Shown here: positions 1 to 64,000 of the stretch, piece after piece
How the letters are laid out: every line of letters begins with the position of its first letter
How positions within the stretch are numbered: position 1 is the first letter of the stretch
DNA from: Gammaproteobacteria bacterium
GTDB taxonomy: Bacteria > Pseudomonadota > Gammaproteobacteria > Steroidobacterales > Steroidobacteraceae
Direction: 5' to 3'
Length of the DNA stretch: 64,000 nt
Assembly (NCBI GenBank): GCA_016874295.1
Contig: VGUH01000008.1
Location: 1 to 64,000, forward strand
The notes under the pieces: generated by a model
Told to the model about the DNA's origin: nothing
Databases searched by the model: none
What the model saw: the letters and a program-made list of their open reading frames with translations, nothing else
Translations under genes and position numbers: made by a program

Positions 1-99
1 CGTGTCATTGGAGAGTGGATCCGCTTCTACAACCACCGTCGGCCCCACCAGGCCCTCGGCATGAAAACCCCCGCTATGGCGTATGCTTTAGCGGCCTGA
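1..99 (+). CDS. IS3-family transposase OrfB, C-terminal 32 residues only
   Basis: This is the 3' part of the catalytic transposase subunit of an IS3 element. The visible residues include FYNHRRPHQALGMKTPA, the characteristic end of the DDE integrase core in this family, where OrfB cuts and joins the element ends. The rest of the gene, including the three catalytic acidic residues and the OrfA frameshift region, lies upstream of the window, so completeness and activity cannot be judged. The family is certain, the subgroup is not. Confidence 0.85.
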   Translation, partial: RVIGEWIRFYNHRRPHQALGMKTPAMAYALAA

Positions 100-127
100 C
101 CTGTGCAGAAACCGGTGGGTCAGTACA
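1..127 (+). mobile_element. Right end of an IS3-family insertion sequence
   Basis: The window opens inside an IS3-type element. A reading frame open from base 1 to the stop at 97-99 encodes the tail of the DDE transposase. About 28 noncoding bases follow, ending gggtcagtaca, which fits the short terminal inverted repeat of IS3 elements. The exact outer base is uncertain (between about 122 and 127), because the left end and the target duplication lie outside the window. The antitoxin gene on the other strand runs into this end and takes its stop codon from it. Confidence 0.7.
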
Positions 128-566
128 CTGGCGCAGTACGATTTAGCGATCGATTTGTAACCAGTCTCTGCTTGCTTTTCTTGTCGAGCTCTCTATCAGT
201 CTGTGCGCCGATGATGAATCGGCGCAGCTTGTCGTAACGACCGAATCGAATCATGTCTCGGGGTGAGATTTCCCCTAGAACGGGATTCTGCGTTCGAAAC
301 CAAAGCGCTGTCTTTGCGGCATCACCTTCGAAGTACTGGGCGACCAGATTGCAAATATTCCCAATCTCTTCAAGGCGCTCTCGAACGTCATGTGGAATCT
401 CATGATCAAAACGAACTGAACTCTTTGCTACACCAGCAATTTTTGCGATCTCGGAGTTCTTTAGATCCAGAAACTGTGCGACCGAACGTGGTTGGAAGTC
501 CGTGTCGTGCCAGAAATCCAAATAGTCACGACCAACGGTATTAAATAGAGATGCGCTGTTGGCCAT
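120..566 (-). CDS. Xre/MbcA/ParS-like antitoxin, end formed by the IS
   Basis: A 148-residue protein whose second half (about residues 70-120, with FEGDAAKTALWFRTQNPVLG) looks like the toxin-binding domain of Xre/MbcA/ParS antitoxins (DUF2384-type). The N-terminal part contains a helix-turn-helix-like stretch around SEIAKIAGVAKSSV. Such antitoxins normally precede a RES-domain toxin in the same operon. Here the downstream position is occupied by the IS end, and the last two codons and the stop lie at or inside its terminal repeat, so the native C-terminus may be lost. The gene and its upstream region are visibly richer in A+T than the neighbours, which suggests acquisition by transfer. No toxin gene is in the window. 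Confidence 0.7.
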   Translation of the reverse strand: MANSASLFNTVGRDYLDFWHDTDFQPRSVAQFLDLKNSEIAKIAGVAKSSVRFDHEIPHDVRERLEEIGNICNLVAQYFEGDAAKTALWFRTQNPVLGEISPRDMIRFGRYDKLRRFIIGAQTDRELDKKSKQRLVTNRSLNRTAPVY

Positions 567-680
567 CAGGTAGTCCTAAGGCAAGCAGGAAAGACACATC
601 ATTGTGCCCAAGTTTTGCCCAATATGTGACCAAGCACCCGAAAATTCAATTAAACGTAACTTATTGATTTATTTATGCGC

Positions 681-2610
<1,930 letters not shown>

Positions 2611-2614
2611 ATAC

Positions 2615-3137
2615 ATGAACCGCGGGGTCGGAGAAACGGACCGGCGTCGGCGCTTCGGCGACCTGTGCGAGGATCTCCGCCCGGACCTCCTGCGGTTCGC
2701 ATGGTGGCTGGGCCGCGACCGGGGGCTGGCCGAGGACGTGGTCCAGGAGGCGCTGTTGCGGGCCTGGAAGTCGTTCGACTCGCTGACCGACGAGGGCCAA
2801 GGCGAAGGCCTGGCTGCTCACCATCGTGCGCCGCGAGTTCGCGCGCAGCTTCGAGCGGAAGCGGCTCGAACTCTCGGACGTAGACGCGCTGGTCGCGGCC
2901 GAGTCCGCCGTGCTCGCCACCCCGGAGGACGAGGGCATCGGGCAGATGCGCGAGGCGATCTTCCGGCTCGATGCGGAATACCGCGAGCCGCTGGTGCTGC
3001 AGGTGCTGATGGGCTATTCGACGCAGGAGATCGCCGACATGATGGGCATGCAGCAGGGCGCGGTGCTGACACGGCTGTTTCGCGCCCGCGCCCGGCTGCG
3101 CCGGCAGCTCGGCCTCGCCCCGGAGGCGGAGGCGTGA
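2615..3137 (+). pseudogene. ECF sigma-70 family RNA polymerase sigma factor, frameshifted
   Basis: An ECF-type sigma factor of about 173 residues split by a one-base shift. The first frame encodes region 2 (RFAWWLGRDRGLAEDVVQEA, then LLRAWKSF). The second frame encodes region 4 (YREPLVLQVLMGYSTQEIAD, then LTRLFRARARL). Removing one g from the ggg at 2794-2796 restores a continuous protein reading DEAKAKAWLLTIVRREFARS across the join. It overlaps a DUF3379 gene, the known partner arrangement for this sigma type in gammaproteobacteria. It may be a true null allele, a phase-variable run or a sequence error; the run is only three bases. The regulon is unknown. Confidence 0.85.
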
Positions 3138-3811
3138 TCACCTGTCTCGAATTCAGGCGCCGCATCGGCGCCGAGCCCTTCGCCGCGGACGCGGAGCTCG
3201 AGGCGCATCGCCGGGCGTGCGCGCCTTGCGCACGCCACCAGGACGAACTGCGCGCAATGGACGATGTGATCCGGCGCGCGCTCGAGGTGAATCCGCCGCC
3301 GCGTGAGGCTGCCGCGCCCGTGCGGGCGGGCGCGATGCGATCCCGGTTCCTGGCGATTGCGGCGAGCCTGGTGGCGGGCATCGCGCTCGCGCTGGTGGTG
3401 CTGGTCGCCGCCCCGCGCGCGGCGATCGCGCGCGAAGTCGTCGCCCATGTGCTGCACGAGCCGGACGCGGCCGCTCCCGGCGCGCCGCTCCCGGCCGCGG
3501 CGATCGACGTCGTGCTCGCTCCCGCGGGCATGCGCCTCGCCGCCGGCGCGGGGACGGTCAGCTTCGCGGCGCACTGCGTCTTCGAGGGCCGGGTGGTGCC
3601 GCATCTCGTCGTGCAGGCTCCGGGCGGCCCGGTAACGGTCCTGGTGCTTGCGCATCGCACGATCGCGCGGCCGATGCGCTTCGACGAGCAGGGCTATTCC
3701 GGCGTCGTCCTGCCGGCGCCGCGCGGGTCGATCGCCGTCGTCGGCCAGGGCGTCCGCGACCTTGAAGCGGTCGCGCGCCAGGTGTTCGACGCAATCGACT
3801 GGGACGCCTGA
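3134..3811 (+). CDS. DUF3379-type anti-sigma factor, single membrane span
   Basis: A 225-residue protein starting at GTG inside the stop of the sigma gene (GTGA). The N-terminus has HRRACAPCARH, a histidine/cysteine cluster like the zinc-binding motif of anti-sigma factors. One transmembrane helix follows (FLAIAASLVAGIALALVVLV, about residues 75-95), then a presumably periplasmic C-terminal domain. By family and overlap it should hold the sigma factor at the inner membrane and release it on an envelope signal. It is intact although its sigma gene is frameshifted; any translational coupling would be disturbed because ribosomes reading the first sigma frame do not stop at the overlap. Confidence 0.8.
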   Translation: MITCLEFRRRIGAEPFAADAELEAHRRACAPCARHQDELRAMDDVIRRALEVNPPPREAAAPVRAGAMRSRFLAIAASLVAGIALALVVLVAAPRAAIAREVVAHVLHEPDAAAPGAPLPAAAIDVVLAPAGMRLAAGAGTVSFAAHCVFEGRVVPHLVVQAPGGPVTVLVLAHRTIARPMRFDEQGYSGVVLPAPRGSIAVVGQGVRDLEAVARQVFDAIDWDA

Positions 3812-3814
3812 AGC

Positions 3815-4651
3815 CTACTCCGCGGCGAGCCGCAGGACGGCGCAGCGGCCCTGGCCGGGTCCCGCCAGCGCCCCGTGCAGGAGCGGCAGGATCTTCTCCA
3901 GGTCCTCGGCGAACTTCCAGGGCGGATTGATCGTCACGAGCCCCGAGCCGTTCAGGCCGGCGCGCGAGTCGTCCGGATGCACGCAGAGCTCTGCGGCCAG
4001 CACGCGCTTCGCACCCGCAGCCACGATCCTGCGGTGCAGCCGCGCCGCGGTCGCGCCCAGCTTGATCGGGTACCATGCCATCAGCACACCCTGCGCCCAG
4101 CGCGCTGCCGCGGCGACGATTGCTTCCGCGACGCGCGCGAAGTCGGCCTCGGTGTCCTCGTAAGGCGGGTCGATGAGCGCGAGCCCGCGCTTCTCGGCGG
4201 GCGGCAGCAGGGCGCCCAGGGCCTCGTAGCCGTCCCGCACGTGGACGCCGATGCGCTCATCGCCGCGAAACTCCCGGCGCAGCGCCTCCGCCTCCGGAGC
4301 CTGCAACTCGCAGAACGCAGCGCGGTCGCCCGGGCGCATGAATGAGGCCGCTATCAGCGGCGAACCCGGGTACGCGCGCAGCGGCCCGCCGCCGTTCAGC
4401 GCGCGGACGATCGCGAGGTAGCGCGCGAGCGCCGGGTGTGCCGCCTCGATCCCTGCCGCGGCGATGCGCACGATGCCGCGTTCGGCCTTGCCGCCCGCGT
4501 CCGCGAGCTCGTAGCGGCCGCGTCCCGCGTGCGTGTCGAGCAGGAACAGCGGCCGATCCTTCTCCGTGAGCCTCGCGAGCGCCGCGACTAGGGCCGCGTG
4601 CTTCATCACGTCGGCGAAATTGCCGGCGTGGAAGGCGTGCCGGTATTTCAC
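3815..4651 (-). CDS. rlmJ: 23S rRNA (adenine(2030)-N6)-methyltransferase
   Basis: Methylates N6 of A2030 in 23S rRNA using S-adenosylmethionine. The 278-residue protein starts with the family hallmark [17 protein letters not shown], has a SAM-site segment [15 protein letters not shown] and the catalytic ALIDPPYE typical of N6-adenine methyltransferases. It starts at GTG overlapping the hemF stop (GTGA), so it is likely co-translated with hemF. The 3' end lies three bases from the convergent anti-sigma gene, leaving no room for a separate terminator. Confidence 0.93.
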
Positions 4652-5553
4652 GCCTCGCCGAGCCAGTCGCGCGGGCGCAGCCAGTCGGCGAGTTCCGCTT
4701 CCGCCGAGCCGGGCTCGGGCGCGTAGCCGTACTCCCAGCGCACCAGTGGTGGCAGCGACATCAGGATCGACTCGGTGCGCCCGCCGGTCTGCAGGCCGAA
4801 TAACGTGCCGCGGTCATAGACCAGGTTGAACTCGACGTAGCGGCCGCGCCGCAGCAACTGGAAGCCACGCTCGCGCTCCCCGTAGGGCTTCCTCCGCCGC
4901 CGCTCCGCGATCGGCAGCCAGGCTTTCGGGAAGGCGTCGCCGACCGCGCGCACGAACGCGAAGCAATCCGCGAACGAGGGTGCATTCAAATCGTCGAAGA
5001 AGAGTCCGCCGACGCCGCGCGTTTCGTTCCGGTGCGGCAGGAAGAAGTAGCGATCACACCAGGCCTTGTACTTCGGGTAACTGCCGGGCATTCCGGCGCA
5101 GGCCTCGCGGGCCGTGCGGTGCCAGTGCAGGACGTCCTCACGCACCGGGTAACAGGGCGTGAGGTCGAAGCCGCCGCCGAACCACCAGGCGGGCTCGGCG
5201 TCCCGCGGCTCGGCGACGAAGAACCGCAGGTTCATGTGCGTCGCCGGCACGTGCGGGTTCCTTGGGTGCAGTACCAGCGAGACCCCCATCGCCGTGAATG
5301 GTGCGCCCGCGAGGGCGGGGCGCGCCGCGGTCGCAGAGGCGGGCAGGGCCGCGCCCGATACCTCCGAGAAATTGACGCCGCCCTGCTCGAGCAGGGCGCC
5401 GTCGCGGATCACGTGCGACTCGCCGCCGCCGCCCTCCGCGCGCTGCCAACGGTCGCAGGTGAAGCGCGCGCGGCCGTCGGCGTGCTCGAGCGCGGCCACG
5501 AGGCCCACGTGGAGTTCCGTGAGCCATGCGCGCACGGCGACGCGGTCAGTCAT
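4648..5553 (-). CDS. hemF: Oxygen-dependent coproporphyrinogen III oxidase
   Basis: Converts coproporphyrinogen III to protoporphyrinogen IX with O2 in haem synthesis. The 301 residues are normal for HemF. Recognisable segments are [19 protein letters not shown] near the N-terminus, [10 protein letters not shown] and the conserved [15 protein letters not shown]. The ATG lies three bases after the topA stop and rlmJ overlaps its end, giving a topA-hemF-rlmJ run. Its presence indicates aerobic haem synthesis. No oxygen-independent hemN is in this window. Confidence 0.95.
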
Positions 5554-5556
5554 GAC

Positions 5557-8049
5557 TCACTCTCCGGCGGGCGCTTCCCCCGCAGGGGCTTTCGGCGCGG
5601 CCGCTTTCTTCCTCGTCGGCTTCCTCGCGGCCGCCTTCGGCTTCGCGGCTTTCGGCTTCGTGGTCTCGGGCGCCGCGGCCGCGTCACCGGCCGGTGCGGC
5701 GGCGGCCTTGCGTCGGCCAAAGCGACCGAAGCGGCCCTTGCGCTCGGGCGCGGCGGCGAGCAGCGCCTGGCACTCCTCGAGGCTGAGCGATGCCGGGTCG
5801 CGGTCCTTCGGTGCCTTTGTATTCTTCTTGCGGTCCGTTATGTATGGCCCGTAGCGGCCCTTCAGCACCTGGATGCCCGCGTCCGGGAAGTCCCGGATCG
5901 TGCGCTCGCGGTCAGCGCGGATCTTCGCCTCGACGATCTCGATCGCGCGCGGCAGCTCGAGCGTGAACGGGTCGTCCTCCTTGATCGAGGCGTATTTCGC
6001 GCCGTACTTCACGTACGGGCCGTACTGGCCACGACCGACGCCGATCGGCGTGCCATCGGGCGCTTGACCGAGGTCGCGCGGCAGGGAAAGCAGCCGCAGC
6101 GCGTCCGCGAGCGTGACGTCGTCCATGTGCTGGCCCGGCAGCAGGCTCGCGAAGCGCGGCTTCTCCGGGTCGTCGCGCGTGCCCTGCTGCACGAACGGGC
6201 CATACTGGCCCATGCGCACGCTGATCGGCTTGCCGCTGACCGGGTCCTTGCCGATCTCGCGCGACTCGGCGACCTCCTCGCGCGTGACCGTCTTGCCGAT
6301 ATGGTCCACGCGCTGGCGGAACGGCTTCCAGAACCGCCCGAGTTCATGGTGCCACTCCTTTTCGCCGTTGCTGATCTCGTCGAGCGCGTCCTCCATCAGC
6401 GCCGTGAACCCGTAGTCCACGTAGGTGCCGAGGTACTTGACCAGGAACTTGCTGACGATTTTGCCGATGTCGGTCGGCACGAAGGCGCGCCCGCTCATCT
6501 CCACGTAGCGGCGGTAGCGCAGTGTCTCGATGATCGAGGCGTAGGTGGACGGGCGGCCGATGCCGTGACTCTCGAGCGACTTGACGAGGCTTGCCTCCGT
6601 GTAGCGGGGCGGCGGCTGCGTGAAGTGCTGCTCGGGCCGGATCGACTCGAGCTCCACGCGTTCCCCGGGCTCGAGCGCCGGCAGGCGCTGCTCGTCCTCG
6701 CTCTCGACGTCGGTCTCGTCCTCGTCGTGGTCCTCGTGGTAGGCGGCGAGGAAGCCCGGCTCGAGCAGGGTCTGGCCGGTGGCGCGGAACACGTGGCGGT
6801 TCGCGCCAGTCGCCTCCCTCGGGTCGCCGGCGAGGAGATCGACGGCCACGGTGTCGAACACCGCCGGCGCCATCTGGCAGGCGACGGCGCGCTTCCAGAT
6901 GAGCGCGTACAGGCGGCGCTGGTCCTCGTCGTGGATGTCGCGTTCGGCTTTCTGCGGCGTTTCGGCGGCGACGGTCGGCCGGATCGCCTCGTGCGCTTCC
7001 TGCGCGTTCTTGGACCGGGTCTTGTATTCGTTGACGCCGTCGGAGAGCGCCTGCTTGCCGAATTGCGCCTCGATCGTCGCGCGTATCTCGCGTACCGCCT
7101 CAACCGACAGCGAAACCGAGTCGGTGCGCATGTAGGTGATGTAGCCCGCCTCGTAGAGCTTCTGTGCGGACTGCATCGTGCGCCGCGCGGTGAAGCCGAG
7201 CTTGCGCGCCGCCTCCTGCTGCACGGACGAGGTCGTGAACGGGGGTGGCGGGTTCCTGCGTTTCGGGCGGCACTCGACGCTCTCGACCGTGAGCCAGCCC
7301 TTCGACTGGTCCTGCAGCGCGCGCTCGACGCGCCGCGCGTCGGCCTCGTTCGTGACCGTGAAGCGCGACTTCTGGACGTCGGACTCGAATTTCTCGCCGG
7401 CGAACTCGATGAGTCGCGCCGGGAAGCGTGCCGACTCCTTCGCTGCCTCGGATTCGACGGTCCAGTACTCGAGCCGCTGGAACTTCTGGATCTCGGCCTC
7501 GCGCTCGCAGATCAGCCTGAGCGCGACGCTCTGCACGCGGCCGGCGGAGAGCCCCGGCTTGATCTTCTTCCACAGGAGCGGCGAGAGATTGAAGCCGACC
7601 AGGTAGTCGAGCACGCGCCGGGCCTTGTAGGCGTTGACCAGGTTCTCGTTGACGCCGGGCTCGGCCTGCTCGACGGCCTCGCGCACGGCGTTCCGGGTGA
7701 TCTCGTAGAAACGCACGCGGCGCAGGTTCTTGCCGTCGAGCACGCCCTGATCGCGCAGGATCTCCGAGAGGTGCCAGGAGATCGCTTCGCCCTCGCGGTC
7801 CGGGTCGGTCGCGAGGTAGAGGGCGTCGGCTTTCTTCATCGCGCGTGCGATCGCGTCGACCTTGGGCTTGCTCTTGTCGATGAGCTGGTACTTCATCTCG
7901 AAATCGCGCTCGGGATCGACCGCGCCCTCCTTCTCGACGAGGTCGCGCACGTGGCCATAGGAGGCCAGCACCTCGAAGTCGGCCCCGAGGTATTTCTTGA
8001 TGGTCTTCGCCTTGGCAGGCGACTCGACGATGACGAGATTGCTGCTCAT
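5557..8049 (-). CDS. topA: DNA topoisomerase I (type IA)
   Basis: Relaxes negative supercoils by single-strand passage. The 830 residues begin with the TOPRIM domain (VIVESPAKAKTIKKYLG, then DPDREGEAISWHL). The active-site tyrosine lies in YEAGYITYMRTDS, about residue 305. The C-terminus has three GxYGP-type repeats (GQYGPFVQQG, GQYGPYVKYG, GRYGPYITD) instead of the cysteine zinc ribbons of the E. coli enzyme. It ends in about 60 residues rich in Ala, Lys and Pro, probably a disordered DNA-binding tail. It lies downstream of smg and upstream of hemF. A hairpin before the start may separate it from smg. Confidence 0.97.
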   Translation of the reverse strand: MSSNLVIVESPAKAKTIKKYLGADFEVLASYGHVRDLVEKEGAVDPERDFEMKYQLIDKSKPKVDAIARAMKKADALYLATDPDREGEAISWHLSEILRDQGVLDGKNLRRVRFYEITRNAVREAVEQAEPGVNENLVNAYKARRVLDYLVGFNLSPLLWKKIKPGLSAGRVQSVALRLICEREAEIQKFQRLEYWTVESEAAKESARFPARLIEFAGEKFESDVQKSRFTVTNEADARRVERALQDQSKGWLTVESVECRPKRRNPPPPFTTSSVQQEAARKLGFTARRTMQSAQKLYEAGYITYMRTDSVSLSVEAVREIRATIEAQFGKQALSDGVNEYKTRSKNAQEAHEAIRPTVAAETPQKAERDIHDEDQRRLYALIWKRAVACQMAPAVFDTVAVDLLAGDPREATGANRHVFRATGQTLLEPGFLAAYHEDHDEDETDVESEDEQRLPALEPGERVELESIRPEQHFTQPPPRYTEASLVKSLESHGIGRPSTYASIIETLRYRRYVEMSGRAFVPTDIGKIVSKFLVKYLGTYVDYGFTALMEDALDEISNGEKEWHHELGRFWKPFRQRVDHIGKTVTREEVAESREIGKDPVSGKPISVRMGQYGPFVQQGTRDDPEKPRFASLLPGQHMDDVTLADALRLLSLPRDLGQAPDGTPIGVGRGQYGPYVKYGAKYASIKEDDPFTLELPRAIEIVEAKIRADRERTIRDFPDAGIQVLKGRYGPYITDRKKNTKAPKDRDPASLSLEECQALLAAAPERKGRFGRFGRRKAAAAPAGDAAAAPETTKPKAAKPKAAARKPTRKKAAAPKAPAGEAPAGE

Positions 8050-8085
8050 GTGCCCGGATTCAATTCAATGTCCCAGAAACGCCAA

Positions 8086-8107
8086 AGCCGCGGGCCCGAC
8101 CGCGGCT
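8086..8107 (-). terminator. Hairpin between smg and topA
   Basis: agccgcgg and ccgcggct pair over eight GC-rich bases around a six-base loop. On the minus strand the stem is followed by ttggcgtttct, a weak T-rich stretch. It sits after the smg stop and before topA, so it may terminate or attenuate transcription coming from dprA-smg. The T-tract is poor. Confidence 0.4.
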
Positions 8108-8132
8108 CTCTGGCGACCGGCGCCGGCGGCGC

Positions 8133-8606
8133 TCAGTGCATGGCATCCCGGCGCTCGTCGAAGACCAGATCTTCCATCCGCTGGTAGGCGTTTTCCTGCC
8201 CCGGCTGGCTGAACAGGACCATCAGGACGACCCACTTCAGCTGCTCGATGTCGATGTCGTCCGCCTCGAGCGCGAGCAAGCGGTCGATCACCACCTCGCG
8301 CTGCGCCGCCGACAGGATGCCGAGATTCTCGAGGTGCAGCAGGTAGCCGCGCACATCGGTATCGAGCCGGACCTGCTCGGAGCCGCTGAATACGCGCATG
8401 GCCCGGGCCGTGCCCTCGCCGACCGTGCGGTCGGGATCCGACGCGAGGCTCTCGAGCCACACCAGCGCGCGCTCGATCTCCGCCTCCGGATAGCCCTCCT
8501 GCTCAAGCTCTGCCTTGAGCGCCTCGCGGTCGGAAATGGAGTCGTCCTCGGCATCCAGGAAATTCTCGAACAGGCGGATCAGGATGTCGAGCACGCTGTC
8601 CTTCAT
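8133..8606 (-). CDS. smg: Smg family protein (DUF494)
   Basis: A 157-residue acidic cytoplasmic protein that matches the Smg/DUF494 family throughout: MKDSVLDILIRLFENFLD at the N-terminus, LLHLENLGIL in the middle and LKWVVLMVLFSQPGQE near the end. The biochemical role is not established. The gene normally lies between dprA and topA in gammaproteobacteria, as here. The ATG overlaps the dprA stop by four bases. Confidence 0.9.
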   Translation of the reverse strand: MKDSVLDILIRLFENFLDAEDDSISDREALKAELEQEGYPEAEIERALVWLESLASDPDRTVGEGTARAMRVFSGSEQVRLDTDVRGYLLHLENLGILSAAQREVVIDRLLALEADDIDIEQLKWVVLMVLFSQPGQENAYQRMEDLVFDERRDAMH

Positions 8607-9619
8607 CGGGCCTGCCTCGCTGTCGTCCTGCCGTAGCGGCCGCCGGGAAGGATTTCAACCCGGCCCGCGAGCTCCAGCAACTGCAGCTTCGAGATGACGG
8701 TATGTGCGGCCAGCCCGGTGCGCTGCACCAGCCTGTCGAGTCCCGCCGGCTCGAAACCGAGGGCATTCAACAGCATTTCCGCGTCGCTGTCCAACGCTCC
8801 GTCGAAGGAGTTCGCGCGATCGCGCGCATCCGGCGTGCAATTCGTCGTGCTCGCGAGGCCGAAAATGCCGAGCGCGGCGAGCACGTCATCGACCGATTCG
8901 ACAAGCGCCGCACCGTCGCTGATCAGGCGATGGCAGCCGCGCGCGAGCGGATTATGTATGGAGCCCGGCACCGCCATGACCTCGCGCCCCTGCTCGCCGG
9001 CAAGCCGCGCGGTGATCAGCGAGCCGGAGCGCGCGGCGGCCTCGACGACGAGCACGCCGCGCGCGAGGCCGGACATCAGCCGGTTGCGGCGCGGAAAATT
9101 ATCCGCGCGCGGCGGCGTGCAGGTCGGGAACTCGCTGACCAGCGCGCCGTTCGCCGCGATGCGCGCAGCGAGTTCGCGATGCCCGGCGGGATAGACGCGG
9201 TCGAGCCCGGTGCCGCAGACGGCGATTGTTGTGCCGCGCGCGGCGAGCGCCCCGCGATGCGCCGCGGCGTCGATGCCGGCGGCGAGCCCGCTCGTGATCG
9301 TGAGGCCCGCGGTCGCCAGCCGGGCGGCGAAGTCGAAGGCGGTTTAGCGTCCCGCCGCCGTCGCCGCGCGGCTGCCGACGATCGCGACCTGCGGGCGCGA
9401 CAGGGCGGCAGGATCGCCCTCGACGAACAGGGCGGGCGGCATGCCGGCGACCGCGGCGAGCTGTGGCGGGTAGGGCGGGTCCTGCTCGGTGAGCAGCGAT
9501 CGGTTCGGTCCGTCGAGCCAGGCGTGGTCGCGGGCTATGCCTTCCGGGTCCCGTTCTCCCGGGCCGCACAGGCGCTGCAGCCAGCGCACCAGATCGCCTT
9601 GCCGCGCGGTGTCGGCCAT
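8603..9619 (-). pseudogene. dprA: DNA-processing protein DprA, interrupted by a TAA stop
   Basis: DprA binds incoming single-stranded DNA and loads RecA during natural transformation. The reading frame is continuous apart from one TAA at 9344-9346, after VAIVGSRAATAAGR; the same frame continues with TAFDFAARL. One base change (for example GAA to TAA) would explain it. The Rossmann-like core remains in the distal part (RSGSLITARLAGEQGREVMA, then AVPGSIHNPLARGCHRLI), followed by a winged-helix C-terminus. The start at 9619 is a guess; the frame is open to 9682. If real, the stop should abolish DprA, because the DNA-binding core would not be made. Consensus error is the alternative. Confidence 0.85.
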
Positions 9620-9790
9620 CCCGCGATCCTGCGTCGCCCATTCGCCCGCCGCTGCTGTCATTTGCGGGCACTTCCGACACATTTAGTGAGTCCGCCGGGC
9701 GCGATCGCACCGACTCCGCCGCGTCACAGCAGGCGCGCGCGGGATCCGGTGCCGTGCTTGCGAAACCGCGCAGATTCGTGAGTCAGCAAC

Positions 9791-9818
9791 AAAGAGAACG
9801 CCGGCGCGGGGCCGGCGT
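9791..9818 (-). terminator. Rho-independent terminator after the LysM gene
   Basis: On the minus strand an eight-base GC stem (acgccggc with gccggcgt, five-base loop) is followed by tctctttgtt. It lies 24 bases beyond the LysM gene stop and before dprA, the expected place for a terminator. Confidence 0.6.
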
Positions 9819-9842
9819 CTTCGTGAACAGGCCGGGAACGGG

Positions 9843-10949
9843 TCAGCCGGCGGCGGGCGAGCGCACCATGTCGCCGACCTTCACCTCGCGGTCGGAACGC
9901 CACATCAGCCCGTAGCTTATGTGGTCGTAGGCCTTGAAGATCAGCGTGACGCCGTTGCGCTCGTCGGGCAGCTGCACGCGGCGACTCTTCGGGTTCGGGG
10001 TCGTGTCGAGCACTTCCTCGCCGGCCTCCCAGACTTCGAGCACGTGGCCGGGCTCGAGGCCGTGCCGCGAGCCGCGATTGATGATCACGACGTCGTAGTC
10101 CGCGACCACCGTGCGCTCGTCGATGACCGACATGATCGTGCCGTCGACCTGGACGCCGGGCGCGCGCGGGATGAAATTCATCTTCGGCTCGTGCTCGATG
10201 TCGAGCAGGATGTCGTCTTCGAGCGTCTCGCGTGCGGAGTCCACGACGCGCAGGGTCGCCGGATCGCCGACCCGGTTGAGATTGGCTTCGCCCGTATGCA
10301 GGCCCTGGTAGCCGACCACGTCGCCGTCGTCCGGATCGCGCAGCTCGTCGCCCACGTGGTAGACGTTGTAGCGATTGCCGAGCGCGCCGTTGCCAAGGCG
10401 GCGCACATAGATGTCGTTGCCGACCAAGGAGATCAGGCGCTCGTCGCGCGCGGCGACCACGTACGGCGCACGTTCGACCTGCTAGGCCGCGAGCAGCTTC
10501 GGCCTGCCCATGAACGCCGCGATGCGATCGTACGGAATCGCGTGGATCGCCTCGGACAGCGGATGCTCGCGCACCCGCGGCGAGAGTCGAGCCTCGCCAG
10601 CACGGGCGAGCGAGACCACGGGCCTTCCGTCCACCCAGGTGAGCGCGAGCTCGTCGCCCGGGTAGATGAGGTGCGGGTTCGCGACCTGGGGGTTGATGTG
10701 CCAGATCTCCGGCCAGTACCAGGGATCGGTCAGGAACTTGCGCGAGATGTCCCAGAGGGTGTCGCCCGGCTGAACGACGTAGCGCTCCGGGGCGTCCGGC
10801 GCGACCGGAATGACGCCGCGGTCGATACCCTGCTCCTGCCCGGTCGCGATGCCCGCCGGGAGGGCCATGGCGAGGGCGAGGGCGCAGGCGGCGGCGGCCG
10901 TCAGCGCGCGCAGGGAATGGTGCTTACCGAACGTGGGGGACGAAGCCAT
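9843..10949 (-). pseudogene. LysM-domain exported protein, interrupted by a TAG stop
   Basis: A gene of about 369 codons in one frame, broken by one TAG at 10482-10484. The first part has a signal peptide (about residues 1-37) and a LysM domain with YVVQPGDTLWDISRKFLTDP and PHLIYPGDEL, a peptidoglycan-binding fold. After the stop the frame resumes QVERAPYVVAARDERLISLV and continues to a long C-terminal domain typical of the LysM proteins found beside dprA and def in gammaproteobacteria. It diverges from def. If the stop is real, only the LysM half (about 155 residues) is made and exported. A CAG to TAG change would explain it. Confidence 0.8.
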
Positions 10950-11085
10950 GCGAGGTGCTCCCTTACAGCCGCGGCAGCCGTAGAATCGTATAATTCACGG
11001 CTTCCGGTTTCCGACGTAAGTCCATGCTTCGACGAACTTTAGCAGCAATCGCTGGCCAGTTACACGCGCCCGGATACCCGCGCCC

Positions 11086-11628
11086 ATGACGCGCCTCACA
11101 ATCCTGGAGTATCCGGACCCCCGGCTGCGCACCCGGGCCGCCCCGGTGACGGCCGTGGACGCCGCGCTGCGTGAGCTGATCGACGACATGTTCGAAACCA
11201 TGTATGCGGCGAAAGGCATCGGCCTCGCCGCGACCCAGGTCAACGTGCACCGGCGGCTGCTGGTGACCGACGTTTCGGAGGGTCACACTGACCCCCGGGT
11301 CTTCGTCAACCCGGAAATCCTCGCGCGGGACGGCAAGGCCGTCGGCCAGGAGGGCTGTCTCTCGGTACCCGGTTATTTCGACGAGGTCGAACGTGCCGAG
11401 CGGATCCACGTGCGTGCGCTAGATCGCAACGGCAAGACCTTCGAGGCCGACCTCGAGGGCCTGCTCGCGGTCTGTGTGCAGCACGAGGTCGACCATCTCA
11501 ACGGCAGGCTGTTCGTGGACTACCTGTCCGACCTCAAGCGTCAGCGCGTGCGCAAGAAGATCGAGAAGGAGCGCAGGCTGCGCGCGGAAGGCCGCGCGGG
11601 CGAGACCTCGCGCGCGCCGGCGATCTGA
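11086..11628 (+). CDS. def: Peptide deformylase
   Basis: Removes the formyl group from the N-terminal methionine of new proteins. The 180-residue enzyme has all three metal and active-site motifs: GIGLAATQV (about 46-54), EGCLSVP (about 89-95) with the cysteine ligand, and QHEVDHLNG (about 131-139) with the HExxH histidines. It is first in a def-fmt-rsmB-DUF4390-ntrY-ntrX series on the plus strand. The C-terminal tail after residue 150 is basic and charged, perhaps ribosome-binding. Confidence 0.97.
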
Positions 11629-11636
11629 CCGGCTCC

Positions 11637-12581
11637 ATGCCCACCGAATCCGGCCTGGCGGTCATCTTCGCCGGCACGCCGGCATTCGCTCTCGACTCGC
11701 TCGACGCGATCGCCGCCTCGCGGCACCGTATCCGTGCGGTATTCACGCAGCCCGACCGCCCGAGCGGCCGCGGCCGCGCGCTGGCCGCGAGTCCGGTCAA
11801 GCAGCGCGCGCTCGCGCTCCGCCTGCCGGTTCACCAGCCGGCGACGCTCAAGGACGCGGCTGCGGCATCGATGATCGCGGCGCTTGCGCCGGACGTGATC
11901 GTGGTGGTCGCCTACGGGCTCCTGCTGCCGCCCTCGATCCTTGCGCTGCCCCGGTTCGGCTGCCTCAACGTGCACGCATCGCTCCTGCCGCGCTGGCGCG
12001 GAGCGGCACCGGTCGCGCGCGCGATCCTCGCCGGCGACCAGCGCACGGGCGTATGCATCATGCGCATGGAGGCGGGGCTCGACACCGGCCCCGTGATGCT
12101 GCGCCGCGAGATGGCGATTGCCGCGCGCGAGACCGCGGGCGAGCTCGAGCATCGGCTCGCCCGGGCGGGTGGCGAGGCGATCGTCGCGGCGCTGGACGGG
12201 CTCGACGCGGGTCGCGCGACGTTCGAGCCCCAGGACGAGTCGCGGGCGACCTGGGCGGCGAAACTGACCAAGGCCGAGGCGCGCCTCGACTGGCGCGAGC
12301 CGGCCGAGGAACTCGCGAGGCGGGTGCGGGCGTTCAATCCGCGGCCGATCGCGGAGACCACGCTGGACGGCGCGCAATTGCGCATCCATGAGGCCGATCC
12401 GATCGCAGCGGCACCTGGCCCTGTTCCGGGCACGATCCTCGCCGCGGACGGCGCGGGGATCGCGGTCATGACCGGAGCCGGCGCGCTCCTGCTGCTGCGT
12501 GTACAACTGCCGGGCCGTCGCGTCGTCGCGGCGGCAGAGCTCGCGAACGCCCGGAGCCTCGTCGGCAAGGTCCTGGCTTGA
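11637..12581 (+). CDS. fmt: Methionyl-tRNA formyltransferase
   Basis: Formylates Met-tRNAfMet with 10-formyl-tetrahydrofolate for initiation. The 314 residues are the normal length. The conserved catalytic region is present (LNVHASLLPRWRGAAPVARA, about 107-126), followed by GDQRTGVCIM. The C-terminal tRNA-binding barrel is complete (RVRAFNPRP onward). It follows def by eight bases, the classical pairing of opposite formyl reactions, and its stop overlaps the rsmB start. Confidence 0.97.
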   Translation: MPTESGLAVIFAGTPAFALDSLDAIAASRHRIRAVFTQPDRPSGRGRALAASPVKQRALALRLPVHQPATLKDAAAASMIAALAPDVIVVVAYGLLLPPSILALPRFGCLNVHASLLPRWRGAAPVARAILAGDQRTGVCIMRMEAGLDTGPVMLRREMAIAARETAGELEHRLARAGGEAIVAALDGLDAGRATFEPQDESRATWAAKLTKAEARLDWREPAEELARRVRAFNPRPIAETTLDGAQLRIHEADPIAAAPGPVPGTILAADGAGIAVMTGAGALLLLRVQLPGRRVVAAAELANARSLVGKVLA

Positions 12582-13909
12582 GCACCCCCGGCGGCGCCGC
12601 GATTCGCGCCGCGGCGGCGCGCGCCGTGGCTGCGGTTGCGGTGCACGGCCGCCGCCTCGAGGACGCGGTCGCCGCGGCGACGCAAGGCGGCGTGCCGCGC
12701 CCCGCCGTGCAGTCGCTGTCATTCGGGACCGTGCGTTGGCACTTCGAGCTCGCGGCCTGCCTCTCGATCCTGCTGGACCGGCCGGGCTCGAAGCAGGATC
12801 CTGAAGTGCGCGCGCTGATGCTGGTCGGGCTGTTCCAGCTGCAGCACGGCGCGACGCCCGAGCATGCCGCGGTCTCGGAAACCGTCGAGGCGATGCGCGC
12901 ACTCGGCCGCCCGCGCGCTGCGGGGCTCGTCAATGCCGTGCTGCGACGCTTCCAGCGCGAGCGCCAGGCGGTGGTCGCGGCCGCGCACGCGAGCCGCGCC
13001 GCGCGCCACGCCCACCCGGAGTGGATGCTCGATGCGTTCGCGCGCGACTGGCCGGCCGACTGGGAATCGATCGCGGCCGCCGGCAATGCGGAGCCGCCGA
13101 TGTGGCTGCGCGTCAACGCGCGGCGCCTCGCGCGCGAGGACTACCGGGCGCGGCTCGCAGCATCGGGCCTTGCGGCGGAGCCGTGTCCGTTCGCGCCGCA
13201 GGCACTCCGGCTCGCGGAGCCGGTCGCGGTCGATACGCTGCCCGGCTTCGCGGATGGCGAGGTATCCGTGCAGGACGCGGCTGCCCAGCTCGCACCGTTC
13301 TTTCTGGCGGCGGGGCCCGGCATGCGCGTGCTGGACGCCTGTGCGGCGCCGGGTGGCAAGGCCTGCCACGTCGCCGAGCTCGAGCCGGATCTCGCGGAAC
13401 TGGTCGCGGTCGACATCGATGCGGCGCGCGCAACGCGGATCGAGTCGAATCTGGCTCGACTTCGCCTCTCGGCGCACGTCGTCGTCGGCGATGCCGGGCA
13501 GCCCGCCACGTGGTGGGATGGCCGCCCGTTCGAGCGGATCCTGCTCGACGTGCCCTGCTCGGGCACGGGCGTGATCCGCCGCCATCCGGACATCAAGCTC
13601 CTGCGCCGCGCCGACGATGTCGCCCGGTTCGCGGTGCAGCAGGCGGCGTTGCTGCGCACCTGCTGGGGGCTCCTCGCGCCCGGCGGCCGGCTCGTATATG
13701 CGAGCTGTTCGGTGCTGGCGGCCGAGAATGCGGGCGTCGTCGGGGGATTCATGGCCGAGGAGCCCGCGGCGGTCGAAGTGACCGAATCTGCTAGGCTTTT
13801 GCTGCCCGGGGCGCTGCCGTGGCGGCCTGCGGGGCCCGGTTGCGCGCTGCGAAGCGGCGCGGCCGATGCCGACGGCTTCTACTACGCCTGCCTCGAGAAG
13901 AAGACCTGA
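12578..13909 (+). CDS. rsmB: 16S rRNA (cytosine(967)-C5)-methyltransferase
   Basis: Methylates C967 of 16S rRNA with S-adenosylmethionine. The protein has 443 residues: an N-terminal NusB-like RNA-binding region (about 1-140) and a RsmB/NOP domain with SAM motif DACAAPGGKACHVAEL and the catalytic-cysteine loop DVPCSGTGVIRRHPDIK. The start is TTG overlapping the fmt stop (TTGA), so synthesis is probably coupled. The C-terminal half ends with the second cysteine region YASCSVLAAEN. Confidence 0.95.
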   Translation: MSTPGGAAIRAAAARAVAAVAVHGRRLEDAVAAATQGGVPRPAVQSLSFGTVRWHFELAACLSILLDRPGSKQDPEVRALMLVGLFQLQHGATPEHAAVSETVEAMRALGRPRAAGLVNAVLRRFQRERQAVVAAAHASRAARHAHPEWMLDAFARDWPADWESIAAAGNAEPPMWLRVNARRLAREDYRARLAASGLAAEPCPFAPQALRLAEPVAVDTLPGFADGEVSVQDAAAQLAPFFLAAGPGMRVLDACAAPGGKACHVAELEPDLAELVAVDIDAARATRIESNLARLRLSAHVVVGDAGQPATWWDGRPFERILLDVPCSGTGVIRRHPDIKLLRRADDVARFAVQQAALLRTCWGLLAPGGRLVYASCSVLAAENAGVVGGFMAEEPAAVEVTESARLLLPGALPWRPAGPGCALRSGAADADGFYYACLEKKT

Positions 13910-13911
13910 GC

Positions 13912-14487
13912 GTGCACTTGTTGCGGGGAACGAGCTGGCTGCTGACTCTCGCCGCGCTGCTCGGCACGGCGACCGCGCCCGTGGCCGCCGCGCAGGAAGC
14001 CGAGCGCTTCGAGATCCGCAACGCCTACGTCCAGCTGGTGAATGGCGAATGGCTGCTCGACGTGCGTCTCGACGTCGCGCTCGCCGAGGCGGCGCGCCAG
14101 GCGTTCGCGGAAGGCGTGCCGCTGTTGCTGCGCCTGGAGGTCGAGGCGAGCGTCGAACGCCGCCTGCTGCCGTCCGACGAAGTCGTCTCGCTGGGCCGCC
14201 GCTGGCAGCTCGCCTATGACGCGATCGCGGAGCGCTATGTAGTCACCGACGTCAAGGCCGGCACGCACGTCAGCCACGCCACCCGGGAGGAGGCTTTCGA
14301 GGCGCTGGACCACATCGGCGGCATCGTGATCGCCGACACGGCGACCCTGCCCGAGGGGCAGCGCTTCGACATGCGCGTGCGCGCAACGGTCGAGATCGGG
14401 GAGCTGCCCGCCGCGGTGCGGGTCCTGCTCTTCTGGCGTAGCTGGTCGCGCACCACCGAGTGGTACGCCTGGCAGGTGCGGCCGTGA
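13912..14487 (+). CDS. DUF4390 domain protein, exported
   Basis: A 191-residue protein starting at GTG just after rsmB, with a signal peptide (LLTLAALLGTATAPVAAA, about 9-26) and a mature beta-rich domain of the DUF4390 type. Conserved pieces are FEIRNAYVQLVNGEWLLDV and the C-terminal WRSWSRTTEWYAW. Function is unknown. Its overlap with the ntrY-like kinase (GTGA) and its periplasmic location suggest it may take part in sensing by that kinase; this is inference from gene order only. Confidence 0.8.
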   Translation: MHLLRGTSWLLTLAALLGTATAPVAAAQEAERFEIRNAYVQLVNGEWLLDVRLDVALAEAARQAFAEGVPLLLRLEVEASVERRLLPSDEVVSLGRRWQLAYDAIAERYVVTDVKAGTHVSHATREEAFEALDHIGGIVIADTATLPEGQRFDMRVRATVEIGELPAAVRVLLFWRSWSRTTEWYAWQVRP

Positions 14488-16661
14488 TCCGGCGCTGGCT
14501 GCCATTTATCGCCGGCGCGGGGATCGTCATCTGGGTGACTGCGCTCGTCATGCTCGCGCTCACGGCGGAGGGTCCGCAGCGCTTCGGCGAGCTGTACCTC
14601 GCGATCCTGCTGATCAATGTCGCGGGCATGGTCGCGCTGCTCGTGCTGATCGGCGGGCGGCTGGCCGACTTCGTCCGTGACTGGCGGCGGCACGTGCCCG
14701 GCTCACGCCTGCGCGGCCGGACGCTGCTGATGTTCGGGGGGCTCGCGATCGCGCCGCTGCTGATGGTGTTCACGTTCTCGGTGCTGTTCCTGACCCGCGG
14801 TATCGACGGCTGGTTCCACGCCGAGGTGCGCCAGGGACTCACCGACGCGCTCGGGCTGTCGCGCGCGGCGCTCGACCTGCGCATGCGCGAGTACCTCGAC
14901 CGCACGCTCGGCATGGCCGACCGCCTTGCAGCCGAGTCCGGCGCCGGTCTTTACTTCGCGCTCGACGAGGAGCTGCGGAACTCGGACGCCGAGGAACTCA
15001 TCGTCGCGAGCGCCGGCGGCCAGACCGTCGCCTACATCCGCGCCGGCATCCAGCACGCGCTGCCCGCGGCGCTGCCCGCGGACCTGCTGCTGCAACTGCG
15101 CCAGGGGCGGCCGCACGTGAGCCTGCAGCCCGCGCCCGGCGGCGGCTACCAGGTGCGCGCCGCGACCCAGGTGCTTTCCGTCGCGGGCACGCATTCGCCG
15201 CTGGTGCTGATTGCGACTTACCCGGTGCCGCAGCGGCTCTCCGACCTCGCCGGCACGGTGCAGCAGGCCTACCAGCAGTACGGTCAGCTATCGTACCTGC
15301 GTGAGCCGCTCAAGGCCGCGTTCGTCCTGACGCTCTCGCTGGTGCTGCTCATGGCGCTGCTCGCGGCCGTGTACGGCGCGCTGTACTTTTCCGAGCGGCT
15401 GGTACGGCCGGTGCAGGACCTGATCGCGGGCACGCGCGCGGTCGCCAAGGGCGACTTCGACACGCGGCTGCTGCGGCCCTCGCACGACGAGATCGGCTTC
15501 CTCGTCACCTCGTTCAACGACATGACCAAGAAACTCGCCCGCGCCCGCGAGGAGGCCGAGCGCAGCCAGGCCGCGGTCGAGGCGGAGCGCGCGGCGCTCG
15601 CGGTGATCCTCGCGCGGCTCACGAGCGGCGTGCTCTCGCTGGAACCGGACCTGCGGGTGCGCGTCGCGAACCAGGCTGCCGGCGTGATCCTCGGCGTGGA
15701 CTTCAAGGGTGCCGCCGGTCGACCGCTCGCGGAGATCGCAGCCGGGCATCCGCTGCTCGCGGAGCTGCACGCGGTGCTGCAGCGGCACCTCGCGGCGGGC
15801 GAGTCGGAATGGCGCGAACAGGTGACGCTACGCGCCGACGCGGGCCGGCGCGAACTGGTGTGCGCCTGCACGTCGCTGCCGGGCGACGCCGGGGCCCAGG
15901 GGCTCGTGCTCGTGTTCGACGAGGTTACGCAGCTCCTGCAGGCGCAGCGTCAGGCGGCCTGGGGCGAGGTGGCACGCCGGCTGGCGCACGAAATCCGCAA
16001 TCCGCTCACGCCGATCCAGCTTTCCGCCGAGCGGATGCGCAGGAAGCTGATGCGCGGCCTGGGCGCTCCCGAGGCGGAGTTGCTCGAGCGCTCGACGCAC
16101 ACGATCGTGCAGCAGGTCGAGGCAATGAAGCAGATGGTGGCGGCCTTCACCGAGTACGCGAAGGCGCCTGAAATGCATATCAGCGAGCTCGACCTGTCCG
16201 CGCTGGTCCGCCAGGTGGCCGACCTGTACCACGCCCAAGACCCGCGCGTGGCGTTCGGGCTGTCGCTCGATCTCAAGGCCTCACTGCTCGAGGCCGACCC
16301 GGGGCGAATCCGGCAGCTGCTGAACAACTTGCTGACGAATTCGCTAGAGGCACTCGACGGTCATCAGAATCCTGTCATCATGATCGAGACCCGGCGCCTG
16401 GGGGACCGGGTGGCGCTGGCGGTCACCGACAACGGCCCCGGCTTCCAGGATGGACTGCTCGAGCAGGCGTTCGATCCTTACGTGACCTCGAAGCCGAAGG
16501 GCACCGGACTCGGGCTCGCTATCGTGCGTCGCATCGTCGAGGAGCACGGCGGCACGGTAGAGGTCGACAATGCCCCGGAGGGCGGTGCCCGTGTGCGCAT
16601 CCTGTTGCCGGCCACTGCGCGCGAGGCGCGGCGGGCGGAGGGAAGGAGAGAGAAGGCATGA
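14484..16661 (+). CDS. ntrY: NtrY-like membrane sensor histidine kinase
   Basis: A 725-residue kinase of the NtrY type. It has N-terminal membrane helices (three within about 1-105), an extracytoplasmic loop up to about residue 275, another helix (VLTLSLVLLMALLAAVYGAL), HAMP (about 300-355), PAS (about 375-480), HisKA with the phospho-acceptor RRLAHEIRNPLTPIQL, and HATPase with NLLTNSLEALDG, DNGPGF and GTGLGLAIV. All kinase boxes look intact. It starts at GTG inside the DUF4390 stop and overlaps the response-regulator gene. The signal is unknown; the usual link to nitrogen is only suggested by family. Confidence 0.9.
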   Translation: MIRRWLPFIAGAGIVIWVTALVMLALTAEGPQRFGELYLAILLINVAGMVALLVLIGGRLADFVRDWRRHVPGSRLRGRTLLMFGGLAIAPLLMVFTFSVLFLTRGIDGWFHAEVRQGLTDALGLSRAALDLRMREYLDRTLGMADRLAAESGAGLYFALDEELRNSDAEELIVASAGGQTVAYIRAGIQHALPAALPADLLLQLRQGRPHVSLQPAPGGGYQVRAATQVLSVAGTHSPLVLIATYPVPQRLSDLAGTVQQAYQQYGQLSYLREPLKAAFVLTLSLVLLMALLAAVYGALYFSERLVRPVQDLIAGTRAVAKGDFDTRLLRPSHDEIGFLVTSFNDMTKKLARAREEAERSQAAVEAERAALAVILARLTSGVLSLEPDLRVRVANQAAGVILGVDFKGAAGRPLAEIAAGHPLLAELHAVLQRHLAAGESEWREQVTLRADAGRRELVCACTSLPGDAGAQGLVLVFDEVTQLLQAQRQAAWGEVARRLAHEIRNPLTPIQLSAERMRRKLMRGLGAPEAELLERSTHTIVQQVEAMKQMVAAFTEYAKAPEMHISELDLSALVRQVADLYHAQDPRVAFGLSLDLKASLLEADPGRIRQLLNNLLTNSLEALDGHQNPVIMIETRRLGDRVALAVTDNGPGFQDGLLEQAFDPYVTSKPKGTGLGLAIVRRIVEEHGGTVEVDNAPEGGARVRILLPATAREARRAEGRREKA

Positions 16662-18016
16662 CTGCGCCGAGAATTCTCGTCGTCGACGACGAAGCGGACA
16701 TCCGGGGGCTGCTCTCCGAGATCCTGGCCGAGGAAGGCTACGAGGTCGAGGTCGCGGCCGATGCCGCCTCGGCGCGGAAGGCTGCGGCCCGCGAGGAGCC
16801 GGACCTGGTGCTGCTCGACATCTGGATGCCGGACATGGACGGGATCTCGCTGCTGCGCGAGTGGGGTGACAAGCGGGCGCTGCGCTGCCCGGTCGTCATG
16901 CTATCCGGCCACGGCACGGTCGAGACCGCGATCGAGGCGACGCGGCTCGGCGCTTTCGACTTCGTGGAAAAGCCGCTGTCGATCGCGAAACTCCTGCGCA
17001 CCACCGAGCGGGCGCTGGACGCCGGCAGGCGCCGGCACAAGGCGCAGCGCGCGTTGATCCCGCCGCTGGTCGCCCCGGTCGGCAAGAGCCGGCTGATGCA
17101 GCGGCTGCGCGAGCAGGTGCAGCAGGTCGCGGCCAGCGACGCGCCGGTGCTGCTGTCCGGCGAGCCGGGCACCGGGCGCGAGGCATTCGCGCGCTACCTG
17201 CACTCGCTCGGCAACCGATCCGCCGGCCCATTCGTGGCCGTGAGCTGCGCGGGCCTCGACGACGCGAATGCCGCGGCGCGGCTGCGCGGCCAGGTGTCGG
17301 ACGGCAAGGTCGAGCCCGGGTATTACAAGCAGGCGCGCGGCGGCACGCTGTTCCTGGGCGGACTGGACGACCTCACCGCGCAGGCGCAGCGCGTGCTGCT
17401 CGCGGACCTCGAGCAGCGCGGCTGGCAGCATCCAGGCACGGGCGAGGTGGTGCCGTTCAACGCGCGCTTCGTCAGCGCGGCGCCGCCCAGGCACGACGGG
17501 CCGGCCGGAGGGCTGCGCCGCGATCTGCTCGCGCACCTCGAGGTCGTCTCGATCCGGATACCGCCGCTGCGCGAGTACGCCGAGGACGTGCCGGACCTGC
17601 TCCGGATTTATGTTGACCGACTGGTGGACGAGGAGGGCATGCCGTTCCGGCGCTTCTCGGTCGCCGCCCAGAACCGGCTGCGGAATTGTCCCTGGCCGGG
17701 CAACGTGCGCGAGCTGAGGAACCTCGTCCAGCGCGTGCTGATCATGGGCGGGCCCGAGGAAATTGGCCTGGAGGAGATCGAGCGGCATCTCGTCGCCCAG
17801 CAGGCCCCGGACGAGCCCCTGGTCAAGCAGGACCTGCTCGCGCTCCCGCTGCGCGCGGCGCGCGAGCAGTTCGAGCGGGCCTACCTGCTGCAGCAGTTGA
17901 TGCTGTGCAACGGCAAGGTCGGACTCCTGGCCAAACGGGTGGGCATGGAACGCACGCACCTGTACCGCAAGCTGCGTTCGCTGGGCGTGGACTTCCGTCA
18001 GATCACCGAGGACTGA
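16658..18016 (+). CDS. ntrX: NtrX-like response regulator with degenerate AAA+ domain
   Basis: A 452-residue regulator: receiver domain with phospho-acceptor D54 (LVLLDIWMPD) and K105, a sigma-54-activator-like AAA+ domain (about 135-370) and a Fis-type HTH (about 420-447). Key AAA+ features are altered. Walker A is GEPGTGRE with arginine at 174 instead of lysine. The Walker B position reads LFLGGLDD where activators have LFLDEI. No GAFTGA loop exists between residues 200 and 230. It therefore probably cannot hydrolyse ATP or remodel sigma-54 polymerase and may act as a plain DNA-binding regulator. It is paired with the overlapping ntrY-like kinase. Confidence 0.88.
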   Translation: MTAPRILVVDDEADIRGLLSEILAEEGYEVEVAADAASARKAAAREEPDLVLLDIWMPDMDGISLLREWGDKRALRCPVVMLSGHGTVETAIEATRLGAFDFVEKPLSIAKLLRTTERALDAGRRRHKAQRALIPPLVAPVGKSRLMQRLREQVQQVAASDAPVLLSGEPGTGREAFARYLHSLGNRSAGPFVAVSCAGLDDANAAARLRGQVSDGKVEPGYYKQARGGTLFLGGLDDLTAQAQRVLLADLEQRGWQHPGTGEVVPFNARFVSAAPPRHDGPAGGLRRDLLAHLEVVSIRIPPLREYAEDVPDLLRIYVDRLVDEEGMPFRRFSVAAQNRLRNCPWPGNVRELRNLVQRVLIMGGPEEIGLEEIERHLVAQQAPDEPLVKQDLLALPLRAAREQFERAYLLQQLMLCNGKVGLLAKRVGMERTHLYRKLRSLGVDFRQITED

Positions 18017-18031
18017 ACCGTGGAGGCAGTC

Positions 18032-18580
18032 ATGAAAGCGAGCAGGGTATTGACGGCGGCCGTCGTTGCCGCGGGGTTGCTGGGCGCTGTGGGCGCGTAC
18101 GCGGACGACACGAAGCGGACCTTCGGCGAGTACACGGACGACAAGGTCCTGCACACCAAGGTCTGAGCCGCGCTGACCGAGGACAGGACCGCGGACGCCA
18201 ACGAGATCAACCTCGAGGTCTACAAGGGGGTCGTGCAGCTGAACGGCTTCGTGGACAACGAGAAGGAGAAGGCGGCGGCGGAGACGGTCGCCAGGGGCGT
18301 CTCGGGCGTCAAGGGCGTCGAGAACAACCTGCTGATCAAGCAGGCGGCGCAGACGACCGGCGGGGCGATCGATGACTCGACGATCTCGGCTAAGGTGAAG
18401 TCGGCGCTGATCGAAAGCGCGGACACCAAGGCGGGCGACATCAAGGTCGAGACGCGAGGCGGCGTCGTGCAGCTTTCCGGCTACGTTGCGAACGAGGCCC
18501 AGAAGTCCGCGGCGACCAGGGTTGCGCAGGCAGTCGAGGGCGTGAAAGCCGTCACCAACAGCATCAGCATCAAGAACTGA
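18032..18580 (+). pseudogene. BON-domain periplasmic protein, interrupted by a TGA stop
   Basis: One frame of 183 codons broken only by a TGA at 18164-18166. The first part encodes a signal peptide (VLTAAVVAAGLLGAVGAYA). After the stop come two BON domains (first around EINLEVYKGVVQLNGFV, second around GDIKVETRGGVVQLSGYV), like OsmY/DolP-type periplasmic proteins that bind membranes. The stop falls at the start of the first BON domain in TKV-stop-AALTED, where homologues have lysine or arginine, so CGA to TGA is plausible. As read, only a 44-residue leader peptide would be made. The gene follows ntrX by 15 bases. Confidence 0.85.
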
Positions 18581-18586
18581 TCTGAC

Positions 18587-18656
18587 GGTGCCGGGTCGCA
18601 CTTATCGTACTTATTGGCTTTTTGGCCAATAAGTACGATAAGTGCGACCCGGCACC
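18587..18656. repeat. Family A palindrome, copy 1 (perfect 32-bp arms)
   Basis: Two 32-base arms are exact reverse complements around a six-base centre (tttttg). Arms start ggtgccgggtcgca and end cgtacttattggc. The element lies between the convergent BON and SPOR-protein genes, ten bases from the end of the SPOR gene. A second copy with the same arm sequence except one compensated position lies at 51268-51373. Confidence 0.95.
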
Positions 18657-18665
18657 AATCACCAA

Positions 18666-19214
18666 TCAATCCCCGACGCGCACCATTAGGAAGTCGACCT
18701 CGGCTTCCTTGAGGCGGGAGCGCACGCGCTCCAGCTCGGCAGGATCGCTGATCGGCCCGATGCGCACGCGGTGCCAGGTATCGTTGTCGATCGCGACGCG
18801 CTGCACGTTCGACTGGATGCTCTGCAGCGCGAGCTGCGCGCGCACGCGGTCGGCGTCCTCGAATCTCCGGTACGAGCCGGCCTGTAATACGTAGGCGCCG
18901 GTTTTGGTGGCGGACTCCGGCACGTCGCGCGGCACCACGACCTCCTTCTCCGGAACGACGACCTCGAAGTTGGGCAGCATGTCGTAGAAATCGTACTGGT
19001 CCGGCTGCGGGTCGGTGGCGGACTCGCGCGCCGAGGCGGGCTCCGCCTGCGCGGGCGTCTTGCCGGCGGCCTCCGCCGGCAGCGACTCGCGCGGGTCGAA
19101 CCAGTGCATCGCGAACCCGACCGCGAGGCCGACGGCGAGCCCGATCAGGAGCCCGGTCCAGCCGGAGAACCCCTCGCGCTGCCCGCGGCTGCGTTTGTAG
19201 TCCCTGGCGATCAT
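18666..19214 (-). CDS. SPOR-domain cell-envelope protein (FtsN-like)
   Basis: A 182-residue bitopic protein: a short basic cytoplasmic start (RDYKRSRGQREG), one transmembrane helix (TGLLIGLAVGLAVGFAMHW, about 20-38), an acidic proline-rich linker, and a C-terminal SPOR domain (about 107-180: GAYVLQAGSYRRFEDADRVR and VRIGPISD). SPOR domains bind denuded peptidoglycan at the division septum. It lies directly after argS, a common place for an FtsN-like protein in gammaproteobacteria. It is too short to be canonical FtsN, so the exact role is uncertain. Confidence 0.85.
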   Translation of the reverse strand: MIARDYKRSRGQREGFSGWTGLLIGLAVGLAVGFAMHWFDPRESLPAEAAGKTPAQAEPASARESATDPQPDQYDFYDMLPNFEVVVPEKEVVVPRDVPESATKTGAYVLQAGSYRRFEDADRVRAQLALQSIQSNVQRVAIDNDTWHRVRIGPISDPAELERVRSRLKEAEVDFLMVRVGD

Positions 19215-19222
19215 CGGCGCGC

Positions 19223-20986
19223 CTACATCGACTCCGGCGCCGAGACGCCCAGGATCCCGAGCGCATTCACGAGCACCTGGCGCGCCGCGGCGATCAGGGC
19301 GAGGCGGGCATTGCGGGTGTGCGCATCGTCGACGATGAAGGGCAACGCCGCGTAGCAGGCGTGGAACGCCTGCGCGAGCTCGCGCAGGTAATGAACCACG
19401 AGGTGCGGCGCGCGCTGCTCCGCACCCTGGTGCACGACCTCGGGCCAGCGCGAGACTTCGCGCATCAGCGCGATCTCGGCCGGTTCCGCGAGCATCGCGA
19501 GGCCCGCGAGCCCCGCCGCACGGTCGAACGGCAGGCCGCGCTCCGCGGCCTGCTTCAGCACGCTCGCGATGCGCGCATGCGCGTACTGCACGTAGTAGAC
19601 CGGGTTGTCGTTGCTCTGCTTGCGCGCGAGCTCGAGGTCGAAGTCGAGCGCCTGGTCGTGCGAGCGCATCACGTAGATGAAGCGCGCGGCATCGTTGCCG
19701 ACCTCCGCGCGCAGGTCGCGCAGCGTCACGAACTGCGCCTCGCGCTTGCCCATCGCGACCTTCTCGCCGCCCTTCCAGAGCGTCACGAACTGCACCATCG
19801 GCACCTCGAGCGACTCGGGCGGCTCGCCCATCGCCGCGAGGCCGGCGCGCACGCGCGCCACGTAGCCGTGGTGGTCGGCGCCGAGGATCGTCAGCAGCAG
19901 CTCGAAGCCGCGCTCGCGCTTGTCGAGGTGATAGGCGATGTCGGAGGCGAAGTAGGTCTTCTGGCCGTTGGCGCGGACCACCACGCGGTCCTTCTCGTCG
20001 CCGAACAGCGTGGCGCGGAACCAGGTCGCGCCCTCCTGCTCGAATACGTGGCCATTGGCGCGCAGCCGCCGCAGCGCGCGGTCGATCGGCCCGCCGTCCC
20101 GGCCGTCGCCGAGTGCCTGTTCCGAGTACCAGCGGTCGAAGGTCACGCCGAACTCGGCGAGGTCGCCCTGGATGTCGGCGAGCATGTCGGCGAGCCCGGC
20201 GTCGAACACGATGGGGAAACCGTCGCCGAGCAGCTGGCGCGCGCGCGCGATGACCGCGTCGATGAACTGGTCCTTGTCGCCGCCCGCAGCCTCGTCCGCT
20301 GGCAAGCCCGCGAGTACCTCGGCCGCGGGGCGCCTGAGCGCATCGCCATACCGTGCGCGCAGGTTCGCAGCCACGGGACGCACGTAATCGCCGCGATAGC
20401 CGTTGGCCGGGAACGGCAGCGTTTCGCCGCACAGCTCGAGGTAGCGCAGCCACACGCTCGCGGCGAGGATGTCCATCTGCCGGCCCGCGTCGTTCACGTA
20501 GTACTCGCGGTGCACGCGCCAGCCGTCGGCCGCGAGCAGGTTCGCAACCGTCGCGCCGAAGGCCGCATGCCGGCCGTGGCCGACGTGCAGCGGCCCGGTC
20601 GGGTTCGCCGACACGAACTCGACGATGGTGCTGCGGCCGGCGCCGGCGGTGCCGCGGCCGTAACGCTCGCCCGCGTCGAGCACGCGCGCCATCTCCGATT
20701 GCCAGGCGGCGGGAGTCAGGAAGAAATTGATGAAGCCGGGGCCGGCGATCTCGGTCTTCGCGACCAGCGGGTTCGGCTGGACCGCCGCGACGATCCTGGC
20801 CGCGAGCGCGCGCGGGTTGGCGCGCGCGGCCTTGGCGAGGCGCATCGCGACGCCGGTCGCGAAGTCGCCATGCTGCGCGTCACGCGTGCGTTCCACGCCC
20901 GGGTCCGGCAGCGCGCCGTCGCCGAGCGTGCCCGCGGGCAGCACGGCGAGCGCATCGGCGACCAGGTTCTCGACGAGGTTTTTCAA
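19223..20986 (-). CDS. argS: Arginyl-tRNA synthetase
   Basis: Charges tRNAArg with arginine. The 587-residue class I enzyme has the N-terminal Arg-tRNA-synthetase domain, the HIGH-type signature ANPTGPLHVGHGRHAAFG, a second-signature region VAMGKREAQFVTL in place of KMSKS, as is common in ArgRS, and a complete DALR anticodon-binding domain at the C-terminus. It lies between priA and the SPOR protein gene, all on the minus strand. Confidence 0.97.
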   Translation of the reverse strand: MKNLVENLVADALAVLPAGTLGDGALPDPGVERTRDAQHGDFATGVAMRLAKAARANPRALAARIVAAVQPNPLVAKTEIAGPGFINFFLTPAAWQSEMARVLDAGERYGRGTAGAGRSTIVEFVSANPTGPLHVGHGRHAAFGATVANLLAADGWRVHREYYVNDAGRQMDILAASVWLRYLELCGETLPFPANGYRGDYVRPVAANLRARYGDALRRPAAEVLAGLPADEAAGGDKDQFIDAVIARARQLLGDGFPIVFDAGLADMLADIQGDLAEFGVTFDRWYSEQALGDGRDGGPIDRALRRLRANGHVFEQEGATWFRATLFGDEKDRVVVRANGQKTYFASDIAYHLDKRERGFELLLTILGADHHGYVARVRAGLAAMGEPPESLEVPMVQFVTLWKGGEKVAMGKREAQFVTLRDLRAEVGNDAARFIYVMRSHDQALDFDLELARKQSNDNPVYYVQYAHARIASVLKQAAERGLPFDRAAGLAGLAMLAEPAEIALMREVSRWPEVVHQGAEQRAPHLVVHYLRELAQAFHACYAALPFIVDDAHTRNARLALIAAARQVLVNALGILGVSAPESM

Positions 20987-21015
20987 GGCGCGCCAGTCTC
21001 TGGAATCGCCGCCTG

Positions 21016-23202
21016 CTAGTCAACTTCCGCAGGGTCGACGTCGAGCGACCAGCGCAGCGAACGCGGCGCGCGCACGGCCGCGATTGCGGCGACCCACTCG
21101 CCGAGGAACGCCTGCAGCGCCCCGCGCGAGCGCGACTCGACGAGCAACTGCGCGCGGTGCCGTCCGGCACGCCGCGCCATCGCCGCGGCCGCGGGACCCA
21201 GGATCCTGGGGCGCGGGCCGCCGCCAGCGGGCGCCGCGGCTTCCGCGGCGCGCAGGAAATCGAAGACCTGCGCGCGTGAGGGAGAGTCGGCGCGCAGCAG
21301 CGCGAGGTGTGAATACGGGGGCCAGCCGGCCGCACGCCGCTCCTCGAGCGCAAGCACCGCAAAGCCCTCGTAGCCCTCGGTGATGAGGCGGCGCAGCAGC
21401 GGGTGCTCGGGATACGCCGTCTGGATCAGCACCTCGCCGGCGCGGGCGCCGCGCCCGGCGCGCCCGGCGACCTGCACGATCTGCTGCGCGAGCCGCTCGC
21501 TGGCGCGGAAGTCCGCCCCGAACAGGCCCTGGTCCGCGGCCAGCACCACGACCAGCGTGACGTCCGGGAAGTCGTGGCCCTTGGTCAGCATCTGGGTCCC
21601 GAGCAGGATGCGCGCGCGGCCGTCGCCGACCGCGGCGAGCGCCGCCTCGAGATCGCCGCGCCGGCGGATCACGTCACGGTCGATGCGCACCATTGGCGCG
21701 GCCGGGAACAGCTGCGTCAGCGTCGTCTCGACCCGCTCCGTGCCCTCGCCGACGGGCGCGAGCTCGTTGCCGCACTGCGGGCAGGCGAAGGGCATGCGCT
21801 CCTCGGCGCCACAGTGGTGGCAGGCGAGGGTCGCGCGCGAGAGGTGCACCGTGAGCCGCGCGTCGCAGGACTTGCAGGGCGCGATCCAGCCGCACCCGGT
21901 GCAGAACATCGTCGGGGCGTAGCCGCGACGGTTCAGGAATACCAGCACCTGTCCGCGGTCGCCAAGGTGCCGCTCGATCGCCGCCAGCGCCGGCGGCGAC
22001 AGCCCGTCGCGCGCGGGGTTGACGCGCAGGTCGACGACCGTGACCCGCGGCTTGCCCGCGCGCCCCGTGCGCTCGGGCAGCGACAGCTTCGCGTAGCGGC
22101 CGGCCGCGGCGTTCGCGAGCGATTCCAACGACGGCGTCGCGGAACCGAGCACCGCTGGGCAGCCGGCGCGCTGCGCGCGCGCGACCGCAAGGTCACGGCC
22201 CGAGTAGCGAAACCCCTCCTGCTGCTTGTACGAGGCGTCGTGCTCCTCGTCCACGACCACGAGCCCGAGCGCCGGCATCGGCGTGAACACCGCCGAGCGC
22301 GTGCCGATGACGACCGGCGCCCGCGCGGAGGCTGCCGCGCGCCAGGCCTCGAGACGCGCGCCGTCGGCGAGCGAGGAGTGCAGCGCGACGACCGGCGCGG
22401 CGAGGCGCGTGCGAAAGCGGGCGACAAGCTGCGGTGTCAGCGCGATCTCCGGGACCAGCACCAGAGCGCCGCGGCCCGCCTCGATGACCCGCTCGATGAT
22501 GCGCAGGTACACCTCGGTCTTGCCGCTACCGGTGACGCCGTGCAGCAGGAAGGCGGCGAATTCCCCGTGTGAGGCGCCGACGCGACCAATCGCCGCGGAC
22601 TGGTCGGCGGTCGGCACCGGCCCCGCGCGGCCCTCGCCCGCGGGCGGCGGCGCCTCGGGTCGGCTGAAGGATTCGAGCCAGCCGCGCGCAGCAAGCGCAC
22701 GCAGCGCCGGCGTGTGACCGGCCGCGGAAATCGCCGCGGCGCTCGCGCCTTCGTCGCCGGCGAGTTCGAGCAGGGCTCTCTGGCGCGGGCCGATCCGCGC
22801 GCCGCCGGCAAGCGCCGCGCGGCCGGCCTGCGAAAGCCGCCACACGGCTTCCTCGCTCACCGCCGCCTTGCCCTGGCGGAGCAGCTTCGGCATCGCGCCG
22901 AAGAGCACGTCGCCGAGCGGGTGGTGGTAGTAGTCGGCCGCCCAGTGCAGCAGGCCGAATGTCGTCTTGTCCCAGATCGGCGTCGTGTCGATCGCCTCGA
23001 GGGCGGGCTTCAGCCGCGCACGCGGCAGTGCGCTCGACGTCGCATGCGCGATCACGAGGCCGATGGCCGTCTGCCGGCCGAACGGCACGCGCACGCGTTC
23101 GCCCGGCCGGGGTGGCGGCCGGCCTGCCGGCGCGAGGTAGTCGAAGGACTGCCGCAGCGGCGTGTCGAAGACGACTTGCAGGATGTCCGCCGGGTTGCTC
23201 AA
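21016..23202 (-). CDS. priA: Primosomal protein N' (replication restart helicase PriA)
   Basis: A 3'-5' helicase that recognises stalled forks and loads the primosome. With the TTG start chosen it has 728 residues, matching PriA. GGAAAGG lies five bases upstream of the TTG; the open frame extends much further but has no PriA homology there. Seen motifs are GVTGSGKTEVYL (Walker A), DEEHDASYKQQ (DEAH-type Walker B) and eight zinc-binding cysteines in four pairs (CTGC, CKSC, CHHC, CPQC). The N-terminal 3'-DNA-binding domain starts ILQVVFDTPLRQSFDYL. Confidence 0.95.
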   Translation of the reverse strand: MSNPADILQVVFDTPLRQSFDYLAPAGRPPPRPGERVRVPFGRQTAIGLVIAHATSSALPRARLKPALEAIDTTPIWDKTTFGLLHWAADYYHHPLGDVLFGAMPKLLRQGKAAVSEEAVWRLSQAGRAALAGGARIGPRQRALLELAGDEGASAAAISAAGHTPALRALAARGWLESFSRPEAPPPAGEGRAGPVPTADQSAAIGRVGASHGEFAAFLLHGVTGSGKTEVYLRIIERVIEAGRGALVLVPEIALTPQLVARFRTRLAAPVVALHSSLADGARLEAWRAAASARAPVVIGTRSAVFTPMPALGLVVVDEEHDASYKQQEGFRYSGRDLAVARAQRAGCPAVLGSATPSLESLANAAAGRYAKLSLPERTGRAGKPRVTVVDLRVNPARDGLSPPALAAIERHLGDRGQVLVFLNRRGYAPTMFCTGCGWIAPCKSCDARLTVHLSRATLACHHCGAEERMPFACPQCGNELAPVGEGTERVETTLTQLFPAAPMVRIDRDVIRRRGDLEAALAAVGDGRARILLGTQMLTKGHDFPDVTLVVVLAADQGLFGADFRASERLAQQIVQVAGRAGRGARAGEVLIQTAYPEHPLLRRLITEGYEGFAVLALEERRAAGWPPYSHLALLRADSPSRAQVFDFLRAAEAAAPAGGGPRPRILGPAAAAMARRAGRHRAQLLVESRSRGALQAFLGEWVAAIAAVRAPRSLRWSLDVDPAEVD

Positions 23203-23343
23203 AAAGACCTTTCCAATCAAAGCGTTGAATAGATACGCCCGCCCCGTGCAACGCCGGCGGTGTGCCACCTTATACACGCTGGACGTGCGCGACGTGGGAA
23301 GCGGGCGGAGAATGTTCCGGCAGCTCGCTCGAGGATTGAGCGG

Positions 23344-24021
23344 ATGAACAGCACCCACGCGTGCCCGCGGCCGGCGATGATCCTCGCCGACTGGCTGATT
23401 GGCGCGCCGGTCCTCGGTGAAACGCCGCCGACTGCGCCCCCGGATGCAGGGCTCCTCGAGTTCCTGGGCGAACTGTCCGGGGAAGAGCCGCTTTTTCTGC
23501 AATACACGACGACACGCGAGGCCGAGCGAGCTGCGAAGGACTTGGAGGCAAGCGCCGCCGGGATGGTGCCGGTCAGCGGCGCGGACCGGGGGGCTGTCGC
23601 CTGGGACGCGCTCGATGCACCGACGCAGGCACTGCTCGCCGGGCAGCCGGAATCCTGGGCCACGCTGCCGCCTGACCGGCAGCAGGCGCTGGCCGACGGC
23701 GCGCAGCGCTGGCTCGCGCTCGACGGCATCGGCCGCGCGCAGGCCAATGAGCGCTGGCACACCTGGCGCACGCTGACGGCCGGCCAGCGCAAGCAGGTGC
23801 GCAAGGCATGGGCCCGCTTCCGGCAGCTCACCCCGGAACAGCAGCAGGCGATGCGCGCGGCGTTCTTTCGCCACCAGCAGTTGCAGGTGGATGATCGCAG
23901 CTACGTCAGCGATCGCTGGATGGAAATGACGCCCGACGAACAGCTGCGCGCCATCGAGCGGCGCCGGGCTCCGGGTCCGCAGCCCGGCGCATTCGACAAG
24001 CGCACCTGCCCGCCGTGCTGA
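23344..24021 (+). CDS. DUF3106 domain protein
   Basis: A 225-residue protein. The C-terminal half (about 100-190) has repeated W-x-x-L/M-T/P-x-x-Q/E-R/Q modules (SWATLPPDRQQALADG, TWRTLTAGQRKQV, RQLTPEQQQAMR, WMEMTPDEQLRA), the pattern of DUF3106. Function is unknown. The N-terminal 90 residues show nothing I recognise and no clear signal peptide. It ends CPPC, an isolated cysteine pair. It is divergent from priA with about 140 bases between. Confidence 0.65.
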   Translation: MNSTHACPRPAMILADWLIGAPVLGETPPTAPPDAGLLEFLGELSGEEPLFLQYTTTREAERAAKDLEASAAGMVPVSGADRGAVAWDALDAPTQALLAGQPESWATLPPDRQQALADGAQRWLALDGIGRAQANERWHTWRTLTAGQRKQVRKAWARFRQLTPEQQQAMRAAFFRHQQLQVDDRSYVSDRWMEMTPDEQLRAIERRRAPGPQPGAFDKRTCPPC

Positions 24022-24063
24022 GGACTCGCGTCCGCGGCGCGGCCATGGGAGGATGATCGCGCC

Positions 24064-24261
24064 ATGCCGCACGCACCGCTCAAGCGCTCCCGCGATCGCG
24101 TCATCGCCGGCGTGTGCGGCGGCATCGCGGCCTGGTTCGGCTGGAAGCCAGACCGCGTGCGCATCGCGTACGTGATCGCCTCGATCCTGAGCGCGGCCTT
24201 TCCCGGCATCATCGTCTACCTGCTGCTCTGGCTCGTGATGCCGGACGCCGACGAGGCGTGA
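24064..24261 (+). CDS. PspC-domain small membrane protein
   Basis: A 65-residue protein with the full PspC domain: a basic start (RSRDRVIAGVCGGIAAWFGW) and one hydrophobic helix (AAFPGIIVYLLLWLVM). PspC proteins sit in the inner membrane and in phage-shock systems relay membrane stress; stand-alone copies like this have no proven role. No pspA, pspB or pspF is nearby. Its stop overlaps the GTG start of the M24 peptidase, so the two are probably co-translated. Confidence 0.85.
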   Translation: MPHAPLKRSRDRVIAGVCGGIAAWFGWKPDRVRIAYVIASILSAAFPGIIVYLLLWLVMPDADEA

Positions 24262-24944
24262 GCGCGGCTCGCGCGCTCGCCGAGCGGGTCGGCGGGGGGC
24301 ATGAGCACGCGGTGCTTCTGGACGCGCGGCGGCGGACGATTGTCGCAGTACGCGACATCGCAAGCCAGGTAGTTCCTGGGATGTCCGAGGAGGACGGACT
24401 CGAGTTCGCGAGGCGCGCGCTGCGCGCGCACGGATTCGAGCAGGAGTGGGTGGCCCCCGACGTGCGCTTCGGGCGCAACACACTGAAGAGATACGCGGAG
24501 CCATCCGAGCCGGGCGTCGTGCTCGCGATGGACGACCTCTGGTTTGTCGACGTCGGGCCGCTTTGGCGCAACCACGAGTGCGACTACGCTGAGACCTTCA
24601 CCGTGGGCAGCGACCCGGAGCAGCTGCGCATGGCGCGTGACGTGCGGGAAATCTTCGCTCGCACCTGCCGGCACTGGCAGGAATGCCGTGCGACCGGCGT
24701 GGAGATATACCGCTTCGCCGCCGCGCAAGCGGATTCCCTGGGCTGGCGGCTTGATCCCGAGATGGCAGGGCACCGCCTCGGCGTATATCCGCACGCGGTT
24801 TTCCACGACGGGCTGCTGGCGTGCGCGGAATTCACGCCATCGCCCGGGCTCTGGATGCTCGAGATCCAGATCCGGCACCCAGACCGGCCCTACAGCGCCT
24901 TCTTCGAGGACCTGCTGCTCACGGCCGGCGATGCGGCTTCCTGA
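24258..24944 (+). CDS. Compact M24 (aminopeptidase P-like) metallopeptidase
   Basis: A 228-residue single-domain protein of the creatinase/aminopeptidase P fold. The five metal-ligand positions can be traced: D in FVDVGP, D in CDYAETF, H in AGHRLG, E in MLEIQI and E in FFEDLLL. The usual N-terminal creatinase domain is absent, so it is about half the length of a typical Xaa-Pro peptidase. It starts at GTG inside the pspC stop and overlaps the MFS gene by 14 bases. Substrate is unknown; coupling to a transporter suggests use of an imported or exported compound. Confidence 0.75.
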   Translation: MSAARALAERVGGGHEHAVLLDARRRTIVAVRDIASQVVPGMSEEDGLEFARRALRAHGFEQEWVAPDVRFGRNTLKRYAEPSEPGVVLAMDDLWFVDVGPLWRNHECDYAETFTVGSDPEQLRMARDVREIFARTCRHWQECRATGVEIYRFAAAQADSLGWRLDPEMAGHRLGVYPHAVFHDGLLACAEFTPSPGLWMLEIQIRHPDRPYSAFFEDLLLTAGDAAS

Positions 24945-26457
24945 AGTGAAGTTCGTCGACCGCGACGCGTCAACCACGCCGCCGGCGGCAGGTTTTGGCA
25001 CCCCCGGCTACCGCGCCTACGTGCTCAACATGCTCCTGCTGGTCTACGTGCTCAATTTCGTGGACCGCGGGCTGCTCGCAGTCGTCGCGCGGCCGCTGAA
25101 GGCCGAGATCGAGATCTCCGACACCGCCTGGGGCCTGCTCACCGGCTTCGGGTTCGCGCTGCTGTACACCACGGCGGGAATCCCGATCGCGCGCCTGGCC
25201 GAGACCCGGAACCGCGTCTGGATCATGGCCGTCTGCCTCGCGTTCTGGTCGCTCATGACCGTGGCCTCCGGGCTCGCCGCAGACATTGCCGTCGGCGGCT
25301 TCGTGATCAGCGGGTTCTGGGTGCTGCTCGTTTGCCGCATCGGCGTGGGGCTCGGCGAGGCCGGCGGGACGCCACCGGCGAACTCGCTGATCGCCGATTA
25401 CTTCCCGCCGCGTCGCCGGCCCGCCGCGATCGGCTACTACGCGATGGGCGTCACGCTCGGGACGCTGCTTGCGAACCTCGTCGGCGGGCCGGTCGCGGAC
25501 TGGTTCGGATGGCGCGCGGCCTTCCTGATCCTCGGCCTGCCGGGCGTCGCGGTGGCGGTCGTGCTGGTGCTGACCACGCGGGAGCCGCCGCGCGGCTACA
25601 CCGACCCGCCGCACATGCCGCGGCCCGCGGAGGTCTCGCTGCGCGACGGCTGGAACGAGCTGCTTTCACGCCCGGCCTACTGGTGGATGACGGCCGGCGC
25701 GACGATCGCCGCGTTCTGCGGCTACGCCATCGTCAGCTTCCAGGCGCTCTACCTGCAGCGCAGCTTCGACCTGACGGCGGGCGAAGCCGCGCTGCAATTC
25801 AGCGCGCCCGCCGCGGCGGCGGGCGCACTCGGGACTTGGCTGATGGGGCAAACCGCGTCGGCGCTCGGCGAGCGCACCCCGGGCGCCGTCGCCTGGCTCG
25901 CCGCCGCCGGGTTGCTGGCGGCGATTCCCTTCTATTTCCTGGCGTTCACCGCCTCGAGCCTCTGGGTGTGTGCCGTCAGTCTGTCGCTCGCCTACTTCGT
26001 GAAGTACGGCTACATCGGCGCACAGTTCACCATCACGCAGGGCGTCGTCTCGATGCGCGTGCGCGCCACCGCGACCGCCGTGCTCCTGTTCATCGTCAAC
26101 CTGGTCGGCTACGGGCTCGGGCCGCTCTTCGCCGGCATCGTCAGCGACGCGAGCTTCGCCCGCGCGCAGTCGCAGTCGGTCGTCGCCGAAGGTCTGACCC
26201 GCTCGATGTGCGACGCCGCCCAGCAGCAGGTCACTGACGCGTCACGCCTCGCATCGACGCCGCCGCTCGGTGCGGAACTGCCGGCACTGCTCGCGGAACT
26301 GCCGCAGCCGATCACCGCCGTGCAATACGGGTTCTGCCTGGAAGCCAATGCCTCCAGCACGCAGTTCTCGATGCTGCTGATTACCTCGCTCTACGTGCTC
26401 GCCGCGCTCGCCTTCGTCGCGAGCGCCCGCCGCCTGCGCCACGACCTCCAGGTCTGA
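24931..26457 (+). CDS. MFS transporter (spinster-like)
   Basis: A 508-residue inner-membrane carrier with about twelve helices. The start region has YVLNFVDRGLLAVVARPLK, and loop 2-3 has GIPIARLAETRNR, both typical of spinster-like MFS proteins in proteobacteria. The family signature RIGVGLGEAGGTPPANSLIA is clear. A hydrophilic loop of about 70 residues before the last helix (around SDASFARAQ to LEANASST, with two cysteines) is unusual for MFS. The ATG overlaps the M24 gene. Substrate cannot be told. Confidence 0.85.
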   Translation: MRLPEVKFVDRDASTTPPAAGFGTPGYRAYVLNMLLLVYVLNFVDRGLLAVVARPLKAEIEISDTAWGLLTGFGFALLYTTAGIPIARLAETRNRVWIMAVCLAFWSLMTVASGLAADIAVGGFVISGFWVLLVCRIGVGLGEAGGTPPANSLIADYFPPRRRPAAIGYYAMGVTLGTLLANLVGGPVADWFGWRAAFLILGLPGVAVAVVLVLTTREPPRGYTDPPHMPRPAEVSLRDGWNELLSRPAYWWMTAGATIAAFCGYAIVSFQALYLQRSFDLTAGEAALQFSAPAAAAGALGTWLMGQTASALGERTPGAVAWLAAAGLLAAIPFYFLAFTASSLWVCAVSLSLAYFVKYGYIGAQFTITQGVVSMRVRATATAVLLFIVNLVGYGLGPLFAGIVSDASFARAQSQSVVAEGLTRSMCDAAQQQVTDASRLASTPPLGAELPALLAELPQPITAVQYGFCLEANASSTQFSMLLITSLYVLAALAFVASARRLRHDLQV

Positions 26458-26520
26458 CCGCCCGCGCGCCAGATCGTCGCGGAGCAGGTCACGCCGTGAA
26501 AGACCGCCGGATGATGTTTC

Positions 26521-26615
26521 GGGCCGCGCGCCGAGCGCGGGCGGGGTCCTGAGTGAGCGACTAGAGTTCCGGCGGAGCGAACGAGGGAACCCCGCCCAGC
26601 GATGGCGCGCGGCCC
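26521..26615. repeat. Family B palindrome, copy 1
   Basis: A 95-base imperfect hairpin between the convergent MFS and pntB genes. Outer arms gggccgcgcgc and gcgcgcggccc pair exactly, and inner arms gggcggggt and accccgccc pair exactly, with a seven-base mismatch on each side between them. The centre is a 37-base asymmetric core (26551-26587, containing gagttccggcgga). The same core recurs inverted at 56042-56078 with five differences, all transitions, inside different but self-complementary arms. Confidence 0.9.
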
Positions 26616-26623
26616 CTGACCAT

Positions 26624-28045
26624 CTAGCCTGCGGCCTTCACCGCGTGAATCAGCTCCGCCGCGACCTTCTGCGCGTCGCCGTACACCATCCGCGTGTTGT
26701 CGAGATAGAACAGGTGGTTCTCGATCCCCGAGAACCCCGCCCCCTGGCCGCGCTTGATCACCAGCACGTTCTTCGCCTTGTCGGCGTTCAGGATCGGCAT
26801 GCCGTAGATCGGGCTCGACTTGTCGGTGCGGGCGACCGGGTTCACCACGTCGTTGGCGCCGATCACCAGCGCGACGTCGGCCGTGTCGAACTCCGCGTTG
26901 ATCTCGTCGAGGTCGGCGATCAGGTCGTAGGGCACACCGGCCTCGGCGAGCAGCACGTTCATGTGGCCCGGCATGCGGCCGGCGACCGGGTGGATCGCGA
27001 AGCGCACCATCACGCCGCGGTCGATCAGGAGCTGGCACAGCTCCCAGACCTTGTGCTGCGCCTGGGCGACCGCCATGCCGTAGCCGGGAATCACGATCAC
27101 CTTCTGCGCGAACGCCATCATGACGCCGGCGTCCGAGGGCTCGATCGGCTTCAGCGAGCCGCTGACGCCCTCGGTCGCGGCGGCCGCACCCTCGCCGAAG
27201 TTCGAGAACAGCACATTCGCGAGCGAGCGGTTCATCGCCTTCGCCATCAGCTGCGTGAGCAGCGTGCCCGCGGACCCGACCACGATGCCCGCGATGATCA
27301 TCGCCGCGTTCTCGAGCACGAAGCCCTCGAACGCGACCGCGAGGCCCGTGAAAGCGTTGTAGAGCGAGATCACGACCGGCATGTCCGCGCCGCCGATCGG
27401 GAGCGTCATGGTCACGCCGAGCAGCAGCGCGAGCGCAAAGAAGCCGACCACCATCTGCATCGACGGGTGGCCGGAGACCACGATCGCGGCGCCGAGCGCG
27501 ACTGTCGCAGCGGTGATCAGCAGGTTGGCGGTCTGCTGGCCCTTGAAGCGGAGGCTGCGCTTGATGAGGCCCTGAAGCTTGCCGAAGGCGATCAGTGAGC
27601 CCGAGAAACTGACCGAGCCGATGAAGGCGCCCGCTGCAGCCAGCGTCGTCACCACCGGGCCGTGGTGCGCACCCGCCGCGGGATCCGCCGCCGCCATGCG
27701 CAGGAGCTCGACCGCCGCAATCGCCGCCGCGGCGCCGCCGCCCATGCCGTTGTACAGCGCGATCATCTGCGGCATGTCGGTCATGGCGACGATGCGGCCG
27801 CTCCACCAGGCGAGGCCGCCGCCGATGGCGATGGCCGCGAGCATGAGCGGGAAATTGCCCATGCCCGGGTAGAGGAAGCTCATCAGCGTGCCGATCAGCA
27901 TGCCGAAGCCGGCGACGACGATGCCGCGGCGCGCCGTGACCGGCGAGCTCATGGCCTTCAGGCCCATGATGAACAGGAAGGCGACGAGCAGGTAGGAGAA
28001 GTCGATCGCGAGTGTCGCGACGTTCTCCGGCAGGAGTCCCGACAT
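26624..28045 (-). CDS. pntB: NAD(P) transhydrogenase subunit beta
   Basis: The proton-translocating transhydrogenase transfers hydride between NADH and NADP+ at the inner membrane. This 473-residue subunit has about nine membrane helices (1-270) and the NADP-binding domain dIII (about 290-473), with GYGMAVAQAQHKV, AIHPVAGRMPGHMNVLLAEA, DVALVIGANDVVNP and ENHLFYLDNTRM. The start overlaps the stop of the alpha-2 gene by one base. It is last of the pntA1-pntA2-pntB operon. Confidence 0.97.
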   Translation of the reverse strand: MSGLLPENVATLAIDFSYLLVAFLFIMGLKAMSSPVTARRGIVVAGFGMLIGTLMSFLYPGMGNFPLMLAAIAIGGGLAWWSGRIVAMTDMPQMIALYNGMGGGAAAAIAAVELLRMAAADPAAGAHHGPVVTTLAAAGAFIGSVSFSGSLIAFGKLQGLIKRSLRFKGQQTANLLITAATVALGAAIVVSGHPSMQMVVGFFALALLLGVTMTLPIGGADMPVVISLYNAFTGLAVAFEGFVLENAAMIIAGIVVGSAGTLLTQLMAKAMNRSLANVLFSNFGEGAAAATEGVSGSLKPIEPSDAGVMMAFAQKVIVIPGYGMAVAQAQHKVWELCQLLIDRGVMVRFAIHPVAGRMPGHMNVLLAEAGVPYDLIADLDEINAEFDTADVALVIGANDVVNPVARTDKSSPIYGMPILNADKAKNVLVIKRGQGAGFSGIENHLFYLDNTRMVYGDAQKVAAELIHAVKAAG

Positions 28046-28344
28046 CAGGCGGATTCCTTCTTCTTCTGGCCGCTCGCCTTGAACATCTGCAGCATGCGCT
28101 CGGTCACGACGTAGCCGCCGACCGCATTGCCCGCCCCGAGCACGACGCCGACGAAGCCGATGACCTGCTCGGGCACCGTGTCGGCGCGGCCGAGCGCGAC
28201 CATGGCGCCGACCAGCACGATGCCGTGCACGAAGTTGCTGCCGGACATCAGCGGCGTGTGCAGGATCACCGGCACGCGGGCGATGATCTCGTAGCCGGTG
28301 AATGCGGCCAGCATGACGATGTACAGGGCGATTACGCCTTCCAT
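28045..28344 (-). CDS. pntAB: NAD(P) transhydrogenase subunit alpha, part 2 (membrane)
   Basis: A 99-residue membrane subunit equal to the C-terminal membrane part of fused PntA. It has about three or four helices with VPVILHTPLMSGSNFVHGIV and VIGFVGVVLGAGNAVGGYVV, which line the proton path. It ends in a lysine-rich tail. In E. coli this region is fused to the NAD-binding domain; the split form is known from alphaproteobacteria and many others. It lies one base after alpha-1. Confidence 0.95.
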   Translation of the reverse strand: MEGVIALYIVMLAAFTGYEIIARVPVILHTPLMSGSNFVHGIVLVGAMVALGRADTVPEQVIGFVGVVLGAGNAVGGYVVTERMLQMFKASGQKKKESA

Positions 28345-29472
28345 TTATGCGCTCTCCACCAGTTTGCGGGTCGGTTCATGGCGGATCGCCCCGTCGTGGG
28401 TGACGCAGGCCGCCGCGAACACTTCGTCGTTCCAGTCGATTGCGAGCGCCCCGTCCTTGAGCGCCGGCTTGATGAAATTGAGCAGGTTGCGCGCGTACAT
28501 GTCGCTCGCGTGGCAGGCGACGGTGGCCGGCAGGTTCACCGGGCCGATCACGCGCACGCCCCCATGCTCCACGGTCTCGCCCAGGCGCGTCAGCTCGCAG
28601 TTGCCGCCGCCCTCGGCGAGCAGGTCGACGATCACGGCGCCCGGTTTCATGCGCTCGACGGCGGCGCGGGAGATGATGCGCGGCGCGGGGCGCCCCGGCA
28701 CGCCGGCGGTCGAGATCACGCAGTCGGCGGCAGCGATGCGCGCGTCCAGCACTTCCTGCTGCTTCGCCTTCTCCTCGGCGGTCAGCTCGCGCGCGTAGCC
28801 GCCCGCGCCCTCCGCGGTGACGCCGGTCTCGACGAACTTCGCGCCGAGGGAGCGCACCTGCTCGCGCGTGGCGCTGCGCACGTCGTAGGCCTCGACCACG
28901 GCGCCGAGCCGCCTCGCGGTCGCGATCGCCTGCAGGCCGGCGACGCCGGCGCCGATCACGAGCACGGTCGCCGGGCGGATCGTGCCCGCGGCGGTGGTCA
29001 GCATCGGGAAGAACTTGTCGAGCGCCGCCGAGCCGATCAGCACGGCCTTGTAGCCGGCGACGGCGGCCTGCGAGGAGAGGGCGTCCATGGACTGCGCGCG
29101 CGAAATGCGCGGCACGAGCTCCATCGCGAAGCTGGTGAGCCGGCGCTCCTTCAGCGCGCGCACCAGCGCGGACTGGTTGTGCGGCGCGAGGAATCCGGCG
29201 ACCGCTGCGCCGGGCTTCAGCTTCGCGACCAGGCCGGCGTCCGGCGGTTGCACGGTGAACAGCAGGTCCGCGGCCGCCAGCACGGCGTCGGCACCATCGG
29301 CGAAAGAGGCGTCCTGGTACTGGGCGTCGGGGAACCGGGCGGCCTCGCCCGCGCCGCGCTCGAGGAGGACCCGGGCGCCCGACGCGGCCAGGCGGGCCGC
29401 CACCTCGGGCACGATTGCGACGCGGTTCTCGCCCCGCACGGTCTCTTTCAGCACGCCGATCGTGACTGGCAT
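28345..29472 (-). CDS. pntAA: NAD(P) transhydrogenase subunit alpha, part 1 (NAD-binding)
   Basis: Soluble NAD(H)-binding domain dI of the transhydrogenase, 375 residues from the ATG before PVTIGVLKE. Characteristic segments are KETVRGENRVAIVPE, the NAD Rossmann loop VLVIGAGVAGLQAIATA, the mobile loop around ASDMYARNLLNF and AVIVDLLAEGGGNCELT. The open frame extends 46 codons upstream, but homology starts at this ATG. It is divergent from the HNH nuclease gene. Confidence 0.95.
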   Translation of the reverse strand: MPVTIGVLKETVRGENRVAIVPEVAARLAASGARVLLERGAGEAARFPDAQYQDASFADGADAVLAAADLLFTVQPPDAGLVAKLKPGAAVAGFLAPHNQSALVRALKERRLTSFAMELVPRISRAQSMDALSSQAAVAGYKAVLIGSAALDKFFPMLTTAAGTIRPATVLVIGAGVAGLQAIATARRLGAVVEAYDVRSATREQVRSLGAKFVETGVTAEGAGGYARELTAEEKAKQQEVLDARIAAADCVISTAGVPGRPAPRIISRAAVERMKPGAVIVDLLAEGGGNCELTRLGETVEHGGVRVIGPVNLPATVACHASDMYARNLLNFIKPALKDGALAIDWNDEVFAAACVTHDGAIRHEPTRKLVESA

Positions 29473-29573
29473 CCGGAATCTTCCCCTGATCATTGCCGGC
29501 CGGGCGGCGGCGCGTTGAAAAATATCACAATCGTGGCTTATTGTTTGGAGCTTTCGGGGTCCGGAATCACGAC

Positions 29574-30227
29574 GTGGTCGCAGGCAACGGCAAGGTCGGG
29601 ACGGGTGCAAGGGCGGGCGGTGCGCCGGTCGCGCTGTCGCAGCAGGTGCTGCGCACCGATGCCTCGGGCATGCCGCTCGAGTGGATCGACTACAAGGAAG
29701 CGGTGCGCCTGCACTGCCTCGGCCAAGTCGCGTACGCCTTCGGCAGCCGGCTGTACGCGCTGCACGGCGGCGTCAATGCGAAGAGCGGCATGCAGACCGT
29801 GATCGAGGTCAACTCGATGATGGCGACGCAGGGCAGCTCCGGGAATCCGGGCAGCCTGCGCGGCGACTACGTGCCGCCGCTCAACAACGAGACGCTGTTC
29901 CGCCGCGATGCGAACCTGTGCATGTACTGCGGCGGGCGCTTCCCGTCGAACGCGCTGTCGCGCGACCACGTGCGGCCGTTCTGCCAGGGTGGCCGCGACG
30001 TGTGGAACAACGTGGTCGCCGCCTGCCGGCGCTGCAACAACCACAAGGCTTCGCGCACGCCGGAGCAGGCGGGCATGCAGCTGCTCGCGGTGCCATTCAC
30101 GCCGACCTACGCCGAGTACATCTACCTGAAGGGCCGGCGCGTGCTCGCCGACCAGATGGAATACCTGCTCGCGCACTTCCCGCGCTCGAGCCCGCTGCAC
30201 GCGCGCATCCAGCGCTTCAGGCAGTGA
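29574..30227 (+). CDS. HNH endonuclease
   Basis: An approximately 217-residue nuclease of the HNH type found widely in gammaproteobacteria. A CxxC pair (CMYCGG), the HNH core SRDHVRPFCQGGRDVWNNVV and a second zinc pair (CRRC) followed by NNHKASRTP are all present, so it should bind zinc and cut DNA. The N-terminal domain (WIDYKEAVRLHCLGQVAYAF) is typical of this subgroup. The start is uncertain: GTG at 29574 was chosen, with TTG at 29493 possible. It overlaps the downstream exonuclease gene by four bases. The biological role of this subgroup is not established. Confidence 0.8.
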   Translation: MVAGNGKVGTGARAGGAPVALSQQVLRTDASGMPLEWIDYKEAVRLHCLGQVAYAFGSRLYALHGGVNAKSGMQTVIEVNSMMATQGSSGNPGSLRGDYVPPLNNETLFRRDANLCMYCGGRFPSNALSRDHVRPFCQGGRDVWNNVVAACRRCNNHKASRTPEQAGMQLLAVPFTPTYAEYIYLKGRRVLADQMEYLLAHFPRSSPLHARIQRFRQ

Positions 30228-31126
30228 GCCGCGCGGGCGGACCCGCGGTCCACCTCGTCGACGCCAGCTACTTCGTCTTCCGCGCCTACTACTCGGTCGG
30301 CCTCGAGATGACCGACGGCGACGGCCAGCCGGTCAACGCGCTGTACGGCTTCGGCCGCTTCCTCGGCGACCTGCTCGAGGAAGCGCGGCCCGAGCACGTC
30401 GCGGTCGCCTTCGACGAGTCACTCGCGACCTCGTTCCGCAACCAGATCTACCCGGCGTACAAGCAGAACCGCGAGCCGGCGCCGCCAGAGCTGAAGCGCC
30501 AGTTCGGCCTGTGCCGCGAGCTCTGCCGCCTGCTCGGCCTCGCGGAGTTCGGCAGCCCGACGCACGAGGCCGACGACATCATCGGCACCCTCGCGACGCG
30601 GCTGCGCGCCGCTGGCCATCGCACGGTGGTGGTGACGCGCGACAAGGACCTCGCACAGCTGATCCGCGACGGCGACGACTACTGGGATTTCGCGGGCGAG
30701 CGTCGCTTCGGCTACGCCGACATCGAGGGCCAGTTCGGCGTGCGCCCGGAGCGCATGGCCGACTACCTCGCGCTTACGGGCGACACGGTCGACAACATCC
30801 CCGGCGTGCCGGGCGTCGGGCCGAAGACGGCGGCGGCGCTGCTCACGGCGTTCGGCTCGCTCGAGGAAATCTATGCGGGCCTCGACCGCGTGGGCGCGCT
30901 GCCGGTGCGCGGTGCGGCGAAGCTTGCCGACAAGTTGGCGCAGCACCGCGAAGCCGCGTACTTCGCGCGCCGGCTCACGGCAATCGCCTGCGACATGCCG
31001 CTCGAGTTCGACCTCGACTCGCTGCGCCGGCGCAAGCCCGACCTCGCCGCGCTCGGCGAGTTCTACGATCGCCATCGCTTCGGCGCCGCGCTGCGGCGCC
31101 AGGCGGAGCGCCTCGCGGCTCGCTGA
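30224..31126 (+). CDS. 5'-3' exonuclease / flap endonuclease (ExoIX-like)
   Basis: A 300-residue stand-alone homologue of the 5' nuclease domain of DNA polymerase I. It has VHLVDASYFVFRAYYSV, the arch-region AFDESLATSFRNQIYPAYK, the acidic cluster THEADDIIGTLA, VVTRDKDLAQLI and the helix-hairpin-helix TVDNIPGVPGVGPKTAAALL. The metal-binding acidic residues appear intact, unlike E. coli Xni, which lacks some. It starts at GTG inside the HNH stop, so the two nucleases are likely co-expressed. The probable role is removal of flaps or RNA primers. Confidence 0.88.
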   Translation: MSRAGGPAVHLVDASYFVFRAYYSVGLEMTDGDGQPVNALYGFGRFLGDLLEEARPEHVAVAFDESLATSFRNQIYPAYKQNREPAPPELKRQFGLCRELCRLLGLAEFGSPTHEADDIIGTLATRLRAAGHRTVVVTRDKDLAQLIRDGDDYWDFAGERRFGYADIEGQFGVRPERMADYLALTGDTVDNIPGVPGVGPKTAAALLTAFGSLEEIYAGLDRVGALPVRGAAKLADKLAQHREAAYFARRLTAIACDMPLEFDLDSLRRRKPDLAALGEFYDRHRFGAALRRQAERLAAR

Positions 31127-31155
31127 GGGACGCTGCGAAAATCGGGGAGCGTCCC
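31127..31155. repeat. Short hairpin after the exonuclease gene
   Basis: gggacgct and agcgtccc pair over eight bases with a 13-base A-rich loop, starting directly after the exonuclease stop. There is no T-run, so it is a weak terminator candidate and more like a REP-type unit. I see no second copy in the window. Confidence 0.5.
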
Positions 31156-31166
31156 CGCTTGATGCG

Positions 31167-31535
31167 TCAGTAGGCGTCGTACCCGCGGCGCGAGACGTTG
31201 ATTCCGCATTTGCCGAACCGCGCCCAGAGCTTGGCAGCGACGGAATCCGGATTCTTGAGATCCCTGACCCAGGCATCCCAGGCGTTGCCGAAGCCCTCGG
31301 TGGTCTTGCTGCGGCCGACCCAGTAGAGGCACTCGAGGTTGTGACTCTGGATCGGGAGCAGCACTTCTGACCGGTAGTCGTACGCAGAGGCCCATTCGCT
31401 GTTGAAGTCCCTCGCGATCTGCAGGTAGGTGTCGACGCTGCAGTCGGCATTCAGCTTCACCTCGATGACGTCGAGGTGATCGGCGGTCGCAGTCAGGGGC
31501 CATGCCATCACGGCCGCGGCAAGAAGTCTCTTCAT
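31167..31535 (-). CDS. Small exported protein, unknown function
   Basis: A 122-residue protein with a signal peptide ([17 protein letters not shown], cleavage near residue 18) and a mature part beginning [20 protein letters not shown]. Three cysteines in the mature region could allow a disulfide. I do not recognise the family. The start was placed at the ATG before the signal peptide, with ggagaacgacc upstream as a ribosome site. It is divergent from the nitroreductase gene and convergent with the exonuclease. Confidence 0.65.
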
Positions 31536-31648
31536 GGTCGTTCTCCCGGAATGTGCTGTTGGATCGTGCCGGCTCCTGTCAGGAGGGCCGGGCAGCCCGT
31601 CTTCCATGCCCCTATGATGGCGGTGATTCAACCATCCGGGCTTCAGTC

Positions 31649-32317
31649 ATGGCACCGAGATTCGTTCCCTTGTCCGGCTATCGCGAGTACCCCGCCGGGG
31701 AAATGGCCGCGCGTGCGCGCGATTTCGCACGCGAGATGGGACGCCGCCGCACGGTCCGCGACTTCGACGCGCGCCCCGTGCCGCGCGCGTTGATCGAAGA
31801 CTGCCTGCGCGCCGCGGGCACCGCGCCGTCGGGCGCCAACCAGCAGCCCTGGCACTTCATCGCCGTCTCGGAACCGGCGGTGAAGTCGCGCATCCGCGCG
31901 GCAGCCGAGGCCGAGGAGCGCGAGTTCTACGCGCACCGCGCGCCGCCCGAGTGGCTGGAGGCGCTCGCGCCGCTCGGCACCGATGCGGACAAGCCTTTCC
32001 TCGAGATCGCGCCCTGGCTGATCGCGGTCTTCATCAGGCGCTTCGAGCGGCTGCCGGACGGCGGCAAGCGCAAGCACTACTACACCGACGAATCGGTCGG
32101 ACTCGCGACTGGACTCTTGGTCGCCGCGCTCCATCACGCGGGCCTGGTCGCGCTCACGCACACGCCGAGCCCGATGAAGTTCCTGAATGAGATCCTCGGC
32201 CGGCCGAAGGATCTCGAGCGGCCATTCCTGCTGCTGGTGACCGGCTATCCGGCCGCCGATGCGCGCGTGCCCGACATCGCGCGCAAGCCGCTCGCCGACT
32301 ACGTGACGTTCCTGTAG
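31649..32317 (+). CDS. Nitroreductase-family FMN oxidoreductase
   Basis: A 222-residue FMN enzyme. The N-terminal flavin-binding signature [20 protein letters not shown] and [15 protein letters not shown] is clear, and the C-terminal [15 protein letters not shown] with TGYPA is typical. The pattern, including a lid around [17 protein letters not shown], resembles the iodotyrosine-deiodinase-like subgroup more than NfsA/NfsB. The natural substrate is unknown. It is a single gene, with no cofactor genes beside it. Confidence 0.85.
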
Positions 32318-32340
32318 AAGCTCGCGCCCGCGGACTTGCG

Positions 32341-32895
32341 TTAGCCGGTCGGCCGCAGCTCGAGTTCGAAGCGGACGTCCACCGCGTCGCCGACCCACCC
32401 GGTGGAGGCCCAGTCACGCTGGCCGAGGCCGAACGCGAGGCGGCTGAGGGTCGTGCCGCCTTGCATGACGGCGGGGCCGTCGCTGGCCGCCGGCGCAAGC
32501 GTGAAGGTGACCGGCACGGCCTGCGTGACGCCGCGGATCGTGAGCTCGCCCGCGGCACGCCAGCGCGCGCCCGCGCGCTCGAAGCCGGCGGCACGGAACA
32601 CGGCTTGCGGGTGCTTCTCGACCCAGAAGAAGTCGGCGCTGCGCAGGACCTCGTCGCGCTCGGGATCCTGGGTGTCGATCGAGGTGACGTCCACGGTCAC
32701 GTCGAGCCGTCCCTGGCCGGGATGCGCCGGGTCGAAATCGAGCGCGACGCGAAAGCGCGTGAACGCGCCGGTGAACTTCGCGCCCGCCTGGATCGCCGAG
32801 AATTCGAGGCGGCCGGCGGACTGGTCCGCCTGCAGGGTGCCCGCGAGCGCGGTGGGCGACAGGAAGAGAGCGACGAGGAAGGCGCGCAGGATCAC
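32341..32895 (-). CDS. YceI-family periplasmic protein
   Basis: A 184-residue protein with a signal peptide (LRAFLVALFLSPTALA) and the YceI lipocalin-like barrel, which binds isoprenoid or amide lipids in the known members. Conserved pieces are FSAIQAGAKFTGAFTRF, VDVTSIDTQDPERDEVL and SADFFWVEKHPQAVF. It overlaps the end of the cytochrome b561 gene by four bases. YceI with cytochrome b561 is a frequent pair, linked to quinone redox at the membrane (family knowledge). Confidence 0.9.
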   Translation of the reverse strand: MILRAFLVALFLSPTALAGTLQADQSAGRLEFSAIQAGAKFTGAFTRFRVALDFDPAHPGQGRLDVTVDVTSIDTQDPERDEVLRSADFFWVEKHPQAVFRAAGFERAGARWRAAGELTIRGVTQAVPVTFTLAPAASDGPAVMQGGTTLSRLAFGLGQRDWASTGWVGDAVDVRFELELRPTG

Positions 32896-33437
32896 TCGCG
32901 CGTCCCCGGCAGCATGCGCAGCAGCAGGCCGTCGCGGTCGAAGAACTGGTGCTTCAGGGCTGCCGCCACGTGCAGCGCGACCAGCGCGTACAGGACATTA
33001 ACCAGCAACTCGTGCGTCTCCTCGAAGACCTCCTTGAGCGCGGCGTCCGGCGCGACGAAATCCGGCAGCTGCACGAGCCCCCACCAGCTGACCGGGCGGT
33101 TGGCCGCCGACGACGTGAGCCAGCCGGACAGGGGCAGCGCGAACAGGAGCGCATACAGCGCCCAGTGGTTGCAGCGCGCGGCCAGCAGTTGCCAGCGCGG
33201 CATCGGCGGCGGCGGCGGGGCGTCGAACCAGCGCCAGCCGAGGCGCAGGAGCGCGATCGCGAGTATCGTGATGCCGAGGGACTTGTGCCGGGACATCATC
33301 ACCAGCCGCTCGAGACCGAGCGGCAGCGCGTCGGCGATCGTGCCGAGCGTGACCTGGATGACCAGCAGCAGCACGATGATCCAGTGCAGGAACTGCGCCA
33401 CCGGCCCATAACGCAAGGAAGTGTTTCGCGCCGGCAT
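32892..33437 (-). CDS. Cytochrome b561
   Basis: A 181-residue diheme membrane protein with four helices. Candidate haem ligands are H in AQFLHWIIVLL, H in SRHKSLG, H in HWALYALLF and H in ALHVAAALKHQFF. It begins NTSLRYGPVAQFLHW, the standard b561 start. It passes electrons between quinone and periplasmic acceptors. It is operonic with the downstream YceI gene and divergent, by only 21 bases, from a YceI-like lipoprotein gene. Confidence 0.9.
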   Translation of the reverse strand: MPARNTSLRYGPVAQFLHWIIVLLLVIQVTLGTIADALPLGLERLVMMSRHKSLGITILAIALLRLGWRWFDAPPPPPMPRWQLLAARCNHWALYALLFALPLSGWLTSSAANRPVSWWGLVQLPDFVAPDAALKEVFEETHELLVNVLYALVALHVAAALKHQFFDRDGLLLRMLPGTRE

Positions 33438-33458
33438 CAGGTCTTGGAGAATACGCCG

Positions 33459-34142
33459 ATGGGCAAGTTCCTGTGGATCCTGCTGCCGCTCGCCGTTGCC
33501 GGCTGCGCGGCGCCGCCCCGCGGACCGGCGCCGGCCGCGCCGCCTGCCCACGCGACCGCGCCCGCAGCGGACGGGGAGGCCTGGCGGGTGACGGACTCGC
33601 GCCTCGCGGTGCGCGTGTACCGCGACGGGCCGATGCAGCAGCTCGGCCACAATCACCTGATCACGTCGCATGCGCTCGCGGGCGAGATCCGCCTCGGCGA
33701 GCCGCTCACGGCCTCGCGCTTCGCGCTCCGATTGCCGCTCGACTCGCTGGTCGTGGACGACACCGGCGAGCGCGCCCGCGCGGGCGGCGATTTCGCCGCG
33801 CCGCTGCCGGACCGGGACCGCGACGCGACGCGTCGCAACCTGCTGGGCGAGCGCGTGCTCGACGCGGCGCGCCAGAGCGAGATACTGCTGACGGCGGAGT
33901 CCATTTCCGGCGGGCCCGCCGACTTCGAAGCGCAGGTGCGCGTGTCGCTCGCCGGCGCGGAGCATGTGCTCGCCGTCCCCTTCACCCTGACGGTCGCGGA
34001 CGGACGCCTCGTGGCCCGCGCGGACCTGCAGCTCACTCACGCCGATCTCGGCCTTGATCCCTACACGGTCGCGCTCGGGGCGCTCCGGGTGCGCGACGAT
34101 TTCGAGGTGGAGCTCATCGTCGAAGCCAGGCGCGGCTCGTGA
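33459..34142 (+). CDS. YceI-like lipoprotein
   Basis: A 227-residue protein with a lipoprotein signal (FLWILLPLAVAGC, lipid on Cys16) and a proline/alanine linker. A YceI-like domain starts near residue 45 (LAVRVYRDGPMQQLGHNHLI, later LTHADLGLDPYTVALGALRV). The sequence differs clearly from the neighbouring YceI protein. Ligand is unknown. It overlaps exoD by four bases (GTGA). Confidence 0.8.
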   Translation: MGKFLWILLPLAVAGCAAPPRGPAPAAPPAHATAPAADGEAWRVTDSRLAVRVYRDGPMQQLGHNHLITSHALAGEIRLGEPLTASRFALRLPLDSLVVDDTGERARAGGDFAAPLPDRDRDATRRNLLGERVLDAARQSEILLTAESISGGPADFEAQVRVSLAGAEHVLAVPFTLTVADGRLVARADLQLTHADLGLDPYTVALGALRVRDDFEVELIVEARRGS

Positions 34143-34798
34143 CCGGCATCCGGTTCCGCAATCCGGAGGTCCGGATATCGGCGGCGCTTGCCTCGGCCGA
34201 GACCGCGGTACAGGACCCTGCCGTCACGTTGCGGACGCTGCTCGCGATGCTGGGCGAGCAGGGGCTCCTGGTGTTCTGCGGCGTGCTCGCGGCGCCGTTC
34301 CTGCTGCCGGTGACCGTGACTGGCATGAGCACGGTGCTGGGTCTGCCGATGCTCCTGATCGGCTTCGCCGTCATGCTGAGCCGCGTGCCCTGGCTGCCGC
34401 AGCGGCTGCTCGGCCACAGCCTGCCGGCAGCGACGGTGCGCGGCGTGCTCGCGCGCGTGCGCGGCTGGGCGGAGCGCTTCGAGCACCTCATGCGCCCGCG
34501 CTTGCTGGCGCTCACGGGCGGGCCCGTGATCAACTTCGTGAACGGCGCGCTGGTCATCGTCGCCGTGCTGCTGCTGATGGCGCCGATTCCGCTGGTGCCG
34601 TTCGTGAACTCGCTGCCTGCGCTCGCGATCATCCTGCTGTGCTTCGGAATGGCGGAGCGGGACGGCGTGGTGATACTCATCGGCTATTTCGTGACGCTGC
34701 TGTCCGCGGTCTATGTCGGCGGGCTCGTCCTGCTGGTCTTCTACGCCGGCATGCGCCACGAGGAGGCGTTCGCGGTCATCCGGCACTGGCTCAACTGA
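34139..34798 (+). CDS. Exopolysaccharide synthesis protein ExoD-type
   Basis: A 219-residue inner-membrane protein of the ExoD family with about four helices. It has TLRTLLAMLGEQGLLVFCGV, a membrane segment AAPFLLPVTVTGMSTVLG, and LPALAIILLCFGMAERDGVV. ExoD was named for effects on exopolysaccharide and alkali tolerance in rhizobia; the biochemical activity is unknown. The start is GTG, coupled to the lipoprotein gene. No polysaccharide genes are nearby. Confidence 0.85.
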   Translation: MTGIRFRNPEVRISAALASAETAVQDPAVTLRTLLAMLGEQGLLVFCGVLAAPFLLPVTVTGMSTVLGLPMLLIGFAVMLSRVPWLPQRLLGHSLPAATVRGVLARVRGWAERFEHLMRPRLLALTGGPVINFVNGALVIVAVLLLMAPIPLVPFVNSLPALAIILLCFGMAERDGVVILIGYFVTLLSAVYVGGLVLLVFYAGMRHEEAFAVIRHWLN

Positions 34799-34847
34799 AC
34801 CGCCCGCCGACGCGACAGCCTGCCGGCGCGCGCCGGCATGTCGGCCG

Positions 34848-35081
34848 TCAGCGCGCGTCGATCTCCGCGAGCAGCTCCTTCGCGCCGTAGACCTTCTCGA
34901 GCGCCGTGCGGATGAACGCCGGGTGCACGCCGATCGAGCGGTTGTTGCGCTCGTCGAACCAGTAACTGCCCGAGATCGAGTGAATGTTCCCGTCGAAGGC
35001 AAGCCCGACGATTTCGCCCGCCGCGTTCAGCATCGGGCTGCCCGAGTTGCCGCCCACGATGTCATTGCTGGTGGTGAAATT
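34848..35081 (-). pseudogene. S46-family serine peptidase (DPP7/DPP11-like), C-terminal remnant
   Basis: Only the last 77 residues of an S46 dipeptidyl peptidase remain, starting at NFTTSNDIVGGNSGSPMLN, the motif with the catalytic serine, and continuing GLAFDGNIHSISGSYWFDE to a normal stop. The other roughly 600 residues, with the rest of the catalytic triad, are missing. Upstream the sequence switches abruptly to the 3' part of a VOC gene in another frame, so this is a deletion joint or an assembly chimera. It has no start of its own. Confidence 0.85.
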
Positions 35082-35448
35082 CGCCCGGGCCGAGCGAAGC
35101 CGGCGAATGCGTACGCGCCTCGAGCAGGCGCAGGAGTTGCCCGCCGGCCTCGAGGCTCGCTTCGTTGAACACATCGCTGCCGAGACGGCGGTCCAGCATT
35201 TCGATGCCGCGGCGCTCGAACGACTCGAGCCGCCCGAGCAACCCGGGCAGGACGAAGGCGAGCAGCGGCGACTGGGCAAGCTCGCGCCCGTGCAGCCCGA
35301 TCGCCAGTCGGCCGTCGGCGACGGCGGCGTAAGGGTAGGGAAAGGCCTCGCCCGCGGTCACCTGCGTGAAGCCGAGCCGCTCATAGAACTCGAGCGAGGC
35401 GAGCAGGTCCGGCGTGTGCACGCTGACTTCGTGGAAGCGCCCGATCAT
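35062..35448 (-). CDS. VOC-family (glyoxalase-like) protein, 3'-truncated
   Basis: A 128-residue reading frame whose first 121 residues form a VOC domain (RFHEVSVHTPDLLASLEFYE, IAIGLHGRELAQSPLLAFV-like strand, LLRLLEARTHSPASLGPG). The last six residues (EFHHQQ) are read out of frame from the S46 peptidase gene. The full-length relatives I recall carry a second VOC domain after this point, so half the protein is probably lost. It overlaps the hemH stop by four bases (ATGA). Activity is doubtful. Confidence 0.7.
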   Translation of the reverse strand: MIGRFHEVSVHTPDLLASLEFYERLGFTQVTAGEAFPYPYAAVADGRLAIGLHGRELAQSPLLAFVLPGLLGRLESFERRGIEMLDRRLGSDVFNEASLEAGGQLLRLLEARTHSPASLGPGEFHHQQ

Positions 35449-36428
35449 CCGGCCGCTCCCGCGCCGAGGCGCGCGGCGGCAAGCCGCGCGAGGCTGTCCA
35501 CCTGCGCCGCATCGTCGTTGAGCGCCGCGATGTATTCGAAGTCCGCGCCCCCGGTGGTGAGGTAGGTCGTGCTGCCCCGGATCGCGATCTCCTCGAGGGT
35601 CTCCAGGCAATCCACCGCGAATCCCGGGCAGACGACCGCGAGCCGGCCGCCGTCCGTAGCCGCGAGTTCGCGCAGGCGGTCCTCGGTGTACGGCTCGAGC
35701 CAGCGCGCGCGTCCGATGCGCGACTGGAAGGCGACCGACCAGCGCGCGTCGGGGAGCCCGAGGCGCTCGGCGACGAGACGCGCCGTCGCCCGGCAGCGCC
35801 CGCCGTAGGGATCGCCGGCTGCCGCGTAGCGCGCGGGGATGCCGTGAAACGAGAACAGCAGATGGTCGAACGGTCCGCGCGCGGCCTGGATACTCGCCGC
35901 GAGCGCCGCGACGTGCCCGGGGTCGTCGTGGTAATCCTCGATCACCAGGCGCTCCGGGGGCCGCGGCCGGCGCGCGAGCGCGGCATCCACGCGGTCCAGG
36001 GCGGCGGCGGTGGTCGTCGTCGAGTACTGCGGATAGAGCGGCAGCACGACGAGCCGCGCGACACCCGCGGCCAGCAGCCGATCGATCGCCTGGCCGATCG
36101 AGGGATTCCCGTAGGTCATGCCCATCGCGACCAGCAGCGGCGCGGGCACGAGCGCCGCGAGGCGGCGTTCGAGCGCGCGCGTGAGCGCCTCGGTGCCGGT
36201 CAGGAGCGGCGAGCCCGCGGGTGTCCAGATCTGCTGGTAGGCGTGCGCGCTGCGCTTCGGGCGGAACGGCAGGACGACGGTGCGCAGTATGAATTGCCAG
36301 GGGAGCCGCGGCAGGTCCACCACGCGCGGGTCCGAGAGAAATTCAGCGAGGAAACGCCGCACCGCCTCGGGCGTCGGCGCGTCCGGCGTGCCGAGGTTGA
36401 CGACGAGGACGCCGGTCGGGGCGGGCAT
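35445..36428 (-). CDS. hemH: Ferrochelatase
   Basis: Inserts Fe2+ into protoporphyrin IX, the last haem step. The 327 residues are normal. Features include GVLVVNLGTPDAPTPEAVRR at the start, VLPLYPQYSTTTTAAA, the active-site histidine in HLLFSFHGIPARY, and CPGFAVDCLETLEEI with the conserved glutamates. It lies upstream of, and overlaps, the truncated VOC gene. Confidence 0.97.
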   Translation of the reverse strand: MPAPTGVLVVNLGTPDAPTPEAVRRFLAEFLSDPRVVDLPRLPWQFILRTVVLPFRPKRSAHAYQQIWTPAGSPLLTGTEALTRALERRLAALVPAPLLVAMGMTYGNPSIGQAIDRLLAAGVARLVVLPLYPQYSTTTTAAALDRVDAALARRPRPPERLVIEDYHDDPGHVAALAASIQAARGPFDHLLFSFHGIPARYAAAGDPYGGRCRATARLVAERLGLPDARWSVAFQSRIGRARWLEPYTEDRLRELAATDGGRLAVVCPGFAVDCLETLEEIAIRGSTTYLTTGGADFEYIAALNDDAAQVDSLARLAAARLGAGAAG

Positions 36429-36472
36429 GACGGCACGATACCCGAAGCCCCCGGTGCGCGGTACGCAGGCGC

Positions 36473-37039
36473 TTACCAGCTTAGCCGGACGCCGGCGTAG
36501 AACGTGTTGACGTCGTCTCCGACCCGGTACGCGAGGCCGGCCGAGAACATGTCGGTGAAGTTCCAGCGGCCGACCACCTCGAACGCGGTCTCGTCGCCGC
36601 CGTCGCTGAAATCGGTGTAGATCACATTGCCTTCCAGCTCGAACTGCTGTGCCACCTGGCCGCGCAGGCCGAGGCTGAGCAGGTAGCCATCGTCACCCAC
36701 GCTGCCGAAGCCGCTGGCGGAGAGATCTGCCTCGGCGTAGCCGATGCGGCCGACGGCATCGAAGTTGCTGCCGAGCGGATAGTGCCCGCCGACGCCCACG
36801 GCGATGGTCTCGATGTCGACGATACTGACCGAGGCATCGGTGTAGTCGACGAACACGAACAGATTGTCGAGGAAGCCGACCGAGCCGCGCAGGCCGAAGC
36901 CGTCGCCGCTCGGGGCGTCGTCGATGTCGATGTCGACGTAGTCGGCTTCGACGTAGGAATAGCTCATGCCATCGGCCATGGCTGCAAGCGGAGCGGCCGC
37001 AAGCACCAGGCCGCCGATCGCTGCTCTTGCAAGCTTCAT
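36473..37039 (-). CDS. Outer-membrane beta-barrel protein
   Basis: A 188-residue protein with a signal peptide (KLARAAIGGLVLAAAPLAAMA) and about eight alternating amphipathic strands, for example MSYSYVEADYVDIDI, LFVFVDYTDASV and YLLSLGLRGQV. It ends VRLSW, an aromatic C-terminus as recognised by the BAM machinery. It resembles small OmpA/OmpW-like barrels without a periplasmic domain. No transported substrate can be inferred. It is a single gene with its own leader. Confidence 0.75.
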   Translation of the reverse strand: MKLARAAIGGLVLAAAPLAAMADGMSYSYVEADYVDIDIDDAPSGDGFGLRGSVGFLDNLFVFVDYTDASVSIVDIETIAVGVGGHYPLGSNFDAVGRIGYAEADLSASGFGSVGDDGYLLSLGLRGQVAQQFELEGNVIYTDFSDGGDETAFEVVGRWNFTDMFSAGLAYRVGDDVNTFYAGVRLSW

Positions 37040-37198
37040 GATGACGGTTTTTGTATGGGGGAGGGTTTGCACCGCGGGGCGCGGAGATTCAGGCCGCGAT
37101 GATAGGAGCCAGTTCCCCGCGACAGGTGGGCGGGAATGCGCAAGTGTGATCCGCGTCATGCATTGCATGGCGCGGCCATGACTGCCGTCGAGCGGCGG

Positions 37199-38695
37199 TC
37201 AGCTCACCCCGCCGACGCAGACGTACTTGGTCTCGGTGTACTCGAGCAGGCCGTACTTCGAGCCTTCGCGCCCGGTACCGGACTCCTTCATGCCGCCGAA
37301 CGGCGCGACCTCGGTCGAAATGATGCCGGTATTGAGCCCGACGATGCCGTACTCGAGCGCCTCCGACACGCGCCAGGAGCGCGCGAGGTCGCGCGTGTAC
37401 AGGTACGCGGCGAGGCCGAATTCCGTGTCGTTGGCCATGGCGATCGCCTCCTGTTCCGTACTGAAACTGAACAAGGGCGCGACCGGGCCGAACGTCTCTT
37501 CGCGCGCGACCATCATCGCGGGCGTCACGCCGGTGAGCACGGTCGGCTCGAAGAACGTGCCGCCGAGCGCGTGGCGCCTGCCGCCGGAGGCGACCTTCGC
37601 GCCCTTGGCGGTGGCGTCGGCAATGTGCTCCTCGACCTTCTTGAGGGCCGCAGCGTCGATCAGTGGGCCCTGCTCGGTCTCGCCGGCGAGTCCATCGCCG
37701 ACGCGCAGCTTCGAGACCGCGGCGACCAGCTTCGCGGTGAACGCCTCGTACACGCCTTTCTGCACCAGCAGCCGGTTCGCGCACACGCAGGTCTGGCCTG
37801 TGTTGCGGTACTTGCTGGCGATCGCGCCCGCGACCGCCGCGTCGAGATCGGCGTCGTCGAACACGATGAACGGCGCGTTGCCGCCGAGCTCGAGCGAGAC
37901 CTTCTTCATCGTCCGTGAACACTGCGCCATGAGCAGCTTGCCGATCTCGGTCGAACCGGTGAAGGACAGCTTGCGCACGCGCGCATCGCCGGTCAGCACG
38001 CCGCCGACCTCGCGCGCCGGGCCGGTCAGGATGTTGAGCGCGCCCGCGGGGATGCCCGCGCGGTGCGCGAGCTCGGCGAGGGCGAGCGCGGAGTAGGGCG
38101 TCTGCGTCGCCGGCTTGCACACCACCGTGCAGCCGGCCGCGAGCGCCGGCGCGACCTTGCGCGTGATCATCGCCGCCGGGAAGTTCCACGGCGTGATCGC
38201 GGCGACGACCCCGACCGGCTGGCGCAGCACGAGGATGCGCTTGTCGGGCTGGTGGCCGGGAATCACGTCGCCGTAGACGCGCTTCGCCTCTTCGGCGAAC
38301 CACTCGACGAATGACGCCGCATAGGCGATTTCGCCCTTCGACTCGGCGAGCGGCTTGCCCTGCTCGGCGGTCATGAGCTTCGCGAGGTCCGCGGCGTTCT
38401 GCAGGATCAGGTCGTACCAGCGGCGCAGCAGCACCGCGCGCTCCTTGGCGGTCTTCGCCGCCCAGGCCGGGAAGGCCGCGTGTGCGGCGGCGACCGCTGT
38501 TTCCGTTTCCGTTGCGCCGAAGGCGGGCACGGTGCCGAGCTGGCCGCCAGTCGCGGGATTGTGAACCGGCAGCGTCGCGCCGCCTTGCGCGTCGCGCCAG
38601 ACGCCGTTCACGTAGCACTGCTGTCTCAGCAGCGACGGATCGTCGAGCTGCAACGCTGACGCGCCAGCGAGCCGGCGATCGTCCTGGGCGCGCAT
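37199..38695 (-). CDS. gabD: NAD(P)-dependent succinate-semialdehyde dehydrogenase family
   Basis: A 498-residue aldehyde dehydrogenase. Catalytic Cys lies in NTGQTCVCANR and the base Glu in LELGGNAPFIV. The NAD loop is FTGSTEIGKLL and the oxyanion Asn is in ITPWNFPAAMI. The overall pattern (PWNFP, GREG, KYVCVGG end) is that of GabD-type succinate-semialdehyde or glutarate-semialdehyde dehydrogenases. It shares its terminal base with the FAH gene start side of an aromatic-degradation-like cluster, so another semialdehyde may be the substrate. Confidence 0.85.
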   Translation of the reverse strand: MRAQDDRRLAGASALQLDDPSLLRQQCYVNGVWRDAQGGATLPVHNPATGGQLGTVPAFGATETETAVAAAHAAFPAWAAKTAKERAVLLRRWYDLILQNAADLAKLMTAEQGKPLAESKGEIAYAASFVEWFAEEAKRVYGDVIPGHQPDKRILVLRQPVGVVAAITPWNFPAAMITRKVAPALAAGCTVVCKPATQTPYSALALAELAHRAGIPAGALNILTGPAREVGGVLTGDARVRKLSFTGSTEIGKLLMAQCSRTMKKVSLELGGNAPFIVFDDADLDAAVAGAIASKYRNTGQTCVCANRLLVQKGVYEAFTAKLVAAVSKLRVGDGLAGETEQGPLIDAAALKKVEEHIADATAKGAKVASGGRRHALGGTFFEPTVLTGVTPAMMVAREETFGPVAPLFSFSTEQEAIAMANDTEFGLAAYLYTRDLARSWRVSEALEYGIVGLNTGIISTEVAPFGGMKESGTGREGSKYGLLEYTETKYVCVGGVS

Positions 38696-39672
38696 CAGGC
38701 CACCCTCGCGACGCGCTGGTCGATCGCGCCGAAAATGGAGCGCCCGGCGGCGTCGAACATCTCGATCCGCACGCGATCGCCGAAGGATAGAAATGGCGTC
38801 ATCGGTTTGCCCTGGTCCAAAGTCTCAAGCATGCGCCGCTCCGCGAGGCAGGTCGAGCCCGTCGAGCGGTCACGGTTCGATACCGTGCCGGAGCCGACGA
38901 TGCTGCCCGCACCGAGCCGCCGCGTCTTCGCGGCATGGGCGATGAGCTGGCCGAAATCGAAGGTCATGTCGGTGCCGGCGTCCGGTTGCCCGAACGGCTT
39001 GCCATTGAGGTGCACGACGAGCGGCAAGTGCACGCGCGCGTCTCGCCACGCCTCCCCGAGCTCATCAGGCGTTACCGCGACCGGCGAGAATGCCGTCGCG
39101 GGTTTCGACTGGTAGAAACCGAATCCCTTGGCGAGCTCGCCGGGGATCAGGTTCCGGAGCGACCAGTCGTTCACCAGCATCACGAGCTGGATGCGCCCGC
39201 GCGCTGCGGCGGGGCCGATGCGCATCGGCACGTCGTCGGTGACGACCGCGACCTCGCCCTCGAAATCGATGCCCCAGTCCTCGCTCGCGAATGGCGCGTC
39301 CGCCTGCGGTGGCAGGAAGTCGTCCGAGCCGCCCTGGTACACCAGCGGGTCGGTCCAGAACGAGTCCGGCATGGTCGCGCCGCGCGCCTTGCGCACCAGC
39401 TCGACGTGGTTGACGTAGGCGCTGCCATCCACCCAGTGGTAGGCGCGCGGCAGCGGCGCGAGCGCCTGGGCCGGGTCGAAGGGAATGCCCGTCGCGCGGC
39501 CGGTCTCGAGCTCGTGCGCGAGTGACTCCAGCGCGGGCTTCCTGTGGGCCCAGTCGTCGAGCGCGGCCTGCAGCGTCGCCGCGATTCCCTGCGCCGAAAT
39601 CGCGCGCGTGAGGTCGCGGCTCACGACCGCGAGCCTGCCGTCGCGGCCGCCGGGCAGCGATCCGAGCTTCAC
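38695..39672 (-). CDS. Fumarylacetoacetate hydrolase family protein
   Basis: A 325-residue enzyme starting at GTG inside the stop of the dioxygenase gene (GTGA). The FAH fold shows metal-binding acidic residues in IDFEGEVAVVTDDV, a lysine in GFYQSKPATAFSP, and GAGSIVGSGTVSNRD, as in fumarylacetoacetases. With a homogentisate dioxygenase-like gene directly upstream it probably hydrolyses the C-C bond of the ring-cleavage product. No maleylacetoacetate isomerase is beside it; a GST-like protein 13 kb away is a possible but unproven candidate. Confidence 0.88.
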   Translation of the reverse strand: MKLGSLPGGRDGRLAVVSRDLTRAISAQGIAATLQAALDDWAHRKPALESLAHELETGRATGIPFDPAQALAPLPRAYHWVDGSAYVNHVELVRKARGATMPDSFWTDPLVYQGGSDDFLPPQADAPFASEDWGIDFEGEVAVVTDDVPMRIGPAAARGRIQLVMLVNDWSLRNLIPGELAKGFGFYQSKPATAFSPVAVTPDELGEAWRDARVHLPLVVHLNGKPFGQPDAGTDMTFDFGQLIAHAAKTRRLGAGSIVGSGTVSNRDRSTGSTCLAERRMLETLDQGKPMTPFLSFGDRVRIEMFDAAGRSIFGAIDQRVARVA

Positions 39673-40799
39673 TTCGCCGGATCCTTCCAGCTGTCGACGT
39701 AGCCGGCCCACTCGACGCGCCGCGCGGCTTCGCCGATCTCCAGCGCATCGCGCGTGTCCACCATCACCGCGTACTCGTCGGTCGCGGGCTTCGACTGCAC
39801 CAGCATGCGCGTCAGCGCCTTCGGGTGCGGCCCGTGCGTGAATCCGCTCGGGTGCAGGGTGACCATGCCGGGCCGGATGTTGTCGCGGCTGAAGAAATCG
39901 CCGGCGTGATAGAAGATGACCTCGTCGTAGTCGTCGTTGTTGTGGAAGAACGGAATCTTGATCGCGCCCGGGTCGGTCTCGAATGGCCGCGGCACGAAGG
40001 TGCAGACCACGAAGCGGCTGCCGACGAAGGTGGTGTGCGCCGATGGCGGCAGGTGGTAACGGTGGCTCATCAGCGGGCGGATGTCGCGCACGTTGATGCG
40101 GCAGGCGGCGAGGTCGCCGTGCCAGCCGATCGCGTCCAGCGGGTTGTAGGGGTAGGTGACAGTCGAGACCGCGCCGCGGCGCTTCACCGCGACGCGCCAG
40201 GGCTTCTCGTCCTGCTGTGCGAGGAAGGCGTCGTCCACGCGCGGGGTGTCGAACATGGCCGGGTCGAATATCGCGTGCCCGCCCAGCAACCCCTTGTCCG
40301 GCAGCATGTAGGTGGCATTGGTCGCCTCGATCATGAGGATCGCCGCGGGCCCGGCGCACTCGAGGCGCCACATCGTGCCGCGCGGCAGCACGATGTAGTC
40401 GCCGGGCGCAAATGCGAGCCGGCCGAAATCGCAGTACAGGTCGCCGCTCCCGGCGTGCACGAACAGCAGTTCGTCGCCGTCGGCGTTGCGCGCGAGCGCA
40501 TCCATCCTTCCCGAGGTGCGCCAGAAGCGGATCCGCGTGCTTGCGTTGTGCAGCAGGTCCGGTGCCGACCATGGGTGTGCCGCGACCGCGTCGAGCTGCG
40601 TGAAATCGAACGCATGTGGTGCGAGCGGGCCCTCGAAGGCCGACCAGCCGGTCGGCGGATGCCGGTGATGGAAGAAGGCCGCGGGGCCGAAGAAGCCCTC
40701 CTTGCTCATCTCCCGCTCGTAGGTTCCGGGCGGCAGATCCGCGTGCGCCTGGCGCGACGCCGTGCCCTCGACCCGCGGGTGCCCGATATACCGTTTCAT
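39669..40799 (-). CDS. Homogentisate 1,2-dioxygenase-like ring-cleavage enzyme
   Basis: A 376-residue non-haem iron dioxygenase of the short HmgA-like type. The C-terminal cupin region carries the ligand set around HNNDDYDEVIFYHAGDF and LHPSGFTHGPHP, and the N-terminal cupin has LLFVHAGSGDLYCDFG. It is shorter than classic HmgA, and the first histidine-to-glutamate spacing is six residues where I recall five in classic HmgA, so the exact substrate is open (homogentisate or a related dihydroxy-aromatic). It is coupled to the FAH gene, which fits ring opening followed by hydrolysis. Confidence 0.8.
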   Translation of the reverse strand: MKRYIGHPRVEGTASRQAHADLPPGTYEREMSKEGFFGPAAFFHHRHPPTGWSAFEGPLAPHAFDFTQLDAVAAHPWSAPDLLHNASTRIRFWRTSGRMDALARNADGDELLFVHAGSGDLYCDFGRLAFAPGDYIVLPRGTMWRLECAGPAAILMIEATNATYMLPDKGLLGGHAIFDPAMFDTPRVDDAFLAQQDEKPWRVAVKRRGAVSTVTYPYNPLDAIGWHGDLAACRINVRDIRPLMSHRYHLPPSAHTTFVGSRFVVCTFVPRPFETDPGAIKIPFFHNNDDYDEVIFYHAGDFFSRDNIRPGMVTLHPSGFTHGPHPKALTRMLVQSKPATDEYAVMVDTRDALEIGEAARRVEWAGYVDSWKDPAK

Positions 40800-40808
40800 G
40801 GGCGTATT

Positions 40809-42086
40809 TTACCTCTCCATGATCGCGGTGACGCCCATGCCGCCCGCGGTGCAGACGGAGATCAGGCCGCGGCCGGAGCTGCGCTCCTCGAGCAGCTTCC
40901 CGAGCGTGGCGACGATGCGTGCGCCGGTCGCCGCGAACGGGTGGCCGACCGCGACGCTGCCGCCCTTGACGTTGAGCTTCGCGCGGTCGATGGCGCCCAG
41001 CGGCTTGTCGAGCCCGAGCCGCTCGCGGCAGAACTTCTCCGACTCCCAGGCCTTCAGCGTGCACAGCACCTGCGCCGCGAATGCCTCGTGGATTTCGTAG
41101 AAGTCGAAGTCCTGCAGCGTGAGCCGGGCATCGGCGAGCATGCGTGGTACCGCGTACGCGGGTGCCATCAGCAGCCCTTCACTGCGGACGAATTCCACGG
41201 CCGCAGCCTTGCCGTAGGTCAGGAACGCCTGCACCGGCAGGCCGCGCGCGCGCGCCCAGTCCTCGCTCGCGAGCAGCACGGCGGCGGAGCCGTCGGTCAT
41301 CGGCGTCGAGTTGCCCGCGGTCAGCGTCCCGTCGCTCGCGAACGACGGCCGGAGCTTCGCGAGTTTCTCCAGGCTCGTGTCCGCGCGCACGTTGTTGTCC
41401 GCCTGCAGGCCGAGGTAGGGCACGACCAGGTCGGCCATGAAGCCCTCGGCCCAGGCGCGGCTGGCGCGCTGGTGGCTCGTGAGCGCGAAGGCGTCCTGCT
41501 CCTCGCGCGTGATCTGCCAGGTGCGCGCCATCTGTTCCGCGTGCTGGCCCATGGACAGCCCGGTGCGCGGTTCGCCGGTCCCGGGGAGGACCGGCTTCAG
41601 GTTGCCTGGCCGCAGGTTCATGAAGGCTGCCGCGCGCTCGCCGAAGCTGCGCGCGCGATGGGCGCGCAACAGGACCTGCTGGAAGGCCCTGCCGAACACG
41701 ACCGGCGGGTCGCTGACCGTGTCGACGCCGCCGGCCAGCCCCGCGTCGATCTGGCCGAGAGCGATCTTGTTCGCGACGATGAGCGCCGCCTCCAGGCTCG
41801 TGCCGCAGGCGCGCTGCACGTCGAGGCCCGGCGTTTCCGGCGACAGACCGGAGTCGAGCAGCGACTCGCGCGCGAGGTTCCACTGGCTCGAATGCTTCAT
41901 CACTGCGCCGGCCACGACGTCGCCCAGTCGCACACCCTTCAGTGCGAACTTGCCCACCACCGCCTTGAACGAGGCGGTGAGCATCTCCTGGTTGCCGACG
42001 CTTGCATACGCCCCGTGCGCGCGCGCGAATGGAATACGGGAGCCGCCAACGACTGCGACCCGGCGGGGTGAAGTTCCGACCAGCAT
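40809..42086 (-). CDS. Acetyl-CoA C-acyltransferase (thiolase, FadI-like)
   Basis: A 425-residue thiolase. The acyl-accepting Cys is in VQRACGTSLEAAL (about residue 89). The C-terminal catalytic motifs are GGSVAVGHPFAATGARIV and SVCTAGGMGVTAI, with EIHEAFAAQVL. Size and motifs fit FadI-type beta-oxidation thiolases. No fadJ partner is adjacent. The dioxygenase gene follows after nine bases, so it may thiolyse acyl-CoA derived from the same pathway. The start was set at the ATG before LVGTSPRRVAVVGG. Confidence 0.9.
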   Translation of the reverse strand: MLVGTSPRRVAVVGGSRIPFARAHGAYASVGNQEMLTASFKAVVGKFALKGVRLGDVVAGAVMKHSSQWNLARESLLDSGLSPETPGLDVQRACGTSLEAALIVANKIALGQIDAGLAGGVDTVSDPPVVFGRAFQQVLLRAHRARSFGERAAAFMNLRPGNLKPVLPGTGEPRTGLSMGQHAEQMARTWQITREEQDAFALTSHQRASRAWAEGFMADLVVPYLGLQADNNVRADTSLEKLAKLRPSFASDGTLTAGNSTPMTDGSAAVLLASEDWARARGLPVQAFLTYGKAAAVEFVRSEGLLMAPAYAVPRMLADARLTLQDFDFYEIHEAFAAQVLCTLKAWESEKFCRERLGLDKPLGAIDRAKLNVKGGSVAVGHPFAATGARIVATLGKLLEERSSGRGLISVCTAGGMGVTAIMER

Positions 42087-42202
42087 GGGAGCTCTCCGAT
42101 CGAAGCAGGCCGGCCTGCTTTGGCTAGAATGCCAGCATCCCCGAGGGCTCGCCACGGCCCGCCCACGCTAGCTGTGAAGAGCATCCCCGAGTCCCGCGAG
42201 CC

Positions 42203-43567
42203 ATGAGCGAATCCGGCAGCTTCCGCCACGACTTTCCGCGCGATTCGCGGTCGATCCTGCGTTTCGCAGGACCGCTGCTGGTCAATAACTTCGTGCTGGC
42301 CGGCATGATGCTGGTCAATACGATGGTTGCCGGCCGCCTGGGCCCCGGGCCGCTCGCCGGCGTCGCGGTCGGCGGCAGCTATTACCAGATGTTCTGGCTG
42401 TTCGGGCTCGGCGTCCTGATGTCGATCTCGCCGATCGTGGCCCATGCCTACGGGGGCGGCCGCGACGAGGAAGTGGGCCGCCGCTTCCGCCAGGGGGTCT
42501 GGCTCGCGCTGCTGCTCGCGGTGCCGCTGGTCGCCGCGCTCGCCTGCGTCAAGCCGCTGCTCGGCTGGTTCGGCACGGACGCGCGCGCGATCCCGCACGC
42601 GGCGGGCTACGTCTTCGCAATGTGCTTCGGCATGCCGGCGATGCTGGTCTTCCTCGCGCACCGCTACACCAGCGAGGGTATCGGCTGGACCCGGCCGGTG
42701 ATGTACACCGCCGCGGTCGGGCTCGCCACCAACATCCTCGGCAACTGGATCTTCACGCTCGGCGCCTTCGGCATGCCCTCGCAGGGCGCCCGCGGCTGCG
42801 GTATCGCGACCGCGCTCGCGAGCTGGGCAATGCTGGCGACGATGCACGTGTACCAGCGTCGCCATCCGCGCTACCGGCGCTTCCGGCTGTTCGAGCGCTT
42901 CGACCGGCCGGACCGTCGTGCGATCGGCGATATCCTGGGACTTGGCCTGCCGATCGCGGGCTCGGTGGTCTCGGAAGGCGCGCTGTTCGCCGTCGCGGCC
43001 CTGCTGATGAGCACGCTCGGCACGGAAGTCGTCGCCGCGCACCAGGTCGCGATCAGCTATGCCTCGCTCATGTTCATGATCCCACTGTCGCTGCATTCCG
43101 CGACCACCATCCACGTCGGCCACCAGGTCGGGTCCGGAAACGTGCGCGCGGGCCGCAACGCCGGCTGGAGCGGCATCGCGATGTGCGGACTCGTGATGGC
43201 GCTGTCCTCGCTCGTGATCCTGCTCGCCCGGGGGCCGATCGCGGCGGCCTACACCTCGGACCAGGCCGTACGGGAGCTGGCGGTGTGGCTATTGCTGTTC
43301 GTCGCCGCCTTCCAGATGCCGGACGGGCTGCAGGTGGGCGCGGCCGGGGCATTGCGCGGTTTCAAGGACGCGCATGTACCGATGGGCCTCAACTTCACGG
43401 CCTACTGGCTGATCGGCTTCCCGGCGGCCTGGTGGTTCGGGATCCGGCAGGCCTACGGCCCCTCGGGCATCTGGGCCGGCCTCATCGCGGGGCTCGTGAC
43501 CTGTGCGGCGTTCCTGGTGTTGCGTTACCGGCAGGTCACGCGTCGGCGAATGGCGTCGGGCGCCTGA
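42203..43567 (+). CDS. MATE-family multidrug/Na+ efflux transporter
   Basis: A 454-residue inner-membrane antiporter with twelve helices in two similar halves. Helix 1 region RFAGPLLVNNFVLAGMMLVN, loop VAGRLGPGPLAGVAVG and the second-half helix GLGLPIAGSVVSEGALFAVA are typical NorM-type sequences. It exports cationic drugs or metabolites in exchange for Na+ or H+. It is divergent from the thiolase gene with about 115 bases between. No regulator is adjacent. Confidence 0.92.
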   Translation: MSESGSFRHDFPRDSRSILRFAGPLLVNNFVLAGMMLVNTMVAGRLGPGPLAGVAVGGSYYQMFWLFGLGVLMSISPIVAHAYGGGRDEEVGRRFRQGVWLALLLAVPLVAALACVKPLLGWFGTDARAIPHAAGYVFAMCFGMPAMLVFLAHRYTSEGIGWTRPVMYTAAVGLATNILGNWIFTLGAFGMPSQGARGCGIATALASWAMLATMHVYQRRHPRYRRFRLFERFDRPDRRAIGDILGLGLPIAGSVVSEGALFAVAALLMSTLGTEVVAAHQVAISYASLMFMIPLSLHSATTIHVGHQVGSGNVRAGRNAGWSGIAMCGLVMALSSLVILLARGPIAAAYTSDQAVRELAVWLLLFVAAFQMPDGLQVGAAGALRGFKDAHVPMGLNFTAYWLIGFPAAWWFGIRQAYGPSGIWAGLIAGLVTCAAFLVLRYRQVTRRRMASGA

Positions 43568-43616
43568 AGTTCGGGACCGGGACGGTGGCGCAGCCGTTGG
43601 CCGCCGCCAGGACGGG

Positions 43617-43826
43617 TCAGCGCGTGCCGGTCGAGCCGGCGGCAGCGCCGGCGGAGATCGCGACCGAATGCCAGGCGCCCCGCTCGGATGGCCGGCCGAG
43701 CCAGGTGCGGCGTTCAACGGCGAACGCTTCGACGGCCGGGAGGCTGTCGCGGATGGCCTGCACCGCATTCGCCACGAGCACTTCGCGGTAATGCGGCAGC
43801 CAGTCCACGGCGAAGTTCCTTCCCAT
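43617..43826 (-). CDS. Small hypothetical protein
   Basis: A 69-residue frame in the 363-base gap between the MATE and DUF2845 genes. Codon third positions are nearly all G or C as in neighbouring genes, and the peptide (VDWLPHYREVLVANAVQAIR, then FAVERRTWLGRPSERGAW) is soluble and helix-prone. The ATG has no strong ribosome site. No family is recognised. The rest of the gap (43827-43930) holds nothing I can identify. Confidence 0.4.
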   Translation of the reverse strand: MGRNFAVDWLPHYREVLVANAVQAIRDSLPAVEAFAVERRTWLGRPSERGAWHSVAISAGAAAGSTGTR

Positions 43827-43930
43827 GCATAGAAGTTAAACGCGATGCAGCTGAGAAACCAACGACGGGTGTCGCAGTCTTCCGACGTTTTTGCGATCGA
43901 CTTGTTGCCGCGGCACGACGCCGCGTGGGT

Positions 43931-44281
43931 TCAGATCCCCGCGCCGGCGTCGTGATAGCCGTGCGTGAGCGTCTCGACGTCTACCAGCAGCCCGTCCTCG
44001 AACCGCAACCGGTACATGAGCTTGTTGGGGCCGAAGTTGTAGGTCCAGAGCTCGACCGAGACCTCATAGGTGCTATGGATTGTCACGCCACTGTGGTAAC
44101 CCCAGGGCCGCAGAATCTCCCGGCGCTCGATCGCCGCCGGCTCCCCGCAGTAGGCGAGTACCTTGTTCGCCGGGTCCCCGTCGGTCATCAGTTTGCTTCC
44201 GCAACGCATGGAGTCGGCCGCGGCGGGACCCGCGACGGCGAGGACGGCGAGCAGGCAGATCCCCTGAATTGATTTGCGCAT
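43931..44281 (-). CDS. DUF2845 domain exported protein
   Basis: A 116-residue protein with a signal peptide (SIQGICLLAVLAVAGPAAA) and the small DUF2845 domain: MRCGSKLMTDGDPANKVLAY, CGEP, then WTYNFGPNKLMYRLRFEDG. Two cysteines in the mature part could form a disulfide. The function of the family is unknown. It is divergent from gshA across about 130 bases. Confidence 0.82.
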   Translation of the reverse strand: MRKSIQGICLLAVLAVAGPAAADSMRCGSKLMTDGDPANKVLAYCGEPAAIERREILRPWGYHSGVTIHSTYEVSVELWTYNFGPNKLMYRLRFEDGLLVDVETLTHGYHDAGAGI

Positions 44282-44414
44282 GGCGCCAACTTGCCCGGTG
44301 GCAGGTGAACGACGGCTGAAGCCGCAAGAAATGTACGCCCGTCCCTACAAGGGTCCAAGGCAGGATCGACCATAATTTCCCTTCGTTTGCCGGGGGCCGC
44401 AGAATGGCCGGCCC

Positions 44415-46013
44415 ATGGCCAGAACCAGACTCGATCGTGCCTTCGAACGACGCCTGTCAGGGCTCGTGAATGCCCGCGAGCGGGCCGTGCTAACCGGCGG
44501 CCTGAAGGGCGTGGAACGGGAGTCCCTCCGCGTCCGGCCGGACGGCCACATTGCCCAGACGCCGCATCCCCCGGCACTCGGCTCGGCTCTGACCCACCCG
44601 CACATCACGACCGACTATTCGGAAGCCCTGATCGAACTGGTGACGCCCCCCTTTCCGAGCAGCTGGGAGCTGCAGCAGTACCTCTGCGATGTGCACCAGT
44701 TCGTCTACCGCGAGCTCGGGGACGAGCTGCTCTGGGCGACCAGCATGCCCTGCGTGGTGGGTGGCGACGCCGAGATCCCGATCGCCCGCTACGGCAGCTC
44801 GAACATCGGGCGCATGAAGCACGTTTACCGGGTCGGCCTCAGTCACCGCTATGGCAGGATGATGCAGGCGATCTCCGGCGTGCACTTCAACTACTCGTTC
44901 CCCGCCGGCCTCTGGCCGGTGCTCGAGGCGGTGGACGGGTCCAGGCTGTGCGGCCAGGCGCTGGTGGACGACGGGTATTTCGCGCTGCTCAGGAACTACC
45001 GGCGCTACGGCTGGATGATCCTGTACCTGTTCGGCGTCTCGCCTGCCGTGTGCCGCTCGTTCTTCCAGGGACGCGAGGTGCCGGCGGCCCTGCAGTCCCT
45101 GGGCCGCGGCACCGTGTATGCCCCGTACGCGACCTCGTTGCGCATGAGTGACCTCGGCTACCGCAACAAGAGCCAGGCCGGGGCGCATGTCTCGGTCAAC
45201 TCGCTCGAGGAATACGTGCGCGACCTGACGCGCCTCATCTCGACGCCGCACCCGGAATACCGGGCGATCGGCGTTGAGGTCGACGGCGAGTGGCGGCAGC
45301 TCAACGCAAACCTGCTGCAGATCGAAAACGAGTACTACAGCTTCATCCGTCCGAAACGCGTCGCTTTCTCCGGCGAGCGGCCGACCAGGGCGCTGCAGCG
45401 CGTAGGCGTCCAGTACGTCGAGATGCGTTCGCTCGATATCGGCGCCTACGATCCGGTCGGCGTCAGTCAGCGCAAGCTCCTGTTCCTCGAGGCTTTCGCA
45501 GCACTCTGCCTGCTGCGCGACAGCCCGCCGCTATCGGCGGAGCTGTCCGCGCAGTACGAGGCGAACCATGCGACCGTCGCGAGCCGCGGCCGTGAGCGCG
45601 GTCTCGCGCTCTGGACCGAACAGGGGACGCTTGCGCTCACTGACTGGGCAGCGGAAATCCTCGACCAGATGCAGGGTATCTGCGAGCTGCTCGACGCCGG
45701 CGAGGCCTCGAGACCGTACTCGGCGGCGCTCGCCTTCCAGCGGCAGAAGCTGGTCGACCCGTCGGAGCTGCCTTCGGCGCGCCTGCTCGAGGACATGAAG
45801 CGCCAGGGCATGTCGTTCTCCGAGCTCGCGATGTGGATGTCGGAAATGCACCGCGACTACTTCCGCGAACTGTATCCACCGAATGGCGCGCGGCTCGCGG
45901 AATTCAGGGACGAGGCCGCGGCCTCGCTCGAGGAACAGCGTGCGGTCGAGACGCGCGATACCCTGCCATTCGGCGAATTCGTGACGCGATATACTCAGGG
46001 ATCTCTGGTCTGA
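44415..46013 (+). CDS. gshA: Glutamate-cysteine ligase (type 1)
   Basis: First enzyme of glutathione synthesis: joins glutamate and cysteine with ATP. The 532-residue protein is of the proteobacterial type, with GGLKGVERESLRV near the start (glutamate and metal site), ITTDYSEALIELVTPPF, and QAMGIGVHF-like equivalent QAISGVHFNYSF. It also carries NKSQAGAHVSVNSLEEY. No gshB is in the window. The glyoxalase I and GST genes nearby would use its product. The diguanylate cyclase gene follows 16 bases later. Confidence 0.95.
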   Translation: MARTRLDRAFERRLSGLVNARERAVLTGGLKGVERESLRVRPDGHIAQTPHPPALGSALTHPHITTDYSEALIELVTPPFPSSWELQQYLCDVHQFVYRELGDELLWATSMPCVVGGDAEIPIARYGSSNIGRMKHVYRVGLSHRYGRMMQAISGVHFNYSFPAGLWPVLEAVDGSRLCGQALVDDGYFALLRNYRRYGWMILYLFGVSPAVCRSFFQGREVPAALQSLGRGTVYAPYATSLRMSDLGYRNKSQAGAHVSVNSLEEYVRDLTRLISTPHPEYRAIGVEVDGEWRQLNANLLQIENEYYSFIRPKRVAFSGERPTRALQRVGVQYVEMRSLDIGAYDPVGVSQRKLLFLEAFAALCLLRDSPPLSAELSAQYEANHATVASRGRERGLALWTEQGTLALTDWAAEILDQMQGICELLDAGEASRPYSAALAFQRQKLVDPSELPSARLLEDMKRQGMSFSELAMWMSEMHRDYFRELYPPNGARLAEFRDEAAASLEEQRAVETRDTLPFGEFVTRYTQGSLV

Positions 46014-46029
46014 CGCGGAACCTGTCCAG

Positions 46030-47253
46030 GTGAGCGAAGCGGACACCCTCTCGCTGACGGAACAGCTGCAACGTGGATTTCATGGACTGAGATTCGAGGG
46101 CCAGCTGGAAGCCGCCTGGCGGCGGGACCAGTTCCGGGAGCGTCTGCGCTACCTGCGCATCAACCTCGCGCTGCTGGCCGCCATCGGCCTCGCGGTGATC
46201 GAGGTCGACCGTGTCGTGATGCCGGCGATCGGGGGAATCGTGCCGGACCTCGCGCGCGTCGGCGTCATGCTGCCGCTGCTGCTGGCGGGCTTTGCGGTCA
46301 CCTTCACGCGCCGCGCCGACACCTGGTACCCGCGCTATATCGCCATCGCCATGACGGCTGCCCTCGCCGCGATGTCCTGGGTCAGCATCGCGGCGTTCAC
46401 GGGCGGCGAACCACGCGTCTTCCCGCGAGTGCTGCTGGCGATGGTGGCGGTTTATTTCGTCCTCGGTCTCCCATTCCGCTCCGCGATCGCCGTCAATGCG
46501 CTCGGAGTTGCGGCGTTCGCGGCGATCGCGGCGGTGAAGGGCATGCCGACGACGGACCTGGCCCACTTCCTGCTTGCACTCGCGATCACGAACGTCATCT
46601 GCGTCGCGGGCGCCTGGAATCTCGAGCACGCGCGCCGCACGGCCTGGCTGGAAGGGCAGCGGCTCGCCGAGACCGCGATGCAGGACGGGCTCACGGGCAT
46701 CCACAACCGGCGGCGCTTCGACGATCGCCTGCAGCGCACCTGGGCGCAGGCGGTCCGCGAGCGTCGCCCCCTCGCGCTGCTGCTCGCGGACATCGACCAC
46801 TTCAAGGCCTTCAACGACCGTTACGGCCACCAGGCAGGCGACGAGGCGCTGAAGGCGGTGGCCGAGGTGCTGTCGCGCTTTGCGCGGCGCCCGCTGGATC
46901 TTGCCGCGCGCTATGGGGGCGAGGAGTTCGCGGTGATCCTGTTCGACGCGAAGCGCGGCGACGCCGAGCGCATCGCCGGCGAGATTCTCGAGGCGGTGCG
47001 CCGGCTCGGCATCGTGCACCAGGATTCGGCCGCCGCCCCGGTGCTGACGATCAGCATCGGCATCGCCTGCGTGCAGCCTGCGGTGCGGCGCAGCTGGTCC
47101 GGGCTCGTGCAGCTCGCGGATCAGGCGTTGTACGCGGCCAAGGACGGCGGCCGCAACCGCGCGGTCGCACTCGAGCGGGAATACGAGCACATGCAGACCG
47201 GCTACTTCCACCGCATCGGCACGTCCAGGCAGGAGCCGGGCGAGGGTCAGTAG
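46030..47253 (+). CDS. Membrane diguanylate cyclase (GGDEF)
   Basis: A 407-residue enzyme making cyclic di-GMP. It starts at GTG. An N-terminal region with about six helices (44-200) is followed by a GGDEF domain with DGLTGIHNRRRFDDRL, the metal site LLADIDHFKAFNDRYGHQAG and an active A-site GGEEF. An inhibitory I-site RPLD lies exactly five residues before GGEEF, so product feedback is expected. The signal sensed by the membrane part is unknown. The stop overlaps the end of an asparaginase remnant on the other strand. Confidence 0.92.
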   Translation: MSEADTLSLTEQLQRGFHGLRFEGQLEAAWRRDQFRERLRYLRINLALLAAIGLAVIEVDRVVMPAIGGIVPDLARVGVMLPLLLAGFAVTFTRRADTWYPRYIAIAMTAALAAMSWVSIAAFTGGEPRVFPRVLLAMVAVYFVLGLPFRSAIAVNALGVAAFAAIAAVKGMPTTDLAHFLLALAITNVICVAGAWNLEHARRTAWLEGQRLAETAMQDGLTGIHNRRRFDDRLQRTWAQAVRERRPLALLLADIDHFKAFNDRYGHQAGDEALKAVAEVLSRFARRPLDLAARYGGEEFAVILFDAKRGDAERIAGEILEAVRRLGIVHQDSAAAPVLTISIGIACVQPAVRRSWSGLVQLADQALYAAKDGGRNRAVALEREYEHMQTGYFHRIGTSRQEPGEGQ

Positions 47254-47471
47254 ATCGCCGTCTCGCGCCGGCCGCCGGAGTCGCGCGCCGCCCTGAACAT
47301 CCCCTCGGTGTTGAACTCGAGCGACAGCGCGCCCTGCGCGTCCACGACGATCACGCCGCCGTCGCCGCCGTGGATAGCGATCGAGATCATCGGTTCGTCT
47401 CCGTCTGCGGCCGCCAGCTGCGTGGTAGCCGGGCAGGCCGCGAGGGCCGTCAGGAAGGGGAATCGTATCCT
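47247..47471 (-). pseudogene. Isoaspartyl peptidase/L-asparaginase with internal deletion
   Basis: The frame reads a signal-like segment (RIRFPFLTALAACPATTQLA), then the usual start of the enzyme (MISIAIHGG), and then jumps directly to its C-terminal end (DGGVIVVDAQGALSLEFNTE, ending ETAIY). The roughly 250 residues between, including the self-cleaving threonine, are missing. The joint lies in ggcggcgacggcggc, a short repeat that could have mediated deletion. No clear start codon precedes the signal segment. The gene is dead unless the assembly is wrong. Confidence 0.7.
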
Positions 47472-47533
47472 TGGTATTATCTGTGAACAGCACCCCGGCG
47501 GGCGAGCGGCCCGGACGGTGCAGGAGTCCTCTG

Positions 47534-48502
47534 ATGAGCTCAGTCGCGCGGGCGCTGGCCGCGGCCTTGCTCCTCGCGCTCGCCGCCTGCGGCGACGGCA
47601 ATGACGCGCTGCTCGGCACGCTCGAGCGCGATCGCCTCGAGCTGGTGGCCGAGGCGCAGGAGACGATCCTCGAGATCGCCGTCCGCGAGGGCGAGCCCGT
47701 GCAGTCCGGGCAGCTTCTGCTGCGCCTCGACCCGTCCGCCGCCGCGGCCCGACTCGAGCAGGCGCGCGCGAACGCAACCCAGGCGGAGCGCCGCCACGCG
47801 GAAAACGTCGCCGGCACGCGCCGGGAGCAGGTGAACCAGGCGCGCGCGAACGTCGTGGGCGCCGCGGCGCGCGCCGCGACCGAGTCGAAGGAATTCGACC
47901 GCATCGACAGACTGGTCGCGCAACAGCTCCTGCCGGCGAGTACGCTCGATCGGCAGCGTGCGCTGCGCGACGGCGCGGCTGCCGACGAGCGCGCCGCCCG
48001 CGACCGGCTCGAGGAGCTGGTACACGGTACGCGCGCCGAGGTGATCGAGCAGTCCGCCGCCGCGCTCGCTGCTGCACGCGCGCGGGTCACGGGGCTGGAG
48101 CTCTCGCTCGAGCGCCATGCCGTGCGCGCGCCGCGCGACGGCGTCGTGGACGCGCTCCCGTACAAGCTCGGCGAGCGCCCACCGAAAGGCGCACCGGTGC
48201 TGGTGATGCTGGCGGGCGGCGCGCCGCACGCACGCGTGTTCATACCCGAGTCGCGCCGCGCAGCCGTCGGTGCCGGGACGGCGGCGACCGTGCGCTTCGA
48301 CGGCTCCGACCGCGCCTGGCGGGCCGAGATCCGCTACGTTTCGTCCGAGGCCGCATTCACGCCGTACTACGCCCTGAACGAGCGCGAGCGCGGCCGGCTC
48401 GCATACCTCGCCGAGGTCGTGCTGACCGAACCCGAGGCCGTGACGCTGCCGACCGGCATACCGGTCGAAGTGACCCTCGAGGCGGGCAAGGCCGGCCCGT
48501 GA
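47534..48502 (+). CDS. HlyD-type membrane-fusion lipoprotein of an ABC exporter
   Basis: A 322-residue periplasmic adaptor. The signal LAAALLLALAAC has a lipobox at Cys19. A split lipoyl domain (ILEIAVREGEPVQSGQLLLR and HAVRAPRDGVVDALPYKLGE) flanks a coiled-coil of about 120 residues rich in Ala, Arg and Glu. It resembles YbhG/EmrA-like adaptors. It overlaps the ABC ATPase gene, so the three genes form one exporter. Substrate is unknown. Confidence 0.88.
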   Translation: MSSVARALAAALLLALAACGDGNDALLGTLERDRLELVAEAQETILEIAVREGEPVQSGQLLLRLDPSAAAARLEQARANATQAERRHAENVAGTRREQVNQARANVVGAAARAATESKEFDRIDRLVAQQLLPASTLDRQRALRDGAAADERAARDRLEELVHGTRAEVIEQSAAALAAARARVTGLELSLERHAVRAPRDGVVDALPYKLGERPPKGAPVLVMLAGGAPHARVFIPESRRAAVGAGTAATVRFDGSDRAWRAEIRYVSSEAAFTPYYALNERERGRLAYLAEVVLTEPEAVTLPTGIPVEVTLEAGKAGP

Positions 48503-49449
48503 GCGTCGCGATCACGGCGCGCGACCTGGCGCGGCGCTTCGGCGCGAAATGGGCCGTCGCGGGGATCGATCTCGACGTGCCGCGCGCGCAGATCTACGGC
48601 TTCCTCGGCCCGAACGGCTCCGGCAAGTCAACCACCATCCGCATGCTTTGCGGCCTGCTCGTGCCGACGCGCGGCACGGTAACCGTGCTCGGGCACCCGG
48701 CGCCGAAGGAGTCCGAGGTCGTGCGCCGCAAGCTCGGCTACATGACCCAGCGCTTCTCGCTGTGGGAGGACCTCACGGTCCGCGAGAACCTCGAGTTCAT
48801 GTGCCGAGTCTACGGGCTCGGCCGCGCCGCGATCCGCGAGCGCATCGCCGACCGCATGCGCCGCTATGACCTCGAGGGCATCGCGGCGCAGCGCGCCGGC
48901 ACGCTGTCCGGCGGCCAACGCCAGCGTCTCGCGCTCGGCGCGGCAACCCTGCACGACCCGGAGCTGCTGCTGCTCGACGAGCCGACCAATGCGGTCGACC
49001 CGCAGAGCCGGCGCGATTTCTGGGAGAGCCTGTTCGAGCTCGTCGGCCGCGGGACGACGATCCTCGTGTCCACGCACTACATGGACGAGGCGGAGCGCTG
49101 CCACCGGCTCGCGATCCTGGACGCCGGGCGCGTCGCGGCGGAGGGCGAGCCGAAGGACCTCGCGCGCGACATCGACGCCGTGGTGGTGGAAATCGGCGAA
49201 ATCGACTTTGCCGCCGCGCGCCGTTCGCTCGCCGGCGTGGGCGCCGTGCGCAGCATCGCCCAGCTCGGCAACCGGCTGCGGGTGCTGCTGCCGCACGGCA
49301 CGGCCGAGCCGGCACGGCTGATTCGTGCCGCACTCGCTGACGGCAATCCGGGCGCGAGGGTGGAGCTGGTGGGTGCGTCGCTCGAGGACGTATTCGTCGC
49401 CGCGACGCGGTTGCGTGGCGAGGCCGCGCGGCCGGAGCGCGCGGCGTGA
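48499..49449 (+). CDS. ABC exporter ATP-binding protein (YbhF/CcmA-like)
   Basis: A 316-residue ATPase starting at GTG inside the HlyD stop. Walker A GPNGSGKSTTIRML (about 38-51), Q-loop YMTQRFSLWEDLTV, signature LSGGQRQRLALG, Walker B LLLLDEPTNAVDPQ and H-loop STHYMDEAERC are all intact. It drives the ABC-2 permease encoded next, which overlaps by four bases. The type is that of ABC-2 drug and natural-product exporters. Confidence 0.93.
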   Translation: MSVAITARDLARRFGAKWAVAGIDLDVPRAQIYGFLGPNGSGKSTTIRMLCGLLVPTRGTVTVLGHPAPKESEVVRRKLGYMTQRFSLWEDLTVRENLEFMCRVYGLGRAAIRERIADRMRRYDLEGIAAQRAGTLSGGQRQRLALGAATLHDPELLLLDEPTNAVDPQSRRDFWESLFELVGRGTTILVSTHYMDEAERCHRLAILDAGRVAAEGEPKDLARDIDAVVVEIGEIDFAAARRSLAGVGAVRSIAQLGNRLRVLLPHGTAEPARLIRAALADGNPGARVELVGASLEDVFVAATRLRGEAARPERAA

Positions 49450-50540
49450 AGTGGCTCGAGCGCCTCGCCGCGGTCGCGGCCAAAGAGGTGCGCCAGCTCG
49501 CGCGCGACCGCATCACGATCGGCCTGATCGTCGGTATTCCGGCGATCCAACTCCTGCTGTACGGCTACGCGATCAACTTCGACGTGCGCGGAGTCCAGAC
49601 CGTGGTGCTCGACCAGGCGCGCAGCTCGCTGTCGCGACGCCTGGTCGGCGACCTCGGTGTGACGCAGGTGCTCGGCGGGATCCGCCAGGCGCGCACGGAC
49701 GCCGAACTGCACGAGCTGATGCGCCAGGGCGACGCCAACATCGCGATCGTGATCCCGGCGGACGTCGAGCGGCGCATCGCGCAGGGCGATCGCGCGGCCC
49801 TGCAGATCCTCGTCGACGGCAGCCAGCCCGTGCTCGAGAACGTCGCCGCCGGGCTCGCCTCGTTGCCGTTCCTCAGGCGCCCGGGCCGGCCTGCCGCGGC
49901 GCGGCCGGTCGAGATCATGGTCGCGTACAACCCGGAGCGGCGCACTGCGGTGCAGATCGTGCCGGCGTTGTGCGGGGTCATCCTGACCATGACGATGATG
50001 GTCTTCACCTCGACCGCGATCGTGCGCGAACGCGAGCGCGGGAACCTCGAACTGCTGATCACGACGCCGGTTTCGACCGCGGAACTGATGGCCGGGAAGC
50101 TGCTGCCTTACGTCGGTATCGGCCTGATCCAGACGACGCTGATCCTCGCGCTCGGCTACTGGCTGTTCGGCGTGGCGATCCAGGGGAGTCTCATCGAGCT
50201 GTACCTTGGGGCGCTGCTCTTCATCGCGGCCTCGCTGTCGATGGGCCTCCTGATCTCGACCGTCGCACAGACGCAGTTCCAGGCGATCCAGATGTCGCTG
50301 GTGATGGTGCTGCCCTCGATCCTGATGTCCGGGTTCATGTTCCCGTTCGAGGGGATGCCGAAGGCCGCCCAGTGGATCGCCCAGGTGTTGCCGCTCACCC
50401 ATTTCAACGAGATCATTCGCGGCATCGTGCTGCGCGGCGCCTCGCTCGCCGACATGCGGTTCGAGCTGGGCAAGCTCTCGGTGATCCTGATTCTCATGCT
50501 GACTTTCGCCATGGCGCGCTTCCGCAAGCGCCTCGACTAG
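49446..50540 (+). CDS. ABC-2 type permease (YbhR/YhhJ-like)
   Basis: A 364-residue permease: an N-terminal helix (TIGLIVGIPAIQLLLYGYAI), a large extracytoplasmic domain (about 45-165), then five or six helices with VRERERGNLELLITTPVSTAEL, the coupling-helix motif of ABC-2 permeases, and LPLTHFNEIIRGIVLRG near the end. It starts at GTG. Only one permease gene follows the ATPase, where YbhFSR-type systems have two, so it probably forms a homodimer. Confidence 0.92.
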   Translation: MKWLERLAAVAAKEVRQLARDRITIGLIVGIPAIQLLLYGYAINFDVRGVQTVVLDQARSSLSRRLVGDLGVTQVLGGIRQARTDAELHELMRQGDANIAIVIPADVERRIAQGDRAALQILVDGSQPVLENVAAGLASLPFLRRPGRPAAARPVEIMVAYNPERRTAVQIVPALCGVILTMTMMVFTSTAIVRERERGNLELLITTPVSTAELMAGKLLPYVGIGLIQTTLILALGYWLFGVAIQGSLIELYLGALLFIAASLSMGLLISTVAQTQFQAIQMSLVMVLPSILMSGFMFPFEGMPKAAQWIAQVLPLTHFNEIIRGIVLRGASLADMRFELGKLSVILILMLTFAMARFRKRLD

Positions 50541-50554
50541 GGGTCTGTCCCCCG

Positions 50555-50621
50555 GGGTCAGTCCGCTCTGGCCCCGCAACCCGTGACGCTGTAAGTACTT
50601 ATCGCCAAAGGGGCCTGACCC
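50555..50621. repeat. Imperfect hairpin after the ABC exporter operon
   Basis: gggtca pairs with tgaccc and ggcccc with ggggcc, with an unpaired nine-base bulge on the left side. The loop contains gtaagtacttatcgcc, loosely like the family A arm centre. It could be a degraded repeat or a terminator without a T-run. It starts 15 bases after the permease stop. Confidence 0.4.
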
Positions 50622-50896
50622 GTCCGGACCCTCTGAATCCCCGCATTTCCAGCCCTTTCCGTGAACTACGCAAATGGAACGCCCCCGAGGGTCATGCTAT
50701 TCTCCGCGCCGACCGTAGCCCCCGGGCACGGCCAAGGTGACAGGACCCGCTGATCGAAGATTCGCCCTGCCGAGCTCATTTGCCCGCCTAGACGATCCCG
50801 ACCGTGTTTCCTGCCGTTGTGAATGGCTGTCGTCGACCCTCGCATGAGGGCCGCTCGCGGCCGTTCTGTATCTGAAATAAGCGAGAGACTTGAGTC
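50622..50896 (+). other. Long leader of the RNA-binding protein gene
   Basis: About 275 bases without a credible gene before the RRM protein. Two overlapping small hairpins are visible: ccctc/gaggg (50837-50850) and ggccg/cggcc (50849-50862). They share two bases and so exclude each other. A purine-rich gcgagagacttgag lies before the ATG. Such long leaders are common for cold-shock RNA-binding proteins, but I cannot show regulation here. Confidence 0.35.
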
Positions 50897-51220
50897 ATGA
50901 AGATCTATGTTGGAAACCTGCCTTTTTCGGCGACCGAGGCCCAGGTGCGCGACCTGTTTGCGCAGCACGGCGCGGTCGAGAGCGTGGCCCTGCCGGCGGA
51001 CCGTGAGACGGGTCGTCCACGCGGGTTCGGCTTCGTCGAGATGCCGCAGGCCGAGGCCGCCAAGGCCATCGAGGCGCTGAACGGATTCACGATGGGTGGC
51101 CGTCAGCTGCGCGTCAACGAGGCGCAGGATCGTCCGCGCGGCCCGCGTCCGGGCGGCGGCGGCTTCCGTCCGGGTGGCGGCGGCTTCCGCTCCGGCGGTG
51201 GCGGCGGCGGTCGCTGGTAA
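50897..51220 (+). CDS. RRM RNA-binding protein with glycine-rich tail
   Basis: A 107-residue protein with one RNA-recognition motif (about 1-78). RNP2 is KIYVGNL and RNP1 is RGFGFVEM. A glycine/arginine-rich tail follows (about 83-107, repeats of RPGGGGF). This build is that of cold-inducible bacterial Rbp proteins, thought to act as RNA chaperones. It is a single gene with a long leader and a strong terminator. Confidence 0.93.
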
Positions 51221-51241
51221 GCGATCGAGCGTCAGCTCACG

Positions 51242-51268
51242 AAAGGCCCGCTCCGGCGGGCCTTTTTT
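51242..51268 (+). terminator. Rho-independent terminator of the RRM gene
   Basis: A perfect ten-base stem (aaaggcccgc with gcgggccttt, loop tccg) ends in a run of six T. It lies 21 bases after the RRM stop. Its last T is also the first base of the family A palindrome that follows. Confidence 0.9.
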
Positions 51269-51373
51269 CATGGTGCCGTTTTCATGGTGCCGGGTCGCAC
51301 ATATCGTACTTATTGGCCTTGTTGCCAATAAGTACGATATGTGCGACCCGGCACCATGAAAACGGCACCATGA
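51268..51373. repeat. Family A palindrome, copy 2 (perfect 50-bp arms)
   Basis: Two 50-base arms are exact reverse complements around a six-base centre (cttgtt). The inner 32 bases match copy 1 at 18587-18656 except one position (t in copy 1, a here), and the opposite arm carries the matching change, so both copies pair perfectly. The outer 18 bases contain a second catggtgcc unit absent from copy 1. The right arm runs into the ATG codons of the glycosylase gene. Confidence 0.95.
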
Positions 51374-51876
51374 TGAAACGCCTCAGCGGCTTCCCGCCCA
51401 TCGCCGACCGCCACGCACGGGTGCTGATCCTCGGCAGCATGCCGAGCGAGGCCTCGCTGGCCGCAAATGAGTATTACGCCTTCCGTCACAACCAGTTCTG
51501 GCGGATCGCCGGCGAGATCGCCGGCGTTGCGCCCGACGCCCCGTACGCGCGCCGCACGGCGGCGCTCAAGCGCTGCCGCATCGCGCTCTGGGATGTCGTC
51601 GCAAGCTGCGTCCGGTCCGGAAGCCTCGACTCTGCGATCCGCGAGGACAGCATCCGCGTCAACGACTTCGCCGCCTTCCTGGCCGCGCATCCGGGAATCC
51701 GGCGCATCTGCTTCAACGGCCGCAAGGCGGAGTCCGTCTGGCGCCGTCACGTCGCGCCAGCGCTGCCCGCGACTCCGGAACTCGGGCACTTGCTCCTCCC
51801 GTCCACGAGCCCGGCTCATGCCGGGATGAGTTATCGTGCCAAGCTTCGCACCTGGCGGAGTGCCATCCTGTGTTGA
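51370..51876 (+). CDS. DNA-deoxyinosine (hypoxanthine) glycosylase, UDG superfamily
   Basis: A 168-residue enzyme that removes deaminated bases from DNA. Motif 1 reads LGSMPSEASLAANEYYAFRH followed by NQFWR, and motif 2 is LPSTSPAHAGMS, the pattern of UDG family 6 (hypoxanthine-DNA glycosylase) rather than Mug or Ung. Two ATG codons (51370 and 51373) lie inside the right arm of the family A palindrome and no Shine-Dalgarno-like sequence stands before them, so initiation may be weak. It overlaps the next gene by seven bases. Confidence 0.85.
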   Translation: MMKRLSGFPPIADRHARVLILGSMPSEASLAANEYYAFRHNQFWRIAGEIAGVAPDAPYARRTAALKRCRIALWDVVASCVRSGSLDSAIREDSIRVNDFAAFLAAHPGIRRICFNGRKAESVWRRHVAPALPATPELGHLLLPSTSPAHAGMSYRAKLRTWRSAILC

Positions 51877-53198
51877 ATCGCCGCCAACTGCTACAGGGCC
51901 TGGGAGCAGGCGCAGCGCTCGCCGGCGTCGGCACGCGCGCCGTCGCCGCTGCTGCAGCGCCCGAGGTCCTCGTCATCGGCGCCGGCGGCGCGGGCCTCGT
52001 TGCCGCGAAAGAACTGGCATCGATGGGCATCGCCGCGCTTGTGCTCGAGGCACGCGACCGCATCGGCGGCCGTGCCTTTACCGACTCGAGCCTCGGCGTG
52101 CCCTGGGACCGCGGCTGCTTCTGGCTGCATGCCTCGAATATCAATCCGTGGATGGACTACGCGCGCCGGAACGGGTTCGAGGTTCAGCCCGACCGGTTTG
52201 CGCGCGAGTTCTACGACCGATCGAAGCGCCTGGGCGGAACCGAAACCGCCGGGCACCGTGCCGTCGCGGAGCGCGTGCAGCGCGAGCTCGAGCGCGCCGG
52301 CAGCCGCGGCCTCGACATTGCCGCCGAGGCGGCGCTGACGCAGCAGACGCTCGCGGACCCCTGGTATCCGATGGTGATGGCGGAACTTACGGGCTGGGAG
52401 GGCATCGAGCCGGCGAACTATTCCGTGCTCGACTCGCATCAGTTCGTCGAGGACGGCGGGGACTGCGTGATCCCGCGCGGCTACGGCACGTTGCTCGCAC
52501 ACTACGCGAAGGGCATCGAGGTGAAGCTTGGCACCCCCGTGACCCGTATCCGCTGGGGCGGCAATGGCGTCGCGGCCGAGACCGCGGCCGGGCTCGTGAG
52601 CGCGCGCGTCGCGGTCGTCGCGCTGCCGTCCGCGGCGATCGCCGAGGGCTCGGTCATCTTCTCGCCGCACCTGCCGGCCGAGGTGCTGCAGGCGCACCAC
52701 GACCTGCCGCTCGGCATCCTCGAGAAGATCGCGCTGCGCTTCAAGCGCAATGTCTTCCCGTCCGAGGCGACCGAATTCCTGCGCATGAAACACGCCGACG
52801 GCCGCGGGCTCAGCTACCTGACCCGGCACGGCGGCAGCAACGTGTGCATCGCGTTCGCGCCGGGGCGCCTCGCGCGCGAACTCGAGGCGCGCGGCGAGGC
52901 CGCGGCAATCGAGCATGCGCTCGAGGAGCTGGCGGCGATGCTGGGCGGCGACGTGCGCAAGCATTTCGCCGAGGGCCGGGCGACCGCCTGGGCGTCGGAC
53001 CCTTACTCACGCGGTGCCTACTCGTACTGCTTGCCCGGCCGCTTCGGCGCGCGCTCGGTTCTCACGCGCCCCGTCGGCGGGCGCATCGTCTTCGCCGGCG
53101 AGCACACGCAGCAGAACGCGTACGGCACGCTGCACGGCGCGTACCTGTCCGGCGTGCGCGCCGCTGCCGAGGCGCGCCGCCTCCTCGCGAGGGCCTGA
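51870..53198 (+). CDS. Tat-exported flavin amine oxidase/FAD oxidoreductase
   Basis: A 442-residue flavoprotein starting at GTG. The N-terminus has a twin-arginine signal (NRRQLLQGLGAGAALAGVG). The FAD-binding Rossmann motif is VLVIGAGGAGLVAAKELASM with the acidic partner in LVLEARDRIGGRAF. The C-terminal FAD site is GRIVFAGEHTQQNAYGTLHG. The overall pattern is that of monoamine-oxidase-like enzymes. Folded with FAD, it would be moved to the periplasm. Substrate is unknown. Confidence 0.88.
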   Translation: MLNRRQLLQGLGAGAALAGVGTRAVAAAAAPEVLVIGAGGAGLVAAKELASMGIAALVLEARDRIGGRAFTDSSLGVPWDRGCFWLHASNINPWMDYARRNGFEVQPDRFAREFYDRSKRLGGTETAGHRAVAERVQRELERAGSRGLDIAAEAALTQQTLADPWYPMVMAELTGWEGIEPANYSVLDSHQFVEDGGDCVIPRGYGTLLAHYAKGIEVKLGTPVTRIRWGGNGVAAETAAGLVSARVAVVALPSAAIAEGSVIFSPHLPAEVLQAHHDLPLGILEKIALRFKRNVFPSEATEFLRMKHADGRGLSYLTRHGGSNVCIAFAPGRLARELEARGEAAAIEHALEELAAMLGGDVRKHFAEGRATAWASDPYSRGAYSYCLPGRFGARSVLTRPVGGRIVFAGEHTQQNAYGTLHGAYLSGVRAAAEARRLLARA

Positions 53199-53201
53199 TC
53201 C

Positions 53202-53813
53202 ATGGGCTACGTCCTCTACGACTTCCTGTCCTCGGGCAACGGCTACAAGTGCCGCCTGACGATGAAGGCGCTCGGCATCCCGTATGAGTACGTGCACAAG
53301 GACATCGTCGCCGGCGAGTCGCGCACGCCCGAGTTCCTTGCCATCAACCCGAACGGCAAGATCCCGGTGCTCGTCGTGCCGGGCCGCGGGCCGATCGCGG
53401 AGAGCCACGCGATCATCAATTACCTCGCGGAAGGCACGGCGCTGATGCCCGCCGACAAGTACCAGCGCGCGCTCGTCTGGCAGTGGCTCTGCTTCGAGCA
53501 GTACCAGCTCGAGCCGGGGGTCGCGACCGTTCGCTTCATGCTTCATTACATGAATCAGAGCGAAGAAGAGCTTGGTATTCGCTACACGGACCGCTTCCAG
53601 CGAGGCGCCGAGGCCCTCGCGGTGCTGGAGAAGGGTCTCGCCGGCCGCACCTGGCTGGTCGGCGAGGACGCATCGCTCGCCGACATCGCGCTCTTCGCCT
53701 ACACACACGTGGCCGACGAGGCGGGCTATCGACTCTCCGACTACCCGGGGATCAGCGCCTGGATCGCGGAATTCAAGAAACTGCCCTGGTACTCGCCGAT
53801 CACGGCGCCCTGA
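53202..53813 (+). CDS. Glutathione S-transferase family protein
   Basis: A 203-residue protein with an N-terminal thioredoxin-like domain (VLYDFLSSGNGYKCRLTMKA, NPNGKIPVLVV, ESHAIINYLAEG) and an all-helical C-terminal domain (WLVGEDASLADIALFAYTHV). The ESxAI/L glutathione-binding turn is present. The serine pair near residue 10 may supply the catalytic residue. It lies between the flavoprotein and chrA; the glyoxalase I gene follows, a glutathione-related group. Confidence 0.9.
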   Translation: MGYVLYDFLSSGNGYKCRLTMKALGIPYEYVHKDIVAGESRTPEFLAINPNGKIPVLVVPGRGPIAESHAIINYLAEGTALMPADKYQRALVWQWLCFEQYQLEPGVATVRFMLHYMNQSEEELGIRYTDRFQRGAEALAVLEKGLAGRTWLVGEDASLADIALFAYTHVADEAGYRLSDYPGISAWIAEFKKLPWYSPITAP

Positions 53814-55030
53814 TGCAACCCGCGCGCCGCGAAGCTTTCCGCTTCTGGCTCAAGCTCGGCTTCATCTCCTTCGGCGGGCCCGCCGGGCAGATCGCGATCA
53901 TGCACCGCGAGGTCGTTGAACTGCGCCACTGGGTCGACGAGCGCGCATTCATGCAGGCGCTCAACGTCTGCATGCTGCTGCCCGGGCCCGAGGCGCTGCA
54001 GCTCGCGATCTGGCTCGGCTGGCGCCTGCACGGTCCGGCGGGCGGCCTGTTCGCGGGCCTGTGCTTCATCCTGCCCTCGATGGTGATTCTGCTCGCGCTC
54101 TCGTTCGTCTACGCGCTGCACGGCGACCTGCCGCTGGTGGCGGCGGGGCTCGCCGGGCTCAAGGCGACCGTCATCGCGCTGATCGTGCAGGCGCTGGTTC
54201 GCATCGCGGGCCGCGCGCTCAAGCACCCGCTGCATTGGCTGCTCGCGATCGTCGCGTTCGTGCTGATCGCGGGCCGGCTTGCGCCATTCCCCTTCGTGCT
54301 CGCGGGGGCGGCGCTCGCGGGCCTGCTCGCCGGGGGCGACGCCGGCGGGCGCGCCGAGTCGCCGGCGGCGGCCGGCTTTCCCTGCCGCACGCTTGCAGCC
54401 GGGGTCGTGCTGTGGGTGGCGCCGGCGCTCGCGATTGTCGCGCTCGCCGGCCCGCAGTCGCTGTTCACGACCCTGTACCGGTTCTTCACCAGCGCGGCGC
54501 TCGTCACCTTCGGCGGCGCCTACGCGATCCTCGCCTGGGTCAACCAGCAGGCGGTCGAGGCTTACGGCTGGATCACGCAGGCCGACGCGATCGCGGGCCT
54601 CGCGCTCGCCGAGACGACGCCGGGGCCCCTCATCATGGTGCTGCAGTTCATCGGCTTCATGGCGGGCTGGCATGCGAGCGGGGGCGATGGCGCCGCGGCG
54701 ACGGTCGCCGCAGTGCTGACTTCCTGGGCGACTTTCCTGCCCGCATTCGTGGTGATCCTCCTTGCCGCGCCCTACGTGCTCCGCCTCGCGGAGAACCACC
54801 GCCTCGCCGCGGCGTTCGCGGGCATCACCGCGGCCGTGGTCGGCGTCATCGCGAGTCTTGCGCTCGCGTTCGGGCGCAGCGTCCTGTTTCCCACCGGACT
54901 CGAGTCGCCCGACTGGGGAGCGATCGCGATCGCTGCGGCCGCGTTCGCCGCGCTGCAGTGGTCGCGCCTCGACATGCTCTGGGTGGTCGCCGGGGGGCTC
55001 GTCGCCGGGCTTGCGCTCGGCTTCGTCTGA
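53813..55030 (+). CDS. chrA: Chromate transporter
   Basis: A 405-residue two-domain CHR-family membrane protein with about ten to twelve helices. Each half shows the family repeat: FWLKLGFISFGGPAGQIAIM with LPGPEALQLAIWLGW in the first, and FFTSAALVTFGGAYAILAWV with ETTPGPLIMVLQFIGFMAGW in the second. It exports chromate from the cytoplasm. The ATG overlaps the GST stop (TGATG). There is no chrB regulator beside it, so chromate may not be its only or inducing substrate. Confidence 0.92.
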   Translation: MQPARREAFRFWLKLGFISFGGPAGQIAIMHREVVELRHWVDERAFMQALNVCMLLPGPEALQLAIWLGWRLHGPAGGLFAGLCFILPSMVILLALSFVYALHGDLPLVAAGLAGLKATVIALIVQALVRIAGRALKHPLHWLLAIVAFVLIAGRLAPFPFVLAGAALAGLLAGGDAGGRAESPAAAGFPCRTLAAGVVLWVAPALAIVALAGPQSLFTTLYRFFTSAALVTFGGAYAILAWVNQQAVEAYGWITQADAIAGLALAETTPGPLIMVLQFIGFMAGWHASGGDGAAATVAAVLTSWATFLPAFVVILLAAPYVLRLAENHRLAAAFAGITAAVVGVIASLALAFGRSVLFPTGLESPDWGAIAIAAAAFAALQWSRLDMLWVVAGGLVAGLALGFV

Positions 55031-55057
55031 CGGCGGCGCCGTGCTAGCGTGGCCGCC

Positions 55058-55477
55058 ATGAAGTACCTGCACACGATGGTGCGTGTCGCGGACCTGGAGA
55101 AGTCGCTGCACTTCTACCGCGACCTGTTGGGCCTTCGCGAATTGCGGCGCGTAGACAACGACAAGGCACGCTTCACGCTCGTGTTCCTCGCGGCGCCGGG
55201 CGACGACGCGGCGCAGATCGAGCTCACGTACAACTGGGATCCCGAGCAGTACGGGATCGGCCGCGCCTTCGGCCATCTCGCCTACGAGGTCGACGACGTG
55301 TACGCGCTGTGCGAGAAGCTCGCCGCCGCCGGCGTCACCATCAACCGGCCGCCGCGCGACGGCCGCATGGCATTCATCCGCTCGCCCGACAACATCTCCG
55401 TCGAACTTCTGCAGAAGGACGCCGCGCTCCCGCCCCGCGAGCCCTGGGCCTCCATGCCCAACACCGGCACCTGGTAG
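55058..55477 (+). CDS. gloA: Lactoylglutathione lyase (glyoxalase I)
   Basis: Converts the hemithioacetal of methylglyoxal and glutathione to S-lactoylglutathione. The 139-residue enzyme has the four metal ligands: H in YLHTMVRV (residue 4), E in IELTYNWD, H in FGHLAYEV and E in [25 protein letters not shown] is the family signature. The start was set at the ATG before KYLHTM; an ATG three codons upstream is also possible. Confidence 0.95.
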
Positions 55478-55528
55478 AAATCGACGACGGCCGCCGGCTT
55501 TGCTGGCTGGCGCGAAGCGGTGACTTCT

Positions 55529-55957
55529 TCAGCCCGTGATGTAGCGTCTGAGGTCCTCGATCTCGTGCTTCTGCTCGTCGATGACGGCTTTGACGCAGTC
55601 GCCGATGGAGATTACGCCGATGAGCTTTTCGTCTTCCACCACCGGAAGGTGACGGATGCGCTTCTCCGTCATCAGCTGCATGCACTCATTGATGGTCTGC
55701 GCGAGGCCGACGTGGATCACCGGTGCGCTCATGATGGTGCCAACCGTCGTCTCCGTGGACTTGTGGCCCATGAGCACGACCTTGCGCGCGTAGTCGCGCT
55801 CCGAGACGATGCCCGCGAGCCTGCCGCCCTCGAGTACCGGCAGGGCGCCGATGTAGTGGTCGGCCATGAGCTGGATCGCCGTGCGCACCAGTTCGCCCGC
55901 ATCGATCGTCACGACGCCCGGCTTTTTCCCCTCGAGCAACTGCCGCACCGTCCGCAT
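55529..55957 (-). CDS. Tandem CBS-domain protein
   Basis: A 142-residue protein made only of two CBS domains (about 15-65 and 80-130), with VLEGGRLAGIVSERDYARKV in the first and EKRIRHLPVVEDEKLIGVIS in the second. CBS pairs usually bind adenosyl ligands such as AMP or NAD, and stand-alone proteins regulate partners by contact. No partner is evident. The family B palindrome lies upstream of its start. Confidence 0.9.
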   Translation of the reverse strand: MRTVRQLLEGKKPGVVTIDAGELVRTAIQLMADHYIGALPVLEGGRLAGIVSERDYARKVVLMGHKSTETTVGTIMSAPVIHVGLAQTINECMQLMTEKRIRHLPVVEDEKLIGVISIGDCVKAVIDEQKHEIEDLRRYITG

Positions 55958-56013
55958 GGCCGACCTCCCGAAGCAGCGATTCCGGGGATCTTACGCTCCC
56001 GCGACGCAACAGC

Positions 56014-56109
56014 GCGAGCGCGCATCCGGGCCGGGCGGGGACCCTCGCTCGTTCCGCCGGAACTCCAGTCACTCGCTCGGGGACCCGCCCGGCCCGGATG
56101 CGCGCTCGC
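56014..56109. repeat. Family B palindrome, copy 2 (perfect 26-bp outer arms)
   Basis: Outer arms of 26 bases (starting gcgagcgcgcatccgg) are exact reverse complements and enclose an asymmetric centre. The 37-base core at 56042-56078 is the inverse of the core of copy 1 at 26551-26587 with five transitions. The outer arms are unlike those of copy 1. The element ends two bases before the stop codon of the epimerase gene. Confidence 0.95.
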
Positions 56110-56110
56110 A

Positions 56111-57202
56111 CTATGCCTTGCGGGCGTGCCAATCCCCCAGAATTGCCGCTTCCTGCTCTGGCGTGAAGCCCGAGCGGAACGCCGCCTGGCGCTCGGCCGG
56201 CCGCGTCGCGTGCCAGGCAAGCGTGTCGCGTACCGTCGTCTCGAGCGGCCGTGCCTTGAGCCCCTGTTCGACGGAGGCCTGGATGCCGGTCAGCGAAGCG
56301 CCTGCCTCGGGACCGTGCATCGCGCTCCACGGCGCGAGGTTCACGTCGGCCGCCTGCTCCGCGATGAACTTTTCATCGATCCAGGTGAGCCTGGTGTCGG
56401 CGCCCGTCACGGTTCGGCTCGTGTCCATCAGCGAGCCCATCGTGATCGCGCCGGGCGGCGTGACGGCGTTGAAGTAACCGTCCACCTGGCGCTCGACGAG
56501 CCTCATCATGAAATCGGCGAGATCGCGCACGTCCACGATCTGGATCGGGTCGGCAGCGGCGCCCGGCACCGCCATCTCGCCGCCGCGCGCAAAGCGCACC
56601 GGCCAGTAGGTGAAGCGGTCGGTCGGGTCGAGCGGGCCGACGATGTAGCCCGGGCGCACGATCGAGCAGCGCCGGGCGTAGGCGTCGCGCACGTACTGCT
56701 CGCACACTGCCTTCATCGGCCCGTAGGTCTCGTTGGTGATCTCTTCCTGGTCCTTGTTCTCCAGCACGCCCGTCGGCGAGCCGATGTCGTTCGGCTTTTC
56801 GAAGCTGGCGTAGGCCGAGGTGCTCGAGATGTAGAGGCAGTAACCGGTGTTCGGCGCGAGCAGATCGGCCGACATCTTGCAGTATTTCGGGATGTAGCCG
56901 GTGTTGTCGATGACCGCATCCCAGCGGCGGCCCTTCAGCGAATCGAGCTGGCCCTTGCGGTCGCCGTGCAGCGTCTCGACATCCTCGACTCCGTCCGGGT
57001 CGCGCTGGCCGCGGTTGAAGTGCGTCACCTTCCAGCCATGCGCGAGCGCGACCTTGGTGACGTGCGGACCGATGAAGCCGGTGCCGCCGAGTACCAGCAG
57101 TGTGCGCTCCTGGCCCGCCTGCGCCATCAGCCTGCCTCCTGCGAGCGCGAGCACCGTGCCAGCGCCGGCCTTGATCAACGTGCGTCGTGAAAGCGCCATC
57201 AT
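56111..57202 (-). CDS. Tat-exported NAD-dependent epimerase/dehydratase-like protein
   Basis: A 363-residue extended short-chain dehydrogenase-like protein. The NAD(P) loop is LLVLGGTGFIGPHVTKVALA, and a tyrosine in the YxxxK position may be YGPMKAVCEQYV. Before this fold stands a twin-arginine signal (ALSRRTLIKAGAGTVLALAG). A Rossmann enzyme with nucleotide cofactor in the periplasm is uncommon but known for Tat substrates folded before export. The sugar or other substrate is unknown. Confidence 0.8.
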   Translation of the reverse strand: MMALSRRTLIKAGAGTVLALAGGRLMAQAGQERTLLVLGGTGFIGPHVTKVALAHGWKVTHFNRGQRDPDGVEDVETLHGDRKGQLDSLKGRRWDAVIDNTGYIPKYCKMSADLLAPNTGYCLYISSTSAYASFEKPNDIGSPTGVLENKDQEEITNETYGPMKAVCEQYVRDAYARRCSIVRPGYIVGPLDPTDRFTYWPVRFARGGEMAVPGAAADPIQIVDVRDLADFMMRLVERQVDGYFNAVTPPGAITMGSLMDTSRTVTGADTRLTWIDEKFIAEQAADVNLAPWSAMHGPEAGASLTGIQASVEQGLKARPLETTVRDTLAWHATRPAERQAAFRSGFTPEQEAAILGDWHARKA

Positions 57203-57360
57203 CGCCTCCTAGCGTGGGTCGGGCATCCGGGTCAACGTGCTCATGATGAGGCAACTCCCAGCGCCGCGGGGCGGCTAGATCAAGTTGCGCGGCATTCTGC
57301 CGGTCGCGGGAAGGGCGATGCAAACCGGGTTCGGCGCGGATTTTGCACGTTGCGCTGCAA

Positions 57361-57732
57361 ATGGCTTTGGCGGACAGTGTCCGGATGCGGGACTTACCGG
57401 AACTTGCGGCACGGGTGCGCGAATTCGTCGCCGAGCGGGACTGGGATCGCTTCCACAGCCCGAAGAACCTCGCGATGGCGCTCTCGGTCGAGGCTTCAGA
57501 GGTGGTGGAGCTGTTCCAGTGGCTCACGGAGGAGGAGAGCGCGGCCCTGGACGACGATCGCCACCGCCGCGTCGCCGAGGAGCTTGCCGACGTGCTGTGG
57601 TTCCTCGTGCGGCTCTCCGACCGCCTCGATATCGATCTGCTCGAGGCCGCCGAGCGCAAACTCGCCGCCAACGCCGCGAAGTACCCCGCCGACCGCGTGC
57701 GCGGCGACGCCCGTAAGTACGACGAGTATTGA
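57361..57732 (+). CDS. MazG-like nucleotide pyrophosphohydrolase
   Basis: A 123-residue all-alpha NTP pyrophosphatase. The metal-binding ExxE...ExxD pattern is seen in LSVEASEVVELFQWL and VAEELADVLWFLVRLSDRLD. FHSPKNLAMALS is typical of the small MazG/RS21-C6 (dCTPase) group. It probably cleans non-canonical dNTPs from the pool. An ATG six codons upstream (57343) is an alternative start. Confidence 0.9.
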   Translation: MALADSVRMRDLPELAARVREFVAERDWDRFHSPKNLAMALSVEASEVVELFQWLTEEESAALDDDRHRRVAEELADVLWFLVRLSDRLDIDLLEAAERKLAANAAKYPADRVRGDARKYDEY

Positions 57733-57750
57733 AGGGGCGCGCGCCCTTCA
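57730..57750. terminator. Palindrome between convergent genes
   Basis: tgaaggg and cccttca pair around gcgcgcg. It starts within the mazG stop region and faces the end of the secreted-protein gene, so it could end transcription from both sides. There is no clear T-run. Confidence 0.35.
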
Positions 57751-57758
57751 CCAGCGCG

Positions 57759-58355
57759 CTACCGCTTCGTATCCTCCGGTTGCGCCGCCGCCTCGGGCTC
57801 CGGAGGCTTGGGCGCCGGTGCGGGCTCGGGCTCGACCTCGGCAGCCTTGCGCTCGAGGAACCAGTGCGTCACGCCCTGTTCCTTCGGGCCGACGTAGTGG
57901 AACCAGCGCTGTTCGATCCGGTCCGGAGACACGAATCTGATTTCGCCCTTGTGCACGTGCCCATCGTGCTCGGCGTCGAATCCCGTACCGCCGTCGAAAG
58001 CGAGTTCGAGCAGCTCCGCCGTCGTTCTGCCGCCCCGCTTGTACGCGGGCTGGTTGCCGGCCGGCGAGTACTGGGTAGCGCGCAGCTTGCCACCGGCCAG
58101 GAAATACACCGTCACGACCGGCAGACTCCCGCTCGGGGCCTGGTGCTCGATCACCGCCTTGCCGCCGCTCACGCTTTCATAGCGCACAGTGACCGGCGGG
58201 CCGGACAGCGGGTCTTCCATATGTCCGGTCCAGTCCCCTTCAAGCGACAGGATCCGGTCATAAGTCGCCGCATCGTCCGGAGACTCGGCCGCGGGCACGC
58301 CGGAGGCGAACGCGACGCTTGCGGCCGCCAGGAATGTGCGCAGGTACTTGGGCAT
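57759..58355 (-). CDS. Exported protein of unknown function
   Basis: A 198-residue protein with a signal peptide (YLRTFLAAASVAFASGVPAA). Its mature beta-rich domain begins with ILSLEGDWTGHMEDPLSGPP, a lipocalin-like start as in proteins measuring small ligands. VHKGEIRFVSPDRIEQRWFH is a recognisable strand pair. The C-terminal 30 residues are Pro, Glu and Ala repeats. I cannot assign a function. The start was set at the ATG directly before the signal peptide. Confidence 0.7.
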   Translation of the reverse strand: MPKYLRTFLAAASVAFASGVPAAESPDDAATYDRILSLEGDWTGHMEDPLSGPPVTVRYESVSGGKAVIEHQAPSGSLPVVTVYFLAGGKLRATQYSPAGNQPAYKRGGRTTAELLELAFDGGTGFDAEHDGHVHKGEIRFVSPDRIEQRWFHYVGPKEQGVTHWFLERKAAEVEPEPAPAPKPPEPEAAAQPEDTKR

Positions 58356-58407
58356 TGCAGGCTCCTTCATGCACCATGATAACGGCAGGTCAGCGCACGG
58401 GGCAGGC

Positions 58408-58953
58408 ATGGCAGCGAGGAAGAAACGGGCGGCGGAAGCGATCGTGCGGCTGCGGCGGATGTACATCGACTGCCGCTACGGGCAGCTGCATCTCACGACC
58501 GCCTACCCGGCGAGTGGCGGCTTCGACGAGGCGTTGCCGGTCGTGTTCCTGCACGCCGACGAGGGCAGCGGCACGGATTTCAGCGGCTGCGCGCAACTGC
58601 TTGGCACTGACCGCTCGGTCTATGCACCCGACCTGCCCGGCAGCGGCGGCTCCGACGCTCCAAAGGCTCGCCTGTCCGCGGCCGGGCTGGCACTCGCAGT
58701 GGCGGACCTCATCGAGCAGCTGCGCCTGAAGCGCTTCGACCTGGTCGGCTGCGGCCGCGGGGCGCTCGTGGCCTTCGAACTCGCCAGCACGCGCCCGAAC
58801 CAGGTCCGGCGCGTGATCGTCGCGGGTCCCCAGCAGCCGGCCGCCGCGCCGGCCCAGCCGATGCTCCAGTTGTCGGCAAACCCGAACTGCACGCGGGACG
58901 AACCGGCCGACGCTGTTGTCGCCCGGATCCGCGCCTATCTCGACCGCGTCTGA
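58408..58953 (+). CDS. Alpha/beta-hydrolase-like protein lacking the nucleophile
   Basis: A 181-residue protein that aligns with the core of alpha/beta hydrolases: VVFLHADEGSGTDF, SVYAPDLPGSGGSD, then the nucleophile elbow LVGCGRGALVAFELA. The elbow should read G-x-S-x-G, but the serine position is arginine. After APNQVRRVIVAG-like strand 6 the cap, the catalytic acid and the histidine region are absent, so the protein is about 100 residues short. A binding rather than catalytic role, or decay, is likely. The start before AARKKRAAEAIV is a choice. Confidence 0.7.
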   Translation: MAARKKRAAEAIVRLRRMYIDCRYGQLHLTTAYPASGGFDEALPVVFLHADEGSGTDFSGCAQLLGTDRSVYAPDLPGSGGSDAPKARLSAAGLALAVADLIEQLRLKRFDLVGCGRGALVAFELASTRPNQVRRVIVAGPQQPAAAPAQPMLQLSANPNCTRDEPADAVVARIRAYLDRV

Positions 58954-58956
58954 AAC

Positions 58957-60138
58957 CTAGGCCGGCGCGGCCGCCTGCCGGCGGCCGAGCGCCCCGACCG
59001 CGATCAGCACGGCCGCGAGCAGGGGGAGCGTCACCAGGTTCAACCGCTCCCAGCCCAGGGTCGTGACCGCAAGCCCGGCGAGCAGCGACGCCGTCGCCTG
59101 GGCCCCGAACACCAGGAAGTCGTTCAAGGTCTGCGCCTGGATCCGCTCCCGGGCCCGGTAAGTCCGGGTCAGCATCGTGGTCGCGGCAATGAACAGCAGG
59201 TTCCAGCCGAGTCCAAGCACGCCGAGCGCCCAGCCGTAGTGCAGCGCCGCGTGCCCCGTGAGCGTCGCGATCGCGACGCAGGCTGCCATCAGCAGCGTCC
59301 CCACGACGATGATCGGCCGGTCGCCGAATTTCGCGATGATCCAGCCGCTCGCCAGCGAGGGTACGTACATCCCGAGCAGGTGCACCTGGATCACGCGCGC
59401 GGTCGCGACCGCGTCATGACCATCCACCACGTGCATGCTGATCGGCGTGGCGGTCATGATGAAGCTCATGACGGCGTAGGAGGCGAGGGCGCCGAGCACC
59501 GCGACGCGGTACGCGGGCTGGGCCGCAATTTCCGCGAGGGGGCGCGGCGGCGTCGGATCGACGTGGCTGGCGGGCATCGAGTCCGGGAGCTGCGCGAGCA
59601 GTACCGCCGCCACGACGTAAAGCGCGCTGCAGGCGTAGAACGACCCCGCGTATTCGGCTGCCGGCACCAGGTGAGACGTTCGCACGGCGAACTCCGGGCC
59701 GAGCCAGGCCGCCACCAGCGCGCCGCACATCACCACCGAGATTGCGCGGCTGGCCCTTCCTGCAGCGACGTATTCGGTCGCGGCAAATCGGTACTGCATG
59801 ACGACCGCGTTGTTGGCACCGAGCAGGAAGGCGGCCGCGCAGAACAGCCAGAAATCAGGCTGGGTGATCGCCCAGCCGGCCAGCACGCAGCCCGCGGCCG
59901 CCTGCAGGGCGCTGCCGGCGAACACCGCACGCCGCCCGAAACGATGGATCAGGGCGCCGGCCGGCACGACGCTGGCCGCGAGGCCGGCGATCATGACCGA
60001 CACCGGCAACGTCGAGAGCGCAGGTGACGGGGCGAAATGCGAGCCGATGATGCCGCCGAGCAGGAAGAACAGGAAGCTGCCTGACATGCACAGCGCCTGG
60101 GTGGCGGCGAGCATCCATACCGGTCGCATGGCGCGCAT
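58957..60138 (-). CDS. MFS transporter
   Basis: A 393-residue carrier with twelve predicted helices (QALCMSGSFLFFLLGGIIGS first, VTLPLLAAVLIAVGAL last). The loop 2-3 motif is GALIHRFGRRAVFAGSA, the classical G-x-x-x-D/H-R-x-G-R-R type. It resembles predicted drug or metabolite exporters. Start is uncertain between 60138 and 60129. It is convergent with the hydrolase-like gene, three bases apart, and divergent from the FHA gene. Confidence 0.85.
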   Translation of the reverse strand: MRAMRPVWMLAATQALCMSGSFLFFLLGGIIGSHFAPSPALSTLPVSVMIAGLAASVVPAGALIHRFGRRAVFAGSALQAAAGCVLAGWAITQPDFWLFCAAAFLLGANNAVVMQYRFAATEYVAAGRASRAISVVMCGALVAAWLGPEFAVRTSHLVPAAEYAGSFYACSALYVVAAVLLAQLPDSMPASHVDPTPPRPLAEIAAQPAYRVAVLGALASYAVMSFIMTATPISMHVVDGHDAVATARVIQVHLLGMYVPSLASGWIIAKFGDRPIIVVGTLLMAACVAIATLTGHAALHYGWALGVLGLGWNLLFIAATTMLTRTYRARERIQAQTLNDFLVFGAQATASLLAGLAVTTLGWERLNLVTLPLLAAVLIAVGALGRRQAAAPA

Positions 60139-60338
60139 CGTACCGGCGCGTGGCGTCCGGCGTGCGCAATGGGATGCGGGCGGTTCGGGCGCGCGCCGCC
60201 CGGTCCAGTGCGCCTGCCCTTTCCGTGTGAAGCAGTTCACGAATCGGCTGCATGACTCGTAGAACTGTGCTGCTAACTCATTGATATATAACACCCACGG
60301 AAAACACCGGGTAGCGCCGACACGTCCCACGCCCAATA

Positions 60339-61262
60339 ATGGCGCTCATGGAGAAGGGGGACGGGGATAGCCTCCCGGACGACAGCATCGTCGCGGAGGA
60401 CATTACGCAGCTCGTCGAGCACATCGAGCTCACGGGCGCCAATCAGCTGCCCGATATGCACGACTGGGAGCTCGTGACGCCCGCCGGCGACCTCGACGAT
60501 GCGCCGATCCTGGTCGGCACCTTGCCGGACGAGCCTGGCATCGCCGGGATGGACGTCGGCGACGACATGCAGGTTTTCACCGACACCCAGGCCGGCCTCG
60601 CGCAGCTGCTGCCCGGCGGGGAGCGGCGTGGCCACCAGACCACCGCGCTCGCCGCCGAGCGCGCTCGCTGGCAGAGACGCGTGGATGAGCTGGAGCGCGC
60701 CCTGGCGGAGCGCAACCAGCTGCTGGCCGAGCGCGAGCGCCGGATCGACGAGTTGCAGGCGCGGCTCGCGACCCGCACGCTGGAGCGTGAAGGACTCGCG
60801 GCGGAGTTGCGCGAAGCGCGCCCCATCAAAGCCGCCGTGACGGATGCGGTGCCGAGCGAGGTGCGCCCGGTGGACGCAGGCGCGGAGGCGGAATTCACCC
60901 AGGAGCTGCCGGTTCCCGAGCTGCCGGTCACGCCGCCGGTCGCGGCCGCCCTGCGGCTGCGCCGCTACCTGATCGGCCTCGACGTGGTCGGCTGCGTGCA
61001 CGAGATCAGCAGCCGCCGCGTCAACATCGGCCGCACCCGCGACAACGACCTGCGCATCGTCGACCCGACGGTCAGCCGCCTGCACGCGATGCTGACGGTA
61101 CGGAACGGCGAAGCGATGGTCGTGGACGCGAACAGCCGGAACGGCATCTTCGTGAACGGCATCCAGGTGCGCTATGCGCGCCTCGACGACGGCGACCTTG
61201 TCACCTTCGGCACGGTCCGTTTCCGCTACCGCGTCGGTTCCGACGCCGCCGGCTCCGCCTGA
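60339..61262 (+). CDS. FHA-domain protein with coiled coil
   Basis: A 307-residue cytoplasmic protein: an acidic N-terminus (1-100), a coiled coil (about 105-165, LERALAERNQLLAERERRID), and a C-terminal FHA domain (about 215-300) with the phosphothreonine-binding pattern VNIGRTRDNDLRI, VSRLHAML, NSRNGIFVNG. FHA domains read phosphothreonine from Ser/Thr kinases; no such kinase gene is in the window. The A+T-rich segment before the start (ttgatatataac) probably holds its promoter. The 3' end overlaps the efflux gene on the other strand by 37 bases. Confidence 0.85.
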   Translation: MALMEKGDGDSLPDDSIVAEDITQLVEHIELTGANQLPDMHDWELVTPAGDLDDAPILVGTLPDEPGIAGMDVGDDMQVFTDTQAGLAQLLPGGERRGHQTTALAAERARWQRRVDELERALAERNQLLAERERRIDELQARLATRTLEREGLAAELREARPIKAAVTDAVPSEVRPVDAGAEAEFTQELPVPELPVTPPVAAALRLRRYLIGLDVVGCVHEISSRRVNIGRTRDNDLRIVDPTVSRLHAMLTVRNGEAMVVDANSRNGIFVNGIQVRYARLDDGDLVTFGTVRFRYRVGSDAAGSA

Positions 61263-62461
61263 CCGGGCAGCGGCCGGTCGAGCTGGATCCTTCCGATCGG
61301 CCTGAGCGCGACGAGGGCTGTCAGGCACAACACCAGCAGCACGGCTGCGAGCGACACCGGCGAATGGGCCGCGAAGGCCGCGACCACCTGCGTCGAAACG
61401 GCCGCCGTCGTCAGTTGCAGGAATCCGAGCAGGCCCGAGGCCGCGCCGGCGATCGCCGGGTCGCGCGAGATTGCGCCGATGGTCGCAGAGGGCGCGGCGA
61501 TCGCGTTCGCAAAGCCGATTGCCATGCCGGGCATGAAGAGCGCGAGGGGGTGCCACACGTGCAGCAGGGCGAGCGAGGTCATCGAGAGTGCACCGGCGCA
61601 TGCGATCATCGCTCCGGCGCGCATCATGCGCTGGCCGCCAAAGCGGCCGGTCACGCGCGCCGCGAGCAGGAAGCCGCAGAAAGATGCGACCGCCGGGAAG
61701 AACAGCAGCAGGCCGAAGCGCGAGGGCGAGACGCCCAGCACGTCGATCGCGACATAGGGCGCGCCGGTCACGAACGTATAGATCATGCTCATCAGGCAGG
61801 CGCTGAACACCAGGAACGCGACGTACTCGCGCGAGGCGAGCAGTCTCCTGAAGCTCGACCAGTAGCGCAGCGAAGGTCCCGCGGCCCGGTCGGCACGCCG
61901 CGCGTCGCGCAGGTTCCGCGAGGCGAACAGGAATACCGCGAAGCCGAGCAGCCCCGAGAGTGCGAACACCGCGCGCCAGTCGAGCCACTCCAGCACGAAG
62001 CCGCCGAGCGAGGGCGCGACCATCGGAGCGAGCAGGATCGCGGTCGCGGTCGCCGCGAGTGCGCCCGCGGCGCGTGCCGGCCCGAAGTGGTCGAGGAGGG
62101 TCGCGCGCATGACGGACATCGCCGCGCCGCTGCCGAATGCCTGCACCACGCGCGCGGCGACCAGCGTGCCGAGCGAGTCGGCGACGGTGCCGGCCGCGCT
62201 GCCGAGCACGAACAGCGCGAGCGCGAGCAGCACGATCGCCCTCCGCCCGTAACGGTCCGAGAGCGGCGCGACCGTGAGGTTGCCGAGCGCGATCGCGAGG
62301 ATCGAAAGGCTGATGAACAGCTGCGCAGCGTGCGGCGCGACCCGCATCGCCGAGGCGATGGCGGGCAATGCCGGCAGCAGCACGTGCAGGCTGAAGGTGC
62401 CGATCGAGCCGATGATCGCGGAGCCCACGATCAGCCGGCGGGAAGCGTCGCGTGTCTGCAA
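61226..62461 (-). CDS. Bcr/CflA-family multidrug efflux MFS transporter
   Basis: A 411-residue inner-membrane drug/H+ antiporter with twelve helices. The start QLFISLSILAIALGNLTVAP with PLSDRYGRRAIVLLALALFV, and MVAPSLGGFVLEWLDWRAVF are signatures of the Bcr/CflA subfamily. It probably exports bicyclomycin-like compounds or sulfonamides, by family only. It is divergent from the CNNM-type gene. Confidence 0.92.
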   Translation of the reverse strand: MQTRDASRRLIVGSAIIGSIGTFSLHVLLPALPAIASAMRVAPHAAQLFISLSILAIALGNLTVAPLSDRYGRRAIVLLALALFVLGSAAGTVADSLGTLVAARVVQAFGSGAAMSVMRATLLDHFGPARAAGALAATATAILLAPMVAPSLGGFVLEWLDWRAVFALSGLLGFAVFLFASRNLRDARRADRAAGPSLRYWSSFRRLLASREYVAFLVFSACLMSMIYTFVTGAPYVAIDVLGVSPSRFGLLLFFPAVASFCGFLLAARVTGRFGGQRMMRAGAMIACAGALSMTSLALLHVWHPLALFMPGMAIGFANAIAAPSATIGAISRDPAIAGAASGLLGFLQLTTAAVSTQVVAAFAAHSPVSLAAVLLVLCLTALVALRPIGRIQLDRPLPGQAEPAASEPTR

Positions 62462-62580
62462 GCGGAGATACCGGCCGTTGCCGGCATCTTGCGGTGCCGC
62501 CCGGCCGGCCGCAACCGCTTGCAGCGCTCGCCCGCGCCCCTGGCTGGTAGAATCGAGGCGGCCGGCTGCCCCGGCGCAAG

Positions 62581-63879
62581 ATGATCGGCGACCTCCTACT
62601 TCTCCTCCTGCTGGTGTGTGTCAACGGCCTGTTCGCCATGGCCGAGCTCGCGACATTTTCCTCGCGCCCGACACGGCTCAAGGAGCTCGCGAACCGTGGC
62701 AGCGGCGGCGCGCGCGCGGCGCTGCGCCTGATCGATCATCCCACGCGCTTCCTGTCCACCGTGCAGATCGGCATCACGCTGATCGGCGTGCTCTCGGGCG
62801 TGTACAGCGGCGCGCGCTTCGCGGCGCCTCTGGCGGGCTGGCTGGCGGGCTTTTCGCTGCTTGAACCGGTAGCCGGGCACCTCGATACGGCCGCCTACGC
62901 GATCGTCGTGGTGGGCGTGACCTTCCTGTCGGTGGTGATCGGTGAGCTGGTGCCGAAGCGCTGGGCACTCTCGAATCCCGAGGGCATCGCCTCGGCGCTC
63001 GCGCGCCCGATGGAGCTGGTCGCGTTCCTGAGCGCGCCGCTCGTCTGGGTGCTGCGCAACGCGACCGAGCTGTTCGTGCGGCTGCTCGGGTTGCCGAAGA
63101 ACACGGCGCGCGCGGTCAGCGAGGAGGAGATCCGCTCGATGATCGCCGAGGGCACGCATACCGGCATCTTCCACGCCGCCGAGCACCAGATGATCGAGGG
63201 CGTCCTGCGCCTGCCCGACCGCACGGTGCGCAGCATCATGGCGCCGCGCGGCGACGTCGTGTGGCTGGACGCTGCAGACGATCGCAAGACCGTGTGGAAC
63301 ATCGTGCGCACCAGCGGGCACTCGCGCTACCCGGTGTGCCGCGGCCAGCTCGACGAGCTGGTGGGTATCGTGATGACCGGTGAGCTTGCGGAGTGGCTCG
63401 GCGACCCGCAGTCGGGGGAGCTGGCCGCGCGCGTGCGCGCGCCGCTGGTCGTGCACGAGTCGACCCGTATCCTGCGGCTGCTCGACCTGTTCCGCGAGTC
63501 GAAGATGCATTTTGCCGTGATCGTGGACGAGCATGGATCGATCGAGGGCGTGGTCACGCCCGCCGACATCCTCACCGCGATCGCGGGTGAGTTGCCAGAG
63601 GCGGCGAGCGAGGAGGGGGCGGAGGCGGTCGCGCGCGACGATTCCTCCTGGCTCGTGGACGGCAGCATGTCGATCGACGATGTGGAATGGCTGCTCGGCG
63701 CAGGCGGGATGCGCTCGGGCGACGACTACACGACGCTCGCCGGGTTCGTGCTCGCCCAGCTTGGCCACCTACCGGCCACCGGCGAGAGTTTCCGCTGGCG
63801 CAGCCTGCGCTTCGAGGTCGTGGACCTGGACGGCCGGCGCATCGACAAGGTGCTGGTGCAGCGGCTGGCACAGGCCTGA
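62581..63879 (+). CDS. CNNM/CorC-type membrane protein (DUF21-CBS-CorC_HlyC)
   Basis: A 432-residue protein of the hemolysin-C/CNNM family. An N-terminal DUF21 membrane domain with about four helices (1-195: GLFAMAELATFSSRPTRLKE, VVIGELVPKRWAL) is followed by a CBS pair (about 215-335: VRSIMAPRGDVVWLD, IVDEHGSIEGVVTPADILTA) and a C-terminal CorC_HlyC domain (about 350-430). Family members export or sense Mg2+ or Co2+. The haemolysin name is historical. Confidence 0.93.
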   Translation: MIGDLLLLLLLVCVNGLFAMAELATFSSRPTRLKELANRGSGGARAALRLIDHPTRFLSTVQIGITLIGVLSGVYSGARFAAPLAGWLAGFSLLEPVAGHLDTAAYAIVVVGVTFLSVVIGELVPKRWALSNPEGIASALARPMELVAFLSAPLVWVLRNATELFVRLLGLPKNTARAVSEEEIRSMIAEGTHTGIFHAAEHQMIEGVLRLPDRTVRSIMAPRGDVVWLDAADDRKTVWNIVRTSGHSRYPVCRGQLDELVGIVMTGELAEWLGDPQSGELAARVRAPLVVHESTRILRLLDLFRESKMHFAVIVDEHGSIEGVVTPADILTAIAGELPEAASEEGAEAVARDDSSWLVDGSMSIDDVEWLLGAGGMRSGDDYTTLAGFVLAQLGHLPATGESFRWRSLRFEVVDLDGRRIDKVLVQRLAQA

Positions 63880-63883
63880 GCGC

Positions 63884-64000
63884 ATGAGTTACCGGCCCCT
63901 TCGCCCCGGGCGCCACGGGACGATCCCGATCCGCGGCCTCGAGCACCATTTCATCCGCTGGGGGCCGGATTCCGAGGATCCGGTGCTGCTGCTGCATGGT
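63884..64000 (+). CDS. Alpha/beta hydrolase, N-terminal part (runs off the window)
   Basis: Thirty-nine codons at the window end read from an ATG four bases after the CNNM-type gene. They include GLEHHFIRWGPD and PVLLLHG, the first strand and oxyanion-hole HG of an alpha/beta hydrolase. It is probably co-transcribed with the upstream gene. The substrate cannot be told. Confidence 0.75.
   Translation, partial: MSYRPLRPGRHGTIPIRGLEHHFIRWGPDSEDPVLLLHG

Follow-up and report, generated by a model that had tools for sequence, protein, structure and literature searches.

Dispersed REP-like palindromes with a strand-specific inner hairpin and variable self-pairing arms in one genus of uncultured Steroidobacteraceae

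REP repeats and their BIME and REPIN arrangements are dispersed intergenic palindromes, which lie by the 3′ ends of genes in convergent or tandem settings. They form dimers of opposite orientation, including heterodimers, and their families are taxon-specific (PMC3733652, PMC3116915). Tagged REPs have a short, conserved stem of 6-13 bp with an unpaired GTAG or CGTC tag (or a variant) at its foot, and REP and REPIN repeats are linked to RAYT, a Y1 transposase gene flanked by repeats. Occasionally, REP copies are found in frame within repair genes, DNA polymerase I among them (PMC3733652). The copy number of REPs is usually above 100 per genome (PMC2817692). Two further kinds of palindrome have been described: the long terminal inverted repeats that flank RAYT genes, and the Rickettsia palindromic elements, which are able to sit in frame within genes (PMC3733652). 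Furthermore, template switching between the arms of an inverted repeat homogenises the arms and inverts the spacer (PMC8604942).

We analysed a stretch of 64,000 nucleotides (the window) from a Steroidobacteraceae MAG of 2.37 Mb in 46 contigs. The window contains two palindromes, which are members of a hairpin-forming repeat family with about 120 copies in one genus of uncultured bacteria. This family is called family B, and about 20 of its copies are in the genome of the window. Family B resembles the known REP repeats in kind although its anatomy is different. The two copies and their parts are as follows.

26521..26615, + strand: family B copy 1, a singlet; the folded strand is the + strand
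26521..26550, + strand: variable outer left arm of copy 1
26551..26560, + strand: inner left helix strand of copy 1, GAGTGAGCGA, with tandem-GA blocks
26561..26574, + strand: conserved loop of copy 1, CTAGAGTTCCGGCG
26575..26587, + strand: inner right helix strand of copy 1, GAGCGAACGAGGG
26588..26615, + strand: variable outer right arm of copy 1, the partner of the left arm
56014..56109, - strand: family B copy 2, a singlet; the folded strand is the - strand
56014..56039, strand not applicable: outer arm of copy 2, a perfect 26-bp complement of 56084-56109
56042..56078, - strand: 37-nt core of copy 2, comprising inner helix and loop
56084..56109, strand not applicable: outer arm of copy 2, the partner of 56014..56039

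Copy 1 lies between convergent genes (the stop codon of an MFS transporter gene is at 26457 and that of pntB at 26624), and copy 2 begins 1 nt past the stop codon of an epimerase-family gene, 56111-57178 (- strand). The initial annotation had reported both palindromes and a common 37-nt core, and we located the core at 26551-26587 (+) and 56042-56078 (-). Its count of five differences, all transitions, was correct. Four of them make up two compensatory base-pair changes (GAGTGAGC..GGAGCGAAC versus GAGCGAGT..GGAACGAGC), and the fifth is inside the loop. As had also been described, the arms of each copy pair with each other, perfectly over 26 bp in copy 2. In copy 1, we found the pairing to be imperfect. 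The z-scores of the single-strand folds were -5.2 (copy 1) and -8.5 (copy 2), values equalled by none of 200 shuffles. No Rfam family matched the window above its gathering score; the best sub-threshold match was to a miRNA model with an E of 1.

The genome-wide core search suggested in the initial annotation was performed with a 22-nt pattern (up to 2 mismatches). It gave 18 matches in the genome of the window and 0 for the reversed control. Therefore, the family is not due to chance. A covariance model was then made from 61 copies (threshold in the own genome, E<0.01). Searching related genomes with such a model had likewise been proposed, and the same architecture was recovered in each of the seven genomes sampled from the genus: the own genome has 21 matches, and the other six have 33, 44, 9, 7, 4 and 3, the weakest matches in the low-count genomes being marginal. 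Thus, the copy number is low for a REP-like repeat, at most 44 matches per genome. The doubts raised with the two copies were that other cores might lack paired arms and that the two copies might be misassembled. The arms of the other copies pair, and their sequences differ. Misassembly is excluded because the same family is present in independent MAGs of the genus.

Outside the genus, 1 of 113 other genomes of the same family was positive, with three copies of identical sequence. When 246 genomes sampled from the order were searched with the covariance model, only the genome of the window was positive (0 of the 245 others). A pattern scan of named genomes found the Steroidobacteraceae MAGs ACE_PRO67 and CoA_1_bin.57 and the Gammaproteobacteria MAGs nzgw591, FW602_bin.2 and Baikal-deep-G150; S06.Bin099, which is labelled Betaproteobacteria, also yields paired units. 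The full doublet had no match in the phage and plasmid collections searched. Matches of the loop pattern in IMG/VR were rejected as family members because their arms were not comparably paired. A literature search with the core sequence returned unrelated papers only. One half unit was observed (L004, around 1500): its right half is intact, and other sequence takes the place of the left; the break lies between CT and AAGTTCC.

Each unit is a hairpin with an asymmetric, conserved loop of 13-14 nt, closed by an inner helix of 16 pairs. A typical inner sequence is GCGAGCGAGCGC-GTAAGTTCCGGCG-GCGCGAGCGAGC, and the loop sequence differs by lineage (GTAAGTTCCGGCG, CTAAGTTCCGGCG and AATAAAGATCGGCTG). 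The helix is built of two-base steps, some of which are GA opposite GA (tandem G·A/A·G mismatches) and others Watson-Crick. For example, at one step position different copies have GA/GA, TC/GA, AA/TT, GC/GC, CC/GG or another Watson-Crick step. The Watson-Crick steps between the G·A blocks covary (C-G 52, T-A 8, one mismatch), double-sided changes occur in 14 of the 16 pairs and the covariation score is 0.390 versus 0.164 for shuffled and 0.033-0.121 for slid partners; the copies counted here are related by descent, so that the cells are not independent events. The ratio of G·U to A·C in this zone is 33:1, or about 15-19:1 when distinct events are counted. Because the G·A steps are T·C mismatches on the opposite strand, the folded strand is defined. 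Thus, the inner fold is maintained on one strand only. The G·U excess could be explained by folding as RNA and equally by folding as single-stranded DNA.

This conserved loop and inner helix with tandem G·A steps distinguish family B from REPs. Moreover, the copies inspected have no common unpaired GTAG/CGTC foot tag or variant of it. The initial annotation had compared the palindromes with REP units; the likeness stands for their location and pairing, and does not extend to membership of the tagged REP class. It had also named attC-like hairpins, which, as integron recombination sites, share with family B a single-strand hairpin with strand-selective imperfections. However, the conserved loop AAGTTCCGGCGG does not contain GTTRRRY, the R′ core of attC, and has GTTCCGG in its stead. 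Furthermore, the copies are single or in inverted pairs amid housekeeping genes and do not form cassette arrays. An integron function is therefore extremely improbable.

The paired outer arms average about 41 nt each (pairing was searched to 45 nt per arm) and are variable, in contrast to the short conserved stem of REPs. In this outer zone, G·U and A·C, which were scored alike, each occur 80 times; the G·A mismatch count was set aside because the aligner is lenient on G·A. The equality of G·U and A·C gives no sign of strand-specific selection there. The two arms of a unit have an identity of 0.77-0.80 to each other. Outer arms of orthologous units give 0.69 when compared, and elements paired at random give 0.66. 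Thus, the arms of a unit change together. The description of a fixed core with variable self-complementary arms, made from two copies, holds throughout the genus: the outer sequence differs between copies and pairing is kept. Type 2 units (for example L050 around 1627, and L216) form a contrasting subfamily: a mismatched box, GAGGTGGC / GCCGGATCC, is conserved between species in their outer arms, whereas the arms of other units vary freely.

Orthologous sites were compared between genomes of the genus (G000 is the genome of the window). Behind the gene 56111-57178, G000 has family B copy 2, and G003 and G006 have unrelated palindromes. In G004 and G005, a short gap alone separates the stop codon from a conserved GTAAGAT stretch, and these two relatives have an empty site. 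The palindrome behind the G003 ortholog (L259) is AAGGGGACGCGTCCAATTACC...GGTAATTGGACGCGTCCCCTTT, in the place of family B, and that in G006 (L261) is another long hairpin, GACGCACAGCAGCGCC...GGCGCGTTGTGCGTC. The different palindromes at this site suggest a hot spot for palindromes. At the pntB site, there is one unit in G000, two in G003 and G005 and none in G006 and G001. A shorter GGGGCGCGTCCCC piece was observed behind pntB in G001.

Four species have an in-frame unit in polA, in the linker between the 5′-3′ exonuclease and 3′-5′ exonuclease domains. Its core identity is 0.84-0.98, and the unit is reversed in G003 relative to G000, G001 and G006, so that a different peptide is read in G003. 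Family B thus shares in-frame copies in the DNA polymerase I gene with REPs. In-frame placement is also a likeness to the Rickettsia elements, as described in PMC3733652; the difference is that polA is the only gene in which family B was found in frame. Both flanks could be matched for 38 ortholog pairs, of which 20 have opposite orientations, most clearly in polA; the count includes doublets, which contribute ambiguous pairs. Orthologous elements have an overall core identity of about 0.80, and some sites differ in core type. Thus arms, core type and loop orientation have all turned over at common sites; turnover of arms and loop orientation at fixed sites is a further difference from REPs. 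Because some sites are common to three or four species, many copies are old. No target-site duplication was recognised.

Template switching would account for the outer arms and for the loop flips. The likeness to template-switch-corrected quasipalindromes lies in arm homogenisation and spacer inversion, but those are isolated inverted repeats, whereas family B is dispersed and has a conserved loop (PMC8604942). The arm-to-arm copying read from the two window copies agrees with the behaviour of the outer arms and with the inverted loops of orthologs, as a process that we infer rather than observe. Could template switching be the whole explanation, with palindromes that are passively kept alike once formed and nothing that recognises them? 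The strand neutrality of the outer arms agrees with this idea, and paired drift and loop inversion are explicable by template switching alone (PMC8604942). However, the loop is conserved and sequence-specific, the tandem-GA steps persist uncorrected, the inner helix is strongly strand-biased and about 20-44 dispersed copies are present in each of three genomes. We therefore regard passive palindromes as quite improbable. The loop, the preserved G·A steps and the inner strand bias are unexplained by template switching and suggest that the folded strand is recognised. The folded recognition site postulated in the initial annotation gains support, for the inner 45 nt or so, from strong strand-specific covariation; no recognising protein was found.

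The genomic sites of the units were classified by means of a gene caller whose training set consisted of verified genes, and the two units of a doublet were counted separately: 47 units are in convergent, 51 in tandem and 1 in divergent context, 4 are inside polA and 5 are at contig ends. For comparison, the intergenic DNA of the window amounts to 495 bases between convergent genes, 1924 between tandem genes and 2177 between divergent genes. The units are placed just behind genes, within tens of nt 3′ of stop codons, as REPs are. Among close pairs, 28 of 30 are outward-facing (-+ orientation) and mostly 81-148 bp apart, so that inverted doublets are a unit as in REPINs; dimers of opposite orientation, heterodimers among them, are a feature shared with REPs. 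Singlets predominate in the genome of the window. No recurrent neighbour gene or transposase was found beside the elements, and the flanking genes are ordinary housekeeping genes.

Such positions, just past stop codons and in convergent intergenic gaps, would suit RNA elements, namely bidirectional transcription terminators or mRNA 3′-end stabilisers, with selection acting on the hairpin of the transcript. An inner helix that tolerates G·U, not A·C, on one strand only is in line with this. However, orientation to the upstream gene is variable: in tandem context, 28 units have the same and 23 the opposite orientation, and the slight lean of the tandem singlets to sense (12:5) is not significant. 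Orthologs flip orientation, the outer arms have no G·U excess (80:80), some copies are within polA and, in flanks inspected by eye, the copies are not followed by the U-tract of an intrinsic terminator. RNA-level function at gene ends is possible, but as the explanation of the family it seems unlikely. Because the outer arms are neutral and the units keep no fixed orientation relative to the gene upstream, we judge single-stranded DNA more likely than RNA to be the folded form.

We consider it probable, with some reserve, that family B consists of genus-restricted, dispersed REP/REPIN-like palindromes, which spread non-autonomously and whose arms are kept matched by template switching. The units would have spread as small non-autonomous mobile elements, a reading drawn from their dispersal, the empty sites and the resemblance to REPs. 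The inner hairpin, when single-stranded, would be recognised in trans by a putative enzyme. Once a unit is inserted, template switching by a polymerase from arm to arm might keep the two matched and flip the loop. The units would be tolerated at gene 3′ ends and may also act on transcript ends. A narrower proposal is offered tentatively and may well be wrong: family B might represent a REP-like mobile class in which the loop and tandem-G·A helix of one strand are recognised by a non-RAYT enzyme and renewable arms are matched by template switching.

The family makes two forces separable in one palindrome, strand-specific selection inside and unbiased arm matching outside. The orthologous sites, including the in-frame polA copy with its inverted loop, are a natural series for following template switching in bacteria. 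The clean strand-specific hairpin could be used as bait for a processing enzyme other than RAYT.

Unlike REPs and REPINs, family B has no linked RAYT. Six Y1_Tnp genes of the genus had no family B unit within their 1.5 kb flanks. A link of family B to the Y1_Tnp gene of its own genome was considered and rejected, since that gene is flanked by palindromes of family A. Palindromic repeats in the same genome are thus a likeness to the long terminal inverted repeats that flank RAYT genes (PMC3733652), but it is family A, not family B, that flanks the Y1 transposase gene. The palindromes of family A are near-perfect (GGTGCCGGGTCGCACTTATCG...), and in the window this second family is found at 18587-18657 and 51285-51356. 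It also flanks the Y1 (RAYT-like) transposase gene at locus L056 (G000:C12).
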